Of a stretch of 64,000 nt of DNA, positions 1 to 64,000 are shown in pieces. A program made the position numbers and the translations under genes. The notes beneath the pieces are model-generated. The model worked only from the letters and a program-made list of their open reading frames with translations. It searched no databases and was not told where the DNA came from. Source of the DNA: Roseococcus suduntuyensis (GTDB taxonomy: Bacteria > Pseudomonadota > Alphaproteobacteria > Acetobacterales > Acetobacteraceae); contig NZ_JACIDJ010000002.1 of the NCBI RefSeq assembly GCF_014196305.1, positions 186,001 through 250,000 on the forward strand, given 5' to 3'. Every line of letters begins with the position of its first letter. Position 1 is the stretch's first letter.

Positions 1-41
1 CGGGTTGATGAAGCTGAACGGCTGAAGCCATCGCGTCTGAT

Positions 42-68
42 CGGCCCCGGTGGGTTTCACCGGGGCCG
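42..68 (-). terminator. Perfect 11-bp hairpin downstream of the hydroxyacid oxidase gene
   Basis: Bases 42-52 (cggccccggtg) pair perfectly with 58-68 (caccggggccg) around a 5-nt loop. The hairpin lies 24 nt beyond the stop codon of the minus-strand gene ending at 92, so it is a likely transcription stop. No T-run follows on either strand, so it is not a textbook intrinsic terminator. A plus-strand gene entering from the left could share it. Confidence 0.55.
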
Positions 69-91
69 TGAATCAGCCGCGCAGCAAGGTT

Positions 92-1195
92 TCAGTACCC
101 TTCGCGCAGCAGCGGGAAGGCACTGTGGACGTTCGGGAACACCACCGGCGGCGCGCCGATATGCACATGCTTGCGCGTCAATTCGCCGAAGCTGTTGACG
201 CCGGTCAGACCCAGCGCCTTGGTGGTCTCGTCCTCCAGGATTTCCAGCACACGGGCCACGCCCGAGGCGCCCTCCGCCGCCAGCCCGTAGAGGTAGAGGC
301 GCCCCAGCCCCACCCAGTCGGCACCCAGCGCCACGGCCTTCACCAGGTCGGTGCCGCGGCTGAAGCTGCCATCCACCATGATCTTGGCGCGGCCGGCCAC
401 GGCCTCCACCACCTCGGGCAGGATGTCGAGCGAGCCGCGCCCGCCATCCAGCTGCCGCCCGCCATGGTTCGAGACGTAGATCACGTCCACCCCATGCTCG
501 CAGGCGATGGCCGCGTCCTCGCCGGTGCCGATGCCCTTCAGGATCAGCGGGATCCTGTGCTTCTCCTTGAAGCGCGCGACCTCGCGCCAGGACAGCGCCG
601 CCTGGTGGTCCATGCCGGTGTTGGCCGCGCGCCAGGTCTTCACGAAGCGCTTGGCCATGTCGCGTTCGCGGCGGCTGTAATGGGCGGTGTCCACCGTCAT
701 GCAGAAGGCGTCGTAGCCGGCGGCGATGGCCCGCTTCGCGTGGTCGTCCACGAAGTCATCGCCGCCACGGACATAGAGCTGGAAGACGCGCGGGCCGCGC
801 CCGGCGGCGGCCGTCTCCTCCATGCCGGGCTTGCTCACGCTGCTGAGCATGTAGGGCACACCGTAATCGCCGGCGCCCTTCGCCACGCTGGCGCCGCCGC
901 CGGGTTCGAAGCTTTCCAGCGAGCCCACGGGGGCGAGGAAGACCGGCAGGCGAATCCGGTGGCCGAAGAAATCCACGCCCGTGTCCACCTTCGAAACATC
1001 GTTGAGCACGCGCGGCCGAAGCGCCACCGTGTCAATGGCCATGCGGTTGCGGGCCAGCGTGGTCTCCGTTTCGGTGCCGCCGATCAGGTAGTCCCAGATG
1101 TTCGCGTTAAGCTTCTGCTTCGCCGCCTTCACGAACTCATGCAGGACCAGATACCTGCCGCCATCCAATTCGTTGGAATTCAGCCTCTCGCTCAT
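92..1195 (-). CDS. FMN-dependent alpha-hydroxy-acid oxidase/dehydrogenase (L-lactate dehydrogenase-like)
   Basis: This 367-residue protein belongs to the glycolate oxidase / L-lactate dehydrogenase (LldD) family, which oxidises L-2-hydroxy acids to 2-oxo acids with FMN in a TIM barrel. The family active-site stretch SNHGGRQLDGG is present with the catalytic His at about residue 244. An LKGIGTGEDA segment precedes it and a GRLYLYGL segment lies near the C-terminus. A longer in-frame reading exists, but the ATG at 1195 is preceded by a clear GGAGG site and begins MSERLNSNELDGG, so it is chosen. The substrate (lactate, glycolate, mandelate or another) cannot be told from sequence. It is transcribed divergently from the oxaloacetate decarboxylase-like gene, with a palindrome between them. 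Confidence 0.9.
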   Translation of the reverse strand: MSERLNSNELDGGRYLVLHEFVKAAKQKLNANIWDYLIGGTETETTLARNRMAIDTVALRPRVLNDVSKVDTGVDFFGHRIRLPVFLAPVGSLESFEPGGGASVAKGAGDYGVPYMLSSVSKPGMEETAAAGRGPRVFQLYVRGGDDFVDDHAKRAIAAGYDAFCMTVDTAHYSRRERDMAKRFVKTWRAANTGMDHQAALSWREVARFKEKHRIPLILKGIGTGEDAAIACEHGVDVIYVSNHGGRQLDGGRGSLDILPEVVEAVAGRAKIMVDGSFSRGTDLVKAVALGADWVGLGRLYLYGLAAEGASGVARVLEILEDETTKALGLTGVNSFGELTRKHVHIGAPPVVFPNVHSAFPLLREGY

Positions 1196-1223
1196 GGAGC
1201 ACCTCCCGTTTCCAGGCGAGGCT

Positions 1224-1255
1224 AGAGCGGTTTTCACAGGAGTGAAAACCGCTCT
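1224..1255. repeat. Short palindromic repeat with AGAGCGG ends
   Basis: Bases 1224-1237 (agagcggttttcac) and 1242-1255 are perfect 14-bp inverted arms around the loop AGGA. The element lies in the divergent intergenic space between the genes starting at 1195 and 1357. It could be an operator, but its AGAGCGG/CCGCTCT tips match another imperfect palindrome at 55936-55985, which favours a dispersed intergenic repeat family. Confidence 0.6.
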
Positions 1256-1356
1256 GGCCGCATCACTGCGGGCAGATTCATGCAATGGCTGATTCCAGCC
1301 ATGTGCGATCTGCTCTGGGCGGCGCACTATGTCCGAACAAGGTCAGGAGACATGCG

Positions 1357-2217
1357 ATGCGGTGGAGTGAGCGGCGCGCGGCGGCGAGGGCTGTGCTGGA
1401 GGGGCATGACTGCGTCCACCCCGCCTCGGTGCATGAGCCGGTGGCGGCGCGGATCGCCGAGGATCTGGGCTATGAACTCGGCATGTTCGCCGGCAGCACG
1501 GGCAGCCTCGCCGTGCTGGGCGCGCCCGACATCATCCTGCTGACGCTGACCGAATTCGCGGAACAGGCGCGGCGCATCAACCGCGCGGCCAACCGCCTGC
1601 CGCTGGTGGTGGATGCGGACCATGGCTACGGCAACGCGCTGAACGTGATGCGCACGGTGGAGGAGCTGGAAGTGGCGGGGGTCGCCGCGCTCTCCATCGA
1701 GGACACCGCCCTGCCCCGCCCCTTCGGTACGGAGAAGCCCGTGCTGATTCCCCTCGACGAGGGTGTGGCCAAGATGCGCGCGGCGGTGGCGGCGCGTGAT
1801 GATGCCTCGCTCGTCATCTTCGCGCGGACGGGGGCCGTTTCCATCACAGGGCTGGAAGATGCGCTGGCGCGGGTGCGCGCCTACAACCACACGGGCACGG
1901 ATGGCATCTTCCTCACGGGTGTGACCAAGCGCGCGGAGCTGGACGCGCTGGCGGCCGAGGCGAAGCTGCCGCTGGTTCTGGGCACGCTGTCGGACGAGAT
2001 CAGCGACCGAAACTACCTGGCCAGCCGCGGCGTGCGGATCGCATTGCAGGGGCATCTGCCCTTCCAGGCGGCGATCCAGGCCATCCACGCCACGCTGAAG
2101 GCGCTGCGCGAAGGGACACCGCCCGCGCAGGTGGGCGGCACGGCGCCCAAGACACTGCGCGAGGCAGCGATGCGCGAGGCGGACTACGCCGAGAAGGCGC
2201 GGCGCTTCCTCGGCTGA
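1357..2217 (+). CDS. Isocitrate lyase/PEP mutase superfamily protein, oxaloacetate decarboxylase-like
   Basis: The 286-residue protein has the PEP mutase/isocitrate lyase fold. Characteristic stretches are the Mg-binding DADHGYGNALNV, the SIEDTALPRPFG loop and the late LPLVLGTLSDEI strand. The catalytic-cysteine KKCGH motif of isocitrate and methylisocitrate lyases is absent. The whole pattern resembles the PA4872-type oxaloacetate decarboxylase branch, which converts oxaloacetate to pyruvate and CO2. The ATG at 1357 is preceded by AGGAG at good spacing; upstream in-frame starts lack such a site. Together with the divergent hydroxyacid oxidase it suggests 2-oxo-acid metabolism, but the exact substrate is inferred. 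Confidence 0.85.
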   Translation: MRWSERRAAARAVLEGHDCVHPASVHEPVAARIAEDLGYELGMFAGSTGSLAVLGAPDIILLTLTEFAEQARRINRAANRLPLVVDADHGYGNALNVMRTVEELEVAGVAALSIEDTALPRPFGTEKPVLIPLDEGVAKMRAAVAARDDASLVIFARTGAVSITGLEDALARVRAYNHTGTDGIFLTGVTKRAELDALAAEAKLPLVLGTLSDEISDRNYLASRGVRIALQGHLPFQAAIQAIHATLKALREGTPPAQVGGTAPKTLREAAMREADYAEKARRFLG

Positions 2218-2244
2218 TGCCCGGCGCGTGAGCCGGCCGCGCGG

Positions 2245-4590
2245 CTACACCTTGTGGATGGCCCGCCAGATCACCTCCGGCGTGGCGGGCATGTCCAGGT
2301 GGTTCACCCCCACGGGCCGCAGCGCCTCCACCAGCGCGTTCATCACGGCCGGCAGGCTGCCGGCGCAGCCCGCCTCGCCGCAGCCCTTGGCGCCCAGCGG
2401 GTTGGTGGTGCAGGGCACCTCGCGCGAGGAAAGCTGGAAGGCCGGCAGGTCATCGGCGCGCGGCAGTCCGTAATCCATGAAGCTGGCCGAGAGAAGCTGG
2501 CCTTCCTCGCTATAGGCCACGCGCTCATGCAGCGCCTGGCCGATGCCCTGGACGATGCCGCCATGCGCCTGGCCCGCCACCAGCAGCGGGTTCACGATCA
2601 CGCCGAAGTCGTTCACCGCCACATAGTTTAGGAAGGTGACGTGGCCGGTGTCGGGGTCCACCTCCAGCTCGCAGACATGGCAGCCGTTCGGGTAGGCCTG
2701 GGGCGCCTGGTCGAAGACATGCGTCACGTCCAGGCTGGACGGCACCTCGCTGGGCAGGCTGTGGCTTTCGCGCAGCTTTTCGGCCAGTTCCATGATGCCG
2801 ATGGCGCGGTCGGTGCCGGCCACCACGAAGCGGCCCCATTCGAACTCGATATCGGCCGGCGCCGTTTCCAGCACATGCGCGGCGGCGACGCGCCCCTTCT
2901 CCACGACCAGCGCCGAGGCCTCGACGATGGCGGCGCCCGAGGCCATCAGCGACTTGGACCCGCCCGTGCCGCCGCCCGCCACCAACTCGTCGCTGTCGCC
3001 CTGCTTGAGACGGATGGCCTCAAAGGGCACGCCCAGCTTCTGGTGCAGCACCTGGGCGAAGGCCGACCAATGGCCCTGCCCATAGTCCAGCGTGCCGGTG
3101 ATGATGGTGACGGTGCCATCCTTCTCGAAGCGGATGCCGCCCTGCTCCTTCATGGGTGGCGCCGTGCATTCAAGGAAATTGCCCACGCCGATGCCACGCA
3201 GCTTGCCGCGCGCCTTGGATTCGGCGCGACGGGTCTCGAAATTGGCGTGGTCGGCGGCGCGCAGCGCGTCCTCCAGGATCGCGGAGAACTCGCCCCCGTC
3301 ATAGACGCTGCCGGTGGGCGCGGCGTAGGGGAACTGGTCGGGACGGATGTGGTTCAGGCGGCGGATCGCGACGGCGTCCTTGCCCATCTCGCGCGCGGCC
3401 TCCTCGATCAGCCGTTCCATGAAGTAGTTGCCCTCGGGCCGCCCCGCGCCGCGATAGGCCGAGACGGGGGTGGTGTTGGTCAGCAGGCTCTTCGTCCGCA
3501 CCTCGATCAGCGGCATGGTGTAGTTGGACTGCACGTTCTTCACGAAGTTGCCCGTGCCCATCAGCGGGGCCACGGTCGAGAGATAGGCGCCCATATTCGC
3601 GTAGCTGGTCAGCCGCACGGCCAGGAACCTGCCCTCCGCGTCCAGCGCCAGCTCCGCCACCACCTCGTGGTCGCGGCCATGCTGGTCGGACTGGAAGGCG
3701 CCGCTGCGGTCATCGGTCCACTTCACCGGCCGGCCCAGCTGCTTCGCGGCGTGCAGCAGCGGCAGGTATTCAGGATAGGCATTGGCCTTCATACCGAAGC
3801 TGCCGCCCACATTGCCCGTCAGCACGCGCACCTTCTCGCGCGGCAGCTTCAGGATGTCATCGGCCAACTGGTTGCGCAGTCCGAAGACGCCCTGGCAGCC
3901 CACATGCAGGATGAAGCGGCCCTCATTGGCATCATATTCGCCGATGGCGCTGCGCGGCTCCATCGCCGCCACCACGATGCGGCTGTTGCGGATGGAGAGC
4001 TTCTGCACATGCGCGGCGGCGGCGAAGGCCTCGGCCACCTTGGCGGCATCGCCGAAGGCGAAGTCCAATACGCTGTTGCCGGGGATGTCGTCGTAGAGCA
4101 GGGGCGCATCCGGCGCGGCGGCGGCCGAGGCCTCCGTCACCGCCGGCAGCATGTCCACGTCCAGCATGATCAGCTCGGAGGCATCGCGCGCCTGGGCCCG
4201 GGTCTCGGCCACCACCACCGCGATGGGGTCGCCCACGAAGCGCAGCCGGTCGGAGGCCAGCGCGGGCCGGTGGGTGGTCCGCAAGGGCGAGCCATCGGCA
4301 TTCTTCAGCGGCATGGCGCAGGTCATGGCGCCGTAGTCCGCAAGGTCTTCGGCCGTGATCACGGCCTGCACGCCCGGCGCCTCGCGCGCGGCACTCACAT
4401 CCAGCGAAAGCACCTTGGCATGCGCATAGGGGCTGCGGAACACCCAGGCGTAAAGCTGGCCCGGCAGCGCCACGTCATCGGTGTAGCGCCCCTGCCCTTG
4501 AAGCAGCTTCGGGTCTTCCTGCCGCGGCACGGGCTGGCCGATGCCGAATTTCAGGCGCGTCGGGTCGAAGGGCAGGTTGGTGTCCGGCAT
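2245..4590 (-). CDS. Xanthine dehydrogenase family molybdopterin-binding subunit (CoxL/CutL-like, orphan)
   Basis: At 781 residues this is full length for the large catalytic subunit of aerobic CO dehydrogenase/aldehyde oxidase-type molybdoenzymes. The N-terminal ald_Xan_dh_C domain begins at GRYTDDVALPG and the Mo-cofactor domains follow. The active-site loop reads AYRGAGRPE near residue 378, the non-CO (form II-like) version rather than AYxCSFR, so CO oxidation is unlikely and an aldehyde or purine-like substrate is more plausible. The FAD (CoxM) and 2Fe-2S (CoxS) subunits that normally accompany it are not in the window. The start is uncertain: ATG 4590 is chosen, ATG 4599 is equally possible and neither has a strong ribosome site. 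Confidence 0.88.
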   Translation of the reverse strand: MPDTNLPFDPTRLKFGIGQPVPRQEDPKLLQGQGRYTDDVALPGQLYAWVFRSPYAHAKVLSLDVSAAREAPGVQAVITAEDLADYGAMTCAMPLKNADGSPLRTTHRPALASDRLRFVGDPIAVVVAETRAQARDASELIMLDVDMLPAVTEASAAAAPDAPLLYDDIPGNSVLDFAFGDAAKVAEAFAAAAHVQKLSIRNSRIVVAAMEPRSAIGEYDANEGRFILHVGCQGVFGLRNQLADDILKLPREKVRVLTGNVGGSFGMKANAYPEYLPLLHAAKQLGRPVKWTDDRSGAFQSDQHGRDHEVVAELALDAEGRFLAVRLTSYANMGAYLSTVAPLMGTGNFVKNVQSNYTMPLIEVRTKSLLTNTTPVSAYRGAGRPEGNYFMERLIEEAAREMGKDAVAIRRLNHIRPDQFPYAAPTGSVYDGGEFSAILEDALRAADHANFETRRAESKARGKLRGIGVGNFLECTAPPMKEQGGIRFEKDGTVTIITGTLDYGQGHWSAFAQVLHQKLGVPFEAIRLKQGDSDELVAGGGTGGSKSLMASGAAIVEASALVVEKGRVAAAHVLETAPADIEFEWGRFVVAGTDRAIGIMELAEKLRESHSLPSEVPSSLDVTHVFDQAPQAYPNGCHVCELEVDPDTGHVTFLNYVAVNDFGVIVNPLLVAGQAHGGIVQGIGQALHERVAYSEEGQLLSASFMDYGLPRADDLPAFQLSSREVPCTTNPLGAKGCGEAGCAGSLPAVMNALVEALRPVGVNHLDMPATPEVIWRAIHKV

Positions 4591-4697
4591 CGCTGTCATC
4601 CATGCAAGGGTCACACAGATGGTAGGCACCACGGGGGCTTCCGCAAGGCCGCCCGTCGCGCCACGCTCAACACCATGGTTCCGCCGCCCCTTCCCGC

Positions 4698-5567
4698 ATG
4701 ACGCCCACCCTCAACGGCATGATCCTGGCGGCGGGGGCGGGCTTCACCTTCGCCCTGCTGAACCTGAACCTTCGCGTGCTGGCGAGCGAGCTTCCCCCCT
4801 TCCAGGTGCAGTTCCTGCGCTACGGCGCGGGGCTGGTGGTGATGATCCCCTGGATCATCCAGGCGGGCCTCGCCGCCTATGTGCCGCGGGCCATGGCGGG
4901 GCAGCTCTGGCGAGGGGTGGCGCATACGGCGGCGCTGTTCTTCTGGTTCTCGGCCCTGCCGCACATCCCCTTCGCGACGCTGACCGCCATCGGCTTCACC
5001 GGGCCCATCTTCATCATGCTGGGCGCGGTGTTGTTCCTGAAGGAGCGCATGTTCTGGCAGCGCTGGGCGGCCGCCCTGCTGGGCTTCCTGGGGGTGCTGG
5101 TGGTGGTCGCACCCAGCTTCACCGGCACGGGCGGGCACCATGCCCTGCTGATGCTGGCCTCCGCACCCCTGTTTGCCGCGTCCTTCCTCATCGCCAAGGC
5201 GCTGACGCGGCATGACACGCCCCAGGTGATCGTCGCCTGGCAGTCGCTGACGGTGGCCGTGTTCACGTTGCCCGTGGCGCTGTGGCTCTGGGAATGGCCG
5301 AGCCTCGCGCAATGGGGCATCGTGCTGCTCTGCGGCGCCCTGGGCAGCCTGGGCCACTGGATGCTGACCATGGCCTATCGCATCGCCGACATCTCCGCCG
5401 CGCAGCCGGTGAAGTTCCTGGACCTGATCTGGGCCGCATGCCTCGGCTACCTGGCCTTCTCGGAAATTCCGACCACGACCACGCTGGCCGGTGCCGCCGT
5501 GATCTTCCTCTCCACCAGCTGGATCGCGCGCGTCGAGGCGCGGCGCGGACGGAGTACCCCCGCATGA
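4698..5567 (+). CDS. DMT-superfamily (EamA) transporter
   Basis: The 289-residue protein is strongly hydrophobic, with about ten predicted membrane helices arranged as two EamA repeats, the drug/metabolite transporter architecture. A short positively charged C-tail (ARRGR) suggests a cytoplasmic C-terminus. It is divergent from the CoxL-like gene (107 nt between starts). Its stop overlaps the start of the hydrolase gene in ATGA, so the two are probably co-translated. Substrate and direction cannot be read from sequence; family members usually export metabolites or amino acids. Confidence 0.88.
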   Translation: MTPTLNGMILAAGAGFTFALLNLNLRVLASELPPFQVQFLRYGAGLVVMIPWIIQAGLAAYVPRAMAGQLWRGVAHTAALFFWFSALPHIPFATLTAIGFTGPIFIMLGAVLFLKERMFWQRWAAALLGFLGVLVVVAPSFTGTGGHHALLMLASAPLFAASFLIAKALTRHDTPQVIVAWQSLTVAVFTLPVALWLWEWPSLAQWGIVLLCGALGSLGHWMLTMAYRIADISAAQPVKFLDLIWAACLGYLAFSEIPTTTTLAGAAVIFLSTSWIARVEARRGRSTPA

Positions 5568-6406
5568 CGCCCGACATCATCGAACTCGACCGCGCCGCGA
5601 TCCGCCACGAAACCCCCTGCGGCGATGGCCATGTGGTCTGGCGCAGCTGGGGCGAGGGCACGCCGCTGGTGCTGCTGCATGGCGGCTCGGGCAGCTGGCG
5701 GCATTGGGCGCGCAATGTGGGGCCGCTCTCGCGCCACTACCGCGTGCTGGCGGCCGACATCCCGGGACTGGGCGAGAGCGCCATGCCCCCCGGCGAGGCC
5801 ACGCCGCAATCGGCCGCGCTGCCGCTGCGCGATGGGCTGGCGCAGTTGCTGGGGCCCGAGCGGCGCTACCACCTGACGGGCTTTTCCTTCGGCGCCAATG
5901 TCAGCGGGCAGCTGGCGGCGCTGGAGGGGGAGCATATCCGCACGCTGACGCTGGTGGGGGCGGCCTCGCTCGGCCTCGCGCGCCCGCCGCTGGAATTGCT
6001 GAAGGTGCGGGACAAGCAGGGCGTGGCGCGGGTCGAGGCCAACCGCGAGAACCTGAAGCGCCTCATGTTCCATGACCCGGCGAAGATCGACGCCACCGCG
6101 CTCGCCATCCAGGACTGGCACACCAACCACGCCCGCCTCCGCAGCCGGGGCTTCGCCTCGGGCACATCCCTGAAGGATGCGCTGGAGCGGGTGAGCGCGC
6201 CGCTCAACGGCATCTGGGGCGAGTTCGACGCGGTGGCTTACCCGAACGTGGCCGCCAGGCTGGACGTGATCCGCGCGCGGGACCCCTCCATGCTCGAGGC
6301 CGTCATCCCCGCCGCCGGCCATTGGGTGGCCTATGAGGCGGCGGAAGAATTCAACGCCGCACTTCTTTCGATTCTGGCGCGACGTGAAGGAAGAACAGCG
6401 CAATGA
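5564..6406 (+). CDS. Alpha/beta-fold hydrolase
   Basis: The 280-residue protein has the complete alpha/beta hydrolase signature: an oxyanion HG stretch (LLHGGSGSWRHW) near residue 35, a nucleophile elbow GFSFGAN with Ser108, and a late AAGHW with the catalytic His253. This indicates a serine hydrolase of the MhpC/BphD-like group acting on an ester, lactone or C-C bond; the substrate is unknown. The start is fixed by the 4-nt ATGA overlap with the DMT transporter. Its last 56 nt also encode the end of the convergent MFS gene. Confidence 0.88.
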   Translation: MTPDIIELDRAAIRHETPCGDGHVVWRSWGEGTPLVLLHGGSGSWRHWARNVGPLSRHYRVLAADIPGLGESAMPPGEATPQSAALPLRDGLAQLLGPERRYHLTGFSFGANVSGQLAALEGEHIRTLTLVGAASLGLARPPLELLKVRDKQGVARVEANRENLKRLMFHDPAKIDATALAIQDWHTNHARLRSRGFASGTSLKDALERVSAPLNGIWGEFDAVAYPNVAARLDVIRARDPSMLEAVIPAAGHWVAYEAAEEFNAALLSILARREGRTAQ

Positions 6407-7523
6407 AGGCCATCACCGACAGGGCGATGGTCAGCCACAGCGCATGGGCGCCATAGCCCTCGACCACGAAGCCGAACAGCGCCGGCGCCAGCGCCCCCAT
6501 GAAGCGGGCCGGCGCCACCACCAGCCCCTGCCGCGCGCCATAGCCGGCCGCCCCGAAGATCGCGAGCGGCAATGTGCCGCGCACGATGGTCTGGATGCCG
6601 TTCCCCGCCCCGTGCAGCAGCACGAAGGGCGCGGCCAGCGGCCCGCCGAAGATCAGCAGCAGCACGGCGCCCAGCGGATGCGTGGTCAGCGCGATCCGCG
6701 CCGAGAGCAGCGGGTGCGCCCGCCGCAGCAGCGTGAATTCGAAAACCCGCGCGGCCACCTGGGCCGGCCCCATCAGCGCGCCGGCGGCGATGGCGGCGGC
6801 GGGCGTGGCACCCGCCGCCACCAGCAGCCCCGGCAGATGCGCGGCCAGCGCTGACGCGGAAAACCCGCCCGAGACGAAGATGAAGGCCATCAGCCAAGCC
6901 GCGCGGCGGGTGCGGCGCGCCGTCTCGGCGTCGGGGGGGGGCGCGGGCTGCGCCTCGGGCGCGCGCACCGTGCCACGCGGCAGCAGCGCGTTGAGCGGCA
7001 GGGCCAGCAGCAGCATGACCAGCGCCCATCCCGCGCAGGCGCCGCGCCAGCCGAATTCCGCCTGCATCCAGGCCGTGACGGGCCAGCCCACCGTGCTCGC
7101 GAAGCCCGCGATCAGGGTGATGCCCGTGATGGCCCCCCGCGCATCGCGCCCATAGATACGCGCCAACGCGGCGAAGCCCGCATCATAGAGGCCCATCGCC
7201 ATGCCGATGCCCAGCACGGCGAAGCCCAGGAACATCAGCACCGGCCCCTGCGCCATGGCCAGCACCCCAAGCCCCGTGGCGAGCACCAGGTTGGCAGCCA
7301 TCAGCACCGCGCGCCCGCCATGCTGGTCAATGGCCCGGCCCACGCGCGGCCCCAGGAAGGCCGTCAGCAGCAGGGCGCAGGAGAAGGCGACAAAGATGGT
7401 GGAGGCGTTCACCCCCAGCTCATCCGCCATCCGCCCCGCCAGGATGGCCGGGATGTAGTAGCTGCCGGCCCAGGCGAGCGTCTGGGTGGTGCCCAGGATG
7501 GCGATGACGAAAGCCTTGCTCAT
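6351..7523 (-). CDS. Major facilitator superfamily transporter
   Basis: The 390-residue protein has about 12 membrane helices in two six-helix halves. A GPRVGRAIDQHGGR segment in the loop after helix 2 matches the MFS motif A position. An Arg/Pro-rich cytoplasmic loop sits mid-protein. It is the last gene of the minus-strand operon that begins at 10608, and its start ATG overlaps the greB stop (ATGA). Transport of a sugar acid or related metabolite would fit the upstream DapA-like and SDR genes, but this is inference. The 3' end overlaps the convergent hydrolase by 56 nt. Confidence 0.88.
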   Translation of the reverse strand: MSKAFVIAILGTTQTLAWAGSYYIPAILAGRMADELGVNASTIFVAFSCALLLTAFLGPRVGRAIDQHGGRAVLMAANLVLATGLGVLAMAQGPVLMFLGFAVLGIGMAMGLYDAGFAALARIYGRDARGAITGITLIAGFASTVGWPVTAWMQAEFGWRGACAGWALVMLLLALPLNALLPRGTVRAPEAQPAPPPDAETARRTRRAAWLMAFIFVSGGFSASALAAHLPGLLVAAGATPAAAIAAGALMGPAQVAARVFEFTLLRRAHPLLSARIALTTHPLGAVLLLIFGGPLAAPFVLLHGAGNGIQTIVRGTLPLAIFGAAGYGARQGLVVAPARFMGALAPALFGFVVEGYGAHALWLTIALSVMAFIALFFLHVAPESKEVRR

Positions 7524-8050
7524 GGCGCGGCAGGGTAGGCGATGGCGACCACCTCGATCTCCTCGGGGCCAGCGGGGGTGCGGAGCTTGACGACATCGCC
7601 CACCGTCTTGCCCAACAGGGCACGCGCCACGGGCGAAACCCAGGAGATTCGGCCCTGCGTCGCATCCGCCTCCTCCATGCCCACGATGGTGACCGTCACC
7701 TCGCTGTCGTCCATCCGGGCATAGGTGACGGTGGCGCCGAAGAAGATCTTGTCGCGCCGTGTCTGTTTCGCGGCATCCACCACCTCGGCGCGCTCCAGCC
7801 GACGGCGGAGGAAGCGCACGCGGCTGTCGATCTGGCGCAGGCGGCGCTTGCCATACTGGTAGTCGGCGTTCTCGCTGCGGTCGCCCAGGCCCGCGGCCCA
7901 GGAGACGACCTCGACCACCTTGGGGCGTTCCCCATGCCACAGCTCATGCAGTTCGCGCGTCAGCGCCGCGTGGCCCGCGGGCGTCATGTAAAAGGGGGTG
8001 CCGGGGGGAAGGCCGGGCGGGCCTTCCTCGTCTTCGTCCTCGTCAGCCAA
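7520..8050 (-). CDS. greB: Transcription elongation factor GreB
   Basis: GreB rescues backtracked RNA polymerase by stimulating transcript cleavage. The protein shows the coiled-coil tip [20 protein letters not shown] with the acidic Asp/Glu pair, then the C-terminal FKBP-like domain ([14 protein letters not shown]). About 20 residues rich in Asp, Glu, Gly and Pro precede the conserved TPAGHAAL; comparable acidic extensions occur in other proteobacterial GreB proteins. No ATG covers that extension. A TTG at 8050, overlapping the upstream stop as TTGGCTGA, is chosen (176 residues). TTG 8074 or ATG 7987 are alternatives, and none has a strong ribosome site. Translational coupling inside a catabolic operon is unusual for this housekeeping factor. 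Confidence 0.82.
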
Positions 8051-8942
8051 GGGAGGACCCGAGGGAAGACCCAAGGGAAGACAGTGCCTCGGCCACGGCG
8101 GCGCGGCCGGCCTCGCTCAGCGGGGCCTGGGGCGGCAGCGGGTCACCCACCGCGAAGCCCTGGATTTGCAACGCACCCTTGATGCAGGCGGCCAGGGCGT
8201 ATTGGGCGAACAGCTCGTTGAAGCGCCAGAGGCGGCGTTGCAGCGGCAAGGCCTCGGCCCAGTTGCCGGCGCGGCAGAGTTCGTAGAGGCGCACGCTCTC
8301 GCGCGGGATCACGCAGGCCGGGCCCGCCATCCAGCCCACGCCGCCGATCAGCATCACCGCGGCCGGGATGTGGGCCGAGGCGCTGAACACGTCCATCCGC
8401 CCTTCCACCGCATTCATGATGGAGAGCAGCCGGCCCGTGTTCGTGCTGGCATCCTTGATGGCCACGATGCGCGGATGGTGGGAGAGCTTCGTGATGGCCG
8501 GCAGCGAGAGGTCGCTGCGCTGGAAATTCGGGTTGGTATAGAGAACGAGGGGCAGCCCGGTGGCGTCGGCCAGCGCGGTGAAATAGCTGACCACGCCCGC
8601 TTCCGGGATGGGGAAATAGGCCTCCATCACGCCCAGGATACCGTCCGCGCCCAGCCTTTCGTAGTCGCGCGCCTGGGCCACCGCATCGGCCGTGGTGGTG
8701 GCCGCAACCCCTGCCACCACCGGCACCCGGCCGCGCGCCTGCTCCACCACGATGCGGACGATCTCGTGCCGCTGGGCGTGACCGAGATAGGCAAACTCGC
8801 CTGTGGAGCCGAGCGGCGTCAGCCCATGCACGCCGGCACCGATCAGGTGCTCGACCAGTTCGCGCAGCGGGGCCTCCATCACCGCGCCATCGGCGCCGAT
8901 GGGCGAGACCAGATAGGGGAAGACCCCGGCAAAGCGGCTCAT
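8043..8942 (-). CDS. Dihydrodipicolinate synthase (DapA) family lyase/aldolase 1
   Basis: The 299-residue class I aldolase of the DapA/NanA family forms a Schiff base with pyruvate through Lys163 (VAIKDAS). The assisting Tyr135 (LVLYTNP) and the GSTGEF pyruvate-binding loop are present. Operon context (SDR, second DapA-like protein, MFS) argues for breakdown of a 2-keto-3-deoxy sugar acid or related compound rather than lysine synthesis; this is inference. The C-terminus ends in three SSLG repeats encoded by a 12-bp tandem repeat. The start ATG overlaps the SDR stop by 4 nt. Confidence 0.87.
8046..8081 (-). repeat. Three tandem 12-bp units at the DapA-like / greB junction
   Basis: Units 8046-8057, 8058-8069 and 8070-8081 differ by one or two bases. 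They encode SSLG three times at the end of the DapA-like protein. Both candidate TTG starts of greB (8050 and 8074) fall inside them. A change in copy number would stay in frame for both genes but would change the length of their overlap. Confidence 0.75.
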
Positions 8943-9676
8943 GCGAGGTACATGCCCCCGTTGATGTGATAGACCTGCCCGGTGATGAAGCCCGCCTTCG
9001 GGCTGGCCAGGAAGACCGCCAGCTCCGCGATCTCCTCCGGGCGGCCGATGCGGCCCACAGGGAAGGTGGCGCTGCGCTCCGCGATCTCGGCCTCCGTCAT
9101 GCCGAAGCGCGGCTGGGCGGTGTCGGTGAGCCCCGGCGCGATGGCGTTCACGCGGATGGCGGGCGCCAGCGCCAGCGCCGTGGCCCGCGTCAGCCCCACA
9201 ACGCCGTTCTTGCTGGCGGTGTAATGCACTCCGCGCGGATCACCCCGCACGGCCGAGGAGGAGAGGTTCACCACCGCCCCCGGCCGCCCCGCCAGCGCGC
9301 GGGCGAAGGCCTGGGTCAGGAACGCCCCGGCCTTCAGGTTGATGCCCAGCACGGCATCCCACTCATCCTCTTCCAACCGAAGAAAATCGCAGCGCGGGAA
9401 GATGCCGGCATTGTTCACCAGGATGTCCGGCACACCCAGCGCCTCCACGGCCGCCGCATGCAGCGCCCGCACCTCCGGCACGGTCGCCACGCTGCCCTGG
9501 AGCAGCGCGCAGCGCCGCCCCATGGCACGGATTTCGGCGGCGAGGTCCAGCGGCTCGGCATCGAGCCAGTTCACCGCCACATCGGCCCCCGCCGCGGCCA
9601 GCGCGCGGGCGATGGCAGCGCCGATGCCCTGCTGCGCGCCCGTCACGAGGGCGATGCGCCCGGCCAGCTCGCTCAT
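8939..9676 (-). CDS. Short-chain dehydrogenase/reductase (FabG-like SDR)
   Basis: The 245-residue classical SDR has the TGAQQGIG nucleotide-binding motif near the N-terminus, NNAG, the Ser-Tyr-Lys catalytic set (NLSSSAV and HYTASKNG), and the SDR end motif [11 protein letters not shown]. It should oxidise or reduce a hydroxyl/keto group with NAD(P). A 3-oxoacyl-ACP reductase role is possible, but the setting between two DapA-family aldolases suggests a sugar- or keto-acid dehydrogenase. Both ends overlap their neighbours by 4 nt. Confidence 0.88.
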
Positions 9677-10608
9677 TCGGCGGCGAGCTTCAGCGCGGTG
9701 GGATCGCGCCGCGCGAGGCGCGCCAGCTGGTAGTCCACCTCCGCCCGCGTGGCGTCGGAGAGCTTCGGCCCCGGCGCGCGCACGGTCGGGTGCGCGATGA
9801 TGCCACGCCGCGCCAGGATGTATTTCCGCACGGCAAGGCCGAGGCCGGGCTGCAACTCGGTGCGGATCAGCGGCAGGTGCGCCTCGAAGGCGTCCATGGC
9901 CTCGTCGCGCTTGCCGTCCAGCAGCAGGTTGCGCACCCGCACCAGCATCTCGGGGAAGGCGTAGCCGGTCATCATGCCATCGGCGCCGCGCAGGGTTTCC
10001 TCGGGCAGGTATTGGCCGCCATTGCCGCCATAGATGGCGATGCGGGGCATCTCGCCCGCCTTCATCATGGAAACCAGCGCGCTGATCTTGTCGAGGCCCG
10101 GCCAATCCTCGGCCTTGAGCATGACGAGGCGCGGGTCCGCCTTCGCCAGGGTGGCGATCATCTTGGCCGTCATCAGCACATTGGTGAGCTGCGGGAAATC
10201 CTGCAGGCACCAGGGCGCGGGGGCGACGGCTTCGGAGGCGCCCTGCATCCAGGAGATGATGGCCTCATCGCCGCGCAGGCCCATGGGGGGCGCGATCATC
10301 ACGCCGGCCGCCCCCGCGTCCATGGAGCCCCGCGCCAGCGCGCGCATGGGCGCGTAGCCCGGCGCCGAGACGCCCACGATCACCGGCAAGCCCGCCGCAT
10401 GCTTCAGCACGATGCGCACCAGCCGCAGCGATTCCTCCGCATCCAGCTTGGGCGCCTCGCCCATGATGCCCAGGATGGTGAGGCCCGTGGCGCCGGCGGC
10501 CACATAGGCCTCGGTCATGCTGGCGGCGCTGCGTTCGTCCAGCGTGCCATCCGGCAGGAAGGGGGTGGGGCAAATGACGCAGACGCCTTGGGCCTGGGCG
10601 GTGAGCAT
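9673..10608 (-). CDS. DapA-family protein 2, atypical active site
   Basis: This 311-residue DapA-fold protein is the first gene of the minus-strand operon. The Schiff-base lysine is retained (Lys165 in VMLKAEDWPG). The LYNxP active-site tyrosine of DapA and NanA is replaced by Gln136 in CLQDFP, and the usual GTTGE loop reads GIMGEA. It therefore probably uses pyruvate-type chemistry on a different substrate from the other DapA-like protein in the operon. The C-terminal region after about residue 240 carries an extra helical stretch. The ATG at 10608 has an AGGAGAAG site a few bases upstream. Confidence 0.85.
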   Translation of the reverse strand: MLTAQAQGVCVICPTPFLPDGTLDERSAASMTEAYVAAGATGLTILGIMGEAPKLDAEESLRLVRIVLKHAAGLPVIVGVSAPGYAPMRALARGSMDAGAAGVMIAPPMGLRGDEAIISWMQGASEAVAPAPWCLQDFPQLTNVLMTAKMIATLAKADPRLVMLKAEDWPGLDKISALVSMMKAGEMPRIAIYGGNGGQYLPEETLRGADGMMTGYAFPEMLVRVRNLLLDGKRDEAMDAFEAHLPLIRTELQPGLGLAVRKYILARRGIIAHPTVRAPGPKLSDATRAEVDYQLARLARRDPTALKLAAE

Positions 10609-10670
10609 GGGACTTCTCCTGTTCTGTGCGCGAACCTAAACCCGTCCGTCTCCCCTGCGAAGGATGTCCC

Positions 10671-11579
10671 ATGCCCCTGCCTGGCGGAATGCCCCCGACA
10701 AGCCGTGATCTTGTCGGCCATGCGAACCACTCCCCCGACCCGAAATGGCCGGGCGGCGCGCGGCTTGCCCTCTCCTTCGTGGTGAATGTGGAGGAAGGGG
10801 CGGAGCTCAGCCTCGCCAGCGGCGATGCGCGCAATGAAAGCGTGCACGAAATCCGCGAGGAGGTGGTGGGCGTGCCCGACCCCTGCATGGAGACCCACTA
10901 CGCCTACGGCGCGCGGGCGGGGCTCTGGCGAATCCTGGATGCCTTCGACCGGCATGGGGTGAAGGCGACCTTCTCCTCCTGCGGCCGCGCCGTGGCCGCG
11001 AACCCGCATCTGGCCGCCGCCCCGCACGCGGCCGGGCATGAGATCAGCGCCCATGGCTGGCGCTGGGAAAGCCACGCCAACATGGACGAAGCGACCGAGC
11101 GCGAGGTCATCGCCGCCACCGTCGGCGCCATCCGCGACGCGACCGGGGAACGGCCGGTGGGCTGGCACACGCGCTCGGCCTCCTCCCCCAACACGCGGCG
11201 GCTGCTGCGCGAGGAGGGGGGCTTCCTCTACGACAGCGACGCCTATGACGACGACCTGCCGCGCCTTCACGCGCCCGGCCACGTCATCCTGCCCTATGCC
11301 TTCGACACCAATGACATGCGCTTCTCGCCCGGCGGCGGCTTCGTCCAGGCCGAGGACTTTTCCCGGTACTGCATCGGCGCCGTGGACTGGCTGCTGGCCG
11401 AGGGCGCGCGGGCGCCCAAGATGCTCTCCATCGGCCTGCATCTGCGCATCATCGGCCGGCCCGGGCGCATGGCGGGGCTGGAGGCGGTGCTGGCCCATGT
11501 GGCGCGCACCCCCGGCATCTGGGTGGCGCGGCGGCGGGACATCGCGGCGCATTGGCTGGCCCGCGCGAACAACGGGTAA
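10671..11579 (+). CDS. Polysaccharide deacetylase family protein (PuuE/NodB-like)
   Basis: The 302-residue NodB-homology protein resembles the PuuE branch (cofactor-independent allantoinases and peptidoglycan-type deacetylases). It has VNVEEGAE in place of the first metal/acid motif, the zone VKATFSSCGRAV, and HGWRWESH with paired histidines. Whether it hydrolyses allantoin, another amide, or deacetylates a glycan cannot be settled; no purine-degradation gene is nearby. It starts 62 nt from the divergent DapA-like operon, with an AGGA site before the ATG. No signal peptide is obvious, which favours a cytoplasmic enzyme. Confidence 0.8.
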   Translation: MPLPGGMPPTSRDLVGHANHSPDPKWPGGARLALSFVVNVEEGAELSLASGDARNESVHEIREEVVGVPDPCMETHYAYGARAGLWRILDAFDRHGVKATFSSCGRAVAANPHLAAAPHAAGHEISAHGWRWESHANMDEATEREVIAATVGAIRDATGERPVGWHTRSASSPNTRRLLREEGGFLYDSDAYDDDLPRLHAPGHVILPYAFDTNDMRFSPGGGFVQAEDFSRYCIGAVDWLLAEGARAPKMLSIGLHLRIIGRPGRMAGLEAVLAHVARTPGIWVARRRDIAAHWLARANNG

Positions 11580-11626
11580 CGGTTTCTGCCGCGGAAAAAC
11601 CATGAAGGGCGGCGAGGCTTGCCACC

Positions 11627-12634
11627 ATGCCCGACGCCCTGCCCCTGGACCCCCCGCGCCCGGCGCTGTCCGTGGTGGTGCCCTGCTACAATGAGCAGGA
11701 GGTGCTGCCCGAATTCCACCGCCGCCTCGGCGCCGTGCTGTCCGCCCAGGACCTGCCCTGGGAGGTGGTCTATGTGAATGACGGCTCGCGCGATGCCACG
11801 CTCGGGCTGATGCTGGACCTGGCCGCGACCGACCCGCGCGTGGCCGTGGTCAACCTCTCGCGCAATTTCGGCAAGGAGATCGCGCTGACCGCGGGGCTCG
11901 ACCACGCGCGCGGCAACGAGGGCGTGGTCGTGATCGACGCCGACCTCCAGGACCCGCCCGAGGTCATCCCGGAACTTCTGGCCGCCTGGCGCCGCGGCTT
12001 CGACGTGGCCTATGCCCAGCGCAGCGCCCGCCATGGCGAGGGCTGGCTGAAGCGGGCCACCGCCGCCGGCTTCTACCGCCTGATGCAGCGGGTCGGCGGC
12101 CGCGTGGCCCTGCCCCCCGACACCGGCGATTTCCGCTTCATGTCCCGCCGCGCGCTGGACGCGCTGCTGCAGTTGCGGGAGCAGCACCGCTTCATGAAGG
12201 GCCTCTTCGCCTGGGTGGGTTTCCCCGCCGTGGCTGTGCCCTACGCCCGCGCGCCTCGCGCGGCGGGCACCACCAAATGGAACTGGTGGAAGCTGTGGAA
12301 CCTCTCGCTGGAAGGCATCACCAGCTTCACCCTCGGGCCGCTCAAGCTTGCCTCCTATGTGGGGCTGGCGGTGGCGGTGCTGGCGGGGCTCTACATCGTG
12401 CAGCTCCTGGTCCGCACGCTGGTCTTCGGCAACGAGGTGGCGGGCTATCCAAGCCTGATGGCCGTGGTGCTGTTCATGGGCGGCGTGCAGATGATGATGC
12501 TGGGCATCATCGGCGAATATCTCGGCCGCATCTTCAACGAGACGAAACGCCGGCCCCTCTACATCGTGGAGCGCCATCTGCGCTCCGGCATGGTGCCGAC
12601 GGAGCGCCCCCTCGCGGGACAGCAGGCGGGCTGA
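11627..12634 (+). CDS. Glycosyltransferase family 2, polyprenyl-phosphate sugar transferase (GtrB/DPM1-like)
   Basis: The 335-residue protein has a GT-A domain opening with SVVVPCYNEQ, the VNDGS nucleotide-sugar segment and the metal-binding IDADLQDPP near residue 104. About two C-terminal membrane helices follow (SYVGLAVAVLAGLYIVQLL and a second helix). This is the GtrB/ArnC-type layout, which transfers a sugar from UDP or GDP to polyprenyl phosphate on the inner face of the membrane. It could supply a lipid-linked sugar to the GT-C protein encoded at 21448-22926, but that link is speculative. A 433-nt gap separates it from the next gene. Confidence 0.88.
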   Translation: MPDALPLDPPRPALSVVVPCYNEQEVLPEFHRRLGAVLSAQDLPWEVVYVNDGSRDATLGLMLDLAATDPRVAVVNLSRNFGKEIALTAGLDHARGNEGVVVIDADLQDPPEVIPELLAAWRRGFDVAYAQRSARHGEGWLKRATAAGFYRLMQRVGGRVALPPDTGDFRFMSRRALDALLQLREQHRFMKGLFAWVGFPAVAVPYARAPRAAGTTKWNWWKLWNLSLEGITSFTLGPLKLASYVGLAVAVLAGLYIVQLLVRTLVFGNEVAGYPSLMAVVLFMGGVQMMMLGIIGEYLGRIFNETKRRPLYIVERHLRSGMVPTERPLAGQQAG

Positions 12635-12880
12635 GACGGCGCGCCGCAATTGTGGCGGCGCTGCCTTGATTGCGTCCCGATGTCGCGCTTGCAATTTCAG
12701 ATTTTCGCCGGGCGCAACGCCGTGCCGCATGGTTGACCTTCACCTGGGACAGATCAGCCATGCCGCACGCGGCTCAGCGTCCCGCCAGTGCCTCCTCGAA
12801 GCACGCCTGCGAAACCTTTCCAATCAGTGAATTCGGGGACGCCGCTGCTGTGAAATATCAATCCGCAATGGACTGATCCG

Positions 12881-12897
12881 GAAGCCTCTCGGGCTTC
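12881..12897 (+). terminator. Small GC hairpin followed by TTT
   Basis: Bases 12881-12886 (gaagcc) pair with 12892-12897 (ggcttc) around a 5-nt loop, and TTT follows. It is a weak terminator- or attenuator-like hairpin between the GtrB-like gene and the operon starting at 13068. Confidence 0.35.
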
Positions 12898-12994
12898 TTT
12901 GGCGCCCTGGGCATGGATTTCGAACGCGCCACAATATTGCCTTGGGCGGGTCCAAAAGCCGCCTGCGATCAACCGGATAACGGCAGCGTGGTCA

Positions 12995-13013
12995 GGAAGG
13001 GACGGTCCCTTCC
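12995..13013 (+). promoter_or_regulatory. 8-bp hairpin in the leader of the sugar transferase operon
   Basis: ggaaggga (12995-13002) and tcccttcc (13006-13013) form a perfect stem with the 3-nt loop CGG. The hairpin ends 54 nt before the sugar transferase ATG and has no T-run. It may be a leader structure or a protein-binding palindrome; function unknown. Confidence 0.4.
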
Positions 13014-13067
13014 ACCGCCACGGCAACCCTGACGGGCCACCCCCGGCCCAGTTACGGAAGGTTCGAT

Positions 13068-13805
13068 ATGCCCGGCCTGGACGCATTCTCGTCCCTGCAA
13101 CGCGACCCCTCCTCGCGCGAGAGCGTGATGGGCGCCGGCTATTCTGCACCCTCCATGGTGCTGGCCCCCCCGCATGCCGCCTGGCGCAGCGGGGCGCGCC
13201 CCTTTCTCAAGCGCACGCTCGACGTCCTGGGCGCGGGGACGCTGCTGCTGCTGCTCGCCCCCCTCATGCTCGTGCTGGCTTGGCTGGTGCGCGGCGATGG
13301 CGGACCCGCCTTCTATGCCCACCGCCGCGTGGGCCGGGGTGGCGAGGGTTTTGGCTGCCTCAAGTTCCGCTCCATGGTGGTGGACAGCCAGGCGCGGCTC
13401 GACGCCCTGCTGGCCAGCGACCCCGAGGCGCGGGCCGAATGGGACGCCACCCGAAAGCTGCGCCAGGACCCGCGCGTGACGGCCGTCGGCCGCTTCCTCC
13501 GCGCCACCTCGCTCGACGAGCTGCCCCAGCTCCTCAACGTGCTGCGCGGCGAGATGAGCCTGGTGGGCCCCCGCCCCGTCATCCAGTCGGAGCTGGACCA
13601 GTTCTACGGCGCGGCCGCCGCGCACTACATCAGCGTGCGCCCCGGTATCACGGGCCTGTGGCAGGTCTCTGGCCGGTCGGACACCAGCTACGCGCAGCGC
13701 GTGGCGCTGGACGTGGCCTATGTGGCCAGCCCCTCGCTGTGGAATGACATCCGCATCCTGTTGCGGACCCCGCTCGCCGTGCTGTCGCGCCGCGGCGCCT
13801 GCTGA
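13068..13805 (+). CDS. Polyprenyl-phosphate sugar-1-phosphate transferase (initiating glycosyltransferase)
   Basis: The 245-residue bacterial sugar transferase transfers a sugar phosphate from a UDP-sugar to undecaprenyl phosphate, the first step of lipid-linked repeat-unit synthesis. One membrane helix near residues 47-67 is followed by the catalytic domain with KFRSMVVDS, LRATSLDELPQLLNVL, GEMSLVGPRP and ITGLWQVSGRSD, all family hallmarks. It is the short ExoY-type form without the long membrane region of WbaP. GGAAGG precedes the ATG at 13068. It heads a polysaccharide operon and fixes the function of the genes behind it. Confidence 0.93.
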   Translation: MPGLDAFSSLQRDPSSRESVMGAGYSAPSMVLAPPHAAWRSGARPFLKRTLDVLGAGTLLLLLAPLMLVLAWLVRGDGGPAFYAHRRVGRGGEGFGCLKFRSMVVDSQARLDALLASDPEARAEWDATRKLRQDPRVTAVGRFLRATSLDELPQLLNVLRGEMSLVGPRPVIQSELDQFYGAAAAHYISVRPGITGLWQVSGRSDTSYAQRVALDVAYVASPSLWNDIRILLRTPLAVLSRRGAC

Positions 13806-13843
13806 GCTAAGCTTCACCCCCGCCACCTCCGGGTTCCAGTGTG

Positions 13844-15367
13844 ATGAGTGACACCGCGCGCGACCGCGCCGGGGCGGGCCGGCTTTTGTCCGGCATGGTC
13901 TGGAACGGGCTGGGCCGCGGCCTTCCCCTTCTGCTGGCCCTGGTGCTCACGCCCGTGCTGGTGGGCCAGATGGGGCTGGAACGCTGGGGCCTGTTTACCC
14001 TGGCCCTCGCGCTGGTCGGCGTCTTCGGCATCTTCGACCTGGGCGTGGGCCCGGCCCTGACCCGGGCGCTCTCCGAACGCATGACGGCCGACAGCCCCCA
14101 TGAAGAGGCCGAGACGGGCCGGCTGGTCGGCACCGCCATGGCGGCGCTGGCGGGCTTCGCGGCCCTTGGGGCCGCCGCCCTCTGGGCCGCCCTGCCATGG
14201 CTGATGGGCTCCGCGCTGAACGTGCCCGAATCCCTGCAGGCCGAGGCGCTGGCCGCCTTCCGCATTCTGGCAGTGGCCGCGCCCCTCGTGGTGGTGAATG
14301 CGGCGCTCTGGGGCGTGCTGGCGGCGCACCAGCGCTTCCGGGCGGCCAACCTCGTCACCATTCCCGTGGCGGCGATGTATTACCTGGGGCCGGTGCTGGT
14401 GCTGATGGTGTGGCAGAGCCTCGTCGGCGTGATGCTGGCGCTGGTGGCCTGCCGCTTGGCCAACACGCTTTCCTATGCGTGGCTGTGCCGGGGGCTGCTG
14501 CCGCGCCTCTCCCTCGGCTCGCCCTTGCTGGTGCTGCCGCTGCTGCGGATCGGCGGCTGGATGACCGCCTCCTCCATGATGAACCAGGCGCTGATCTATG
14601 CCGACCGCTTCCTGGTGGGCGCGGTGCTGACGCTGGCGGCGGTGGCCTATTACGCGACGCCGCTCGACCTTGTCCTGCGCATGTGGATCATCCCCGTGGC
14701 GGTGGCGCAGGCATTGTTGCCGGCCATGGCCTCTGCCTTCCGGCTGCTGCCTGAGGCCACGGCCGGCCTGCTGCGGCGCGGCGCGCTGATGATCATGCTG
14801 CTGACCCTGCCGCCCTGCCTGATCCTGGCCGGCTTCGCCGAAACGGCCCTGCGGCTCTGGCTCGGCGCGGGCTTCGCGGCGGAGAGTGCCATGGTGCTGC
14901 GTATCCTGGCGGGCGGCATCTTCTTCTCCTGCCTCGCCTACGCCCCCGGGGCGCTGCTGGACGCGATCGGAAGACCGGACGTGACAGCCAAGTTCATGCT
15001 GGCGCAGATCGTGGTCTTCCTGCCGCTCTCCGCCGCGCTGCTGCTGGCCTTCGGCATCCAGGGCGCGGCGCTGGCCTGGGCGCTGCGGGCCGCGGCCGAT
15101 GCGGGGGGCAAGCTGTTCTTCGCGGCCCGGCTCTACCCGGCCGCCGCCAAGGCACCCCGCGCGCTGCTGCCGGCCCTGGTGGCGGCCGCGGTCGCGCTGG
15201 CCGCCACCGCGCTGACGCCCGAGGGGCCGTGGTCCGCCCTGGTGGCGGGGTTGGGCTTCGCCGTTGCACTGGCGCTGGCCGTCGCGCGCCTGCCGGCCGA
15301 GGAGCGCCGCGCCCTCGCCCCCCTTCTGCGCCGTCCCTGGGCGGTGCGACAGGTGCTCCGCCCATGA
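13844..15367 (+). CDS. Polysaccharide flippase, Wzx/MATE-like (MOP superfamily)
   Basis: The 507-residue integral membrane protein has about 12-14 hydrophobic helices and the Wzx-type N-terminal segment (VWNGLGRGLPLLLALVLTP). It is expected to flip the undecaprenyl-linked oligosaccharide made by the neighbouring glycosyltransferases to the periplasmic face. An in-frame GTG lies just before the chosen ATG at 13844. Its stop overlaps the next start as ATGA. No Wzy polymerase is recognisable nearby. Confidence 0.88.
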   Translation: MSDTARDRAGAGRLLSGMVWNGLGRGLPLLLALVLTPVLVGQMGLERWGLFTLALALVGVFGIFDLGVGPALTRALSERMTADSPHEEAETGRLVGTAMAALAGFAALGAAALWAALPWLMGSALNVPESLQAEALAAFRILAVAAPLVVVNAALWGVLAAHQRFRAANLVTIPVAAMYYLGPVLVLMVWQSLVGVMLALVACRLANTLSYAWLCRGLLPRLSLGSPLLVLPLLRIGGWMTASSMMNQALIYADRFLVGAVLTLAAVAYYATPLDLVLRMWIIPVAVAQALLPAMASAFRLLPEATAGLLRRGALMIMLLTLPPCLILAGFAETALRLWLGAGFAAESAMVLRILAGGIFFSCLAYAPGALLDAIGRPDVTAKFMLAQIVVFLPLSAALLLAFGIQGAALAWALRAAADAGGKLFFAARLYPAAAKAPRALLPALVAAAVALAATALTPEGPWSALVAGLGFAVALALAVARLPAEERRALAPLLRRPWAVRQVLRP

Positions 15368-16416
15368 TCACGCTGAACGGACGTTTCCTCACCCAAGGCC
15401 TGACCGGCGTGCAGCGCTATGCGCGCGAGATCACGGCCGCCCTCGATGCCCTGGCCGCGCGTGGCGAAGCCCCGCCGATGACGCTGCTGGCCCCGCCCGG
15501 GGCGAGTGGGCTGGAGGCCTTCCGGCATCTGGCGCCCCGCACCGCCGGCAGCCGCGGCGGACAAGCCTGGGAACAATGGGCCCTGCCCCGTGCCGCCGAA
15601 GGCCTGCTGCTGAACCTGGGCAACACCGGCCCCCTGCTGGCCGGGCGGCGCCAGGCGGTGGTGATCCATGACGCCGGCGTCTTCGACACGCCCGAGAGCT
15701 ATGGGTGGAAGTTCCGCCTCTGGTATCGCGTCATGCAGCGCGGGCTGGCGCGGCGCGGGGCGCGTATCCTCAGCGTGTCGGAATTCTCGGCAGGGCGGAT
15801 CGCGGCGGCGCTGGACATTCCGCGCGCGGACATCGGCGTCACGCTGGAGGGAGGCGAACATATCCTCCGCGAGGCCGCGGACACCGGCGTGCTGACCCGG
15901 CATGGGCTGGAACCGGGCCGCTACGCGCTCGTCATCGGCACGGGGGCCGCGCACAAGAACCTCGGCATCGTGCGCCGCGCCATGGCGGCACAGGGCCTCG
16001 TTCTGGCCGTGGCCGGCGCCAAGGACGCCGCCGTCTTCCGCACCGGCGAGGCCGATGCCGGCGGCGAGGTGCGCGCTCTGGGCCGTGTCTCCGATGCCGA
16101 ATTGCGCGCGCTGTATGAGAACGCGCTGACCCTGCTCTTCCCCTCGCGCTACGAGGGCTTCGGCCTGCCGCCGCTGGAGGCCATGTGGTGCGGCTGCCCC
16201 GTCATCGCCGCCCGCGCGGGCGCGGTGCCGGAGGTCTGCGGCGAGGCGGCCCTCTGGTTCGACCCCGACACGCCGGACGCTTTGGGTGAAGCCATCGCCA
16301 CCCTCGCCACCGACGCCACGCGGCGCCAGTCCTTCATCGCCGCCGGCCGCGCGCGTGCCGCGGATTTTTCCTGGGAAGCGGCCGCACGTCGGCTGCTGGG
16401 GTTCGTCACCACATGA
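15364..16416 (+). CDS. Glycosyltransferase family 4/1 (GT-B)
   Basis: The 350-residue GT-B enzyme has an N-terminal acceptor-side GLTGVQRYAREI. The C-terminal donor domain carries the EX7E motif within SRYEGFGLPPLEAMWCGCPV, as in mannosyl- and other hexosyltransferases of polysaccharide clusters. It is cytoplasmic or membrane-associated and presumably adds one sugar to the lipid-linked repeat unit. It overlaps the flippase and the next transferase by 4 nt at each end. Donor sugar unknown. Confidence 0.88.
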   Translation: MITLNGRFLTQGLTGVQRYAREITAALDALAARGEAPPMTLLAPPGASGLEAFRHLAPRTAGSRGGQAWEQWALPRAAEGLLLNLGNTGPLLAGRRQAVVIHDAGVFDTPESYGWKFRLWYRVMQRGLARRGARILSVSEFSAGRIAAALDIPRADIGVTLEGGEHILREAADTGVLTRHGLEPGRYALVIGTGAAHKNLGIVRRAMAAQGLVLAVAGAKDAAVFRTGEADAGGEVRALGRVSDAELRALYENALTLLFPSRYEGFGLPPLEAMWCGCPVIAARAGAVPEVCGEAALWFDPDTPDALGEAIATLATDATRRQSFIAAGRARAADFSWEAAARRLLGFVTT

Positions 16417-17516
16417 AGACCGCCATCATCCACGAATGGCTGGACAACTACGCCGGCAGCGAGCGCGTGCTGGAGCAGATGATCGCCTGCTACCCCGAGG
16501 CCGACCTCTTCGCCCTGGTGGATTTCCTGCCCGAGGGCGAACGCGGCTTCCTGCAAGGCAAGACCCCGCGCACCAGCTTTCTTCAGCGCATGCCGCTCGC
16601 ACGGAAGCGCTTCCGCAACTACCTCCAACTCATGCCCCTCGCCGTCGAGCAGTTCGACCTGCGCGGCTATGACCTGGTGCTGTCCTCCTCCCACGCGGTC
16701 GCCAAGGGCGTGATCACGGGGCCGGGCACCACCCATGTCAGCTATGTGCACTCGCCCATGCGCTATGCCTGGGACTTGCAGGGGCAATACCTGGAGCAAT
16801 CGGGCCTGACGCGCGGGGTGAAGTCCGTCTACACGCGCTGGCTGCTGCACCGGATGCGGATGTGGGACCAGGCGAGCGCGGCACGCCCGGACCTGATCCT
16901 CGCCAATTCCAGCTACATCCGGCAGCGCATCGCGAAGGTCTGGCGGCGGGAGGCGCAGGTCCTGCATCCGCCGGTGGACATCGAGGGCTTTCCGCTGGCC
17001 ACCGGCCCCCGCCCGCATTTCGTCGTGGCCGGGCGGCAGGTGGCCTACAAGCGCATCGAACTGGTGGCGGAGGCCTTCCGCGCCATGCCGGAATTTCAGC
17101 TCGTCATCGCGGGTGATGGGCCATCGGCGCCGCTGGTGCGCGCCGCGGCGGCGGGTGCGCCCAACATCGCCATCCGCGGCCGCGTGCCCCAGGCGGAGCT
17201 GATCTCCCTGCTGCAATCCGCCAGCGCCTTCGTCTTCCCCGCCGAGGAGGATTTCGGCATCGGCATGGTCGAGGCCCAGGCCTGCGGCGCGCCGCTGATC
17301 GTCTTCGGCCGTGGCGGCGCGCGCGACATCGTGACCGAGGCCACCGGCCGCACCTTCGCGGAGCAAACGGCGGAAAGCCTCATCGCCGCCATCCGCGCCT
17401 TCGTGGCCGAGGAGGCCCGCTTCACGCCCCAGGCCTGCCGCGCCAATGCCGAGCGCTTCGGCATCCCGCAATTCCGCGCGGGGCTGCGCGCGGCCGTGGC
17501 GGGGGCGCTGGCATGA
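16413..17516 (+). CDS. Glycosyltransferase family 4 (WbaZ/mannosyltransferase-like)
   Basis: The 367-residue GT-B enzyme starts KTAIIHEWLDNYAGSERV and contains VSYVHSPMRYAWD, both typical of WbaZ-like mannosyltransferases. The donor-binding EX7E stretch FPAEEDFGIGMVEAQACG lies near residue 275. It probably extends the lipid-linked oligosaccharide; mannose as donor is a family-level guess. ATGA overlaps join it to both neighbours. Confidence 0.87.
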   Translation: MKTAIIHEWLDNYAGSERVLEQMIACYPEADLFALVDFLPEGERGFLQGKTPRTSFLQRMPLARKRFRNYLQLMPLAVEQFDLRGYDLVLSSSHAVAKGVITGPGTTHVSYVHSPMRYAWDLQGQYLEQSGLTRGVKSVYTRWLLHRMRMWDQASAARPDLILANSSYIRQRIAKVWRREAQVLHPPVDIEGFPLATGPRPHFVVAGRQVAYKRIELVAEAFRAMPEFQLVIAGDGPSAPLVRAAAAGAPNIAIRGRVPQAELISLLQSASAFVFPAEEDFGIGMVEAQACGAPLIVFGRGGARDIVTEATGRTFAEQTAESLIAAIRAFVAEEARFTPQACRANAERFGIPQFRAGLRAAVAGALA

Positions 17517-18388
17517 TCTCGCTGGTGGTGGCCACGCTGGGGCGGGTGGAGGAGATCGGCGCGCTGTTCGACAGCCTGGCCGTGCAGGAGGTCACCTTCG
17601 AGGTGATCCTGGTGGACCAGAACCAGGATGCGCGGTTGGGTCCGCTGGTGGCCGAATGGGCGTCGCGACTGCCGCTGCGCCACCTTCGTGCCCCCCGTCC
17701 GCACGCCAATGCGGGGCGCAACCTCGGGCTGCGCCATGCGCGGGGCGACCTCGTGGTCTTCCCCGATGATGACTGCCTGATGCCGCCCGGCACCCTGGCC
17801 CGCGTGCGAGCCGCTTTCGACATGGACCCGGCGTTGGCCGCCCTGACCGGGCCGGCGGGGGCGCCGGAGGGTAGGCTCGGCTCCGGCCGCTGGAATGACA
17901 GGGCGGGGCCCATCACGCTCGCCAATGTCTGGACCAGCGTGATCGAGTTCAACCTCTGGCTCCGGCGCGACGCCGCCCTTCGCCTGGGCGGCTTCGACGA
18001 ATCCATGGGTCCCGGCGCCCGCTTCGGCAGCGCGGAGGGCAATGACCTGGTCTGCCGCGCCCTGGCCGCGGGCATGGAGGCCCGCTACGATCTCGATCTG
18101 CGCGTGATCCATCCCGACAAGCGCCTGTCGCCCGAGGCGGTGGCGCGGGCACAGCGCTACGGCCTCGGCCTTGGCTTCGCGCTGCGGCGCCATCCGGTGC
18201 CGCTGCCGGTGCGGGCCGCCTTCCTCTACCGGCCGCTGGGCGGTGCGCTGGTGTCGCTGGCGCGCGGGCGCCTTCTGCACGCGCGCTACTACATGGCGAG
18301 CCTGCTCGGCCGCGCCCAGGGCATGCTGGCCCGGCCCCTGCCCTGGCCTGCCTCGCTGGAGCCCGCGCCCATGGAACCCACACCGTGA
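17513..18388 (+). CDS. Glycosyltransferase family 2
   Basis: The 291-residue GT-A enzyme starts ISLVVATLGRVEEIG. It has the HANAGRNLGLRHARGD segment that normally precedes the metal site and the acidic DDDC metal motif (VVFPDDDCLMP). A WLRRDAALRLGGFDE region leads into the acceptor-side ED-like element EGNDL. It adds a sugar to the growing repeat unit; donor unknown. Start and stop overlap neighbours by 4 nt. Confidence 0.87.
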   Translation: MISLVVATLGRVEEIGALFDSLAVQEVTFEVILVDQNQDARLGPLVAEWASRLPLRHLRAPRPHANAGRNLGLRHARGDLVVFPDDDCLMPPGTLARVRAAFDMDPALAALTGPAGAPEGRLGSGRWNDRAGPITLANVWTSVIEFNLWLRRDAALRLGGFDESMGPGARFGSAEGNDLVCRALAAGMEARYDLDLRVIHPDKRLSPEAVARAQRYGLGLGFALRRHPVPLPVRAAFLYRPLGGALVSLARGRLLHARYYMASLLGRAQGMLARPLPWPASLEPAPMEPTP

Positions 18389-19260
18389 AGATCGCGATCG
18401 GTATCGCGACGCGCGGCCGCCCTGCCATCCTGGGCGAGGTGCTGGCCGAACTGGACCATCAGACCCGCGCGCCCGACCGCGTGCTGGTCTGCCACGTCAC
18501 CCCCGAGGATGTGGGGGATCTGCCCACCCGCTTCCCCGGCGTGGAGTTCCTGGCGCAGAACCCCGGCGGCCTGCCGCGCCAGCGCAACCGCATCCTGGAT
18601 GCGGTGCCGGATTGCGACCTGCTGCTCTATCTCGACGATGACTTCCTGCCCGCGCCCGAATGGCTCGCGGTGCTGGAGGGGGTGATGGCGGCGAATCCGG
18701 GCTGCGCGGTCGCGACCGGCACCGTCATCGCCGATGGCGCCAAGGGGCCGGGCCTCACCGTGGCGGAGGGCCGGGCCATCCTGGCGGCCGACACGCCGCC
18801 CGATGATGCCCTCGCCGTGCAGCCGCATTTCAACGGCTATGGCTGCAACATGGCGGTGCGGCTCGCCCCCATGCGCGAACACGGGCTGCGCTTCGACGAA
18901 CGCCTGCCGCTTTATGCCTGGTATGAGGACATCGACCTCACGCGCCGGCTGCTGCCGCATGGGACCATCCTGCGCCTGTCTGGCGCCAGGGGGGTGCATC
19001 TGGGCGCCAAATCGGGGCGCGTGCCCGGGGTGCGGCTGGGGTACAGCCAGGTGGTGAACCCCATCTATTTGGCGCGGAAGGGCAGCTTTCCCTGGAACCA
19101 CGCCATCCCCTCGGCGGCGCGGCATTGCCTGATCAACCTGCTCCGCAGCGCGCGGCCGGAGCCCGAGGTGGACCGCTGGGGCCGCTTCCGCGGGAACATG
19201 CGCGGCGTATGGGACCTGCTGCGCGGCCGCGCCGCGCCGGAGCGTATCCTGGAACTATAG
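18385..19260 (+). CDS. Glycosyltransferase family 2 (GTG start)
   Basis: The 291-residue GT-A protein starts at GTG 18385, overlapping the previous stop as GTGA; no ATG fits the N-terminal strand KIAIGIATRGRP. The metal motif is YLDDDFLP and the later WYEDIDLTRRL supplies the catalytic ED pair. It is the last gene of the plus-strand polysaccharide operon. Its final 6 nt overlap the end of the convergent marC-like gene. Confidence 0.85.
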   Translation: MKIAIGIATRGRPAILGEVLAELDHQTRAPDRVLVCHVTPEDVGDLPTRFPGVEFLAQNPGGLPRQRNRILDAVPDCDLLLYLDDDFLPAPEWLAVLEGVMAANPGCAVATGTVIADGAKGPGLTVAEGRAILAADTPPDDALAVQPHFNGYGCNMAVRLAPMREHGLRFDERLPLYAWYEDIDLTRRLLPHGTILRLSGARGVHLGAKSGRVPGVRLGYSQVVNPIYLARKGSFPWNHAIPSAARHCLINLLRSARPEPEVDRWGRFRGNMRGVWDLLRGRAAPERILEL

Positions 19261-19869
19261 CTGGCGCAGGATGGCGAGGACGGAGACGACCATCCCCTCC
19301 ATCGCCACCGCCGCCAGGATCAGCCCCATGACGCGCGAGAGGATGCTGATGCCCGCCCGCCGCAGGAACTGCACCAGCGGCGTGGCGAAGCGCATCACCA
19401 GATAGACCAGCGCCAGGACCAGGATCAGCGCCAGCGCGGTGCTGCCCTGCTCGGCCCAGTGGAAGCGGTCCTTGTCGGTCAGCACCACCACGGTCAGCAT
19501 CGTGCCCGGCCCGGCGATGGAGGGCATGGCCAGCGGAAACACCGCGCGCTCGGTCGGCGAGACATCGGGCTGGGTGGGCGGCGGTGTCTGCACCGTGTCG
19601 AAGATCATGGACAGGGCAAAGAGCAGCAGCACCAGCGAACCCGCCAGCCGGAAGGTGTTCAGCCCCACGCCCAGCGCCTGCAACAGCACCTGCCCCGCCA
19701 CCAGGAAGAAGATCAGGATGCCGAAGGAGATCAGCACGGCATGGAAGGCCACGCGGTTTCGCACCGCGCGCTCCAGCCCCACCGTCGTGGCCAGGAAGAT
19801 CGGCAGCTTGCCCAGCGGGTTCAGCACGACGAGCAGGGTGATGAAGTCCGTGAGGAAGTTGGTCGTCAT
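19255..19869 (-). CDS. MarC family integral membrane protein (copy 1)
   Basis: The 204-residue protein has about six membrane helices and the MarC/UPF0056 hallmarks: the N-terminal LLVVLNPLGKLPIFLA, AGPGTML in the middle and the C-terminal ISRVMGL-like segment (ILSRVMGLILAA). The biochemical role of MarC proteins is not established; the original antibiotic-resistance association is disputed. The ATG at 19869 is chosen over an upstream in-frame ATG because family proteins begin close to the first helix. A closely similar paralogue is encoded immediately upstream (19959-20585). Confidence 0.85.
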   Translation of the reverse strand: MTTNFLTDFITLLVVLNPLGKLPIFLATTVGLERAVRNRVAFHAVLISFGILIFFLVAGQVLLQALGVGLNTFRLAGSLVLLLFALSMIFDTVQTPPPTQPDVSPTERAVFPLAMPSIAGPGTMLTVVVLTDKDRFHWAEQGSTALALILVLALVYLVMRFATPLVQFLRRAGISILSRVMGLILAAVAMEGMVVSVLAILRQL

Positions 19870-19958
19870 CAGCAGCCTGGGGCGAATTGCATAGCGGGGC
19901 ACATTTCACCAGTAGAACACAAAACGAGCCGATTCGTTGGCAGCCCAGGCCTCTCAAA

Positions 19959-20585
19959 TCACAGGCTGTGGATGAAGCTGCGGGTCGAGGCCAGCATGCC
20001 CTCCACCGCCAGCGCGGCCAGGATCAGCCCCATGACGCGCGAGAGGATGCTGATGCCGGCGCGGCGCAGCACCTGCACCAGCAGCGTCGCGAAGCGCATC
20101 ACGATGAAGCAGATCGCCAGTGCCAGGACCAGGGCCATGGCGGTGTCCACCTGGTGAACCCAGTCGAAGCGGTCATTGTCGGTCAGCACCACGATCGTCA
20201 GCATGGTCCCCGGGCCCGCGAGGGCGGGCATGGCGATGGGGAAGATCGCGCGTTCCAGGGGTGTCGTGTCGGTGGCACCCGGTGGCGGCGGGTGCGCGTT
20301 GTCGAAGATCATGGACAGGGCGAAGAGCAGCAGCACCAGGGAGCCCGCCATGCGGAAGGCCGTCAGCCCCACCCCCAGGCCCTGCAACAGGAACTGCCCC
20401 GCCACCAGGAAGAACATCAGCACGCCGAAGGAGATGACGATGGCCCACATCGCCACGCGGTTGCGCGTCTTGCTGTCCAGCGCCGCGGTCTGGGCGAGGA
20501 AGATGGGCAGTTTCGCCACCGGGTTCAGCACGACCAGCAGCGTGACGAAATCGCTGAAGAAGTCGGTGACGAAGGGATGGAACAT
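19959..20585 (-). CDS. MarC family integral membrane protein (copy 2)
   Basis: The 208-residue protein shares long near-identical stretches with copy 1 (LLVVLNP, GSLVLLLFALSMIFD, AGPGTML, RRAGISILSRVMGLILAA), so the pair arose by tandem duplication. It has six predicted membrane helices and no clear enzymatic motif. It is separated from copy 1 by 89 nt and may be transcribed with it. Differences concentrate in the hydrophilic loop around PPPPGATDTT and at the C-terminus, suggesting functional divergence or heteromer formation. Confidence 0.85.
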   Translation of the reverse strand: MFHPFVTDFFSDFVTLLVVLNPVAKLPIFLAQTAALDSKTRNRVAMWAIVISFGVLMFFLVAGQFLLQGLGVGLTAFRMAGSLVLLLFALSMIFDNAHPPPPGATDTTPLERAIFPIAMPALAGPGTMLTIVVLTDNDRFDWVHQVDTAMALVLALAICFIVMRFATLLVQVLRRAGISILSRVMGLILAALAVEGMLASTRSFIHSL

Positions 20586-20653
20586 CAGTCCGGCCTCATG
20601 CTGACGCGGAAGCCAGCATGGACGCTCGGCTGCCCGCCGTCACCTGGAGTTGT

Positions 20654-21448
20654 TCAGGGCGCCGGAAACAACGCGCTGGTGCGCCCCAGCAGCCAATAGG
20701 CCAGCAGGCCCACATATTCGCGCGCGGCCCATTCGGCCTGGCCCAGGCGGAAGGAAAAGGGCGGGTCGAACCAGCCCGCCCCACCCGGACGGGTGGAATA
20801 ATTCACGGGCCAGGCGGTGATGTCCCACCCCGCCCGGCGGAAGGTGCCCATGGAGCGCGGCATGTGGCTGGCCGAGGTGACCAGCAGCCAGGTCTCGCCC
20901 GGGGTGGGGTTCACCTGGGCGTGGGTGAGTTCGGCATTTTCCCAGGTGTTGCGCGAACGGCCCTCGAAGATCACGCGCTCCCCCTCCAGGCCGAGCGAGG
21001 CGAAGAGGGCGCGCGCCACATCGGCCTCGCTCATCTGCCCGGGGGCGAGGGCGGCCGAGCCGCCGGTGAAGACGATGCGCGCCTCGGGCCGCAGCCGGGC
21101 GAGCGCCACGGCCTCGGTCATGCGTTCGGCCGCGCCATTGAGTGCGGGAATACCGCGCGCCTCGGTCAGCGCCTGTTCCACCGCGCCGCCCAGGATGACC
21201 ACGCCATCCACCCGCGTGGGCAATTCGGGGCGGGGGAAACGGTTTTCCAGCGGCAGGGTGATCCAGGCGGCGAGCGGCGTCAGCAACACCGCGACATACC
21301 AGCCAAGGCCCAGCAGGGCCGGCCAACGCCCGAAGCGCCGCCGGGCGATGAGCAACCCGACCCCCAGGCAGACCAGGAACAGGGCGAAGGTGTTGGGCCG
21401 CGCGAAGAGCCAGAACAGCTTCGAGACGGTGAAGAGGAAGTCTTCCAT
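20654..21448 (-). CDS. YdcF/ElyC-family (DUF218) membrane protein
   Basis: The 264-residue protein has two N-terminal membrane helices (about residues 15-60) followed by a DUF218 domain: VVILGGAVE, RIVFTGGSAAL, EGRSRNTWEN and TSASHMPRSM. DUF218 proteins such as ElyC and SanA act in envelope and undecaprenyl-phosphate homeostasis, which would suit the polysaccharide neighbourhood; the exact activity is unknown. The ATG at 21448 overlaps the stop of the GT-C gene (ATGA); an adjacent TTG is less likely. Confidence 0.85.
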   Translation of the reverse strand: MEDFLFTVSKLFWLFARPNTFALFLVCLGVGLLIARRRFGRWPALLGLGWYVAVLLTPLAAWITLPLENRFPRPELPTRVDGVVILGGAVEQALTEARGIPALNGAAERMTEAVALARLRPEARIVFTGGSAALAPGQMSEADVARALFASLGLEGERVIFEGRSRNTWENAELTHAQVNPTPGETWLLVTSASHMPRSMGTFRRAGWDITAWPVNYSTRPGGAGWFDPPFSFRLGQAEWAAREYVGLLAYWLLGRTSALFPAP

Positions 21449-22926
21449 CAATCGCCCTCCCGCAGGCGATGGATCATGACCGGGCCTTGCGGGTTGCTGA
21501 AGGGGGCCATGGGCTCATACTCCGCATCGAGCGAGGCCGCGATCAAGGCCCGCGCCTCCGGGCGCACGCCATACCAGTGCTGGATGTCCTGCACGATGAA
21601 GCGCGGGCGGGAGGCCAGCACGCGGGCCAGCTCGGCGTCCATGTTCACCCCCACCAGATCCCCGAAAGGCCCGGTCAGGTGGGCCGGGAAGGGAAAGCGC
21701 GTGGGCAGGGGCGAACCCGTCAGGAAATAGATCACCGGCTGGGAGTTGGCGACGAAGACCACGTCGCCGGGGCGCATCTCGGCGCGGATGGCGTCCGCGA
21801 TCCGCGTGGGGGCATCGGGCTGGCCCAGGTGGAAGCCCGGCATGATCCGCTTCCTCAGGTCCACGAGGAAGGGGTTCAGCACCATGGCCACCACCACGCC
21901 GCCCGCCAGCCATTGCCCCCGCACCGGCGCCGCATAGGCCGCGGCGCCGAAGATGCCGACCGCCGAGAGCAGCACGAGCGGCGGCAGCAGGATCAGGAAG
22001 TAGTGGTCGAAGTAGTGGCCCGGCACCGCCACCGCCAGCACCGCGACCGCGAGCCAGGCGAGGCCGAACAAGGTCAGGTGCCGCAGCACGGGGGAGAGGT
22101 GGCGCAGCAGCAGCAGGGCCGGGATGGGCAGCACGAAGAGCCAATGCATCTCCAGCAGGATCAGGCTGACGCGGTGGCGCACCACCTCGGCCGGTGCGCC
22201 TTCGGACGCATACTGGAAGGGCGCGAGGATGGAACTTTCCAGCCAGTCGGCGAATTCGCCGCGCAGGGCATAGGCGCCCGCCACCAGCAGCGTGGGCAGC
22301 AGGCAGAGGACGAGATAGGCGCCCGCCATGGCGAAGAGCCGCCCCCAGCGCCGCGCCTGGAGGGTGGGCCAGGCCAGCAGCGCGAAGGCGAGGCAGCCCT
22401 CGGGCGTCACCACCGGCTTGATGGTGAGTGCAAGGCCGATCAGCACCCCCATCCCCAGCAGCCGCGGCCATTCCGGCCCCCGCCACAAGGCCAGCGCGAG
22501 AGCGGCCACGACCATGGGCGCGAAGAGGATCTCGGTGTTGGTGGTCAGCCCGCCCACCAGCACGCTGTGGCCCGCATAGAGAAGGGCCGCCCCCAGCCCG
22601 AGCGCGCGCGGCCCGCCGGCCGCGCGCACCAGGGCGATCAGCGCGTAGCAGGTGGCCATGACGCAGATGGCGCCCAGTAGGCGGACGGTGGTGATGCTCT
22701 CGCCCAGGATCGTGAAGGCGAACAGGATCATGGCCGGCGCGCCCACCGGGTGCATGTCCCACACGCCCGAAAGCGGCCAGACGCCCCGCGCCCATTCCCG
22801 CGCCTGCAGGAGATACAGGCTCTCGTCCCAGTCCATCACGGAGGGCAGGAAGGAGAACCAGCGCAGCCCCAGCACCAGCGGCGGGATGGCCAGCAGCGCC
22901 AGGACCCATGCGAGGCGGCGGCTCAT
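21448..22926 (-). CDS. GT-C family glycosyltransferase (ArnT/PMT-like membrane protein)
   Basis: The 492-residue multi-pass protein has about 10-12 helices. The first periplasmic loop carries the acidic DWDESLYLLQAREW, the catalytic-site pattern of GT-C enzymes that use polyprenyl-phosphate sugars. The soluble C-terminal part (DVVFVANSQPVIYFL onward) is periplasmic. It may glycosylate a periplasmic or lipid acceptor using a polyprenyl-phosphate sugar such as the GtrB-like enzyme could make. Both ends overlap neighbours by 4 nt. Confidence 0.85.
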   Translation of the reverse strand: MSRRLAWVLALLAIPPLVLGLRWFSFLPSVMDWDESLYLLQAREWARGVWPLSGVWDMHPVGAPAMILFAFTILGESITTVRLLGAICVMATCYALIALVRAAGGPRALGLGAALLYAGHSVLVGGLTTNTEILFAPMVVAALALALWRGPEWPRLLGMGVLIGLALTIKPVVTPEGCLAFALLAWPTLQARRWGRLFAMAGAYLVLCLLPTLLVAGAYALRGEFADWLESSILAPFQYASEGAPAEVVRHRVSLILLEMHWLFVLPIPALLLLRHLSPVLRHLTLFGLAWLAVAVLAVAVPGHYFDHYFLILLPPLVLLSAVGIFGAAAYAAPVRGQWLAGGVVVAMVLNPFLVDLRKRIMPGFHLGQPDAPTRIADAIRAEMRPGDVVFVANSQPVIYFLTGSPLPTRFPFPAHLTGPFGDLVGVNMDAELARVLASRPRFIVQDIQHWYGVRPEARALIAASLDAEYEPMAPFSNPQGPVMIHRLREGD

Positions 22927-23822
22927 CGCTTGATCCCCAACTGGACTTCGCGCCGCCAGATGTAGAGGCCCGAACCCACCAGGATCAGGATGCCAACCGC
23001 GTCCCAGCCATCGGGCGCCTCGGCCCAGATGACGGCGCCGAGCAGGGTGGTCCAGACGATGCCGGAATATTCGAAGGGGGCGACCAGGGTGGGTTCGCCC
23101 TTGCGGTAGGCCTCGGTCATCAGCAGCTGCGCGAAGGCGGACGCGATGCCGATGCCCAGCAGGAACGCCCATTGGGTCGCGCTGGGCCAGACCCAGACCG
23201 GAATGCTGGCGGCCAGCGCCAGGATGGAACAGCCAATGGCGAACCACAGCACGATGGCCACACCCGGCTCCCCCTTCTCACCCAACCGGCGGATGCTGAT
23301 CATGGCCATGGCCCAGGCGAAGGCGCCGAACAGCACGACCAGGCTGGGCCAGAGGTCGGCGGCGTCGGTGTCGCCGGGGCTGACCATGAACAGAACGCCC
23401 AGGAACCCCACCAGCACGGCAAGGCCCCGCCGCCAGCCCACGCGCTCACCCAGCAGTGGCACGGCCAGCAGCGTGAGAAACAAAGGCATGGTGAAGCCCA
23501 GCGCCGTGACATTGGCGAGCGGCAAGGTGGTGTAGCCATAGAAGGCGGTGATCATGCCGAGCAGCCCCCAGAAGACACGCGCGGCATGGCCGAAGGGGTG
23601 GCGCGTGCGGAGCACCTTCCACCCGCCCGCCGCCGGCAACATGGGCAGCAACACCGGCAGGGCGAAAAGGCTGCGGAAGAGCACGAGTTGCGCCAGCGGA
23701 ATGGTGCCGCCCAGCGTCTTCACGAAGGCCGCCGCCACGGCGAAGAGCAGCGCCGCGGCCAGGATGGCCATGATGGCGCGGCGGCGCGCGGCGCGGAGCG
23801 CGAGGGAGGGATCGGGCGTCAT
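22923..23822 (-). CDS. DMT-superfamily (EamA) transporter
   Basis: The 299-residue protein has about ten helices in two EamA repeats (FRSLFALPVLLPML and later FEYSGIVWTTLLGAVIW). It is the first gene of a minus-strand operon with the GT-C and YdcF-like genes. A longer in-frame reading extends upstream, but the ATG at 23822 gives the normal family length and leaves a promoter space to the divergent Nudix gene. Substrate unknown; members near polysaccharide genes sometimes move lipid-linked sugars, but that is not shown here. Confidence 0.86.
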   Translation of the reverse strand: MTPDPSLALRAARRRAIMAILAAALLFAVAAAFVKTLGGTIPLAQLVLFRSLFALPVLLPMLPAAGGWKVLRTRHPFGHAARVFWGLLGMITAFYGYTTLPLANVTALGFTMPLFLTLLAVPLLGERVGWRRGLAVLVGFLGVLFMVSPGDTDAADLWPSLVVLFGAFAWAMAMISIRRLGEKGEPGVAIVLWFAIGCSILALAASIPVWVWPSATQWAFLLGIGIASAFAQLLMTEAYRKGEPTLVAPFEYSGIVWTTLLGAVIWAEAPDGWDAVGILILVGSGLYIWRREVQLGIKR

Positions 23823-23951
23823 GGCTTTCGGGTGTGAACCTGGCGGGACGGTTTGGATAGGCCCCGATTCGGGCGAAGCCGTGGTGCGCGCCCGCATTTC
23901 CGCACCCGCCGCATTTCGGCGCCCGCCGAAGTGATCTAGGCTTTGCGCCGC

Positions 23952-24596
23952 ATGACCGCCCGACCGCCCAAGGCCCCGCCCATTCCCGCCCATCCCGGCC
24001 TCGATGTCCGCACGGATGAGCTTGTCTGGTCGGGGCGCTTCCCGCTGCAACGGGTGGTGTTCACCTATACGCGCTTCGATGGCACGCCCTCGCGCGAATT
24101 GATCTGGGAGTTGTGGCGGCGCGGCCAGGGTGTGGCCCTGCTGCCCTATGACCCCTGGGCGGACCGGGTCGCGCTGATCGAGCAGTTCCGCCTGCCCATC
24201 CTGGCCGCGGGCTATCCGCCGATCGAGACGGAATGCGTGGCCGGTCTGCTGGAGGCGGGCGAGGACCCGGCCGAGGCCGCCCGGCGCGAAACCCAGGAGG
24301 AGGCGGGCCTCGACCCCGACCGCATCGAGAAGATCGGCCGCTATTTCCTGATGCAGGGCGGCTGCGACGAGATGATGCACCTCTATTGCGGCCGCGCCCG
24401 CCTGCCCGAGCCTGGCGCGGGCGCCACGCATGGGCTGGCGGCCGAGGGCGAGGACATCCGCCTGCTGGTGCTGACCGCCGAGGAGGCGCTGGCCCGGCTG
24501 GACGCCAACACCATCACCAACGCCACCGCCGCGCTGTGCCTGCACTGGCTGCGCCAGCACCGCGCGCGGCTGCGCCAGGACTGGACCACCGCATGA
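23952..24596 (+). CDS. Nudix hydrolase, ADP-ribose pyrophosphatase-like
   Basis: The 214-residue protein carries a perfect Nudix box (G98, E104, R112-E113, E116-E117, G119). The flanking IEQFRLP and GCDEMMHLY segments resemble NudF-type ADP-ribose/ADP-sugar pyrophosphatases. It would hydrolyse a nucleoside diphosphate derivative with Mg2+. The ATG at 23952 is preferred to a TTG three codons upstream. Its stop overlaps the AlaX start (ATGA). Confidence 0.9.
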   Translation: MTARPPKAPPIPAHPGLDVRTDELVWSGRFPLQRVVFTYTRFDGTPSRELIWELWRRGQGVALLPYDPWADRVALIEQFRLPILAAGYPPIETECVAGLLEAGEDPAEAARRETQEEAGLDPDRIEKIGRYFLMQGGCDEMMHLYCGRARLPEPGAGATHGLAAEGEDIRLLVLTAEEALARLDANTITNATAALCLHWLRQHRARLRQDWTTA

Positions 24597-25312
24597 CCGA
24601 AGCCCTGTTCCGCCACAACGCCTATGCCCAGGAGGCGGCGGCGCGCGTCGTCTCAGCCGGGCCGGAAGGCTTGGTGCTGGACCGCAGCATCTTCTACCCC
24701 CGCGCCGGCGGCCAGCCGGGCGACAGCGGCAAGCTGTGCTGGGATGGAGGCGATGCCGCCATCACGGAAGCCGTGAAGGGCGAGGGCGGCGCCATCTTGC
24801 ACAAGCTGGCCGACGGCGCCCCCCTGCCCGCCCCCGGCACCCAGGTCACGCTGGTGCTGGACTGGCCGCGCCGGCACCGGCACATGCGGATGCACAGCGC
24901 CATGCACCTGCTGTGCAGCCTGATCCCGGGCGCCGGCGTCACCGGCGGCCAGGTGGGTGCGGAAAAATCCCGCCTCGACTTCGACCTGGCCGAGCCGCCC
25001 ACGAAGGAGTGGCTGACCGAGCGGCTGAACGCCCTGGTGGCCGAGGACCATGCCATCTCCGAGGAATGGATCACGGAAGAGGAGCTGGCGGCCAATCCAG
25101 GCCTGGTCCGCACCCTTTCGGTCCAGCCGCCGCGCGGGGCGGGGCGCATCCGCCTCGTGCGGATCGGCCCCCAGGCGGCACCGGTGGACCTCCAGCCCTG
25201 CGGGGGCACGCATGTGCGGAACACGGCCGAGATCGGGCGCCTCGAAGTCCTGAAACTGGAAAACAAGGGCCGGCAGAACCGACGCATCAGCCTCGCCCTG
25301 GTGGAGAACTGA
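24593..25312 (+). CDS. Alanyl-tRNA editing protein AlaX
   Basis: The 239-residue trans-editing factor hydrolyses mischarged Ser- or Gly-tRNA(Ala). The two halves of the zinc site are present: HxxxH at 101-105 (HSAMH) and CxxxH at 203-207 (CGGTH). The N-terminal RSIFYPRAGGQPGDSG matches the AlaRS C-terminal-like editing domain. Its length fits AlaX-M with the N-terminal glycine-rich domain and no aminoacylation domain. It sits 1 nt upstream of the sulfurtransferase gene. Confidence 0.92.
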   Translation: MTEALFRHNAYAQEAAARVVSAGPEGLVLDRSIFYPRAGGQPGDSGKLCWDGGDAAITEAVKGEGGAILHKLADGAPLPAPGTQVTLVLDWPRRHRHMRMHSAMHLLCSLIPGAGVTGGQVGAEKSRLDFDLAEPPTKEWLTERLNALVAEDHAISEEWITEEELAANPGLVRTLSVQPPRGAGRIRLVRIGPQAAPVDLQPCGGTHVRNTAEIGRLEVLKLENKGRQNRRISLALVEN

Positions 25313-25313
25313 C

Positions 25314-26153
25314 ATGGACGCGATCGTCAACATGGAATGGCTGGCGGCCCATCTGGGCCAGCCGGACCTGGTGGTCTTCGACATCACGAAATACCTGCCG
25401 AACGAGCCCTTCGACGGCCGCACCAAGTTCGCGGAAGCCCATATCCCCGGCGCCCATTTCTTTGACATGGACGAGGTGGCGGACACCGAGAACCCGCTGC
25501 CGCACATGATCCCGACCGCCGCCCGCTTCGAGAAGCTGCTGGGTGCCATGGGTGTCACCCGCGCCGCGCGCGTGGTGTTCTACGACCAGAAGGGGATGCA
25601 GTCCTCGCCGCGCGGCTGGTGGCTGATGCGCCTCTTCGGCCACGACAAGGTGGCGGTGCTGGATGGCGGCCTGCCCAAATGGCTGCGCGAGGGCCGTGCC
25701 ACCGCCTCCGGCGCCCCCGCCACGCCCGCCCCCGCCACCTATGTGGCCGACTTCATGGCTCGCCGCGTGGCCGGCATCGGCGATGTGAAGCGTCTGCTCG
25801 AAGATGGCTCGGCGCTGGTGCTGGATGCCCGCGCCGCCGGCCGCTTCGCCGGCACCGCGCCCGAGCCCCGCGCGGGCCTGCCCTCCGGCCACATGCCGGG
25901 CGCGGCCAACCTGCCCTTCAACGAGCTGCTCGCCGCCGATGGCACGATGCTGCCGCCCGACGCGTTGCGGGCCCGCTTCGCCGCCGCCGGCGCCGATGGC
26001 GGCAAGCCCCTGGTGACGAGCTGCGGCACCGGCGTCACCGCCTGCGTGCTGGCGCTCGGCGCCGTGCGCGCGGGCCTGCCCGAACCCGCCGTCTATGACG
26101 GCTCCTGGACCGAATGGGCCAGCCGTCCCGAAACAGAAAAGGTCTCTTCCTGA
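25314..26153 (+). CDS. sseA: 3-mercaptopyruvate sulfurtransferase (two-domain rhodanese)
   Basis: The 279-residue protein has two rhodanese domains. The N-terminal, inactive domain contains HIPGAHFFD and the C-terminal domain has the active-site loop CGTGVT with Cys237. CG[ST]GVT is the mercaptopyruvate sulfurtransferase loop rather than the thiosulfate type. The enzyme moves sulfur from 3-mercaptopyruvate to cyanide or thiol acceptors in the cytoplasm. The stop overlaps the next gene as TGATG, and pairing with a cystathionine beta-lyase points to cysteine/sulfur turnover. Confidence 0.92.
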   Translation: MDAIVNMEWLAAHLGQPDLVVFDITKYLPNEPFDGRTKFAEAHIPGAHFFDMDEVADTENPLPHMIPTAARFEKLLGAMGVTRAARVVFYDQKGMQSSPRGWWLMRLFGHDKVAVLDGGLPKWLREGRATASGAPATPAPATYVADFMARRVAGIGDVKRLLEDGSALVLDARAAGRFAGTAPEPRAGLPSGHMPGAANLPFNELLAADGTMLPPDALRARFAAAGADGGKPLVTSCGTGVTACVLALGAVRAGLPEPAVYDGSWTEWASRPETEKVSS

Positions 26154-27343
26154 TGCCCGACGACCATCGCCGCCGCCACGGCTTCTCCACCCGCATGAGC
26201 CATGCCGGGCGCGCGGGCGTGCGCATCCATGGCTTCGTGAACCCGGCGGTGCACCGCGGCTCCACCGTGCTGTTCCCCGATGCGGCCTCGCGCATGGCGG
26301 CCGCGGCCAAGCGCTACGACCAGCACATGACCTATGGCACGCAGGGGGGCCCCACCCACTACGCGCTGGAAGACGTGATCGCGGAGATCGAGGGCGGCAG
26401 CCGCTGCACCATCGTGGGCACGGGCCTCGCCGCCGTGGCCGTTCCGCTGCTGGCCTATCTCAAGGCGGGCGACCATTGCCTGATGCCCGACAGCGTCTAT
26501 GGCCCAGCGCGCAACCTCGCCACCGGCCTCATGAAGGGCTGGGGCATCGAGACGACCTTCTACGATCCTTGCGTGGACGAGGCGGGCATGCGCGCCCTCA
26601 TCCGCCCCAACACCAAGGTGGTCTATACGGAAAGCCCCGGCAGCCACACCTTCGAGGTGCAGGACATCCCGGCCATCTCCCGCGCCGCCCACGCGGCGGG
26701 TGCGAAGGTGATGATGGACAACACCTGGGGCATCCACACCTTCCAGCCCTTCGCGCATGGGGTGGATGTCTCCATCCAGGCGCTGACCAAGTATGTGGGC
26801 GGGCACAGCGACATCCTGCTGGGCAGCGTCACGGTCAACACCGAGGAGGACCATGTCGCGGTGCGCTCCGCCGCCTCCGCCATGGGCCATTACGCGAGCC
26901 CCGACGATTGCTGGCTGGCCCTGCGCGGCGTGCGGACCATGGCAGTGCGGCTCAAGACCCAGGCGGCGGCGGCGCTGGAGATCGCCTCCTGGCTGGAGCA
27001 GCAGCCGCAGATCCAGAAGGTGCTGCACCCCGCGCTCCCCTCGCACCCGCAGCACGCGCTGTTCATGCGGGACTTCACCGGGGCCTGCTCGCTCTTCGGC
27101 ATCGTGCTGGATGCGCGCTATTCCCATGAGGACATGATGCGCTTCGTGGACGGGCTGTCCCTGTTCGGGATCGGCGCGAGCTGGGGCGGGTATGAGAGCC
27201 TGGCCATCCCCACCACCGGCTTCATCACCCGCAGCGCCGGCACCGGCGATTTCGGCGGGCAGACGGTGCGGATCCATATCGGCCTGGAGGACGTAGCCGA
27301 CCTGAAGGCGGACCTGGCGCAGGGCCTGCACGCGCTGGGTTGA
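26153..27343 (+). CDS. metC: Cystathionine beta-lyase
   Basis: The 396-residue Cys/Met-metabolism PLP enzyme cleaves cystathionine to homocysteine, pyruvate and ammonia. The PLP lysine is Lys213 in ALTKYVGGHSD; YGTQGGPT (the YGT phosphate/substrate motif), VYTESPGS and the MMDNTWG aspartate segment are all present. The C-terminal SWGGYESLAIP with a terminal GGQTVRIHIGLED favours beta-lyase over gamma-synthase, although related lyases cannot be excluded. It starts at an ATG overlapping the sulfurtransferase stop. A hairpin follows. Confidence 0.88.
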   Translation: MPDDHRRRHGFSTRMSHAGRAGVRIHGFVNPAVHRGSTVLFPDAASRMAAAAKRYDQHMTYGTQGGPTHYALEDVIAEIEGGSRCTIVGTGLAAVAVPLLAYLKAGDHCLMPDSVYGPARNLATGLMKGWGIETTFYDPCVDEAGMRALIRPNTKVVYTESPGSHTFEVQDIPAISRAAHAAGAKVMMDNTWGIHTFQPFAHGVDVSIQALTKYVGGHSDILLGSVTVNTEEDHVAVRSAASAMGHYASPDDCWLALRGVRTMAVRLKTQAAAALEIASWLEQQPQIQKVLHPALPSHPQHALFMRDFTGACSLFGIVLDARYSHEDMMRFVDGLSLFGIGASWGGYESLAIPTTGFITRSAGTGDFGGQTVRIHIGLEDVADLKADLAQGLHALG

Positions 27344-27349
27344 GAAGCG

Positions 27350-27372
27350 GCGCCTGGGTCCCGCCCGGGCGC
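27350..27372 (+). terminator. Hairpin after the cystathionine beta-lyase gene
   Basis: Bases 27350-27358 pair with 27364-27372 as a 9-bp stem (one G-T wobble) with a 5-nt loop, 7 nt after the stop codon. There is no T-run. It probably ends the four-gene Nudix-AlaX-sulfurtransferase-lyase transcript. Confidence 0.45.
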
Positions 27373-27430
27373 AACCCATTCCTGGAGGTGGCGTTACCGC
27401 GGCTTAACCCTTCGCGAAGGAGGCCGCCGC

Positions 27431-28627
27431 ATGCGCCATTCGAACGCCCGCACGACCCTTCCCATCGCCCGCCGCCCGCTGGGCCGCGCGCTGCTCGGAG
27501 GGGGGCTGATGGCCGCGTTCCTCGCCCCATCGGCCCGTGCCGAACGCCGCACGCTCCGCACGGAGGTGGGCGAGGTCCAGGTGGAGCGTATCGCCCAAGT
27601 GGAGCACCCCTGGGGCCTCGCCTTCCTGGAGGGCGACCGCTTCCTGGTGACGGAACGCAACTCGGGCGCGCTGCGCATGGGCCGGCGTGGCGGTTCGCTC
27701 TCCGATCCGCTGGAAGGCGCGCCCGAGGTCTATCGCTATCCGGGTCCCACCGATCGCAGCCAGGGCGGGATGTTCGACATCGCCCTGCACCCGGACTTCA
27801 ACCAGAACCGCACCATCTTCCTCAGCCATTCGCGCTGGACGGAACAGGGTGCGGGCACCGCCGTCACGCGCGCGCGTCTGACCGAGGGCGACAACCCGCG
27901 CCTTGAGGATGCGCGGAACATCTTCATGATGAACAACCCCGATGGCAGCGGCCTGCATTTCGGCGGGCGCCTCGCCTTCGACCCGCGCGACGGCAGCCTG
28001 CTGCTCTCCATCGGCGACCGGCGGAACATGAACCGCGCCCAGGACGCGAAGGACCATGCGGGCTCCATCATCCGCATGACCACCGATGGCAAGCCGGCGC
28101 CCGGCAACCCCTTCCTCAATGAATCCGACAAGGACCATCACATCTACGCCATCGGCCTGCGGAACGTGCAGGGCATGGCCTTCGACCCGGAATCGCACCA
28201 GCTCTGGGTCAATGACCACGGGCCGCTGCGGGGCGATGAGATCCATCTCATCCGGGCCGGTCGGAACTATGGATGGCCCTATCTCACGGGCGGGCGAGAC
28301 TATTCCGGCGCGCCGCTGGGCGAAGGCACGCGCCGCGAGGGCATGGAGAGCGCCTTCCACATCTTCGAGCGCACCGTGGGCCCGTCGGGGTTGGTGGTGT
28401 ATCGCGGCGACATGTTCCCCGAATGGCGCGGGGCGCTTTTGCATGGCGGCCTCGCGGCCCGCGCCCTGGTTCGGACCCGCATGGCGAATGGACGGGTCGT
28501 CGGCGAGGAATGGATGCTGCGGGACCTCGACCGCCGCATCCGGGACGTGCGCGTCCATCGCGACGGCTCGGTCTGGCTGCTGACCGAGCACGAGGATGGC
28601 GAGGTTCTGCGCGTGTCGCGGGGCTAA
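27431..28627 (+). CDS. PQQ-dependent sugar dehydrogenase, soluble aldose dehydrogenase (YliI)-like
   Basis: The 398-residue secreted beta-propeller of the glucose/sorbosone dehydrogenase family is expected to use PQQ to oxidise aldoses in the periplasm. A signal peptide with an arginine pair (ARRPLGRALLGGG, possibly Tat) ends at ARA near residue 38. Family marks include HPWGLAFL, QGGMFDIALHPDF, LHFGGRLAFDPRDG and GLRNVQGMAFDP, which carry the quinone- and calcium-binding residues in YliI-type enzymes. Its 3' end overlaps the convergent M20 gene by 4 nt. Confidence 0.88.
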   Translation: MRHSNARTTLPIARRPLGRALLGGGLMAAFLAPSARAERRTLRTEVGEVQVERIAQVEHPWGLAFLEGDRFLVTERNSGALRMGRRGGSLSDPLEGAPEVYRYPGPTDRSQGGMFDIALHPDFNQNRTIFLSHSRWTEQGAGTAVTRARLTEGDNPRLEDARNIFMMNNPDGSGLHFGGRLAFDPRDGSLLLSIGDRRNMNRAQDAKDHAGSIIRMTTDGKPAPGNPFLNESDKDHHIYAIGLRNVQGMAFDPESHQLWVNDHGPLRGDEIHLIRAGRNYGWPYLTGGRDYSGAPLGEGTRREGMESAFHIFERTVGPSGLVVYRGDMFPEWRGALLHGGLAARALVRTRMANGRVVGEEWMLRDLDRRIRDVRVHRDGSVWLLTEHEDGEVLRVSRG

Positions 28628-29796
28628 CCCCGCGGCAGTTCCTGCTCCACCAGGCGCGAGAAGAAGCTCGCCCCGATCGGCAGCAGGTCGTCGTTGAAGT
28701 CGTAGGTGGTGGTGTGGGCGGGGCGCTTGCCGCGCTCCCCATCGCGCTGGCCGAGATGGACGAAGCAGCCGGGGCGCTCCAGCAGGAAATAGGCGAAATC
28801 CTCCGCACCCATGGCGGGCGGGCGGTTGCGGATGACGCGCTCGCCGCCCAGCACCTGGCCCACGGCCTTGGCCGCGCGTTCGGCCTCGTTCGCGTGGTTC
28901 ACGGTGGGCGGGTAGCCGCGGCGGTAGGTGACCGTCACCTCGGCATCGTGCATGGCCCCCACCCCGGTCGCGATCTGGGTGATGAGGCGCTCCATCTCCG
29001 CCCGCGTCTCGGCCTTCAGCGTGCGCACGGTGCCACGGATTTCGGCCGTGTCCGGGATGACGTTGCTGGCGGTGCCGGCGTGGAACTGGCAGAGGCTGAT
29101 CACCGCGCTGTCCAGCGGGTCCACGCGGCGCGCCACCAGGGCCTGCAGGTTCACCACGATCTGCGCCCCCACCAGCACCGGATCAATGCCGATATGCGGC
29201 CGCGCGGCGTGGCCGCCCCGCCCGCGCACATGGATCGTCACGCCGTCCGCCGCGGCCAGCACGGGGCCGGCCACCACCGCCGCCTCGCCCAGCGGCAGGT
29301 TGGAGGCGTTGTGGACGCCATAGACGGTGTCGAAGGGGAAGCGGTCCAGCAGGCCATCGTCCAGCATGCGCTTGGCCCCTGCCCCACCCTCTTCCGCCGG
29401 CTGGAAGATGAAGACCACGGTGCCGTCGAAATTGCGCGTCTCCGCGAGATACTTGGCCGCGCCCAGCAGCATGGTCGTGTGCCCGTCATGGCCGCAGGCG
29501 TGCATCTTGCCGGGCGCGGTCGAGGCATAGGGCAGCCCCGTCTCCTCCGGCATGGGCAGGGCGTCCATGTCGGCGCGCAACCCGATGGCGCGCCCGCCGC
29601 TGCCGCTGCGCAGAACGCCCACGACACCCGTCGCACCCAGGCCGCGATGCACCTCGATGCCCCATTCCGCGAGCTTGGTGGCCACGATCTCGCTGGTGCG
29701 GTGCTCCTCGTAGCTCAGTTCGGGGTGGGCGTGGATGTCCTGCCGCCAGGCGGTCATCTCGGCGTGGAAATCGGCGATGCGGTTGATGATGGGCAT
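28624..29796 (-). CDS. M20-family amidohydrolase (aminoacylase / hippurate hydrolase type)
   Basis: The 390-residue metallopeptidase-fold enzyme hydrolyses N-acyl amino acids. Metal ligands are visible in HACGHDGHTT (Cys and His), QPAEEGGAG (Glu), GVHNASNLP (His) and the C-terminal PAMGAEDFAYF. The small lid domain sits in the middle. The ATG at 29796 has a GAGGTG ribosome site; an upstream in-frame ATG at 29829 does not. The substrate cannot be assigned. Confidence 0.9.
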   Translation of the reverse strand: MPIINRIADFHAEMTAWRQDIHAHPELSYEEHRTSEIVATKLAEWGIEVHRGLGATGVVGVLRSGSGGRAIGLRADMDALPMPEETGLPYASTAPGKMHACGHDGHTTMLLGAAKYLAETRNFDGTVVFIFQPAEEGGAGAKRMLDDGLLDRFPFDTVYGVHNASNLPLGEAAVVAGPVLAAADGVTIHVRGRGGHAARPHIGIDPVLVGAQIVVNLQALVARRVDPLDSAVISLCQFHAGTASNVIPDTAEIRGTVRTLKAETRAEMERLITQIATGVGAMHDAEVTVTYRRGYPPTVNHANEAERAAKAVGQVLGGERVIRNRPPAMGAEDFAYFLLERPGCFVHLGQRDGERGKRPAHTTTYDFNDDLLPIGASFFSRLVEQELPRG

Positions 29797-29834
29797 GGGC
29801 GGCACCTCGGACACAAGGAAGGGGGACATGAGAA

Positions 29835-29861
29835 GGGGCGCCGAGCATCGCCCGGCGCCCC
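29835..29861 (-). terminator. Rho-independent-type hairpin of the secreted-protein gene
   Basis: ggggcgccg (29835-29843) and cggcgcccc (29853-29861) form a perfect 9-bp stem with a 9-nt loop. It lies 24 nt beyond the stop of the minus-strand gene ending at 29886. On that strand the stem is followed by TTCTC, a weak T-rich tail. Confidence 0.6.
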
Positions 29862-29885
29862 CTATTCGTCACTCCCCTGGCGGGC

Positions 29886-30356
29886 TCAGCGCCGGGGCGG
29901 GATTTCCGAAACGCCCAGGCGCGCGGGCGCCGTGCCGCCCTCGAAGACGCCGACCCAGATGTCGTACTGGCCCGAGGCGGGGCGCTGCAGCACGATGCCG
30001 GGGTCGAGGCCGATGAAGTCATCGTTGCAGACCCAGGACCCGTCCGGCAGGTTCACCACCAGCGTCGTGTCGCGGCTGGAATTGGCGAAGATGTAAAGCG
30101 GGAAGCCACCCGCCGTGTAGTTCAGCCGCACGTCCGGAGCATCGGCGATGCTGCCCGCGCAATCGCGCCCGAGGCGGCCGGCCGGGATGTTGCCGCCCGC
30201 CACCAAATCGACATGTTGCGGGTCGGGCATGAAGCCGGCCGTCAGGTTCAGCGTGCCGAAGGCAGGAGGCAGGTTGAAGTTCTGCGCCAGGACGGGGGCG
30301 GCAAGTGCGGCGACGCCCAGGGCGGCAGCGCCCAGGACCATGTGAGAAACGCGCAT
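29886..30356 (-). CDS. Secreted protein of unknown function, possible PPC-like beta-sandwich
   Basis: The 156-residue protein has a clear Sec signal peptide (a hydrophobic run of alanines, leucines and valines ending VLA before residue 24). The mature part contains two cysteines (GRDCAG, SWVCND), a DTTLVVNLPDGSW strand, and the ending SGQYDIWVGVFEG. That pattern recalls pre-peptidase C-terminal-like and related beta-sandwich domains that bind calcium through Asp pairs. I do not recognise a specific family. It has its own terminator and divergent promoter space, so it is a stand-alone gene. Confidence 0.75.
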   Translation of the reverse strand: MRVSHMVLGAAALGVAALAAPVLAQNFNLPPAFGTLNLTAGFMPDPQHVDLVAGGNIPAGRLGRDCAGSIADAPDVRLNYTAGGFPLYIFANSSRDTTLVVNLPDGSWVCNDDFIGLDPGIVLQRPASGQYDIWVGVFEGGTAPARLGVSEIPPRR

Positions 30357-30479
30357 TGGCGCATAGCCTTCTGTCTGGTGTTTCCGGGGTTGCAACCATA
30401 GCGTGCTGTCTCATGACACGGCAAGGTGACCCCCGGACCGGGGCTTCCGCCTGGACGCGAGGGGCGCATACTTGGCGCC

Positions 30480-31961
<1,482 letters not shown>

Positions 31962-31993
31962 CCGCGCGCGCGGGCGGTGCCGAACTGCGCCTG

Positions 31994-33388
31994 ATGAACA
32001 CCTTCCACCTCGGCAATGGCGCGGGCTTTTCGGGCGACCGCGTGGACGCCCCCATCCCCGTGCTGCGCAGCCTGATCGCGCGCGGCGGCCCGTCCGCCAT
32101 GTTCTTCGAGACGCTGGGCGAACGGACGGTGGCACTCGCCCATCTCGAGAAGCGCGCCAACCCCGCCCGCGGCTACGAGCCCATGCTGGAGCGGCTGCTG
32201 GACCCCATCCTGGTGGACGCCCATGCCCATCGCATCCCGCTGCTGGGCAATTGGGGGGCCGCCAACCCGCCCGCCGCCGCTCTGGCGGTGGCAAGGCTCG
32301 CCCTGGCCAAGGGGCTGCCTGATTTGCGGATCGGGCTTGTGGAGGGCGATGACGTGACGCCGCTGGTCGCCGGCGGCCAACTGCCCGTGCACGAGGCCGA
32401 TGCCGGGCTGGACATGGGTGCCTGGTCGCTCATCGCCGCCAACGCCTATATCGGCGCCGAGCCGCTGGTGGAGGCGCTGGCCCAGGGCGCCGATGTGGTC
32501 GTGGCCGGGCGCACCAGCGACCCGGCGCTGGCCATCGCCCCCCTCGCCCACCATTTCGGCTGGCGCTTCGATGATTGGGAGCGCCTGGCCCTGGGTGCGG
32601 CCACCGGCCATCTGCTGGAATGCGGCAGCCAGGTCACGGGCGGGGTCTTCTGGGACCCGGGCTTCAAGGACATCCCCGACCCCGCCAATATCGGCTTTCC
32701 CATCGCGGAGGTGACGGAGGGCGGTGGCCTCGTCATCACCAAGCCCGAGGGCACGGGCGGCATCGTGGACCTTCGCACGGTGAAGGAGCAGCTGCTCTAT
32801 GAACTGCACGACCCGGCCCACTATATCACCCCCGACGTGGTGCTGGACATCACGCAATGCCGTCTCGAACAGGTGGGGCCGGACCGTGTGGCGGTCCATG
32901 GGCTGCGCGGCGCGCCCCGCCCCGACACGCTGAAAGTGACGGCGAGCTTCGAGGGAAGTTGGCTGGGCGAGGGCGAGGTCTCGGTCGCCGGACCCAACGC
33001 GCTGGCCCGCGCCCGTGCCACGGCCGATGTGCTGCTGGAACGGATGAAGCGGCGTGGCCTCGATGTGCGGGCGCGGGTGGACCTGATCGGCGTCGCCTCC
33101 GTGCATGATGATGACGGGGGCAGCCTCTGGCGCGGCTACAACGGCCCCGAACCGCAGGACATCCGCATTCGCCTGGCCGTCGAGGCGCGCACCCGTGACG
33201 ACGCCGACCAGGCCGCGCGCGAAGTGCTGGCCATGCTCTGCTGCGGCACCGCCGGCACCGGCGGCGCCAGGTGGCGCGTGACGCCGCGCATCCTCACCCG
33301 CAGCCACCTCGTCCTGCGGGAGCGCGTGCCCACCCGTGTCACCACGCTCACGGCCCGCGACATGGCGGCAAGGGAGATCGCGGCATGA
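31994..33388 (+). CDS. AtuA-type protein (acyclic terpene utilisation family, DUF1446)
   Basis: The 464-residue protein starts with the family signature LGNGAGFSGDR and has FETLGERTVALAHL, NWGAANPPAAA and VVAGRTSDPALAIAP, matching the AtuA family. AtuA is linked to citronellol/geraniol degradation in Pseudomonas, but the enzymatic reaction is unknown and the other atu genes are absent here. Many relatives are longer, with a C-terminal domain that is encoded here by the separate overlapping gene. The ATG at 31994 replaces a much longer upstream reading that overlaps glpK. Confidence 0.85.
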   Translation: MNTFHLGNGAGFSGDRVDAPIPVLRSLIARGGPSAMFFETLGERTVALAHLEKRANPARGYEPMLERLLDPILVDAHAHRIPLLGNWGAANPPAAALAVARLALAKGLPDLRIGLVEGDDVTPLVAGGQLPVHEADAGLDMGAWSLIAANAYIGAEPLVEALAQGADVVVAGRTSDPALAIAPLAHHFGWRFDDWERLALGAATGHLLECGSQVTGGVFWDPGFKDIPDPANIGFPIAEVTEGGGLVITKPEGTGGIVDLRTVKEQLLYELHDPAHYITPDVVLDITQCRLEQVGPDRVAVHGLRGAPRPDTLKVTASFEGSWLGEGEVSVAGPNALARARATADVLLERMKRRGLDVRARVDLIGVASVHDDDGGSLWRGYNGPEPQDIRIRLAVEARTRDDADQAAREVLAMLCCGTAGTGGARWRVTPRILTRSHLVLRERVPTRVTTLTARDMAAREIAA

Positions 33389-33705
33389 AGGAGGTTGCGC
33401 TGCACGCGCTCGCGCACAGCCGCGCGGGCGACAAGGGCAACCGGCTGAACATGTCGCTGATCCCCTACGACCCCGCGCATTACGAGCTGATCGCGGCGCA
33501 GGTGACGGAGGCGCGCGTGCTGGACCTGTTCCGCCACCGCGGGGCCACCCACTGCACGCGCCATGACCTGCCCAACCTGCACGCCTTCAACTTCGTGGTG
33601 GAGGAGGTGCTGGAGGGCGGCGTCAATGGCAGCCTGAACCTCGACGGCCACGGCAAGACGCACAGCTTCCGCCTGCTGGAGCTGACCATTCGCCTTCCGG
33701 CATGA
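33385..33705 (+). CDS. AtuA-associated small protein (C-terminal AtuA-like domain)
   Basis: The 106-residue protein begins EVALHALAHSRAGDKGNRLN, the hallmark of the domain found fused at the C-terminus of AtuA relatives or encoded just after them. It overlaps the AtuA gene by 4 nt, so the two are co-translated and probably form one complex. The reaction is unknown. A 172-nt gap with a weak 6-bp hairpin (33712-33717 with 33728-33733) separates it from kaiC. Confidence 0.85.
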   Translation: MKEVALHALAHSRAGDKGNRLNMSLIPYDPAHYELIAAQVTEARVLDLFRHRGATHCTRHDLPNLHAFNFVVEEVLEGGVNGSLNLDGHGKTHSFRLLELTIRLPA

Positions 33706-33877
33706 AGCGGCCGGGCCTGCCATCCCGGGCCCGCCCCAATCCCGCCATGAGGTTGCGGCAAGAGGCCGCCCTGCGAGATTGCGAGTGGGGCGATGGCCCC
33801 GCCCAGGCCGCCCTTCCCGTGGCCCGACCGCGCCCGCACGGCCCTTGTTCAATGCTCCATCACGGATGGAAATCTTG

Positions 33878-35572
33878 ATGCACGCCCCGCCCAGCCTTCC
33901 CAAATCCCTGACGGGCATCGAGGGATTTGACGACCTGACCCTGGGCGGCCTGCCGACGGGTCGCCCCTCCATCGTCTGCGGCTCCGCCGGCTGCGGCAAG
34001 ACGCTCTTCGCCACCACCTTCCTGGTGCATGGCGCGCGCGACTACGATGAGCCCGGCGTCTTCGTCTCCTTCGAGGAACGGCCGGCCGACATCATCGCCA
34101 ACGTGGCCTCGCTGGGCTTCGACATGGACCGCCTCATCGCCGAGGAAAAGCTGGCGATGGAGCACATCGCCATCAACCCCGCGGAGCTCGCGGAAATCGG
34201 CGACTATGATCTCGAAGGCCTCTTCCTGCGGCTGGAGCTGGCCATTGACGCGGTGGGGGCCAGGCGTGTCGTCCTCGACACCATCGAGAGCCTGTTTTCC
34301 GCCTTCACGAACCAGGCGGTGCTGCGGGCGGAGCTGCGGCGCCTGTTCGACTGGCTGAAGGACCGCGGGCTGACCACCGTCATCACCGCCGAGCGCGGCG
34401 ATGGCACGCTGACGCGGCAGGGGCTGGAGGAATACGTCTCGGATTGCGTGATCCTGCTGGACCATCGCGTGCACAACCAGATCTCCACACGGCGCATGCG
34501 GATCGTGAAGTATCGCGGCACCGCGCATGGGACGAATGAATACCCCTTCCTGATCGACCGCGACGGGTTCTCGGTGCTGCCGGTCGGCTCCCTTGGCCTG
34601 AACCACCAGGTCTTCGAGGAACGGATCGCCTCGGGCGTCGTGGACCTGGATGCGATGATCCAGGGCGGGGGGTTCCACCGCGCCTCCTCCATCCTGGTCT
34701 CGGGCGTGGCGGGGGCGGGGAAATCCTCCCTGGCGGCCAGCTTCCTGCATGCCGCCGCCGCGCGCGGCGAACGCGCGATCTACTTCTCCTTCGAGGAGGC
34801 GGAGCGGCAGATCGTCCGCAACATGCGCTCCATCGGGCTCGACCTGGAGCCCTTCCTCGCACAGGGCCTCATCCGCTTCATCTCCGCGCGGCCCACCTTC
34901 TACAGCCTGGAGATGCACCTCGCGATCATGCTGCGCGAGGTGCAGAAATTCCGGCCGCAGCTGGTGGTGCTGGACCCCATCTCCGCCTTCATGGAAAGCG
35001 GCGACCCGTTGGAGGTGCAGTCCATGCTCCTGCGGATGGTGGACTTCCTCAAGAGCAGCGGCATCACCGGCGTCTTCACCCACCTGATGCACACCCAGGG
35101 CGGCGACTACGCCACGGATGTCGGGCTGTCCTCCCTGATGGATGGCTGGGTGCTGATGCTCAACCGAGAGGTCGGTGGGGAGTTCAACCGGGAACTCTAT
35201 CTGCTCAAGGCGCGGGGAACCGCGCATTCGAACCAGGTGCGCGAATTCGTGATGAACGACCAGGGCATCCAGCTGCTGCCACCCTATCTGGGCGAGGGCG
35301 GCGCCGTCACCGGCTCCACGCGCCGTGCCGAAGAGGCACGCACGCGCCGCGCCGCGGCCGAGCGTGCGGCTCAGTTGGAGCGCGCGCGCATCCAGATCGA
35401 CATCCGCCGCCGCAAGGCGGCCGCGCAGATCGAGGCCCTGCAGGCCGAGCTTGCGGGATATGAGGCGGAGATGGCGAGCGCCGCTTCCGCCGAGACCGAA
35501 TACCAGCGACGGGCGGCGGATGATGCCGCCGTCATGCAGATGAGTCGCCGCGGCGACGGGAAGACGACATGA
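33878..35572 (+). CDS. kaiC: KaiC-type circadian clock ATPase/autokinase
   Basis: The 564-residue RecA-fold protein has two KaiC domains. CI has Walker A GSAGCGKT (35-42) and catalytic Glu66-Glu67. CII has Walker A GVAGAGKS (276-283) and Glu306-Glu307. In cyanobacterial KaiC the CII phosphorylation sites are adjacent Ser431-Thr432; the matching stretch here reads GLSSLMDG with Ser418-Ser419, so two serines occupy that place. After about residue 480 comes an Ala/Arg/Glu-rich, probably coiled-coil tail instead of the cyanobacterial KaiA-binding tail. The ATG at 33878 follows a GGATGGA site. It is coupled to kaiB and a histidine kinase by 4-nt overlaps; no kaiA is present. Confidence 0.93.
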
Positions 35573-35856
35573 ACGACACGCCGCAACCCAGGAAGCTGAC
35601 CCTCTACGTGGCCGGCCAGACCCCGAAATCCATCGCGGCCATCGCCAACCTCAAGGCGATCGTGGCGGGCCCCCTGGCCGGACAATACGAGATCGAGGTC
35701 ATTGACCTGCGGCAGAACCCGAAGCTCGCGAAGGAGCACAGCATCGTCGCCATCCCGACCCTGGTGCGGGAATTGCCGGTGCCCATCCGCAAGGTGATCG
35801 GCGACCTCTCCGACGTGGAGAAGGTGCTGGTGGCGCTGAAGGTGCAGGGCGAATGA
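35569..35856 (+). CDS. kaiB: Circadian clock protein KaiB
   Basis: The 95-residue thioredoxin-like protein has [44 protein letters not shown] and VEKVLVAL, which match KaiB along its full length apart from the acidic cyanobacterial C-tail. KaiB switches fold and binds the CI ring of KaiC, lowering its phosphorylation. It overlaps kaiC upstream and the kinase gene downstream by ATGA, implying a joint output module. Confidence 0.94.
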
Positions 35857-37307
35857 ACCTCGACGAAGTGGCCGAGCTTCGCCGGCGCCTCGCCGAGGCG
35901 GAAGAGACCCTGCGTGCCATCCGCGACGGGGATGTGGACGCGCTGGTGGTGGAACAGCAGAACGTCTCGCAGGTCTTCGACATCGGTGGCGGTGCCGAGG
36001 CCTATCACGTCTTCATGGAGGCGATGCATGTGGGTGCCGCCGCCATCGACGGCACGGGGCGCATCCTCTACGCCAATGCGCGGCTGACCTCGGTCCTGGG
36101 CTTCACACAGAATTCCGTGCAAGGCAGCCGCTTCACCGACATCGCGCCCGAAGAGGTGGCCGCGGCGGTGGAGCGGATCATGCCGCGCGCCGCCCTCGGC
36201 GTGGCCTCGGAGGAGGTGGGCTTCGACCGGCTGGGCGAGCAGGTCCACTACATCCTGACCGCCACGCCCCTGCGCCTCTCCACCACCCATGGCTTCGCCA
36301 TCACCTTCACCGACGTGTCCGAGCGCGTGCGCGCGGAAGCGGCCGAGCAGAGCGAGCGCGCGGCGCATGCGGTGATCGCCTCCGCCAACGAGGCGGTGGT
36401 CGTCTGCGACCGCGAGGGCGTGATCACCCACGCCAATGCGGCGGCCGAGCTCTCCTTCGGCGGCGATCTTCTGGGCCTGCCCTTCGCGGACGCCATTCCC
36501 CTCATCTTCCCCGATGCCACCGGCCTGCTCCAGGCCGAGGACATCGTGCGGATGGTGGTGGACGGCGCCTCGGTGCAGGGGGTGGAGGCGCATGCGCCCA
36601 AGGCACCGAAGGTGAAGGACTACCTGGTCAGCGCGGCCCCCCTGCAGGTGGGCCATGACATGATCAATGGCTGCGTCATCACCATGGTGGACCTGTCGCA
36701 GCGCAAGGCCGCCGAAAAGCAGCAATTGCTGATGATGCGCGAGCTGGACCACCGGGTGAAGAACACCCTGGCCCTGGTGCTCTCCATCGCGAGCCGCACG
36801 CTGCACCACGAGGACACGCTGGAGGGCTTCCAGCAGGCCTTCACCGGTCGCATCCATGCCTTGGCCGCGACGCACAGCCTGCTGGCCGAGAATTCCTGGA
36901 CCAACCTCACCATCGGCGATGTGGTCCGCAGCGAGCTGGCGCCCTACACGGCGGGCGCGGCGGGGCGCTTCACCATCCAGGACCTCGGCAAGTCACTGGC
37001 GCCGCGCGCGGCCATCGCGCTCGGCCTGGTCATTCACGAACTCGCCACCAATGCCACGAAGTATGGCTCCCTGTCGGTGCCCGGGGGGAAGCTTTCCGTC
37101 CGCGGCCGGGCGGAGGAGGAGCGCTTCATCGTGGAGTGGCGCGAAAGCGGCGGCCCGCCCGTCACGCCGCCCACCCACCGGGGCTTCGGCCAGACGGTGA
37201 TCACGCGCAGCCTGCAATATACGCCCTCGGGCGGGGCGGAGGTGGATTTCGCCCCGGAGGGGCTGGTCTGCCGTATCTCCCTGCCGCTCGAGGATCTGCA
37301 CGAATAG
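35853..37307 (+). CDS. PAS-domain HWE-family histidine kinase, KaiBC-linked
   Basis: The 484-residue protein has no membrane helix. An N-terminal coiled coil ([20 protein letters not shown]) is followed by two PAS domains (about 50-160 and 165-290). The dimerisation box [14 protein letters not shown] has the phospho-accepting His300. The ATPase domain has N-box [12 protein letters not shown] (Asn400) and WRE at 429-431, the Trp-x-Glu that with the His box defines HWE kinases. No response regulator lies next to it, so the partner is elsewhere. Overlap with kaiB suggests it reads or relays the KaiBC state, by analogy with SasA/CikA; that is inference. Confidence 0.9.
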
Positions 37308-37320
37308 GGCGGGCGGGCGT

Positions 37321-38514
37321 TCAGCCCGGCGATCGCTCCCGCAGCTTGAGACGGTCCATCTCCGGCACCGACTGCCCCGCATCCACGAAGGCCTGCTTCA
37401 GCGCCTGGAGGTTGGGCGCGAAGATGCCCTCGCGGTTGTCGGTGCACCATTGCCGGCTCTCGGCGGGCATGCGCAGCGATCCCTGGAAGCGCGGCATGAC
37501 CCAGCGGGCGAACAGCTCGAAGCTGTGCAGGGTCTGGCGCCGGTCGGCCCATTCATGGGCGCGGAACAGGATGGTCCCTGCCCCGCCATCGCTGAAGTCG
37601 AGCAGGCGCTGGATGCCCTGGGCCACGGTGTCGGGCGAGCCCACCAGTGTGGTGCCGGCCTTCAGCCCGTCACGCAGCGGGTCCTCGCTGCGCGTGGGCG
37701 GGCGGCCGAGGGTCTCGCCGAAATAGGTCTCGGTCTCCAGGCGTTCGCCGACCCGCACATCGGCGAAGGCGCGCTCGTCGTCATCGGCGCAGTGCATGTT
37801 GACCACGAGGCGCCAGTTGCGGCGGTCCATTGTCTGGCCATGCTTCGCGGCCTCGGCCTCGGCCATGCGCCACTGCTCGGCCAGCTTCTGCGGGCCGCCG
37901 GGCAGCCCGGCGCCCAATGAGATCAGGCCCAGGCCATGCTTCGCCGCCGCCAGCGCGCCGGCGGGCGTGGTGGAGGAGGCGACCGCGATGGGAAAGCGCG
38001 GGGAGGTGTAGGGTGCGAGGTGCAGCCTGGCCTCGCGCAGCTCGAACCAGTCGGTCTTCATGGTGACCGGCCCCTCGCAGGCCAGCAGCGCCATGATGGC
38101 GGCGAGCGATTCCTCCATGCGCGGCCGCTGCGTCTTCGCCTCGATGCCCATCATGTAGGCGTCGCTGACCAGCGCGCCCGGCCCGCAGCCCAGCATGGTG
38201 CGGCCGCGCGTCATGTGGTCGAGTTGGACGAAGCGCTGCGCCACCAGGAAGGGGTGGTGGTAGGGCAGCGAGGTGACGCCGGAGCCGAGGCGGATGTGCT
38301 TGGTGCGTTCGGCCGCGGCCGCGATCATCAGTTCCGGGCTCGCGATGGTTTCCCAGCCGGCGGAGTGATGCTCGCCCACCCAGGCCTCGTCATAGCCCAG
38401 CTGGTCGAGCGCCACGAGCAGGTCGAGGTCACGCCCCAGCGCCAGGGTGGGGTTGTCGCCCAGCCGGTGGAAGGGGGCGAGGAAGATGCCGAAGTTCAGG
38501 CCGGCATGGGGCAT
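37321..38514 (-). CDS. LLM-class flavin-dependent monooxygenase
   Basis: The 397-residue luciferase-like TIM-barrel protein starts LNFGIFLAPFHRLGDNPTLAL. It carries YDEAWVGEHHSAGWE, LGSGVTSLPYHHPF and GRTMLGCGPGA, typical of bacterial luciferase-like, FMNH2-dependent enzymes. The C-terminal GSPDTVAQGIQRLLDF is also family-typical. A separate flavin reductase would be needed and is not adjacent. The substrate is unknown. It ends 13 nt from the convergent histidine kinase gene. Confidence 0.88.
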   Translation of the reverse strand: MPHAGLNFGIFLAPFHRLGDNPTLALGRDLDLLVALDQLGYDEAWVGEHHSAGWETIASPELMIAAAAERTKHIRLGSGVTSLPYHHPFLVAQRFVQLDHMTRGRTMLGCGPGALVSDAYMMGIEAKTQRPRMEESLAAIMALLACEGPVTMKTDWFELREARLHLAPYTSPRFPIAVASSTTPAGALAAAKHGLGLISLGAGLPGGPQKLAEQWRMAEAEAAKHGQTMDRRNWRLVVNMHCADDDERAFADVRVGERLETETYFGETLGRPPTRSEDPLRDGLKAGTTLVGSPDTVAQGIQRLLDFSDGGAGTILFRAHEWADRRQTLHSFELFARWVMPRFQGSLRMPAESRQWCTDNREGIFAPNLQALKQAFVDAGQSVPEMDRLKLRERSPG

Positions 38515-38580
38515 GGGACGCACTCCCGCGTGGTTTCGTGCAAGGCTGGCCCCCAAGGCTGGCCCTGGCGCCGCGCGCGG

Positions 38581-39468
38581 TCAACGCCGCCTGACCACGA
38601 GCGCCACGCCCAGCACCGCGACGGCGGTGCCGAGCACGGCCTGAAGCGCCATTCCCTCGCCCATCACCCCCCAGGCGATGAGGGCGGCCAGCGGCGGCAC
38701 CAGGAAGAAGACCGAGGAGGCGCGCGCCGCCTCGCCATGGCGCAGCATGGCGAACAGCAGCGACAGGGAGATGAGGGAATTCACCAGCACCAGGTAGGCC
38801 AGCCCGGCGAAGAGGCCCGGCGCCCAGTCCACCCGCATGCTCTCCAGGAAGAAGGCAAGCGGCAGGGTGGCCAGCAGGGCCACCGCGCACATGACGAGGT
38901 TGGCGGTGACGAGGTGGGTGCCACGCCCGCCCCGCCGCTCCAGCAGCGCGCCCGTGGTCATGCAGGCCAGCGCCAGCATGGCGAAGAACAGCCCCACCCA
39001 GCCGCTGGCCGCCAGCCCCGAACCCGAGAGGATGACCAGCGCGGCCCCCACGACACCCAGGCCCAATCCCGCCCAGCCCCGCGCATCCAGCGGCGGGTCC
39101 CCCGTGACACGCGGCGCCAGCACGGCGACGGCGACGGGTTGCAGCCCGATGAGAAGCGCGATGGTCCCCGCCCCCATGCCCGCCTGCATGGCGAGGTTCA
39201 TGGAGGCGAAATAGGCGAACTGCACCAGCAGCCCCATCCGCGCCAGATGCCATAGCGTGGCGCGGCCCGGGATGGGCGGGCGCAGCAGCAGCCAGAGCGG
39301 TGCCAACAGCGCCACCACGGCGGCATAGCGCAGCACCTGCAGGGTCAGCGGTTCCACATGCGGCAGGCTGACCGCGATGGCGGTGAAGCCACCCGACCAC
39401 AGCGTGACGAACAGGAAGGGCGCGAGCACCAACCAGCGCGGCGTGGTCTTGGCGTTCGTCATCCCCAT
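38581..39468 (-). CDS. DMT-superfamily (EamA) transporter
   Basis: The 295-residue protein has about ten helices in two EamA halves, with VTLWSGGFTAIAVSLPHVEPLTLQ-type sequence at the first repeat. It is the third EamA transporter in the window and is not close in sequence to the others. The ATG at 39468 has GGAAG at suitable spacing; the ATG two codons later (39462) is equally possible. Divergent from the TRAP operon. Confidence 0.86.
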   Translation of the reverse strand: MGMTNAKTTPRWLVLAPFLFVTLWSGGFTAIAVSLPHVEPLTLQVLRYAAVVALLAPLWLLLRPPIPGRATLWHLARMGLLVQFAYFASMNLAMQAGMGAGTIALLIGLQPVAVAVLAPRVTGDPPLDARGWAGLGLGVVGAALVILSGSGLAASGWVGLFFAMLALACMTTGALLERRGGRGTHLVTANLVMCAVALLATLPLAFFLESMRVDWAPGLFAGLAYLVLVNSLISLSLLFAMLRHGEAARASSVFFLVPPLAALIAWGVMGEGMALQAVLGTAVAVLGVALVVRRR

Positions 39469-39573
39469 GGGCGAAGCTTCCGCCCGAAGCGGGGGCGCGT
39501 CCAGTTGCCAGTTGAAGCGGCCCATGAAGCCGGATAAAAGTTTCGAGAGAAACTATCCAGGGAAGAACACGTC

Positions 39574-40644
39574 ATGACGGTCCTCGTGCCGCGCCTTTCG
39601 TCGCCCCGACGCGCCCTGCTGCTGGGGGCGTTGGCCACCCCCGCCGTGCTGGCCTCGGGCCGCGCCTCGGCGCAGGAGGTGACGCTGCGGCTGCACCACT
39701 TCCTGCCCGCCGTCTCCAACGTGCACCGCCACTTCCTGCAGCCCTGGGCGCAGAAGGTGCAGCAGGAGAGCAACAACCGCATCCGCATCCAGATCTTCCC
39801 CGCGATGCAGCTGGGCGGCGCGCCGCCCCAGCTCTACGACCAGGCGCGCGACGGCGTGGCCGACATCATCTGGACCCTGCCCGGCAACACGCCCGGCCGC
39901 TTCCCCTCCATCGAGGTGATCGAGCTGCCCTTCGTCGCCCACAAGCGTGCCAGCGTGAACGCCCGCGTGGTGCAGCAGCTGCATGACGAGGTGTTTGCCA
40001 GCGAATTCCAGGACACGCGCATCCTCTGCGCCTGGGCGCATGATGCGGGCGTGATCCATGCCCGCCGCGCGGTGAACCGCATGGAGGACATGGCCGGCCT
40101 CAAGCTGCGCTTCCCCACCCGCCAGGCGGGCGAGGCGCTGCGCGCGCTGGGGGCCGCCCCCATCGGCATGCCCATCCCGCAGGTGCCGGAAGCCTTGGCC
40201 CAGGGCGTGATCGACGGCGCCGTGGTGCCCTGGGAGGTGGTGCCCGCCATCCGCCTGCACGAGACGCTGCGCAACCACACGCAATTCGCCGGCAGCCCCA
40301 CCTTCTACACGGCGAGCTTCGTGCTCGCGATGAACCGCGCGAAGTATGATGCCCTGCCGGCCGACCTGCGGGCCGTGGTGGACGCCAATTCCGGCCAGGC
40401 CGCCGCCACCATGGCCGCCCGCGTCTGGGACGAGCAGGGGCCGAGCGTGGAGACCATGGTCCGCCGGCGCCCGAATAACAGCATCGTCGAACTGGACGAA
40501 GCCGAGACCCGCCGCTGGGCCACCGCCACCCAGCCCGTCATTGACGCCTGGGTGCGCGCCATGGGCGAGCGCAACATCCAGGGCGGCGCCCTGCTGGAAC
40601 GCGCCCGCGCGCTGATCGCGCAATACGGCCAAGGGGTCGCCTGA
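39574..40644 (+). CDS. TRAP transporter substrate-binding protein (DctP family)
   Basis: The 356-residue periplasmic receptor has an Arg-Arg signal (SSPRRALLLGALATPAV) ending in SAQ near residue 34. The mature protein begins VTLRLHHFLPAVSNVHR and contains GLKLRFPTRQAGEALRALGA, with the conserved arginine that pairs with a substrate carboxylate in DctP proteins. The substrate is therefore probably an organic acid. The two membrane subunits follow directly. Confidence 0.9.
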   Translation: MTVLVPRLSSPRRALLLGALATPAVLASGRASAQEVTLRLHHFLPAVSNVHRHFLQPWAQKVQQESNNRIRIQIFPAMQLGGAPPQLYDQARDGVADIIWTLPGNTPGRFPSIEVIELPFVAHKRASVNARVVQQLHDEVFASEFQDTRILCAWAHDAGVIHARRAVNRMEDMAGLKLRFPTRQAGEALRALGAAPIGMPIPQVPEALAQGVIDGAVVPWEVVPAIRLHETLRNHTQFAGSPTFYTASFVLAMNRAKYDALPADLRAVVDANSGQAAATMAARVWDEQGPSVETMVRRRPNNSIVELDEAETRRWATATQPVIDAWVRAMGERNIQGGALLERARALIAQYGQGVA

Positions 40645-40648
40645 AGCC

Positions 40649-41125
40649 TTGCCGGGCGTGGTCGCGCGGCTTGCGGGCGGGGTCGCCCTGCTGGGCGGCC
40701 TGGTGCTGCTGGCCGCCGCGCTGCTGACGGTGGTCTCGGTGCTGCTGCGCTGGCTGACGGGCCAGCCCGTCCGCGGCGACTTCGAGCTGGTGTCCATCGG
40801 CGCAGGGCTGGCCGTGCTCTGCACCCTGGCGCATGGCAGCGCGACCCGGGCCAACATCCTGGTGGATACCTTTACCCAATGGCTCCCGCGCCGCGCCACG
40901 GGCGCGCTGGATGCCTTCTGGACGCTGGCCTGGGCCGTGGTCCTGCTGGTCATCGCGGAGCGCATGGCCCAGGGCGCCTATGAGACCTGGGCCAACAACA
41001 TGCGCACCATCGGCCTGCTGGCCCTGCCCTTCTGGTGGGCGGTGGGCGTGGGCGCGCTGTGCTTCGCGCTGGCGGGGGTGATCTCGCTGGTCTGGTTGCC
41101 GCGGCTGTTCCGGGGCGAGCGCTGA
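40649..41125 (+). CDS. TRAP transporter small permease (DctQ family)
   Basis: The 158-residue protein has four membrane helices, the normal DctQ size and topology, with VLLRWLTGQPVRGDFELVSI near the first loop. The start is uncertain: TTG 40649 lies 4 nt after the upstream stop and gives a plausible first helix; GTG 40658 is an alternative. It ends immediately before the large permease ATG. Confidence 0.85.
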   Translation: MPGVVARLAGGVALLGGLVLLAAALLTVVSVLLRWLTGQPVRGDFELVSIGAGLAVLCTLAHGSATRANILVDTFTQWLPRRATGALDAFWTLAWAVVLLVIAERMAQGAYETWANNMRTIGLLALPFWWAVGVGALCFALAGVISLVWLPRLFRGER

Positions 41126-42448
41126 ATGGCGCCGGAATTCGCGCTGGCGGCGACAGGCTTCGCGGCGCTGATGGGGCTGATCGTGCTGCGGGCGCCCATC
41201 GCGCTGGCGCTCCTACTGGTCGGCGCGGCTGGCTATGTGCATGTGCTCGATGCCGCTGCCCTGATGAACTACCTCAAGACCACGCCCTATCATCTCTTCG
41301 CCAACTACACCCTCTCCATCATCCCGGTCTTCATCCTGATGGGTGCCCTGGCCGAGCGTGGCGGGCTGGCGCGGGACCTCTTCGCCGCCGCCAACGCGCT
41401 GCTGGGCCGGCGTCCCGGCGGCCTGGCCATGAGCGTGATCGGCGCGAGTGCCGCCTTTGGCGCGGTCTGCGGCAGCTCGGTCGCGACCACCGCCACCTTC
41501 GGCCGCGCGGCCCTGCCCGAATTGCTGCGCCATGGCACGGCACCTGGCTTCGCCACGGGCACCATCGCGGCGGGCGGGACGCTGGGTATCCTGATCCCAC
41601 CCTCGGTCATCCTGGTGGTCTATGCCATCAGCACCGAGCAGAACGTGGCCAAGCTCTTCATGGCGGCGCTGATCCCCGGGCTGCTGGCCACCCTCTCCTA
41701 CCTCGCCGTGATCTGGCTGCGGATGCGGCTGAACCCGGGCCTCGGCCCGCCCGCGCCGCCGCTCGATGCCGCCGAACGTCGCGCCGCCTTCCGCCGCGTG
41801 GTGCCGGTGCTGGGCATCGCGGTGCTGGTGGTGGGCGGGCTCTATGGCGGCGTGTTCACGCCGACCGAGAGTGCCGCCGTGGGTTGCATCGCGGTGCTGG
41901 CGGTGGGGCTGGCGCGGCGCTCCCTGCCCGTCCGCGAAATCCGCGCCGCCATCCTGGCCGCGGCCGAGACCACCGCCATGATCTTCGCCATCCTGCTCGG
42001 CGCCGAGATCTTCAACGCCTTCCTCGCACTCACCCAGGCGCCGGACCTACTGGGCCTCTGGGTGAGCGAGCAGGGCTTCGCCCCCTATGCCGTGCTGGCC
42101 GTGCTGCTGCTGGCCTACCTGGTGCTGGGTGCCGTGATGGATGAGTTGGCGATGATCCTGCTGACACTCCCCATCTTCTTCCCCGTGGTCACGGCGCTGG
42201 ATTTCGGCATGACGACCGAGGAGACGGCCATCTGGTTCGGCATACTGGTGCTGGTGGTGGTGGGCATCGGGCTGACCTCGCCGCCCATTGGGCTGAACGT
42301 CTTCGTGATCAGCGCCATCGCGCGGAACGTGCCCATCCTCGACACCTATCGCGGCGTGCTGCCCTATGTGGGCGCGGACCTGGTGCGGCTGCTGCTCTGC
42401 GTGGCCTTCCCGGGGCTGAGCCTTTGGCTGGTGCGGCTTTTGACATAG
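41126..42448 (+). CDS. TRAP transporter large permease (DctM family)
   Basis: The 440-residue protein has about 12 helices and typical DctM segments: NYTLSIIPVFILMGALAE, GSSVATTATFGRAALPE, GTLGILIPPSVILVVY and PTESAAVG. It uses the sodium gradient to import the ligand delivered by the DctP receptor. It completes a P-Q-M operon and is followed 41 nt later by the fumarase-type lyase, which may act on the imported acid. Confidence 0.92.
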   Translation: MAPEFALAATGFAALMGLIVLRAPIALALLLVGAAGYVHVLDAAALMNYLKTTPYHLFANYTLSIIPVFILMGALAERGGLARDLFAAANALLGRRPGGLAMSVIGASAAFGAVCGSSVATTATFGRAALPELLRHGTAPGFATGTIAAGGTLGILIPPSVILVVYAISTEQNVAKLFMAALIPGLLATLSYLAVIWLRMRLNPGLGPPAPPLDAAERRAAFRRVVPVLGIAVLVVGGLYGGVFTPTESAAVGCIAVLAVGLARRSLPVREIRAAILAAAETTAMIFAILLGAEIFNAFLALTQAPDLLGLWVSEQGFAPYAVLAVLLLAYLVLGAVMDELAMILLTLPIFFPVVTALDFGMTTEETAIWFGILVLVVVGIGLTSPPIGLNVFVISAIARNVPILDTYRGVLPYVGADLVRLLLCVAFPGLSLWLVRLLT

Positions 42449-42489
42449 GCTCAAGCGACCCTTCCTCCACGCCCTTCCGGACCACCGCC

Positions 42490-43833
42490 ATGACCGTGAA
42501 CCCCGCCGATTCGCCCGTCCTGGGCGCGCTCTACGGCACCAACGCCATGCGCGCCGTGATGAGCGAGACGCAGTTCCTGCAATCCATGCTGGATGTGGAG
42601 GCGGCGCTGGCCCGCGCCCAGGCCCGCCTCGGCATCGTGCCCGCCGAGGCCGCCGCCGCCATCACCGCGGCCGCACGCGCCGAAAGCCTGGACCTGCCGG
42701 CGCTGGCCGCCGCCACGCGCAACACGGGCTATCCCGTGGTGGGGCTGGTGAAGCAGCTCTCGGCGCTGGCGGGGCCGGAAGCCGGGCGATGGACCCATTG
42801 GGGCGCCACGACCCAGGACATCATGGACAGCGCGGTGGTGCTGCAATTGCGGGCGGCGCTGAAGCTGATCCGCGCGGAACTTGCCGCCACCATCCAGGGC
42901 TTCGCGCGCATGGCACGCGCCCATGCCGGCACGGTGATGGCCGGCCGCACCCATCTCCAGCACGCGCTGCCCGTCACCTTCGGCTACAAGGTGGCCATCT
43001 GGCTCTCGCCGCTGATCACGATGACGGAGCGGCTGGACCAGCTCGAACCCCGCGCGCTGCGGCTGCAATTCGGCGGTGCCGCCGGCACGCTGGCATCGCT
43101 GGGCGAGCAGGGCTTGGCGGTGCATGAGGAGTTGGCCCGCGAACTCGCGCTGCACCCGGCCGACATCACCTGGCATGTGGCGCGCGACGGGCTGGCGGAA
43201 ATCGTCACCTTCTGCGGCCTGCTCTGCGGCGCGCTGTCCAAGATCGCGACCGACGTGATGCTCATGATGCAGACGGAAGTGGCCGAGGTGAATGAGCCGC
43301 ACGTCACCGGCCGCGGCGGCAGCAGCACCATGCCGCAGAAGCGCAACCCGATCAGCTGCGAATACATCCTGGCGCAGTCGCGCGGGGTTCATGCGCTGGT
43401 GGGGCAGATGCTCTCCGCCATGGCGCAGGACCTGGAGCGCGGCACAGGCCCCTGGCAGACCGAGCCGCTCGTCCTTGGCCAAACCCTGGTGCTGACCCAT
43501 GGCGCGCTGGCCCAGGCGCGCTTCCTGTCGGAGGGGCTGGTCGTGGACCCCGCGCGCATGCGCCAGAACCTCGCCTCCACAGGCGGCCTGATCGCGGGCG
43601 AGCAGGTGATGATGGGCCTCGCCCCCGTGCTGGGCCGTGGCGAGGCGCATCATGTGGTGAACCGCGCCTGCGACCAGGCCATCGCCCACGGCATCCCGCT
43701 GGCCGAGGCACTGATGCAGGAGGAGGCGGTGGCCAGCCAACTGGACGCCGCCGCCGTGGCCGCGCTGTGCGAGCCGGAAAGCTATCTCGGCAGCGCGCGC
43801 GCCTTCGTGGACCGGGTGCTGGCGCGGCTTTGA
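42490..43833 (+). CDS. Class-II fumarase/aspartase superfamily lyase (PcaB / adenylosuccinate lyase-like)
   Basis: The 447-residue protein carries the superfamily signature GSSTMPQKRNP (Ser278-Ser279 at the catalytic loop), with THWGATTQDIMD and GRTHLQHALPVTFGYK supplying the other two active-site regions. The pattern most resembles 3-carboxy-cis,cis-muconate cycloisomerase and its relatives, with argininosuccinate/adenylosuccinate lyases as alternatives. No other protocatechuate genes are present, so a different carboxylic substrate, perhaps that of the upstream TRAP system, is likely. The ATG at 42490 gives the family length. Confidence 0.85.
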   Translation: MTVNPADSPVLGALYGTNAMRAVMSETQFLQSMLDVEAALARAQARLGIVPAEAAAAITAAARAESLDLPALAAATRNTGYPVVGLVKQLSALAGPEAGRWTHWGATTQDIMDSAVVLQLRAALKLIRAELAATIQGFARMARAHAGTVMAGRTHLQHALPVTFGYKVAIWLSPLITMTERLDQLEPRALRLQFGGAAGTLASLGEQGLAVHEELARELALHPADITWHVARDGLAEIVTFCGLLCGALSKIATDVMLMMQTEVAEVNEPHVTGRGGSSTMPQKRNPISCEYILAQSRGVHALVGQMLSAMAQDLERGTGPWQTEPLVLGQTLVLTHGALAQARFLSEGLVVDPARMRQNLASTGGLIAGEQVMMGLAPVLGRGEAHHVVNRACDQAIAHGIPLAEALMQEEAVASQLDAAAVAALCEPESYLGSARAFVDRVLARL

Positions 43834-43837
43834 CCGA

Positions 43838-45049
43838 TCAGCGGGGCATCACCATTGCCCCGCTCTCGGCCAGCGCCGCGATATGTGCCGCATCCAGTCC
43901 CGCCTCGCGCAGGATGTCCGGCCCGTCCTCGCCGAGCCGCCGCGTGGGCGCGCGGGGGATGTCCCCGTGCGCCGAGAAGCGCACCGGCGCGGCCATGCGG
44001 ACCAGCTTCCCCTCGGTCGGGTGCTCCTCCTCCTGGAAGAAGCCCACGGCATTGAGGTGCGGGTCGGCGCGCAGGCTCTCCAGCGTGTGGGCCGGCGCGC
44101 AGGGCACGTCGGCCTGGCCCAGCACCTCCAGCCATTCCGCCGTGGTGCGGGTGGCGAGGATTTCGCCCAGCTCGGCATAGATGGCGTCGATGTGCTGGGT
44201 GCGCGTGGTGTGGCTGGCCATGCGCGGGTCGCGCTCGAAGCGCTCGGGCTCACCGATGGCCGCGAAGAAGCGGCGCCACTGGGCGTCATTGTAGATCATC
44301 GCGCAGAGATAGCCGTCGCGCGTCGCATAGGGCCGGCGGTCAGGGCTGAGCAGGCGGGGATAGCCGCCCTCGTCCAGCGGCGGGTCGTAGGTCAGGCCCG
44401 TCAGGTGGTCGCCGAGGACGAGGCTCGCCATCACCTCGAACATCGGCACCTCCACCTCCTGGCCGACACCGGTGCGCCCGCGCTCCACCAGCGCGGCCAG
44501 CACGGCGGTCAGCGTGTGCAACCCGGTCACGCGGTCGGCCAAGGCGAGCGGCGTGTAGCGCGGCGTGTCCGAGCCCTGGCGCTGCGTCAGATGCGGCAGG
44601 GCGGCCAGGCCCTGGATCAGGTCGTCATAGGCCGGCAGCTTGCCGTAGGGCCCCGCCTGGCCGAAGCCCACGATGGCGGCATAGACCAGGCGCGGATGGG
44701 CCGCGCGCAGGCTGGCCGCATCCATGCCCAGCCGCTTCATCGCGGCGGGGCGGATGTTCGTCACCACCACGTCGCAGCCGCGCGCCACCTCCCGCGCCGC
44801 CGCGCGCCCCTCTTCCCGCTTGAGGTCGAGGCAGAGCGAGCGCTTGCCGCGGTTCAGCGTGAGATACATGCAGCCCATGCCCCGGTTCCGCATGGGGCCG
44901 ATGAGACGGATCACATCGCCCTCGGGCGCTTCGAGCTTGATGACCTCCGCCCCCATCTCGGCCATGAGCTGCGTGGCATAGGGGCCGAGCAGCACCGTCG
45001 TCATGTCCAGCACGCGGATGCCCGCGAGCGGCCCCTTCCCCCCTGTCAT
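43838..45049 (-). CDS. CaiB/BaiF family CoA transferase (class III)
   Basis: The 403-residue class III CoA transferase starts GIRVLDMTTVLLGPYATQL. It has the conserved KLEAPEGD and RGKRSLCLDLKREEG segments and a catalytic Asp at about residue 142 (AYDDLIQG). Such enzymes move CoA between carboxylic acids such as succinate, oxalate or carnitine derivatives. GGGGGAA precedes the ATG at 45049. It is convergent with the lyase (4 nt apart) and divergent from the hydroxyacid dehydrogenase. Confidence 0.9.
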   Translation of the reverse strand: MTGGKGPLAGIRVLDMTTVLLGPYATQLMAEMGAEVIKLEAPEGDVIRLIGPMRNRGMGCMYLTLNRGKRSLCLDLKREEGRAAAREVARGCDVVVTNIRPAAMKRLGMDAASLRAAHPRLVYAAIVGFGQAGPYGKLPAYDDLIQGLAALPHLTQRQGSDTPRYTPLALADRVTGLHTLTAVLAALVERGRTGVGQEVEVPMFEVMASLVLGDHLTGLTYDPPLDEGGYPRLLSPDRRPYATRDGYLCAMIYNDAQWRRFFAAIGEPERFERDPRMASHTTRTQHIDAIYAELGEILATRTTAEWLEVLGQADVPCAPAHTLESLRADPHLNAVGFFQEEEHPTEGKLVRMAAPVRFSAHGDIPRAPTRRLGEDGPDILREAGLDAAHIAALAESGAMVMPR

Positions 45050-45153
45050 GCACGTTCCCCCTGATGACCGCGGGCAGCCTATGGCAGCCGCCCCCCTTTG
45101 CAAGCGCCGCCCCCCTGGGCAGTCTGCGCAGCGAGGGAGAGACGCACCGCACC

Positions 45154-46194
45154 ATGACCTTTCGCATCGGCTATGTCGGCTATGTGCCGCACCAGAATTT
45201 CTTCGACACCTGCGCGGCCGATCCGGGCCTGGAGGTGGTCCGCGTGCCGCTGGAGGCGGATATCGGCGAGGCGGTGCAGATCCTCTCCTCCTGCCATGGC
45301 TACTACGCCATGGCCTCACGCGACGAATTGCCGCGCCACCTGCATGTGAACGAGGCGCTGCTGGCCAAGCTGCCCCATCTGCTGATGGTGGCGAGCACGG
45401 GCGCCGGCTACGACACCTGCGACCCCGACGCCTGCACAGCCGCCGGTGTGGCCCTGGTGAACCAGGCGGGCGGCAATGCGGAAGGTGTCGCCGAGCACGC
45501 GGTGGGCCTCATGCTGGGCTGCCTCAAGCGCGTCCCCGAGGCGCATGCCGCCATGAAGGCCGGCCAGGCGCAGGATCGCGGGGCGCTGATGGGGCGTGAG
45601 CTGCGCGGCCGCGTGGTGGGCCTGGTGGGCTGCGGCCATGTGGGTGGCCGCGTGGCGGAGATCGTCCGCGCCGCCTTCGGCTGCGAGGTGCTGGCCTGCG
45701 ATCCCTTCGTGGACGCCGACACGCTGGCCGCGCGCGGCGCCACCAAGGTGGAGATGGATGAGCTGCTGGCCCGCGCCGACGTGGTCAGCCTGCATTGCCC
45801 GCTGACGCCCGCCACACGCGGGCTGATCGGCCGCGCGCAATTCGCCGCCATGAAGAAGGGCGTGGTCTTCGTCACCACCGCGCGCGGCTCCATCCATGAC
45901 GAGGATGCGCTGCTGGAGGCGCTGGAGGCGGGGCATGTCGCCTCCGCCGGCCTCGATGTGTGGGAGGTCGAGCCGCCGCCGCCCAGCCACCCCCTGCTGC
46001 ACCACCCGGCCGTGATGGCGAGCCAGCACACGGCGGGCGTCACCCATGAGAGCCGCGCGAACATCACCAAGATCGCGGCGCTGGCCTTCGGGGAGCTGGC
46101 GGCGGGGCGCATGCCGCCGCGTATCGTCAACCCCGAGGTGAAGCCGCGCTTCGCGGAGCGGGTGCGCGCCGCGCTCGGCACGGCACCCGCCTGA
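45154..46194 (+). CDS. D-2-hydroxyacid dehydrogenase (NAD-dependent)
   Basis: The 346-residue protein of the D-isomer-specific 2-hydroxyacid dehydrogenase family has the Rossmann motif GLVGCGHVGGRVAE and the catalytic triad Arg244 (TTARGSIHDE), Glu273 (WEVEPP) and His292 (QHTAGVT). It interconverts a 2-oxo acid and a D-2-hydroxy acid; glyoxylate/hydroxypyruvate-type or phosphoglycerate-type substrates are possible. The ATG at 45154 is preferred because the upstream extension is not conserved-looking. Confidence 0.9.
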   Translation: MTFRIGYVGYVPHQNFFDTCAADPGLEVVRVPLEADIGEAVQILSSCHGYYAMASRDELPRHLHVNEALLAKLPHLLMVASTGAGYDTCDPDACTAAGVALVNQAGGNAEGVAEHAVGLMLGCLKRVPEAHAAMKAGQAQDRGALMGRELRGRVVGLVGCGHVGGRVAEIVRAAFGCEVLACDPFVDADTLAARGATKVEMDELLARADVVSLHCPLTPATRGLIGRAQFAAMKKGVVFVTTARGSIHDEDALLEALEAGHVASAGLDVWEVEPPPPSHPLLHHPAVMASQHTAGVTHESRANITKIAALAFGELAAGRMPPRIVNPEVKPRFAERVRAALGTAPA

Positions 46195-46200
46195 CGCCCC

Positions 46201-47151
46201 TCAGGCCCAGAGGCGTTCGCGGCCGAGGTTGGTGTAGAGCCCGGCCACGAATTCCCCATAACCGTTGAAGAGCTGGGTGGGCACGCGCTCGCCGCTGCCC
46301 AGCAGGCGCTCGGTGGCCTGGCTCCAGCGGGGGTGGGGCACCTCGGGGTTCACATTGGCCCAGAACCCGTATTCGGACCCCTGGATGGTCGGCCAGAAGG
46401 TGCGCGGCCGCTCGGCCGTGAAGGTGATGCGCGTGAGCGACTTGCCCGACTTGAACCCGTATTTCCACGGGAACAGCACCCTGAGCGGCCCGCCATTCTG
46501 CTGCGGCAGCGGCCGGCCGAAGAGGCCCACGGGCAGGAAGGTCAGCTCGTTCGCCGCCTCCTCGATGGTGCAGGCCTCCACATGCGGCCAGGGGTACCAG
46601 CTCTGCCGCAGCCCAGGCATCACATTGGGGATGCTCGCCGTCTCGAAGGTGACGTAGCGCGCGCCGGCCTGGGGTTCCACGAGGCGCAGCAGGTGCGACA
46701 TCTCGAAGCCCGTCCAGGGGGCGGTCAGCGCCCAGGCCTCGACGCAGCGCAGGCGATAGACGCGCTCCTCGATCGGCATCTGGCGGATCAGGTCGTCCAT
46801 GTCGAATTCGCGGGGGCGGGCGACCATGCCCTCGACCTTGAGGGTCCAGGGACGCGTCGGCATGCGCTGGGCCGCACGGGCGATGCTCTTGCTCGTGCCG
46901 AATTCGTAGAAGTTGTTGTAGCTGGTGACTTCGCGCTCCGGGCTCAGCTCGCGGCCGGCGAGATAGCGTTCGTTGCGCGCATGGGTGGGCAGGGGTGGGC
47001 CGGCCGGCAGGTCGGAGACGCGCTGGGCCAGCGCCGCGCCGGGCAGCAGCGCCGCCCCCGCCCCCATCAGGGCGCGGCGATTCAGCACCCAATGCTCGGG
47101 CGTGGCGGCGCTTTCGGGGAGTTCCCAGCCGCGGCGGCGTCGGATCAGCAT
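46201..47151 (-). CDS. msrP: Protein-methionine-sulfoxide reductase catalytic subunit MsrP (YedY)
   Basis: The 316-residue periplasmic molybdoenzyme repairs oxidised methionines in envelope proteins. A Tat signal (NRRALMGAGAALLPGAALA) is present, and Cys136 in RLRCVEAW is the molybdenum ligand. NNFYEFGTSK, LLRLVEPQ, GLFGRPLPQQNGGP and FWANVNPEVPHPRW are MsrP-typical. AGGAG precedes the ATG at 47151. The haem membrane partner MsrQ, usually encoded next to it, is not in the neighbourhood. Confidence 0.93.
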   Translation of the reverse strand: MLIRRRRGWELPESAATPEHWVLNRRALMGAGAALLPGAALAQRVSDLPAGPPLPTHARNERYLAGRELSPEREVTSYNNFYEFGTSKSIARAAQRMPTRPWTLKVEGMVARPREFDMDDLIRQMPIEERVYRLRCVEAWALTAPWTGFEMSHLLRLVEPQAGARYVTFETASIPNVMPGLRQSWYPWPHVEACTIEEAANELTFLPVGLFGRPLPQQNGGPLRVLFPWKYGFKSGKSLTRITFTAERPRTFWPTIQGSEYGFWANVNPEVPHPRWSQATERLLGSGERVPTQLFNGYGEFVAGLYTNLGRERLWA

Positions 47152-47219
47152 GGCATGGCTCCTGGCTCAGGTGGCGGCGATGCATGGGTTTCGCCCGGCA
47201 CCGCCCGCCGGTTACGGCC

Positions 47220-48839
47220 TTATCTGGTGTCGCCCCAGTCGGGCGCCAGGACATGGATGCCGTCCAGGAAGAACAGCGCGTCACGCCCCGCGCGCTGACC
47301 CGCGCGGGCGGCGGCGAGGCTGTCCGCATCGCGCAGCACATAGAGGGTGCCGGGCTCGGGCCTGCCCTCGGCAAGGCGCGCCAAGACATCCGCGCGCAGC
47401 CGCTCCTTCGCCGCCTCGTCACTTCGCGCCAGATAGACGGCATCCGTCACCATGCGCCGCTGGGCCGCGAAGACGGCGATGGGCTCCCAATAGGGCCCCT
47501 GGTTCGCGGCCGGGACGGCGCGGATGGCGGTGTATTGTCCGGCCGCGGCCAGCCAGAAGGGGTGCTGGAGCTGGGCGGCCATCTGCGGCGCATCGGGCGG
47601 GAAGTAGGAAGCCAGGCGCCGGAAGCCGGGCTGCAGGTCCACCACCTGCACCACCACCAGCGCCGCCATGATGAGCCCCGCGAGCGGAGGTCCCGCCAGC
47701 CGCACCAACCCCACCGCGCCCGCCACCATCAGCGCATAGGCCATGGGCCAGTAAAAGCGTTCGGAGGCGCGCAGCGCCGAGGCCATCTCCACCAGCCGCT
47801 CCGGCAGGGGGAACAGCGTGACCTGGTGGCCCGCGAAGCTCGGCCGGTGGGTGATGGCGAAGGCCAGCATCAGCCCCAGCACGACCATCAGCGGCCAATG
47901 CCGCCGCACCGGCCGCACGAACAGCGCGAAACCCGAGAGGATCAGCGCGCCCAGCCCCACATAGCTGCCATTGACCTCGACATGGCCGGTGTCCGGCAGG
48001 GTGGGCAGCAGCCAGCCCCAGACCGTGGCATTGATGGGGGCGAGCAGGTCCATCTGCATCTCGCCGAAGCGTTCGCGCGTGCCGGCGAAGCCCGTGTCCA
48101 GCACGAAGAAGCCCGCGGCCCAGAGGCCGGCCAGCCCCGCGGCCGGCACCAGCGCCATCTCCAGCGGCAGCCGCCACCCCACGCCGCGTCGGCGCCAGAG
48201 ATCGGCCGTCCAGAAGGCCAGCACCATGGGCAGCAGGTAGGAATGGATGAGCGAGGCGGCCAGCACCAGCAGCGCCCAGCCCGGCACTCGCCAGCGCCCG
48301 CCCGGCGTCAGTGCCAGCAGCAGCCCCCAGAGCAGCAGCCAATGCGCGCCCAGCGCGAAATGCCCGCCCAGGCGGTTCAGCATCATGGGCTGGATGACGA
48401 AGAGCAGCGCGCCCGCGAGCCGCGCGATGGGGTCCGAGGTCGCCAGGCCCACCAGCCGCCAGCCGAGCCAGGCCTGCAGCGCACCGCAGGCCAGCAGCCA
48501 GATTCCCCAGTATTGCGGAACCTCCCACAGCGGCTGGATCGCCTTGAACAGGAAGGCCAGCAACGGGATGGAATCGGCGTAGAAGATGGAGGAGGCGAGT
48601 TCCATGCCGTAGCGCGGGTTCAGCCCGGGCGGCCAGGACCAGGGCGCCTCGCGAAAGAAGTTCCAACCGAGCCAGTATTGCACCGGGTCGGGGCCGATCA
48701 TCCCGCTCAGGATCCAGTGCTGGCTGTCTGGCGGAACCACATGCCAGCCGAACAGGACGATGATGGTGGCGGCGCCCGCGAGCGCGGCAAGCGCGCCGGC
48801 GAGGCTGGCGTAGGCGGGGCTTTGGGGGGTGGGGGTCAC
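47220..48839 (-). CDS. Large polytopic membrane protein, DUF6311/YfhO-like, possible GT-C glycosyltransferase
   Basis: The roughly 539-residue protein has about 11 hydrophobic helices, then a soluble C-terminal part of about 150 residues (LQPGFRRLASYFPPD onward). The first extracytoplasmic loop carries acidic and aromatic residues (DPVQYWLGWNFFREAPW), as in GT-C-like membrane glycosyltransferases and the DUF6311 group. That assignment is from memory of the pattern and is moderate. A GTG at 48839 with GGAG at 7-8 nt is chosen; ATG 48860 is the alternative. Confidence 0.7.
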   Translation of the reverse strand: MTPTPQSPAYASLAGALAALAGAATIIVLFGWHVVPPDSQHWILSGMIGPDPVQYWLGWNFFREAPWSWPPGLNPRYGMELASSIFYADSIPLLAFLFKAIQPLWEVPQYWGIWLLACGALQAWLGWRLVGLATSDPIARLAGALLFVIQPMMLNRLGGHFALGAHWLLLWGLLLALTPGGRWRVPGWALLVLAASLIHSYLLPMVLAFWTADLWRRRGVGWRLPLEMALVPAAGLAGLWAAGFFVLDTGFAGTRERFGEMQMDLLAPINATVWGWLLPTLPDTGHVEVNGSYVGLGALILSGFALFVRPVRRHWPLMVVLGLMLAFAITHRPSFAGHQVTLFPLPERLVEMASALRASERFYWPMAYALMVAGAVGLVRLAGPPLAGLIMAALVVVQVVDLQPGFRRLASYFPPDAPQMAAQLQHPFWLAAAGQYTAIRAVPAANQGPYWEPIAVFAAQRRMVTDAVYLARSDEAAKERLRADVLARLAEGRPEPGTLYVLRDADSLAAARAGQRAGRDALFFLDGIHVLAPDWGDTR

Positions 48840-48924
48840 GCGATGCTCCGGGCACGGCATTGGCCGGGGCAAAGGTGGCGAATTGATGGAGGGGGGTGTG
48901 GCGGCGCCGATGGGTCAAGCGCGT

Positions 48925-48951
48925 GCAGCGGGCGGGGGTGCCGCCCGCTGC
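48925..48951 (-). terminator. Perfect 11-bp hairpin downstream of csbD-like gene
   Basis: gcagcgggcgg (48925-48935) pairs fully with 48941-48951 around a 5-nt loop. It lies 38 nt after the stop of the minus-strand CsbD gene. There is no T-run on the minus strand, but stem strength and position support termination, and it would shield the next gene from read-through. Confidence 0.6.
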
Positions 48952-48989
48952 AATCTATTCCGCCCTTGAAATTGGGGCTGAGGCCGAGG

Positions 48990-49175
48990 TCAGTCCTTCA
49001 CGACGTCGCGCGCGGCGTCCTTGGCCCCGCCGACGGCGCTCTGCACCTTGCCGGTGGCCTTGTCGGCCTTGCCTTCGGCCTGGAGCTTCTGGTCGCCGAT
49101 CAGCTTGCCCACGCCTTCCTTGACGGAACCCTTGGCCTGGTTGGCGGCACCCTTGATACGATCCTTGTCGGGCAT
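48990..49175 (-). CDS. CsbD-family stress-response protein
   Basis: The 61-residue, highly charged, low-complexity helical protein starts PDKDRIKGAANQAKGSVKE and contains the repeated KG-x-x-x motif and QAEGKADKATG of the CsbD family. Members are abundant general-stress proteins of unknown mechanism, often under stress sigma factors. AGGAAAGGGG precedes the ATG. I could not find a convincing EcfG-type promoter upstream. Confidence 0.9.
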   Translation of the reverse strand: MPDKDRIKGAANQAKGSVKEGVGKLIGDQKLQAEGKADKATGKVQSAVGGAKDAARDVVKD

Positions 49176-49633
49176 GACGGCCCCTTTCCTGCTGATGTTG
49201 TTGCCTATTTGCCGGGGGCAAGTGCCGCCCCGGTGAACATCTCCCGAAGGAGACGGTGTTCAATCGTCACAAGGCTTCAACGCAGTGGTGGGGGAATGGA
49301 TGCGGGGCCAACTTCACGGTGGGTGGATTTAACCTTGCGGCCATGTGGGCGCCGCGGGTCAAGTGATGCCCGACGGCAAGGCATTCACGCGCCCGGGTTC
49401 GGATGATGGCGGGTTGGCCCGTAGTGCCGCGCGGCAGACGTCCGGGGTGGCAACTGTCCGGCGAAAACTTGGACCCCTGGCGCCGATGACGTTCGAAGCA
49501 ATCCCGCACCCGAACCGGCCAAAGTCCAACGCGTTCGGGGGGGATGCCCGAGCGGCGCCAGTATCGCCCGATGACGGTGCCGCCTGGAGCGCCCCCATGC
49601 GTTGAACCTCCGTCTCAGCACTGGAGGTGATCC
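49176..49633. promoter_or_regulatory. 458-nt divergent intergenic region between csbD and the GST gene
   Basis: Short open frames here lack ribosome sites and recognisable sequence, so I call no gene. On the minus strand a hairpin spans 49235-49261: TCTCC and GGAGA pair around a TTCG tetraloop, extended by GAACA/TGTTC past a 3-nt bulge, some 60 nt upstream of the csbD ATG. It may be a leader structure or an operator. The right part presumably holds the GST promoter. Confidence 0.4.
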
Positions 49634-50362
49634 ATGGCGTCCTATGAACTGCTCTACTGGCCCGGCCTGCAGGGGCGGGGCGAATTCGTCCGGCTCGCGC
49701 TGGAAGAGGCTGGCGTTGCGTATCGCGACATCGCGCAGGAGGGGGAAGAGGGTGAGGCATCGAGCCTTGTCGCGGCGGGCCTCACCGAGGCCGGTCTCGC
49801 CACCCCACCCTTCGCGCCGCCCTATCTGCGGCATGGAAGGCGGGTCATCGGCCAGGCCGCTGCCATCCTGCTGTACCTGGGGGACCGGCATGGGCTCGCG
49901 CCGAAGACCGAGACCGGGCGGCTCTGGACCCATCAGCTCCAGCTGACCATCGCCGATGCGGTGACGGAGGCGCATGACACGCACCACCCCGTCGCCTCGC
50001 AGCTCTACTACGAGGACCAGAAGCCGGAGGCGAAGCGGCGCGCGGAGGATTTCTGCCGCCACCGCATGCCGAAGTTCCTCGGCTGGTTCGAGACGGTGCT
50101 GAGGCGCAACCCGAAGGGCGGGAAGCACCTCGTAGGCGCGCGCGTCTCTTATGCGGATCTCTCGCTGTTCCAGCTGGTGGCGGGCCTGACCTATGCTTTC
50201 CCCAAGGCCTCGCGGCGCGCGCTGCGGCGCACTCCCCAGGTCGCGGCGCTGGCGAACGCGGTGGCCGGGCGGCCGCGCATCGCTGCCTACCTGGCCAGCG
50301 AACGACGCATTCCCTTCAACGAATACGGCATCTTCCGAAGATATCCGGAGCTTGATCTGTAG
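49634..50362 (+). CDS. Glutathione S-transferase family protein
   Basis: The 242-residue protein has an N-terminal thioredoxin-like domain (YELLYWPGLQGRGEFVRLALEEAGV) with a sigma/alpha-class style Tyr near the N-terminus, the PYLRHG cis-Pro region and the GQAAAILLYLGDRH segment. The C-terminal helical domain contains VGARVSYADLSLFQLVAG, the usual GST N-capping motif. It probably conjugates or reduces electrophiles with glutathione. A strong GGAGGTGAT site precedes the ATG. It is a single gene. Confidence 0.88.
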   Translation: MASYELLYWPGLQGRGEFVRLALEEAGVAYRDIAQEGEEGEASSLVAAGLTEAGLATPPFAPPYLRHGRRVIGQAAAILLYLGDRHGLAPKTETGRLWTHQLQLTIADAVTEAHDTHHPVASQLYYEDQKPEAKRRAEDFCRHRMPKFLGWFETVLRRNPKGGKHLVGARVSYADLSLFQLVAGLTYAFPKASRRALRRTPQVAALANAVAGRPRIAAYLASERRIPFNEYGIFRRYPELDL

Positions 50363-50560
50363 CGGCACTGCGCCTGGAGCCCAGTCGTCACCTCGTCCAG
50401 CCCCCCGCCACCGACGAACCGGTGAGGCAGAGTCGCTGGGGGAGCTTCATGTTGGGCCACATCCAATCATGCACGTTCCGAAAGTCGCGCTCCATGCGCT
50501 CGCCAGCCTGGATCAGCACTTCAACCGCATAGCACATTAGACACTAACTATTTGATTTTA

Positions 50561-50637
50561 TGGCGCGCCCTGGTGGATTCGAACCACCGGCCTGAAGCTT
50601 AGAAGGCTCCTGCTCTATCCAACTGAGCTAAGGGCGC
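50561..50637 (-). tRNA. tRNA-Arg, anticodon UCU
   Basis: Read on the minus strand from 50637, the acceptor arms GCGCCCT and AGGGCGC pair perfectly. The D arm is GCTC/GAGC, the anticodon stem GGAGC/GCTTC (one G-T pair) with loop CTTCTAA giving anticodon TCT, and the T arm GGTGG-TTCGAAT-CCACC. The discriminator is G and the CCA end is encoded (50561-50563). It reads AGA codons, rare in a genome this GC-rich. The sequence just beyond its 3' end (about 50520-50560) is AT-rich. Confidence 0.96.
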
Positions 50638-50667
50638 GAAGCCGGGGCAACCCCCGGAAGCAACGGG

Positions 50668-50988
50668 TCAGTGAGACCAGTTCTCCGTCCGGCCATAGCG
50701 GAAGTTGTCCGCATAGACCTTGGGCTTGATGGGCCGCTCCGCCGGCGGCGGCGCCACCTCGTAGCTGATGCCCCGCGCCTCGGCGAAGGCCACCGCGGCC
50801 TCCAGCGTCGGGAAGTGCAGCCGCACCTGGTTGCGCGTGTCGCCGCGCCCCACCCAGCCCATCAGCGGGTCCAGCGCCTGCGGCGTCGGCGCGTATTCCA
50901 GCAGCCAGCCCCCGGTATTGGCGCGGCCCGATTGCATGGCGTTGCGCGGCGGGGAATGGATGCGGGCGAGAGGGGCAAGGGCGGTCAT
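50668..50988 (-). CDS. ETC complex I accessory subunit (NDUFS4/18-kDa-like)
   Basis: The 106-residue protein matches the complex I accessory subunit conserved region: ARIHSPPRNAMQSGRANTGG, WLLEYAP, DPLMGWVGRGDTRNQVRLHF, and a C-terminal KPKVYADNFRYGRTENWSH. In mitochondria this NDUFS4 family stabilises the NADH-oxidising arm. The ATG at 50988 gives the family length; a longer upstream reading overlaps the next gene. It lies 30 nt downstream of the tRNA's 5' end on the same strand. Confidence 0.9.
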   Translation of the reverse strand: MTALAPLARIHSPPRNAMQSGRANTGGWLLEYAPTPQALDPLMGWVGRGDTRNQVRLHFPTLEAAVAFAEARGISYEVAPPPAERPIKPKVYADNFRYGRTENWSH

Positions 50989-51004
50989 GTTCGAAGCAGG
51001 GTCC

Positions 51005-51772
51005 TCAACGGGCCGCGAAGTCGCGGCTGGGTGCGGGCAGGGCGGCGTCCACCAGCGCCTTGGCGAGCGCCTCGGCGAGGCACGCATAGCCCCGGTCATT
51101 GTGGTGCAACTGGTCGGGCGCCAGCACGTCGCCGGGCGCCACCCCCTCGGCGCGCCAGGCGCGCATCAGGCGCGAACGCGCGAAGAGCGGCACGCCCGTC
51201 TCCGCCGACAAAACCTCCATGGCGTGGTCCATGCGCGCGGCGAGCGGCACGGAGTCGAGACGGGGGGCGCGCTGGTTGTCCATCAGCACCACCCCCACCC
51301 CGGCGGCGCGCAGCCGGGTGAGGCCCGTCCGCATGACATCCAGGAAGGATTCCACCGTGCGGCCGCGCAACACCTCATTGCCGCCGGCCTGCCAGATCAC
51401 CAAATCAGGTTCATGCGCCAGCACATCCCGGTCGAGCCGCGCCAGCATGTCCTCCGAGGTCTCGCCGGAACGCCCGGCGTTGATCACGCGCAGCGCGACA
51501 CCCGGCAGGGCGCGGCGCAGCATGGCCTCCAGGCGGTAGGGATAGGCGGCGTGCGGCCCCGATGCCCCCGCCCCCTCGGTGGAGGATGAGCCGAGTGCCA
51601 CGATCACCAGCGTGCCGTCGCGCAGATCCATCGGGATGGGCGGCAAGGCGAGGCGCGGACGCGGACAATCGGCCGGCACCGCTGAGGGCGGCGCGGCTTG
51701 GGCCGGGGCGGCGGGCGGGCCCGCCAGGAAACCGGCTGCCAGGATCATCGGCAGCACCAGGCGCTGAAGCAT
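51005..51772 (-). CDS. SGNH/GDSL-family hydrolase, intact catalytic motifs, secreted
   Basis: The 255-residue protein has a signal peptide ending near PAQA (about residue 25). SGNH blocks are present: LGSSSTEGAG with the nucleophile about Ser63, NAGRSGETSEDM, IWQAGGNEVL (block III Asn) and DQLHHNDRGY (Asp-x-x-His). It should be a periplasmic esterase or acyltransferase-type hydrolase. It is divergent from the OpgC-like acyltransferase (starts 22 nt apart), which suggests a shared job in acyl modification of an envelope glycan. ATG 51796 is an alternative start. Confidence 0.85.
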   Translation of the reverse strand: MLQRLVLPMILAAGFLAGPPAAPAQAAPPSAVPADCPRPRLALPPIPMDLRDGTLVIVALGSSSTEGAGASGPHAAYPYRLEAMLRRALPGVALRVINAGRSGETSEDMLARLDRDVLAHEPDLVIWQAGGNEVLRGRTVESFLDVMRTGLTRLRAAGVGVVLMDNQRAPRLDSVPLAARMDHAMEVLSAETGVPLFARSRLMRAWRAEGVAPGDVLAPDQLHHNDRGYACLAEALAKALVDAALPAPSRDFAAR

Positions 51773-51794
51773 TTCTCCATTATAGCGGCACTCC

Positions 51795-52958
51795 ATGACC
51801 AACGCCACGCAGCTTCGCACGCCCGTCCCACGAGATTCGCGGGCCGATATCTGCCGTGGCCTCGCGCTGTGGATGATCATGGTCAACCACACCCCCGGCA
51901 ACGCGGCGGGCGACTGGACGCTGCGGAACTTCGCGCTCGCCGACGCGACCGAGGCCTTCGTGCTGCTGGCGGGCTATGCCGCCGCCTTCGCCTATGCCGG
52001 CAAGGCGGACCGCCAGGGCTGGCTGCCGGCGGCCGCTTCGGTGGCGCAGCGGGTGGGCAAGCTCTACGTCGCGCACATCTTCCTGCTGGTGGTCTTCGCG
52101 GCGCAGGTGGGCTTTTCGGCCGCCGCACTGGACCGCGCGGCCTTCCTGGACGAACTCGCGCTGGACCCCTTCGCCGAGCAGCCCTACCGCGCTTTGCTGG
52201 AGGCGCTGCTGCTGCGCTTCCAGCCGCACTTCCTGGACATCTTGCCGCTCTACATCGTCATCCTCGCGCTGTTCATCCCGGCGCTGCTGCTGCGGGCCCG
52301 GCCTTGGCTGCTGCTGGGGCTGTCGGTGGCGCTGTGGGTGGGCGTGCGGGCCACGGGCTACAACCTGCCCCGCTGGGAGGAAGGCACCTGGTTCTTCAAC
52401 CCGCTGGCCTGGCAGCTTCTCTTCTTCATCGGCCTGATGCTGGGCCAGTCGGTGCGCGACGCGCCGACGGTGGGCCTGCCGCCGCGCAGCCCCTGGCTGA
52501 CCACCGCCGCCCTGCTGGTGCTGGGCGCGAGCCTGGCCGCCATGCTGGGCTACACCCACTTCTACAGCCATTTGCCCTACTGGGCGGCCGAGTGGCTCTC
52601 GCGCGTGGACAAGCAGTCGCTGCACCCGTGGCGCCTCGCCTCCATCCTGGCGCTGGCCTACCTCATCGGCCATTTCGTGGCGCGGGACGGGGCGCTGGTG
52701 CGCTCCCGCCTCGCGCGGCCCTTCCAGCGCATGGGGCAGCACAGCCTGCCGGTCTTCTGCGTGGGCATCCTGCTCTCCTTCCTGGCGCGGCTCGCCATCG
52801 AGGCCTGGGATGGGTGGGAGGTGCAGGTGGTCGTCAACACCGCCTGCTTCATGGCCCTGCTGGGTGTGGCCGTCGTGTCCGAATGGAGCCGCTCGGTGGA
52901 GCGCGCCCCGCGCCCCACCCCCCCTTCCCCCTTGCCTGCCGGAGCCGAAAAGGCATGA
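51795..52958 (+). CDS. OpgC-family membrane acyltransferase
   Basis: The 387-residue protein has about ten membrane helices and the OpgC-type opening DSRADICRGLALWMIMVNHTP, with the His that is conserved in acyltransferase-3-like proteins. OpgC succinylates osmoregulated periplasmic glucans; the acyl group and glycan here are unknown, and opgG/opgH are not in the window. Its stop overlaps the start of a second SGNH-like gene by 4 nt. Confidence 0.87.
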   Translation: MTNATQLRTPVPRDSRADICRGLALWMIMVNHTPGNAAGDWTLRNFALADATEAFVLLAGYAAAFAYAGKADRQGWLPAAASVAQRVGKLYVAHIFLLVVFAAQVGFSAAALDRAAFLDELALDPFAEQPYRALLEALLLRFQPHFLDILPLYIVILALFIPALLLRARPWLLLGLSVALWVGVRATGYNLPRWEEGTWFFNPLAWQLLFFIGLMLGQSVRDAPTVGLPPRSPWLTTAALLVLGASLAAMLGYTHFYSHLPYWAAEWLSRVDKQSLHPWRLASILALAYLIGHFVARDGALVRSRLARPFQRMGQHSLPVFCVGILLSFLARLAIEAWDGWEVQVVVNTACFMALLGVAVVSEWSRSVERAPRPTPPSPLPAGAEKA

Positions 52959-53737
52959 TCCGCCGCGTGCTTCCAGCCCTCCGCCATCTCCTCGGCCCTG
53001 TGGCGCGGCCTCTCGCGCTCGCCTGCCTCGCCCTGGTCCTGCTGGCCGCGCCGGCCGCCGCCGCGCCGCGCAGCTGCGCCATGCCGGCCGAGATGCTGGA
53101 GGAGGCCCGCCCGCTCCAGGCCGCGCAGCGCGCCCTGGAACTCGGCCAGCTTCGCATCCTGGTGCTGGGCTCCGCCTCCGTGATCCAGGCCGGCACCGCC
53201 GAGGCCGCGACCACATGGCCCACCCGGCTGGAAGCGGCGCTGGGCCGCCGCTACAGCGAGGCACGCATCAACGTGCTGGTTCGCGGCACGCGCGGCGCCT
53301 CGGTCACGGACAACCTCCAGCGCCTGAAGGACGCGCTGCGCGAATACACCCCCGCCCTGGTGCTGTGGCAGGCCGGCACGGTGGAACTTTCGCGCGGGAT
53401 GGACCCGCACGAGATGACGGAGGTGATGCGCGAGGGGCTGGAGGCCATCCGCCGCTCCGGCGCCGAGCTCATCGTGATGGACCAGCAATATTCCCGCTTC
53501 CTGCGGGCCAATGCCAATGTGGAACCCTATCGCGACAGGCTGCGGCTGCTGGCGGCCTCGGCCGGGGCGGCGCTGTTTCCGCGCTATGAATTGATGCGCC
53601 ATTGGGTGGACACCGGCACGCTCGACCTCGAACGCGCGGCCCGCGGCGACCGCGCGGCGGCGCTGGAGCGGCTGAATGGCTGCCTGGGCGAGGCCGTCGC
53701 CCAGCTCATCATCAGGGGGCTGAGCGAAGCGCGGTAA
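52955..53737 (+). CDS. SGNH-like secreted protein with degenerate catalytic motifs
   Basis: The 260-residue protein has a long N-terminal signal region ending near PAAAA (about residue 38). It keeps the SGNH fold pattern, LVLGSASVIQAG, VLVRGTRGASVTDNLQRL and VLWQAGTVELSRG. The block III Asn is replaced (GTVE instead of GGNE) and no Asp-x-x-His is found near the C-terminus. It may be catalytically dead, bind glycan, or use other residues. It is co-translated with the OpgC-like gene and related in layout to the intact SGNH protein on the other side. Confidence 0.78.
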   Translation: MIRRVLPALRHLLGPVARPLALACLALVLLAAPAAAAPRSCAMPAEMLEEARPLQAAQRALELGQLRILVLGSASVIQAGTAEAATTWPTRLEAALGRRYSEARINVLVRGTRGASVTDNLQRLKDALREYTPALVLWQAGTVELSRGMDPHEMTEVMREGLEAIRRSGAELIVMDQQYSRFLRANANVEPYRDRLRLLAASAGAALFPRYELMRHWVDTGTLDLERAARGDRAAALERLNGCLGEAVAQLIIRGLSEAR

Positions 53738-54803
53738 TCACCGCGCGGGTCACCTGCACGGTGCCCGCGCTGCCACCGACATCGGCGGTGCGAAGTCCGT
53801 CCATGAAGGCCGCATCCACCGCCGCGCGGATGCCCAGCGCGGCATCGGCCAGGCGTTGACCGCCGCCGCGCACCGACAGCCACTCCAGCATCATCGCGGC
53901 CGAGAGGAAGCAGGCCGTGGGGTTCGCGATGCCCTTGCCCGCGATGTCGGGCGCCGTGCCATGGCTCGGCTGGAACAGCCCATGCGTGTCGCCCAGATCG
54001 GCCGAGGGCGCGAAGCCCATTCCGCCGATCAACCCCGCGCCCAGGTCGGAGAGGATGTCGCCGAACATGTTCTCCATGGGCAGCACGTCGAAATCCCAGG
54101 GGCGGCGGACGAGATCGAGCGCCATCGCGTCCACGTAATGCGCGTCATGCCCCACATGCGGATAGCTCTCGGCCACCTTGGCGAAGACGGTCCGCATCCA
54201 GGCGAAGGCGCGGAACACATTGGCCTTGTCCACCAGCGTGACGCGGCCCGGCCGGCCCGACTGGCCCGCGCGGTGGTCGGCCAGGCGGAAGGCCATGCGG
54301 GCCAGGCGCTCGGTGGTGGGGCGCGTCAGGCGCAGCGTCTCCTCCGCCCAGTCGCTGCTGACCATGCCCTGGTCCTTGGAGAAGAACAGGCCCTCCGTGC
54401 TCTCGCGCAGGATCACGAAGTCGATCTTTGCCGCGCGCGGGTCGGACAAGGGCAACGGCACGCCGGGAATCGCGCGGATGGGCCGCACCCCCCCATACAG
54501 GTTCAGCCGCTGCCGCAGCGTGATCTGCGGCGAAAGCTCGGTCCCGTCCGCGTGGCGGATGCCCGGCCAGCCCATGGCGCCCAGCAGGATGGCGTCCGCC
54601 CGCGCCGTGCGCTCGAAGGTCTCGTCGGAGAGGTCGGTGCCGGTCTCCTTGTAGGCGAAGGCGCCGGCGCGCTGCACCGAGAAGCTGAGGCCCACGCCAT
54701 AGCGCTGGTCCACCACCCGCAGCAGGTCGAGCGTCGCATCCATGACTTCGACGCCTATGCCATCTCCTGGCAATACAGCGATGTCGTAGCTGTTGGCCAG
54801 CAT
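53712..54803 (-). CDS. Isocitrate/isopropylmalate dehydrogenase family, tartrate/D-malate dehydrogenase-like
   Basis: The 363-residue beta-decarboxylating dehydrogenase starts YDIAVLPGDGIGVEVMDATL. It has LRESTEGLFF, the metal-binding DILSDLGAGLIGGMGFAPSAD and the NAD-binding HGTAPDIAGKGIANP. Absence of the LeuB substrate loop and of leu genes nearby favours tartrate/D-malate dehydrogenase (TTUC-like) over leucine synthesis. GGGGAGGGG precedes the ATG. Its end overlaps the SGNH-like gene by 26 nt on opposite strands. Confidence 0.85.
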   Translation of the reverse strand: MLANSYDIAVLPGDGIGVEVMDATLDLLRVVDQRYGVGLSFSVQRAGAFAYKETGTDLSDETFERTARADAILLGAMGWPGIRHADGTELSPQITLRQRLNLYGGVRPIRAIPGVPLPLSDPRAAKIDFVILRESTEGLFFSKDQGMVSSDWAEETLRLTRPTTERLARMAFRLADHRAGQSGRPGRVTLVDKANVFRAFAWMRTVFAKVAESYPHVGHDAHYVDAMALDLVRRPWDFDVLPMENMFGDILSDLGAGLIGGMGFAPSADLGDTHGLFQPSHGTAPDIAGKGIANPTACFLSAAMMLEWLSVRGGGQRLADAALGIRAAVDAAFMDGLRTADVGGSAGTVQVTRAVITALRSAP

Positions 54804-54879
54804 GGACCCCTCCCCCCGTCTTCGACTTCCAGGCTAGCTTTTCCCGACGAAGCGCCCAAGAGGCTTCTCAGGAGGAAAC

Positions 54880-55860
54880 ATGACCTTGTCCCGACGCGGC
54901 CTGCTGGCCGTTCCCGCCGCCCTCGCGCCTTTGCATGTCCAAGCCCAGGGTGCCGCCGCGGGCTGGCCGGCACGGCCCGTGCGCATCATCGTTCCCTTCC
55001 CGCCCGGCCAAGCGGCCGACACCGTGACGCGCCTCGTGGCCGACAAGCTGACGGCGCGCTGGGGCCAGCCCGTGGTGGTCGAGAACCGTGCCGGCGGCGC
55101 GGGTGCGCCGGGGCTGGAGGCCGGCGCGCGCGCCGCCCCCGATGGCTATACGCTGACGGCCGGCACCTCGGGCACGCTGGGCGTGAACCCCTCCGTGCTG
55201 GCCCGTGTGCCCTATGACGCCGAGCGCGACTTCGCGCCCATCAGCAACATCGCCATGGTGCCGCTGATGCTGGTGGCGCATCCGAGCTTCGCCGCGCGCG
55301 ACGTGCGCGCCATGGCCGAGATGGTCCGCGCCCGGCCGGGCGACATCAACATCGCGAGCGCCGGCCCCGCCACCAGCCAGCACATGGCGATCGAGCTGCT
55401 GCAGATGCGCACCGATCTGCGCTTTTCCATCGTCCACTACCGCGGCTCTGGCCCGGGCATCACGGACCTGATCGCGGGGGTGGTGCCGCTGATGATGGAC
55501 AGCGTGGCCTCCGCCCTGCCGCATATCCGCGGCGGCCGCGCCATCCCGCTGGCCGTGACGGTGGCGGGCCGCGTGCCGCAGCTGCCCGAGACGCCCACCA
55601 TCGCCGAGACCATTTCGCCGGGCTACCAGGCGGCCGGCTGGTCGGGCCTCGTGGCGCCGGCCGCCACACCGCCCGAGATCGTGGCGAAGATCTCGGCCGA
55701 TGTGCGCGCGGCGCTGGCGGAGCCCGATGTGGTGCAGCGGCTGCTCAACCTCGGCACGGTGGCCGATCCGGGCACGCCCGAGGAATTCGCGACCTTCGTC
55801 CGCAACGAGATCGTGAAGTGGCGCGAGGTGGCGCGCGCCGGCAACGTCCGCCTCGACTGA
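54880..55860 (+). CDS. Bug/TctC-family tripartite tricarboxylate transporter receptor
   Basis: The 326-residue periplasmic binding protein has a Tat-like SRRGLLAVPAALAP signal and starts its mature part at WPARPVRIIVPFPPGQAADT, the Bug-family hallmark. The VVENRAGGAG and YRGSGPGITDLIAG segments are also typical. Ligands are usually carboxylates. No TctA or TctB membrane partners are nearby, as is common for expanded Bug families. AGGAGG precedes the ATG. It is divergent from the dehydrogenase gene, whose substrate it might deliver. Confidence 0.9.
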   Translation: MTLSRRGLLAVPAALAPLHVQAQGAAAGWPARPVRIIVPFPPGQAADTVTRLVADKLTARWGQPVVVENRAGGAGAPGLEAGARAAPDGYTLTAGTSGTLGVNPSVLARVPYDAERDFAPISNIAMVPLMLVAHPSFAARDVRAMAEMVRARPGDINIASAGPATSQHMAIELLQMRTDLRFSIVHYRGSGPGITDLIAGVVPLMMDSVASALPHIRGGRAIPLAVTVAGRVPQLPETPTIAETISPGYQAAGWSGLVAPAATPPEIVAKISADVRAALAEPDVVQRLLNLGTVADPGTPEEFATFVRNEIVKWREVARAGNVRLD

Positions 55861-55869
55861 GGCGGGGAG

Positions 55870-55890
55870 GCGGGCGTGACCTACGCCCGC
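55870..55890 (+). terminator. Hairpin downstream of the Bug receptor gene
   Basis: Bases 55870-55877 pair with 55883-55890 (8 bp, 5-nt loop), 9 nt after the stop codon. A second palindrome follows at 55902-55917. No T-run follows; it is a probable transcription end in this convergent region. Confidence 0.45.
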
Positions 55891-55935
55891 GCCCGGAGCA
55901 TGCTGCGCTCGCGCAGCCTGCTCCAGCCAATGTCG

Positions 55936-55985
55936 AGAGCGGGGTTCAGCGTTTTCGGTGCTTCCCCCTCAACGCATCCCGCTCT
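55936..55985. repeat. Imperfect palindrome with AGAGCGGG/CCCGCTCT ends
   Basis: The 50-nt element has 8-bp terminal inverted repeats (55936-55943 and 55978-55985) and a second pairing of GCGTT (55949-55953) with AACGC (55971-55975). It lies between the convergent Bug receptor and GloA genes. The tips share AGAGCGG with the palindrome at 1224-1255, suggesting a dispersed repeat family, although it could also work as a bidirectional terminator. Confidence 0.5.
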
Positions 55986-55991
55986 GGCGCC

Positions 55992-56384
55992 TCAGAGGCT
56001 GCCGCGCTGGATCAGCTCGATCTTGTAGCCGTCCGGATCGTCGATGAAGGCGATGAGGGTGGTGCCGAACTTCACCGGCCCCGGCTCGCGCGAGATCTTC
56101 ACCCCGGCCGCGCGCATCTTCTCGCAGGTGGCGTAGATGTCGGGCACGCCGATGGCGAGGTGCCCGAAGGCCTTGCCCATCTCGTAGCTGTCCACACCGT
56201 AGTTGTAGGTCAGCTCCAGCTCGGTGCCGCCGCCCTCATAACCTAGGAAGACCAGGGTGTACTTCCCATCCGGCACGTCGCGCCGGCGCAGCTCCTTCAT
56301 GCCGAGATGGGTGGTGTAGAAGGCCACGCTGCGGTCAAGGTCGCCCACGCGCAGCATGGTGTGCAGGTAGCTGAAGCCAGCCAT
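55992..56384 (-). CDS. gloA: Lactoylglutathione lyase (glyoxalase I)
   Basis: The 130-residue protein converts the methylglyoxal-glutathione hemithioacetal to S-lactoylglutathione. All four metal ligands are visible: His8, Glu57, His75 and Glu123. The length and the [12 protein letters not shown] region match the short, Ni/Co-type bacterial GloA. It lies 14 nt downstream of lpxI and may be the last gene of the envelope operon's transcript. Confidence 0.94.
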
Positions 56385-56398
56385 GGGGTGTTCTCCGG

Positions 56399-57226
56399 TC
56401 AGGGGGTGAAACGCTGGGACTCGACGGCGTAGATGAACAGCCCCGCATCGGCGGCGGCCCGCAGGGTCTCGGGCTTGTCGGCGATGACGGTGCCCAATGC
56501 CTCGATGGCGATGCCGCGCAGCCCGGCCGCCACCGCGCCGGCCACGGTCACGGGGCCGATCACGGGCGCGTCCACGGTCATCTCCTGGCCGATCTTGGGC
56601 AGCTTCACCAGCACGCCGCCGGGGCCTTCGCGCCGCTGCTCGCCCGCCCGGGCCAGCAGGGCATCCGTGCCCTCGATGGCCTCAACGCCCAGCACCAGCC
56701 CCTGTTGCACCACCACCGCCTGCCCCACATCCTGCGGCGACAAGGCGGAAAGGACCGCGATGCCGCGGGCGATGTCCTGACGCGCCATCGCATCGGGCTC
56801 CGGCCCCGCCACCAGACCGGCCTCGGCCAGGATGCCGCCCAGGATGTGCATGGGCCCGATGATCTCGAAGCCTTCCTCGCGCAGCAGGTTCATGGCGGCG
56901 CGCAGCAGCGTGTCGTCGCCGCTGAAGGCGCTGCGGCCCACGCGCGCGATGGCCTTGGCCGTCCAGGCATCGGGCAGCAGCGACAGGATGGAAGGCCGGC
57001 GCGCGCGGCCGCTGAGCGAGATCTTGGTGACGCCCTCGGCCCGCAGGCGGCTGATGATGTTGCCGGCCGCGCCCACGCGCTCGACCATGAAAGGGTAGCC
57101 GTCGAACAGCTTGGGGTCCGCGAAGTCGCGGATGCAGACGATGAAGACCTCGCCGCCCTTCTTCACCCAGGCATCGGCCACGCGGCGGGGATAGGGCCCG
57201 CCCCCCGCGATGATGCCGAGCTTCAT
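56399..57226 (-). CDS. lpxI: UDP-2,3-diacylglucosamine pyrophosphatase LpxI
   Basis: The 275-residue protein hydrolyses UDP-2,3-diacylglucosamine to lipid X in lipid A synthesis and replaces LpxH in most alphaproteobacteria. It starts [18 protein letters not shown] and contains [15 protein letters not shown], the [16 protein letters not shown] segment and [17 protein letters not shown], all LpxI-typical with acidic metal ligands. It overlaps lpxA by 4 nt. lpxB, which often follows, is not next to it. Confidence 0.93.
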
Positions 57227-58077
57227 GCCTCCTCTTCCTCCGGCGCGATCTCGGCGGCCATGCGGCCGGGGCGGATCAGTTCGCGCCGGCGGTCGCGCGC
57301 CTGGAGGAAGGACAGCACCTCCTCCACCAGCGCATCGCCGGCGAAGCGCTGCGCGGCCATTTCCATGCGCTCGGCGAAGATGCCGGGCTCGCGGAAGAGC
57401 AGGCGGAAGGCGGCGCGCAGCGCGTGCAGGTTGTCGCGCGAGAAGCCGCGGCGGCGCAGCCCGACGGCGTTCAGCCCCACCAGCCGTGCGGGCAGGCCGA
57501 AGACATTGGCGAAGGGCGGCACGTCATTGGTCACGCCCGCGAGGCCGCCCACCATGGCGTGGCGCCCCACCCGGACCATCTGGTGCACGGCGGCCCCCCC
57601 GCCCAGGAAGCATTGCTCGCCCACACGCACATGGCCGCCCAGCATGACGTTGTTGGCGAGGATGACGCGGTCCGCCACCTGGCAGTCATGCCCGACATGG
57701 GAGCAGGCCATGAGCAGGCAATCATCGCCCACGCGCGTGATGCCTTCACCGCCCACGCTGCCGCGGTGGATGGTGACATGTTCGCGGATCTGGCAGCGGG
57801 CGCCGACCACGACGCCCGTGGGCTCGCCCTTGTACTTCAGGTCCTGCGGGGCGAGGCCCACCGAGGCGAAGGCCGAAAGCCGGCTGCCCGCGCCGATGCG
57901 CGTGCGCCCCTCGATCACGACATGGGAGAGAAGCTCCACGCCCTCCTCGAGCACGACATCCGGCCCGACGGTGCAGAAGGGCCCGATGCGGCAGCCCGCG
58001 CCGATGACGGCGCCTGGCGCCACCACGGAAGAGGCATGGATCATGGCGGTGGGGGAGATGCCATCCACGCGGATCAC
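57223..58077 (-). CDS. lpxA: UDP-N-acetylglucosamine acyltransferase LpxA
   Basis: The 284-residue protein catalyses the first acylation of lipid A synthesis. The left-handed beta-helix shows repeated hexapeptides from residue 12 to about 180, including HVTIHRGS and [10 protein letters not shown] with the catalytic His. The C-terminal helical domain begins near [17 protein letters not shown]. The start is GTG 58077, overlapping the fabZ stop as GTGA; no ATG fits the first strand. Confidence 0.94.
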
Positions 58078-58544
58078 CGGTCCCGGATCATGGCGGCGTA
58101 GGTGGCCTCGGCGACGACCACGCCGTCCACCTTCGCCTGGGCGGCGAATTTCCACACGTTCATGCGGCGCTGCGCCTTCGTGACATGGATGAAGAGCTGG
58201 TCGCCCGGCACCACCGGGCGGCGGAACTTCGCGCCCTCGACCGACATGAAATAGACCAGCTTGCCCTTGAAGGCCTCGCCCAGCGTGGCGACCACCAGCA
58301 CGGCCGCGGTCTGCGCCATGCTCTCGATGATCAGCACGCCCGGCATCACCGGCTCACTCGGGAAATGGCCCTGGAAGTGGTGCTCGTTGATCGAGACGTT
58401 CTTGATGCCCACGGCCGAATGGTCGGGCCGGATATCCACCACCCGGTCGATCATCAGGAAGGGGAAGCGATGCGGGATGGCCTGCATCACCTCCAGGATG
58501 CCATAGGCACCGATGGTGGCTGGTGGTGCGTCCTGTTGATCCAT
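58074..58544 (-). CDS. fabZ: 3-hydroxyacyl-ACP dehydratase FabZ
   Basis: The 156-residue hot-dog-fold enzyme dehydrates 3-hydroxyacyl-ACP in fatty acid elongation, competing with LpxA/LpxD for the same acyl-ACP. The catalytic residues are His60 in HHFQGHFP and Glu74 in GVLIIES. The ATG at 58544 lies 4 nt after the lpxD stop with AAGGAG upstream; the longer in-frame extension would run into lpxD. Confidence 0.95.
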
Positions 58545-58548
58545 CCGC

Positions 58549-59604
58549 CTACTCCTTCTCCCCGTCCTTGGCAGCGGCGCGATTCTGCGCGGCAAGCCGT
58601 CTCATCATCGTCATGGCCCGCATGGCCTCCTTCGCCGGCATGGCGGGGCTTCCCAGCATGTCGGCGCCGGCCGGCACGTCCCGCATGACCCCGGCCTGGG
58701 CGCCGATGCGCGCCCCGTCGCCGATGGTCAGGTGCCCCGTCAGCCCGGCCTGCCCGGCCAGCGTCACATAGCGCCCCAGCGTGGTGGAACCGGAAACGCC
58801 CGATTGCGAAACCAGCACGCAGCCCGGCCCCATGCGCACGTTGTGGCCCACTTGCACCAGGTTATCCAGCCGGGTTCCGGCCCCGAGCACCGTGTCGGCA
58901 TGGCTGCCGCGGTCCACACAGGCATTGGCGCCGATCTCGACCCCATCCTCCAGCCGCACGAGGCCGAGCTGGGGCATGGTCACGAAGCGGCCCTCCGGGG
59001 TGGGCACGAAGCCGAACCCCTCCTGGCCCACGCGCGCGCCCGGATGCAGCACGACGCCACGCCCGCAGATGGCATGGCTGATGCTGCTGTGGGCGTGCAG
59101 CCGGCAGCCCTCGCCCAGCACCACGCCCTCGCCCACCACCGCATGGGGGCCGATCACGCAAGCGGGGCCGATGCGCGCGCCCTCGCCGATGACGGCATAG
59201 GGGCCGACATGGGTGCCCGCGCCGATCTCTGCGCCGGCGCCGATCACGGCCGTGGGATGGATGCCCGCGGGGGGCCGTGGCGGCGGATGGAACAGGGCGG
59301 CCGCGCGCGAAAAAGCGAGGGCCGGGTGCCGCACGACCAAGGCAAGGCACCCCTCGGGCACCGCCCCGCGCTGGGCTTCCTGCACCAGGACGGCCCCGGC
59401 GGCGGTGCGGCGCAAGGCCGCAAGGTTGCGCGCGCCGTCGCAATAGGAAAGCTGCCCGCGTTCGGCCTCAGCCAGCGGCGCCACGCCCGTGAGGACGAGG
59501 TCCAGCGCCGCCACCGTCACGTCGCAGGGTTCGCCCAGCGTCGCGAGGATGGTTTCGAGGCGCTGGGGCCCCGCCTGTGGGAAGAAGCGAGGGTCAGCCG
59601 CCAT
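58549..59604 (-). CDS. lpxD: UDP-3-O-(3-hydroxyacyl)glucosamine N-acyltransferase LpxD
   Basis: The 351-residue protein adds the N-linked acyl chain in lipid A synthesis. An N-terminal uridine-binding domain (to about residue 105) is followed by a long hexapeptide beta-helix. The catalytic His lies in [10 protein letters not shown], and [10 protein letters not shown] is a further LpxD-specific motif. The C-terminal helix ([17 protein letters not shown]) contacts acyl-ACP. It is 17 nt downstream of the Skp-like gene. Confidence 0.95.
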
Positions 59605-59621
59605 GCAGTACGGGGCCGCCC

Positions 59622-60401
59622 TCAGCGGCGGGGGGGTTGGGCCGGCGGCGTCGCCGGGCGGGCGGCGGGCGCCGCGGGCGGGGCGGCGGGGGCCGCGGCA
59701 CCGGGCATGGTGGGCGGGCTGCTGCCGTCGTTCTCGGGGGGAATCTGCACCTGCCGCGTGGCGCGGTTGAACTGCTGCGCCACCTCCTCCGTCAGGTCGA
59801 AGGCGGGGTCGTTCATGATGACCAGCGGCCGCGGCAGGACCATGTTCACGCTACGCGCCTGCGCCACCTGCCGCACGATGTTGGCCAGCGATTCCTCGAT
59901 CTGCACCAGGGCCTGCTGCGCCGCCACCTCGATATGCTGGCTGCGGTTGCGGAAGATGCGCTGGCTGTCGGTGATGCGCTCCTGAAGCTCACGCTCACGG
60001 GCGCGGATCTGGTCGGCGCTGAGCTGGGCGCGCTGGGTGGCGAGCTGCTGCTGCGCCTCGCGCCAATTGGTCTGCTCGCGCTGCAGGTCCTCGTTCAGGC
60101 GGTTGCGCCGACGCTCGATCTCCTCGCGCACCTGGTTGAAGGCGGTGGAGACGCGCTGCACCTCGGGAATGTCCACGATGCCGATGACGGCCGTGGGCTG
60201 CTGCGTGGCGGCGGGGCGGGCCGGCTGGGCGGCCGGGCGCTGGGCGGGGGGGCGCTGCTGCTGCGCGGGCGCCTGGCCCTGCTGCGGGACGAACCACTGC
60301 TGCTGCTGCTGGGCCACCGCGGGGGCGGACCCCAGCCCGGCGGCCAAGCCCAGGATGACCGCGCCCATCACGGGGGCGGGGTGAATGCGAAACACGTTCA
60401 T
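59622..60401 (-). CDS. OmpH/Skp-family periplasmic chaperone
   Basis: The 259-residue protein has a signal peptide ending PAVAQ near residue 31, then a Gln/Pro/Ala-rich linker of about 40 residues. The OmpH core follows (VIGIVDIPEVQRVSTAFNQV onward), with a long coiled coil rich in Arg, Glu and Gln. A second Pro/Ala-rich tail ends the protein. Skp holds unfolded outer-membrane proteins for BamA. It is longer than E. coli Skp (161) because of the two low-complexity regions. Position between bamA and lpxD confirms the family. Confidence 0.9.
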   Translation of the reverse strand: MNVFRIHPAPVMGAVILGLAAGLGSAPAVAQQQQQWFVPQQGQAPAQQQRPPAQRPAAQPARPAATQQPTAVIGIVDIPEVQRVSTAFNQVREEIERRRNRLNEDLQREQTNWREAQQQLATQRAQLSADQIRARERELQERITDSQRIFRNRSQHIEVAAQQALVQIEESLANIVRQVAQARSVNMVLPRPLVIMNDPAFDLTEEVAQQFNRATRQVQIPPENDGSSPPTMPGAAAPAAPPAAPAARPATPPAQPPRR

Positions 60402-60423
60402 GCGCAAATGCCTATCCTCGCGC

Positions 60424-62745
60424 TCAGAAGCGGGTGCCAAAGCCGAAACGCACAACCTGTGTCTCGTCGTAGCTCTGCTTGGCGATCGCCTGGGCGACGT
60501 CAATGTTGATCAGACCGAAGGGGCTGCGCCAGGACACGCCCACGCCCGCGCCAACCCGGGGGCTGGCGTCGTCGCCGATCCCGGTGCCGCTGACCGTGCG
60601 CGACAGCGAGCCCACATCCACGAAGGCCCTGCCCACCAGGCCGAGTTCCGAGGGCACCGGCAGGGGAAAGCGCAGCTCGGTGGATTGCGTCCACATCAGG
60701 CGCCCGCCCAGCGCGTCGCGGGAGGCGATGTCACGCGGGCCGGCGCCGGCGACGGCGAAGCCGCGCAGGTTTTCGCCGCCCAGGAAGAAGCGGTCCACGA
60801 TGCGGTCGCGCCGGCTGCTGTCGAAGCCGTTCAGGATGCCGAAGCTGCCCGAGATGCTCAGCACGAAGTCCGGGTCGCCCAGCAGCCGCTCCAGCGGCAG
60901 GAACAGCGCGCCGTCGAGGCGCGTGCGCAGGTAGGCCACGTCGCCCCCCAGGCCGGCCAGGTCATTGCCCAGGCGGATGACATAGCCGCGGCGGGTGTCC
61001 AGCGGGTTGTCGCGCACGTCATAGGTCAGCGTCTGGCTGACCTGGCTGAGGATGGTCGTCCCCGCCTGCTCCACCACGAAGCGCGAGGACCCGTCCTGGA
61101 TATTGGAGATACGGCGCTGCACCAGGCTGTAGGACCAGGACTGCCGCAGCCGTTCGTTGAACTCGTAGCCCGCGCGCAGCGAGACGCCCGCGCGGCGCTC
61201 GTCGAAGCCCGAGACGCTGCGCAGGTCACGCTGGATGTAGAAGACGTCGCCGCCGATCGCGAGGTTGCGGTCGAGGAAGGAAGGATCGGTGACCGAGAGG
61301 TCCACCTGGCTGCGGCGCTGCGCGATGGTGGTGTTGACGCGCGCGTCGATGCCGGTGCCGCCGAGGTTGCGCTCACGAATGCCGAAATCGGCCAGGAAGC
61401 CGGCATCGGTCGAGAAGCCACCGCCCAGGCTGATCTCGCCGGTGGCGCGCTCGACCACGCGGGCGTCCACGATCGTCCGGTCGGGCGCCGAGCCCGGGGT
61501 GTTGTTGATCGTGATGTCGCCAAAATAACCCAGGTTGCGGATACGGTCACGCGACCGGCGGATCTGCGCGGCGTTGAAGGCATCGCCCTCCGCCAGGCGG
61601 AACTCGCGGCGGATCACGCGGTCCTGGGTGCGGGTGTTGCCGCTGATGTCGATGCGCTCGATGTAGACCCGCGGCCCCTCGGTCAGCGCGAAGGTGATGT
61701 TCGCCCGCCGCGCCTCGGTGTCGCGCGTGATCTGGGGCTGCACCTCCACGAAGGGGAAGCCGCGCAGATTGGCCGCGTCCGACAGCGCCTGCGAGGTGCG
61801 CTCCACCGCGTCGCCATCATAGGTGCCGCCCGGCGCCACCTCCAGGAAACGGCGCAGCGTCGCCGGGTCGAGGTCCGGGAAGGCCGAGGTGATGTCGATG
61901 TCGCCGAAGGTGTAGCGCGGCCCCTCATTGATGGCGAAGGTGATGAAGAAGCCGCTGCGGTCCGGCGCCAGCTCCGCCGTGGCGGCGCCGATCTGCACGT
62001 CCGGATAGCCGTTGCGCAGATAATAGCGGCGCAGCAGCTCGCGGTCGAAGGCCAGGCGATCGGGGTCGAAGCTGTCGGAGGTGGAGAGGATGCGGTAGAA
62101 AGCCTGCTCCTTCGTCGCCACCACGTCGCGCAGGCGGGTGTCGGAGAAGCCGGTATTGCCCACGAAGTTGATGCGCGCGACCAGCGCCGTCGGGCCTTCC
62201 GTGATCTCGAAGACCAGGTTCACCCGGTTCTGGTCGAGCTCGATGAGCTTGGGCTCCACCACCGCGCCGAAGCGGCCGCGCCGGGCGTAGATGTCCAGGA
62301 TGGCCTGCCGGTCGAGCTGGACGAGCTGCGGCGTCAGCACCGAGCGTTCGCGCAGCTGGGTGGCCTGGCGCAGCACGTCGTCGGAGATGCGGCGGTTGCC
62401 CTCGAAGGCGACCCGGTTGACGATGGGGTTCTCGGCCACCTCCACCACCAGGGTCGCGCCCTCGCGACCGATGCGGACATCGCGGAACAGGCCGGTGGCG
62501 AACAGGGTCCGCAGGCTGCGGTCGGCCCGGTCGGATTCATAGACGTCGCCGGGCTGGACCAGCATGTAGCTGCGGATGGTGTCCGCCTCGATGCGCTGGT
62601 TGCCGCGGACCACCACAGAGGTGATGACATCCCCGGACTGGGCGGCGCGCGGCGCGCCCGCGCGCGGCTGGGCCTCCGCCAACGGATGCGGCAGGGCCAC
62701 GAGAGTGGCGCTGGCGAGAAGCAGGACGCGGAGCGTGAGGCTCAA
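60424..62745 (-). CDS. bamA: Outer membrane protein assembly factor BamA
   Basis: The 773-residue protein has a signal peptide ending near AEA (about residue 26), five POTRA domains (first at DVITSVVVRGNQRIE) and a C-terminal beta-barrel with the surface-loop motif WTQSTELRFPL followed by FGLINIDVAQA. It ends in Phe, as expected for an outer-membrane barrel. No ATG precedes the signal peptide in frame. TTG 62745, with AAGGGATGG about 9-12 nt upstream, is the best start. It lies 91 nt downstream of rseP. Confidence 0.93.
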   Translation of the reverse strand: MSLTLRVLLLASATLVALPHPLAEAQPRAGAPRAAQSGDVITSVVVRGNQRIEADTIRSYMLVQPGDVYESDRADRSLRTLFATGLFRDVRIGREGATLVVEVAENPIVNRVAFEGNRRISDDVLRQATQLRERSVLTPQLVQLDRQAILDIYARRGRFGAVVEPKLIELDQNRVNLVFEITEGPTALVARINFVGNTGFSDTRLRDVVATKEQAFYRILSTSDSFDPDRLAFDRELLRRYYLRNGYPDVQIGAATAELAPDRSGFFITFAINEGPRYTFGDIDITSAFPDLDPATLRRFLEVAPGGTYDGDAVERTSQALSDAANLRGFPFVEVQPQITRDTEARRANITFALTEGPRVYIERIDISGNTRTQDRVIRREFRLAEGDAFNAAQIRRSRDRIRNLGYFGDITINNTPGSAPDRTIVDARVVERATGEISLGGGFSTDAGFLADFGIRERNLGGTGIDARVNTTIAQRRSQVDLSVTDPSFLDRNLAIGGDVFYIQRDLRSVSGFDERRAGVSLRAGYEFNERLRQSWSYSLVQRRISNIQDGSSRFVVEQAGTTILSQVSQTLTYDVRDNPLDTRRGYVIRLGNDLAGLGGDVAYLRTRLDGALFLPLERLLGDPDFVLSISGSFGILNGFDSSRRDRIVDRFFLGGENLRGFAVAGAGPRDIASRDALGGRLMWTQSTELRFPLPVPSELGLVGRAFVDVGSLSRTVSGTGIGDDASPRVGAGVGVSWRSPFGLINIDVAQAIAKQSYDETQVVRFGFGTRF

Positions 62746-62836
62746 GGAAAAGCCATCCCTTCGTTCTGGAACGGAACAGGCGCGAACATAGACGGGGCGG
62801 CGGCGTGCCGCCACCCCAGGGCAAGAAGCGCCCCCC

Positions 62837-63952
62837 TCACCCCAGCAACCCCCCGATCCATCGGCCGATGGAGCCATGGGCGATGTCGTTGAAGGTGACG
62901 AAGACGAAGAGGCTGATGAGCAGGGCGAAGCCCACCCGGAAGCCATATTCCTGGGCCCGGGCCGGCAGCGGCCGGCCGCGGATGGCCTCGGCGGCATAGA
63001 ACATCAGGTGCCCGCCATCCAGCAGCGGGATGGGAAAGAGGTTCAGCAGGGCAAGGCTGATGGACAGCAGCGCCATCAGGTTGATCAGCGGCACGATGCC
63101 GAGCGTCGCCGCCTGGCCCGAGACCTCCGCGATGCGGATGGGCCCGCCCATGTCGCGCGCGCTGCGGGTGCCGGTGATCATCTCCCAGATGCCGGTCAGC
63201 GTCGCGACGCTCATGTCGTAGGTCTGGACCACCCCGGCGCCGAGCGCGCTCAGCGGGTCCAGGCGCTCGAAGCGCCCCTGCCCGCCCTGCACGCCCAGGA
63301 TGCCCACGGGCTCGGCCTCGCTGCCGAGGCGGGGGATGGGCGTGGCGACGAGGTCCAGAGCACGCCCGTCGCGCTGCACCGTCACGCGGACCTGCTGGCC
63401 CGCCCGCGGCTGGATGTGGCGCTGCACCTGGTCGAAGCGGACCACCCGCTCGCCATCCAGGGCGATGATGGCGTCCCCGGGTTGCAGCCCGGCCATCTCG
63501 GCGGGCGAGCCGGGGCCGACGGCCGCCACCGTCGTCATGTCGCGGGGCGCGCCGAATGTGGCGTAGAGCCCGGCGAAGAGCACGGCGGCCAGCACGAAAT
63601 TGGCAACGGGCCCGGCGGCGACGATGATGGCGCGGTCCCGCACCGGCTTGTCGTGGAAGGTCTGGCCCGGCCGTTCGTCCACGCGCGACTCGGGCAGCAG
63701 TTCCTCAGAGGGAACATGCCCGTGCAGCTTCACGTAGCCACCCAGCGGAATCCAGGCGAGGCGCCATTCGGTCCCCTGCCGGTCCGTCCAGCGGGCCAGC
63801 GCGCGGCCGAATCCGATGCTGAACACGTCCACATGGACCTTCCGCCAGCGTGCGGCGAGGTAATGTCCCAGCTCATGGAAGAAGATGAGAACGCCCAGCA
63901 CGACCAGGAAGGCCAGGATGGTGCGCAGCGTCTCGGGCAGGAATTCCAGCAT
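62837..63952 (-). CDS. rseP: RIP zinc metalloprotease RseP
   Basis: The 371-residue site-2 protease cleaves transmembrane substrates such as anti-sigma factors. The zinc site is FFHELGHY (His26, Glu27, His30) in the first helix. The third ligand motif is PIPLLDGGHL. A single PDZ domain lies near residues 115-190 (AGLQPGDAIIALDGERV), one fewer than in E. coli RseP. Four membrane helices are likely. The ATG at 63952 lies 9 nt after the stop of the upstream frame. Confidence 0.95.
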   Translation of the reverse strand: MLEFLPETLRTILAFLVVLGVLIFFHELGHYLAARWRKVHVDVFSIGFGRALARWTDRQGTEWRLAWIPLGGYVKLHGHVPSEELLPESRVDERPGQTFHDKPVRDRAIIVAAGPVANFVLAAVLFAGLYATFGAPRDMTTVAAVGPGSPAEMAGLQPGDAIIALDGERVVRFDQVQRHIQPRAGQQVRVTVQRDGRALDLVATPIPRLGSEAEPVGILGVQGGQGRFERLDPLSALGAGVVQTYDMSVATLTGIWEMITGTRSARDMGGPIRIAEVSGQAATLGIVPLINLMALLSISLALLNLFPIPLLDGGHLMFYAAEAIRGRPLPARAQEYGFRVGFALLISLFVFVTFNDIAHGSIGRWIGGLLG

Positions 63953-63961
63953 GTCGGGTCC

Positions 63962-64000
63962 TCAGGCGGCCGCGCGGTGGGCGGCGATGTCGGTCGCGCG
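63962..64000 (-). CDS. C-terminal end of a gene truncated by the window edge, probably dxr
   Basis: Twelve codons and a TGA stop run off the right edge (ending ATDIAAHRAAA). They stop 9 nt before rseP. In most alphaproteobacteria the gene directly upstream of rseP is dxr (1-deoxyxylulose-5-phosphate reductoisomerase). The identity rests on this gene order only; the residues themselves are not diagnostic. Confidence 0.4.
   Translation of the reverse strand, partial: RATDIAAHRAAA

Follow-up and report, generated by a model that had tools for sequence, protein, structure and literature searches.

An N-terminal module shared by proteins encoded directly behind kaiB, a candidate reader of the KaiBC state

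How does a KaiBC pair deliver its state to the cell without KaiA or SasA? The question is raised by three overlapping genes on the plus strand of the window (the whole stretch of 64,000 nucleotides from Roseococcus suduntuyensis that was analysed): kaiC (33878–35572), kaiB (35569–35856) and a gene for a PAS-PAS-HWE sensor kinase (35853–37307). A preliminary description of this DNA had given these coordinates and two 4-nt ATGA overlaps, kaiC/kaiB (35569–35572) and kaiB/kinase (35853–35856), and both were verified on the window sequence. The first 50 or so residues of the kinase are one defined candidate piece of the answer.

The three proteins of the Roseococcus operon

KaiC (564 amino acids) scores 350.9 bits over two stretches with the Pfam KaiC profile and 729 bits with NCBIfam PRK09302. 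The best Pfam stretch is the CI ATPase domain (residues 12–235; 33911–34582), and the second is the CII kinase/phosphatase domain, with approximate limits (about residues 248–478; 34619–35311). Both Walker A motifs (beginning at residues 35 and 276) and both catalytic glutamate pairs (66–67 and 306–307) are kept, as had been claimed. In the alignment to KaiC of Rhodobacter (Cereibacter) sphaeroides KD131, Ser-418 and Ser-419 (35129–35134) correspond to the phosphosites Ser-413 and Ser-414 of R. sphaeroides KaiC, and the 86 amino acids after residue 478 (35312–35569) align to the coiled-coil tail that forms the R. sphaeroides dodecamer. The residues of the allosteric network that could be placed are conserved between the two proteins. 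We took KaiC2 membership to require two KaiC domains, two serine phosphosites and a C-terminal extension of approximately 50 amino acids; all three are present, and on these sequence features the Roseococcus protein is a double-domain KaiC2-type KaiC. By its likeness to R. sphaeroides KaiC, its autophosphorylation and ATPase activity would be independent of KaiA. In the KaiC tree it clusters with Devosia and Rhodovulum sp. PH10, apart from other Acetobacteraceae, which suggests horizontal acquisition. The preliminary description was right to think the host a probable member of the Acetobacteraceae.

KaiB (95 amino acids) is full length, as first described: the Pfam KaiB domain (83.6 bits, cut-off 27) covers residues 12–91, most of the protein, and residues 7–93 match the solved KaiB chain 8fwj_M. 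The NCBIfam KaiB equivalog models fall short of their own thresholds, with 88.7 bits against 110 and 88.0 against 145.3.

The kinase (484 amino acids) has an HWE_HK domain (87.4 bits, cut-off 22.8; residues 297–376; 36741–36980) and two PAS stretches in Pfam. The first PAS domain spans residues 57–160 (36021–36332); the limits of the second, approximately residues 178–281 (36384–36695), come from the structure model. The ATP-binding catalytic region (approximately residues 380–478; 36990–37286) was placed by alignment to the B. abortus LOV-HK kinase 5epv. An HRVKN box containing His300 and a WRE motif within the catalytic region are read here as the HRxxN and WxE motifs, which we take to be the signature of HWE histidine kinases. 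Against its counterpart in R. thiosulfatophilus the kinase has a dN/dS of 0.06; in one congener (G175) the kinase gene carries a frameshift, and in another (G124) neither KaiB nor the N-terminal module was found. No KaiB-like domain matches the kinase at E ≤ 1 in Pfam, so an N-terminus of the SasA type was not recognized.

Upstream of kaiC, we saw no EcfG-like promoter (the pattern was sought at one spacing only) and no sigma-70-like promoter, and we set both aside; EcfG-like matches in the window were fewer than in shuffled sequence. A neighbouring response regulator as the output was also rejected, since none lies in the part of the window that was scanned. In HWE loci elsewhere, a same-strand receiver frame starts at most 1.2 kb after the kinase in three (L039, L045, L128) and overlaps the kinase end in two (L123, L126); none was seen in most of the other HWE loci that have sequence behind the kinase.

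A conserved module directly behind kaiB

We gathered 53 loci by KaiC similarity. Leaving out two archaeal loci (L083, L084) and two that end right at kaiB (L051, L079), a relative of the kinase lies behind kaiB in 42 of 49, so the order kaiC-kaiB-kinase is not due to chance. Absence of the kinase beside kaiBC in relatives was one half of a refuting condition in the preliminary description; the kinase does accompany them. The other seven are six cyanobacterial loci of one clade (L069–L074) and L081, a MAG contig in which a shortened kaiC runs into the end of kaiB. A 4-nt kaiB/kinase overlap was scored in 27 of the 42, a count that we set aside as evidence of a conserved trait because the script chose the start codon nearest that spacing. 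We also considered that HWE and HisKA outputs had replaced each other repeatedly. Counts on the KaiC tree suggest more than one such exchange, but the single-clade alternatives stand: neither a single HWE clade (p-AU 0.249) nor one HisKA clade against HWE (0.208) was rejected.

Diverse proteins directly behind kaiB have an N-terminal module in common. In the Roseococcus kinase it occupies residues 1–51 (35853–36005); its consensus reads [26 protein letters not shown]...VFTL. Behind kaiB it is fused to four output types: HWE kinases, HisKA kinases, sigma-54/HTH_8 activators and GGDEF-EAL proteins. We found no published description of this recurrence. The module is better conserved than the PAS domain that follows it, with a mean identity between output classes of 46.5% as against 27.2% and 21.5% for the two halves of PAS1. 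Its first part is a predicted helix (residues 3–24), followed by a strand pair modelled at low confidence (pLDDT blocks 47–54). It has no Pfam match at E ≤ 1 and no convincing solved relative among the weak PDB profile matches (best E 0.08). A fold search with the kinase model returned mostly PAS, LOV, phytochrome and kinase structures and nothing specific to the module, among the 50 matches listed.

Strong module matches are closely tied to kaiB. By a recount over the open genome surveys, 42 of 43 (the window's own included) lie at most 0.45 kb downstream of kaiB, a same-strand gene that ends 5–448 nt before the match. A family sample has the module in 15 of 200 genomes, all 15 within the 17 that have KaiB. 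Strong matches occur in nine of 349 genomes of a phylum sample and in four of 282 Myxococcota, with kaiB adjacent in each; in Cyanobacteria, 15 of 16 matches (15 of 386 genomes) are kaiB-adjacent. One strong match, in genome G1225, stands alone. No match was found anywhere in six cyanobacterial genomes having kaiC-kaiB. The first-look step of the open surveys scored at most 18–34 candidates per genome, so negatives are non-exhaustive in PAS-rich genomes, and remote unlinked relatives could be missed because kaiB-linked proteins were the source of the profile. Five weaker matches are partial, and for four of these there is no kaiB or kaiC; the partial matches of Myxococcota G751, G718, G807 and G736 (E 5e-5 to 7e-4), with neither gene nearby, were set down as background. 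Decay of kaiC-kaiB goes with an eroded module in G306 and with none found in L081. A tblastn search of plasmids with the kinase N-terminus gave no match at E 0.01; this was a failure of sensitivity, since R. sphaeroides kaiC plasmids are in the collection and the module is present in the KD131 kinase. A module near-diagnostic of a place beside kaiB offers a route to finding KaiBC output proteins in genomes.

Might the module be merely a helix for dimerisation or signalling, proper to a single kinase lineage that moves together with kaiBC, and make no contact with Kai proteins? The helical start and the coiled-coil proteins among the weak PDB matches are in keeping with this, and shared descent with kaiBC would yield linkage without contact. 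However, the module persists on unrelated effectors while surpassing the adjacent PAS domain in conservation, its conserved positions run past the helix into GEVDALVV, and only one module match occurs in the Roseococcus genome as against nine HWE kinases, the others showing none. We think a helix of this kind unlikely.

A putative reader of the KaiBC state

We lean, by a modest degree, towards a three-gene KaiBC signalling cassette in which the HWE kinase is a dedicated reader through its N-terminal module. By analogy with R. sphaeroides, KaiC, a dodecamer by homology, would autophosphorylate its serine pair without KaiA, and KaiB would bind the ADP state of KaiC and drive dephosphorylation; the extent to which KaiC is phosphorylated and bound by KaiB would thus report the history of the ATP/ADP ratio, that is, how long or how strongly it had been high, as an hourglass or an energy switch. 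The module would dock on KaiB, on KaiC or on the complex of the two, gating the kinase through PAS1, with the signal presumably running in this direction, and the kinase would phosphorylate a response regulator encoded elsewhere, plausibly one of the general stress response.

Could the signal run the other way? For R. sphaeroides the kinase has been suggested, in the portions of the sources available, as an input device (PMC5520375, PMC10931921), its PAS domains sensing redox or oxygen and feeding KaiBC; two PAS domains do precede the kinase here. However, the module also sits on a DNA-binding sigma-54 activator with HTH_8, in which it is difficult to see an input to KaiC, and on a GGDEF-EAL protein, likewise an effector. 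The poor conservation of PAS1 is also unexpected for one conserved input. We regard an input role as improbable; the range of effectors with the same N-terminal module strengthens the kinase as the output candidate proposed at the outset, and the best reading of the module is an adaptor that carries the KaiBC state to an effector, its binding being putative.

Where on KaiBC might it dock? Of 64 loci that bear the module and whose KaiC can be read to its end, 62 have 81–100 residues after the KaiC core. A tie between module and coiled-coil tail was nevertheless rejected: L077 and L080 retain the module with 21 and zero residues after the core, and six cyanobacterial loci have the tail alone; a module can thus do without the tail, and a tail without the module. 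The two tail-less loci make KaiB or the KaiC core the more likely docking site. It is tempting to generalize: the first 50 or so residues would be a plug-in reader of the KaiBC state, a SasA-independent output interface of KaiC2-type KaiBC in at least eight phyla. Joined to exchangeable effectors (HWE, HisKA and hybrid kinases, sigma-54 activators, GGDEF-EAL enzymes), the same reader would make KaiBC a general timer or energy switch. We hold the chances of this wider proposal to be evenly balanced. A module shared across outputs would also help to explain how outputs could be swapped in evolution.

The cassette could instead be an energy or stress switch that does no daily timing and feeds the general stress response. 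The R. sphaeroides system tracks the ratio of ATP to ADP, KaiC of Legionella and Pseudomonas is linked to stress in the accessible part of one report (PMC11832031), and literature abstracts tie HWE kinases to the general stress response, of which a NepR homologue was found in the Roseococcus genome. On the other hand, the genome also has pufLM homologues, which make light-driven ATP/ADP cycles plausible, and kaiC of Rhodopseudomonas palustris is described, in the sections available, as giving adaptive fitness under rhythmic conditions (PMC4794148, PMC5520375). We consider a switch without daily timing quite possible while not favouring it; the Roseococcus cassette may conceivably keep daily time.

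Relation to known Kai systems

The operon as such is not new in kind. The preliminary description implied that a co-translated kinase sets it apart from R. palustris, which is wrong: as far as the available text goes, kaiC-kaiB-PAS/HK operons are published for both R. palustris and R. sphaeroides, with a single promoter proposed for the former (PMC4794148), and it is through this description that we liken the R. palustris operon to ours. A 2011 survey reports, in its accessible part, that outside the cyanobacteria almost all kaiC-kaiB clusters are followed by a gene for a histidine kinase or a GGDEF/EAL protein.

The closest comparison is with R. sphaeroides (Cereibacter; PDB 8DBA, 8FWI, 8FWJ), where KaiC and KaiB function without KaiA; likeness to this pair lends good support to the KaiBC reading of the preliminary description. 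The gene order is the same, the third KD131 gene being an annotated HWE kinase, and the two systems share the serine pair, the coiled-coil tail and the kinase module. KD131 KaiC is identical to its Roseococcus counterpart at 415 of 563 aligned positions (73.7%), and KaiB, for which a solved KD131 complex with KaiC exists, at 67 of 89 (75.3%); the kinases are 52.8% identical over aligned positions. In contrast to the Roseococcus ATGA overlaps, the KD131 operon is plasmid-borne with annotated gaps of 2 and 5 nt. Neither "histidine kinase" nor "operon" appears anywhere in the main text of the structural study of R. sphaeroides KaiBC from 2023.

Cyanobacterial SasA, too, is a histidine kinase whose N-terminal domain serves to read KaiC. 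Its sensor domain is KaiB-like, unlike the module of about 50 amino acids described here; SasA homologues outside cyanobacteria are reported, in the excerpts available, without a KaiB-like domain. A further parallel is the kaiC-Nt_HK pair of Ramlibacter. That group has no kaiB, and in the portion of the description available its kinase segment RtaNt is compared with receiver, SasA and KaiB domains; there, too, a conserved N-terminal segment of a kinase was put forward as a module for interaction with KaiC (PMC3164672).

The kaiC-kaiB-kinase operon and its relatives

The preliminary description placed kaiC, kaiB and a PAS/HWE histidine kinase gene in one operon (33878-37307), and reexamination bears out the placement: kaiC (33878-35572), kaiB (35569-35856) and the kinase gene (35853-37307) lie on the plus strand, with an ATGA overlap at both junctions. 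In KaiC (564 amino acids) both KaiC domains are present, and its two Walker A motifs and two EE pairs stand where expected; KaiB is 95 amino acids long, and the third product is a PAS-PAS-HWE kinase of 484 amino acids. The KaiC of Roseococcus thiosulfatophilus is 95% identical to that of the window. The host genome contains one KaiB, one NepR, nine HWE_HK matches and two Photo_RC (pufL/pufM-type) genes, and PF06745 has two weaker matches (42.5 and 29.3 bits) besides the window KaiC. The sole Rfam match of the window at gathering thresholds is a tRNA (50564-50637, minus strand), distant from the operon.

This arrangement is already known, because several reports precede it. A kaiC-B-PAS/HK operon has been described in R. 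palustris and R. sphaeroides (PMC4794148), kaiC and kaiB together with genes for a PAS kinase and for a CheY-like protein in a photosynthetic Bradyrhizobium (PMC3899966), and PAS kinases adjoining both kaiBC clusters in R. rubrum (PMC10931921). A 2011 survey reports a histidine kinase or GGDEF/EAL protein directly downstream of kaiC or kaiB in almost all non-cyanobacterial kaiC-kaiB clusters (PMC3164672). The kinase also keeps company with kaiBC in relatives. We collected 53 loci by KaiC similarity; setting aside two archaeal loci left 51, and setting aside two that end at kaiB (L051, L079) left 49, of which 42 have a kinase relative behind kaiB. The remaining seven are six cyanobacterial loci and L081, a Syntrophaceae MAG contig. 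Many cassettes outside the window's clade carry a tandem pair of kaiB before the module protein described below (L066, L068, L075-L078, L080, L123, L125-L131, L133, L135, L141, L144, L146).

Linkage of an N-terminal module to kaiB

Across catalytic types, the kinases encoded behind kaiB open with a shared segment of approximately 50 residues ahead of PAS1, which we call the module. Two profiles, A1 (24 segments without PAS) and later A2 (34 segments), were run on whole genomes. In the family sample of 200 genomes, A1 gives 16 matches spread over 15 genomes, every one of which belongs to the 17 with KaiB (P0002, E<=1e-5). In the two KaiB genomes without a match (G172, G195) the Kai proteins are divergent, KaiB scoring 30 bits and KaiC 291 and 312 bits. 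Two of the three other genomes of the genus in this sample have KaiB at the same threshold. In the phylum sample, A1 matches 10 of 349 genomes, nine of them strongly, including the window's own, and each strong match adjoins kaiB; KaiB itself (PF07689) is found in 37 of the 349. Of the 28 genomes that have KaiB but no strong module match, five were inspected (G357, G337, G217, G299, G247), and in each kaiB precedes kaiC. The same order holds at a second locus of G143, and KaiC scores 288-335 bits across these six places.

The genomes of 25 named loci give exactly one A2 match, at kaiBC, in 19 cases and none in six cyanobacterial genomes. In the phylum of Nannocystis (Myxococcota), 8 of 282 genomes match A2: four strongly, all at kaiBC (one pre-selected), while the other four matches are weak, partial and unlinked. 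In the phylum of Laspinema (Cyanobacteria), 15 of 386 genomes hold 16 strong A2 matches, 15 behind kaiB and one alone. The lone match, L202 (G1225:C195, 7941-10871), is a HisKA kinase of a cyanobacterium; neither kaiB nor kaiC was found near it within the 12.5 kb fetched.

When each strong place is counted once, with the window's own in and the pre-selected Nannocystis out, 42 of 43 have a same-strand kaiB whose end lies 5 to 448 nt upstream of the match. Some surveyed genomes may be species of the profile-building loci (e.g., G044, the species of L032). Fisher tests give 9e-21 (family) and 7e-10 (phylum), values that are descriptive because related genomes are not independent. Up to 34, 19, 24 and 18 candidates per genome were scored in the first-look step of the four open surveys, so a PAS-rich genome without a match may still hold a module. 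Full-text literature searches, covering the body text of mostly open-access papers, returned no description of the module and none of six motif words.

The module on different effectors

What does the module serve? A Pfam scan of 25 module proteins and the window protein finds it on HWE_HK (window, L082, L123, L126); on HisKA and/or HATPase_c, often with a receiver (L061, L066, L068, L075, L077, L080, L125, L131-L134, L142, L144, L202-L204, L206); on a sigma-54 activator with HTH_8 (L078, from Smithella, which we take to belong to Thermodesulfobacteriota); and on GGDEF-EAL (L147). Pfam recognized no output domain in L143, and the weak module matches L148 and L207 were left out of the effector count; module proteins outside the scan were classed from the H box or alignments. 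Between output classes (20 proteins, 114 pairs), mean identity is 46.5% for the module and 27.2% and 21.5% for the PAS1 halves. Record titles, tree labels and searches place the module in eight phyla: Pseudomonadota, Cyanobacteriota, Myxococcota, Bacteroidota, Actinomycetota, Bdellovibrionota, Thermodesulfobacteriota and Planctomycetota.

Most likely, the kinase would read KaiBC through its N-terminal module. The literature suggests for R. sphaeroides that the kinase is instead an input to KaiBC; this role is less likely because the same module occurs on an activator that binds DNA and on an enzyme of cyclic-di-GMP metabolism. Most loci with HWE-type cassettes have no neighboring regulator, so an unlinked one would be needed, and to it the HWE kinase would pass its signal. 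The general stress response is a common target of HWE kinases, and the host genome has a NepR. The cassette may time the day or may report energy state.

Two decayed cassettes bear on the role of the module. In G306:C3 (L122/L148), a short frame joins the KaiC start and the KaiB end, and a weak module half-match lies directly behind; the GEVDALVV part is gone, while the downstream PAS-GAF-HD protein is still open. We interpret this as a decayed kaiBC cassette with an eroded module. In L081 (719-1699), the KaiC start is fused in frame to the KaiB end; next comes a complete kaiB, and the module was not found in the 2 kb behind it. They are two cases, one of them a MAG contig, but both point the way one would expect of a module that serves KaiBC. 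Separately, in the one-contig genome of a Roseococcus congener (G175:C1), the kaiBC-linked kinase (L136, 4779-6229) is split by a 1-base shift, either a real loss or a sequencing error.

An AlphaFold2 model built from 34 sequences (mean pLDDT 83, pTM 0.56) shows in the kinase protein, in this order, a helix at 3-24, a strand pair at 30-43, two PAS domains and the kinase part. The predicted strand pair sits in blocks of pLDDT 47-54 and is not reliable. Such low confidence would fit a segment that becomes ordered upon binding, and a flexible linker would look alike. Solved structures gave no convincing match to the module (best E 0.08).

Origin of the cassette and likeness to R. sphaeroides KaiBC

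Dropping 13 of 83 window and locus rows and adding R. sphaeroides KD131 left 71 rows for a quick KaiC tree. Those dropped were near-duplicates (L032, L040, L044, L058, L059, L063) or broken, short or without KaiC (L065, L067, L078, L081, L123, L128, L148); the archaeal L083 and L084 stand outside the tree. The window KaiC and that of the congener G175 fall into one group (SH-aLRT 99) with Rhodovulum sp. PH10 and three Devosia, separate from the other Acetobacteraceae. Constraining 13 Acetobacteraceae rows to one clade is rejected (p-AU 8e-67), and constraining together the three of the main HWE part gives p 0.031. The tree suggests that the window cassette was acquired horizontally. KaiC relatives (E<=1e-100) also occur in 13 plasmid records from Cereibacter, Rhizobium, Sinorhizobium, Falsirhodobacter and Pararhizobium, two of them typed conjugative. 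All three plasmid regions opened (L183, L184, L185) hold the complete cassette, which can therefore travel on plasmids.

The best PDB matches of the window KaiC and KaiB are both from R. sphaeroides: KaiC 8dba (909 bits, with the coiled coil at the C-terminus included in the alignment) and KaiB 8fwj. Against the KD131 operon (L183), 415 of 563 aligned positions are identical in KaiC, 67 of 89 in KaiB and 248 of 470 in the kinase. The allosteric-network residues S413/S414, W419, Y436, L438, V449 and R450 of R. sphaeroides KaiC are identical in the window KaiC, whose C-terminal tail is 86 amino acids long; position 421, Val in the published paper, is Leu in both the window and KD131 sequences. 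As described in PMC10076222, R. sphaeroides KaiC autophosphorylates independently of KaiA and forms a tail-mediated dodecamer, its KaiB binds the CI ring in the ADP-bound state, and the system is reset by ATP/ADP. Carried over purely by homology, the window KaiBC would have the same KaiA independence, dodecamer, KaiB-CI binding and ATP/ADP reset.
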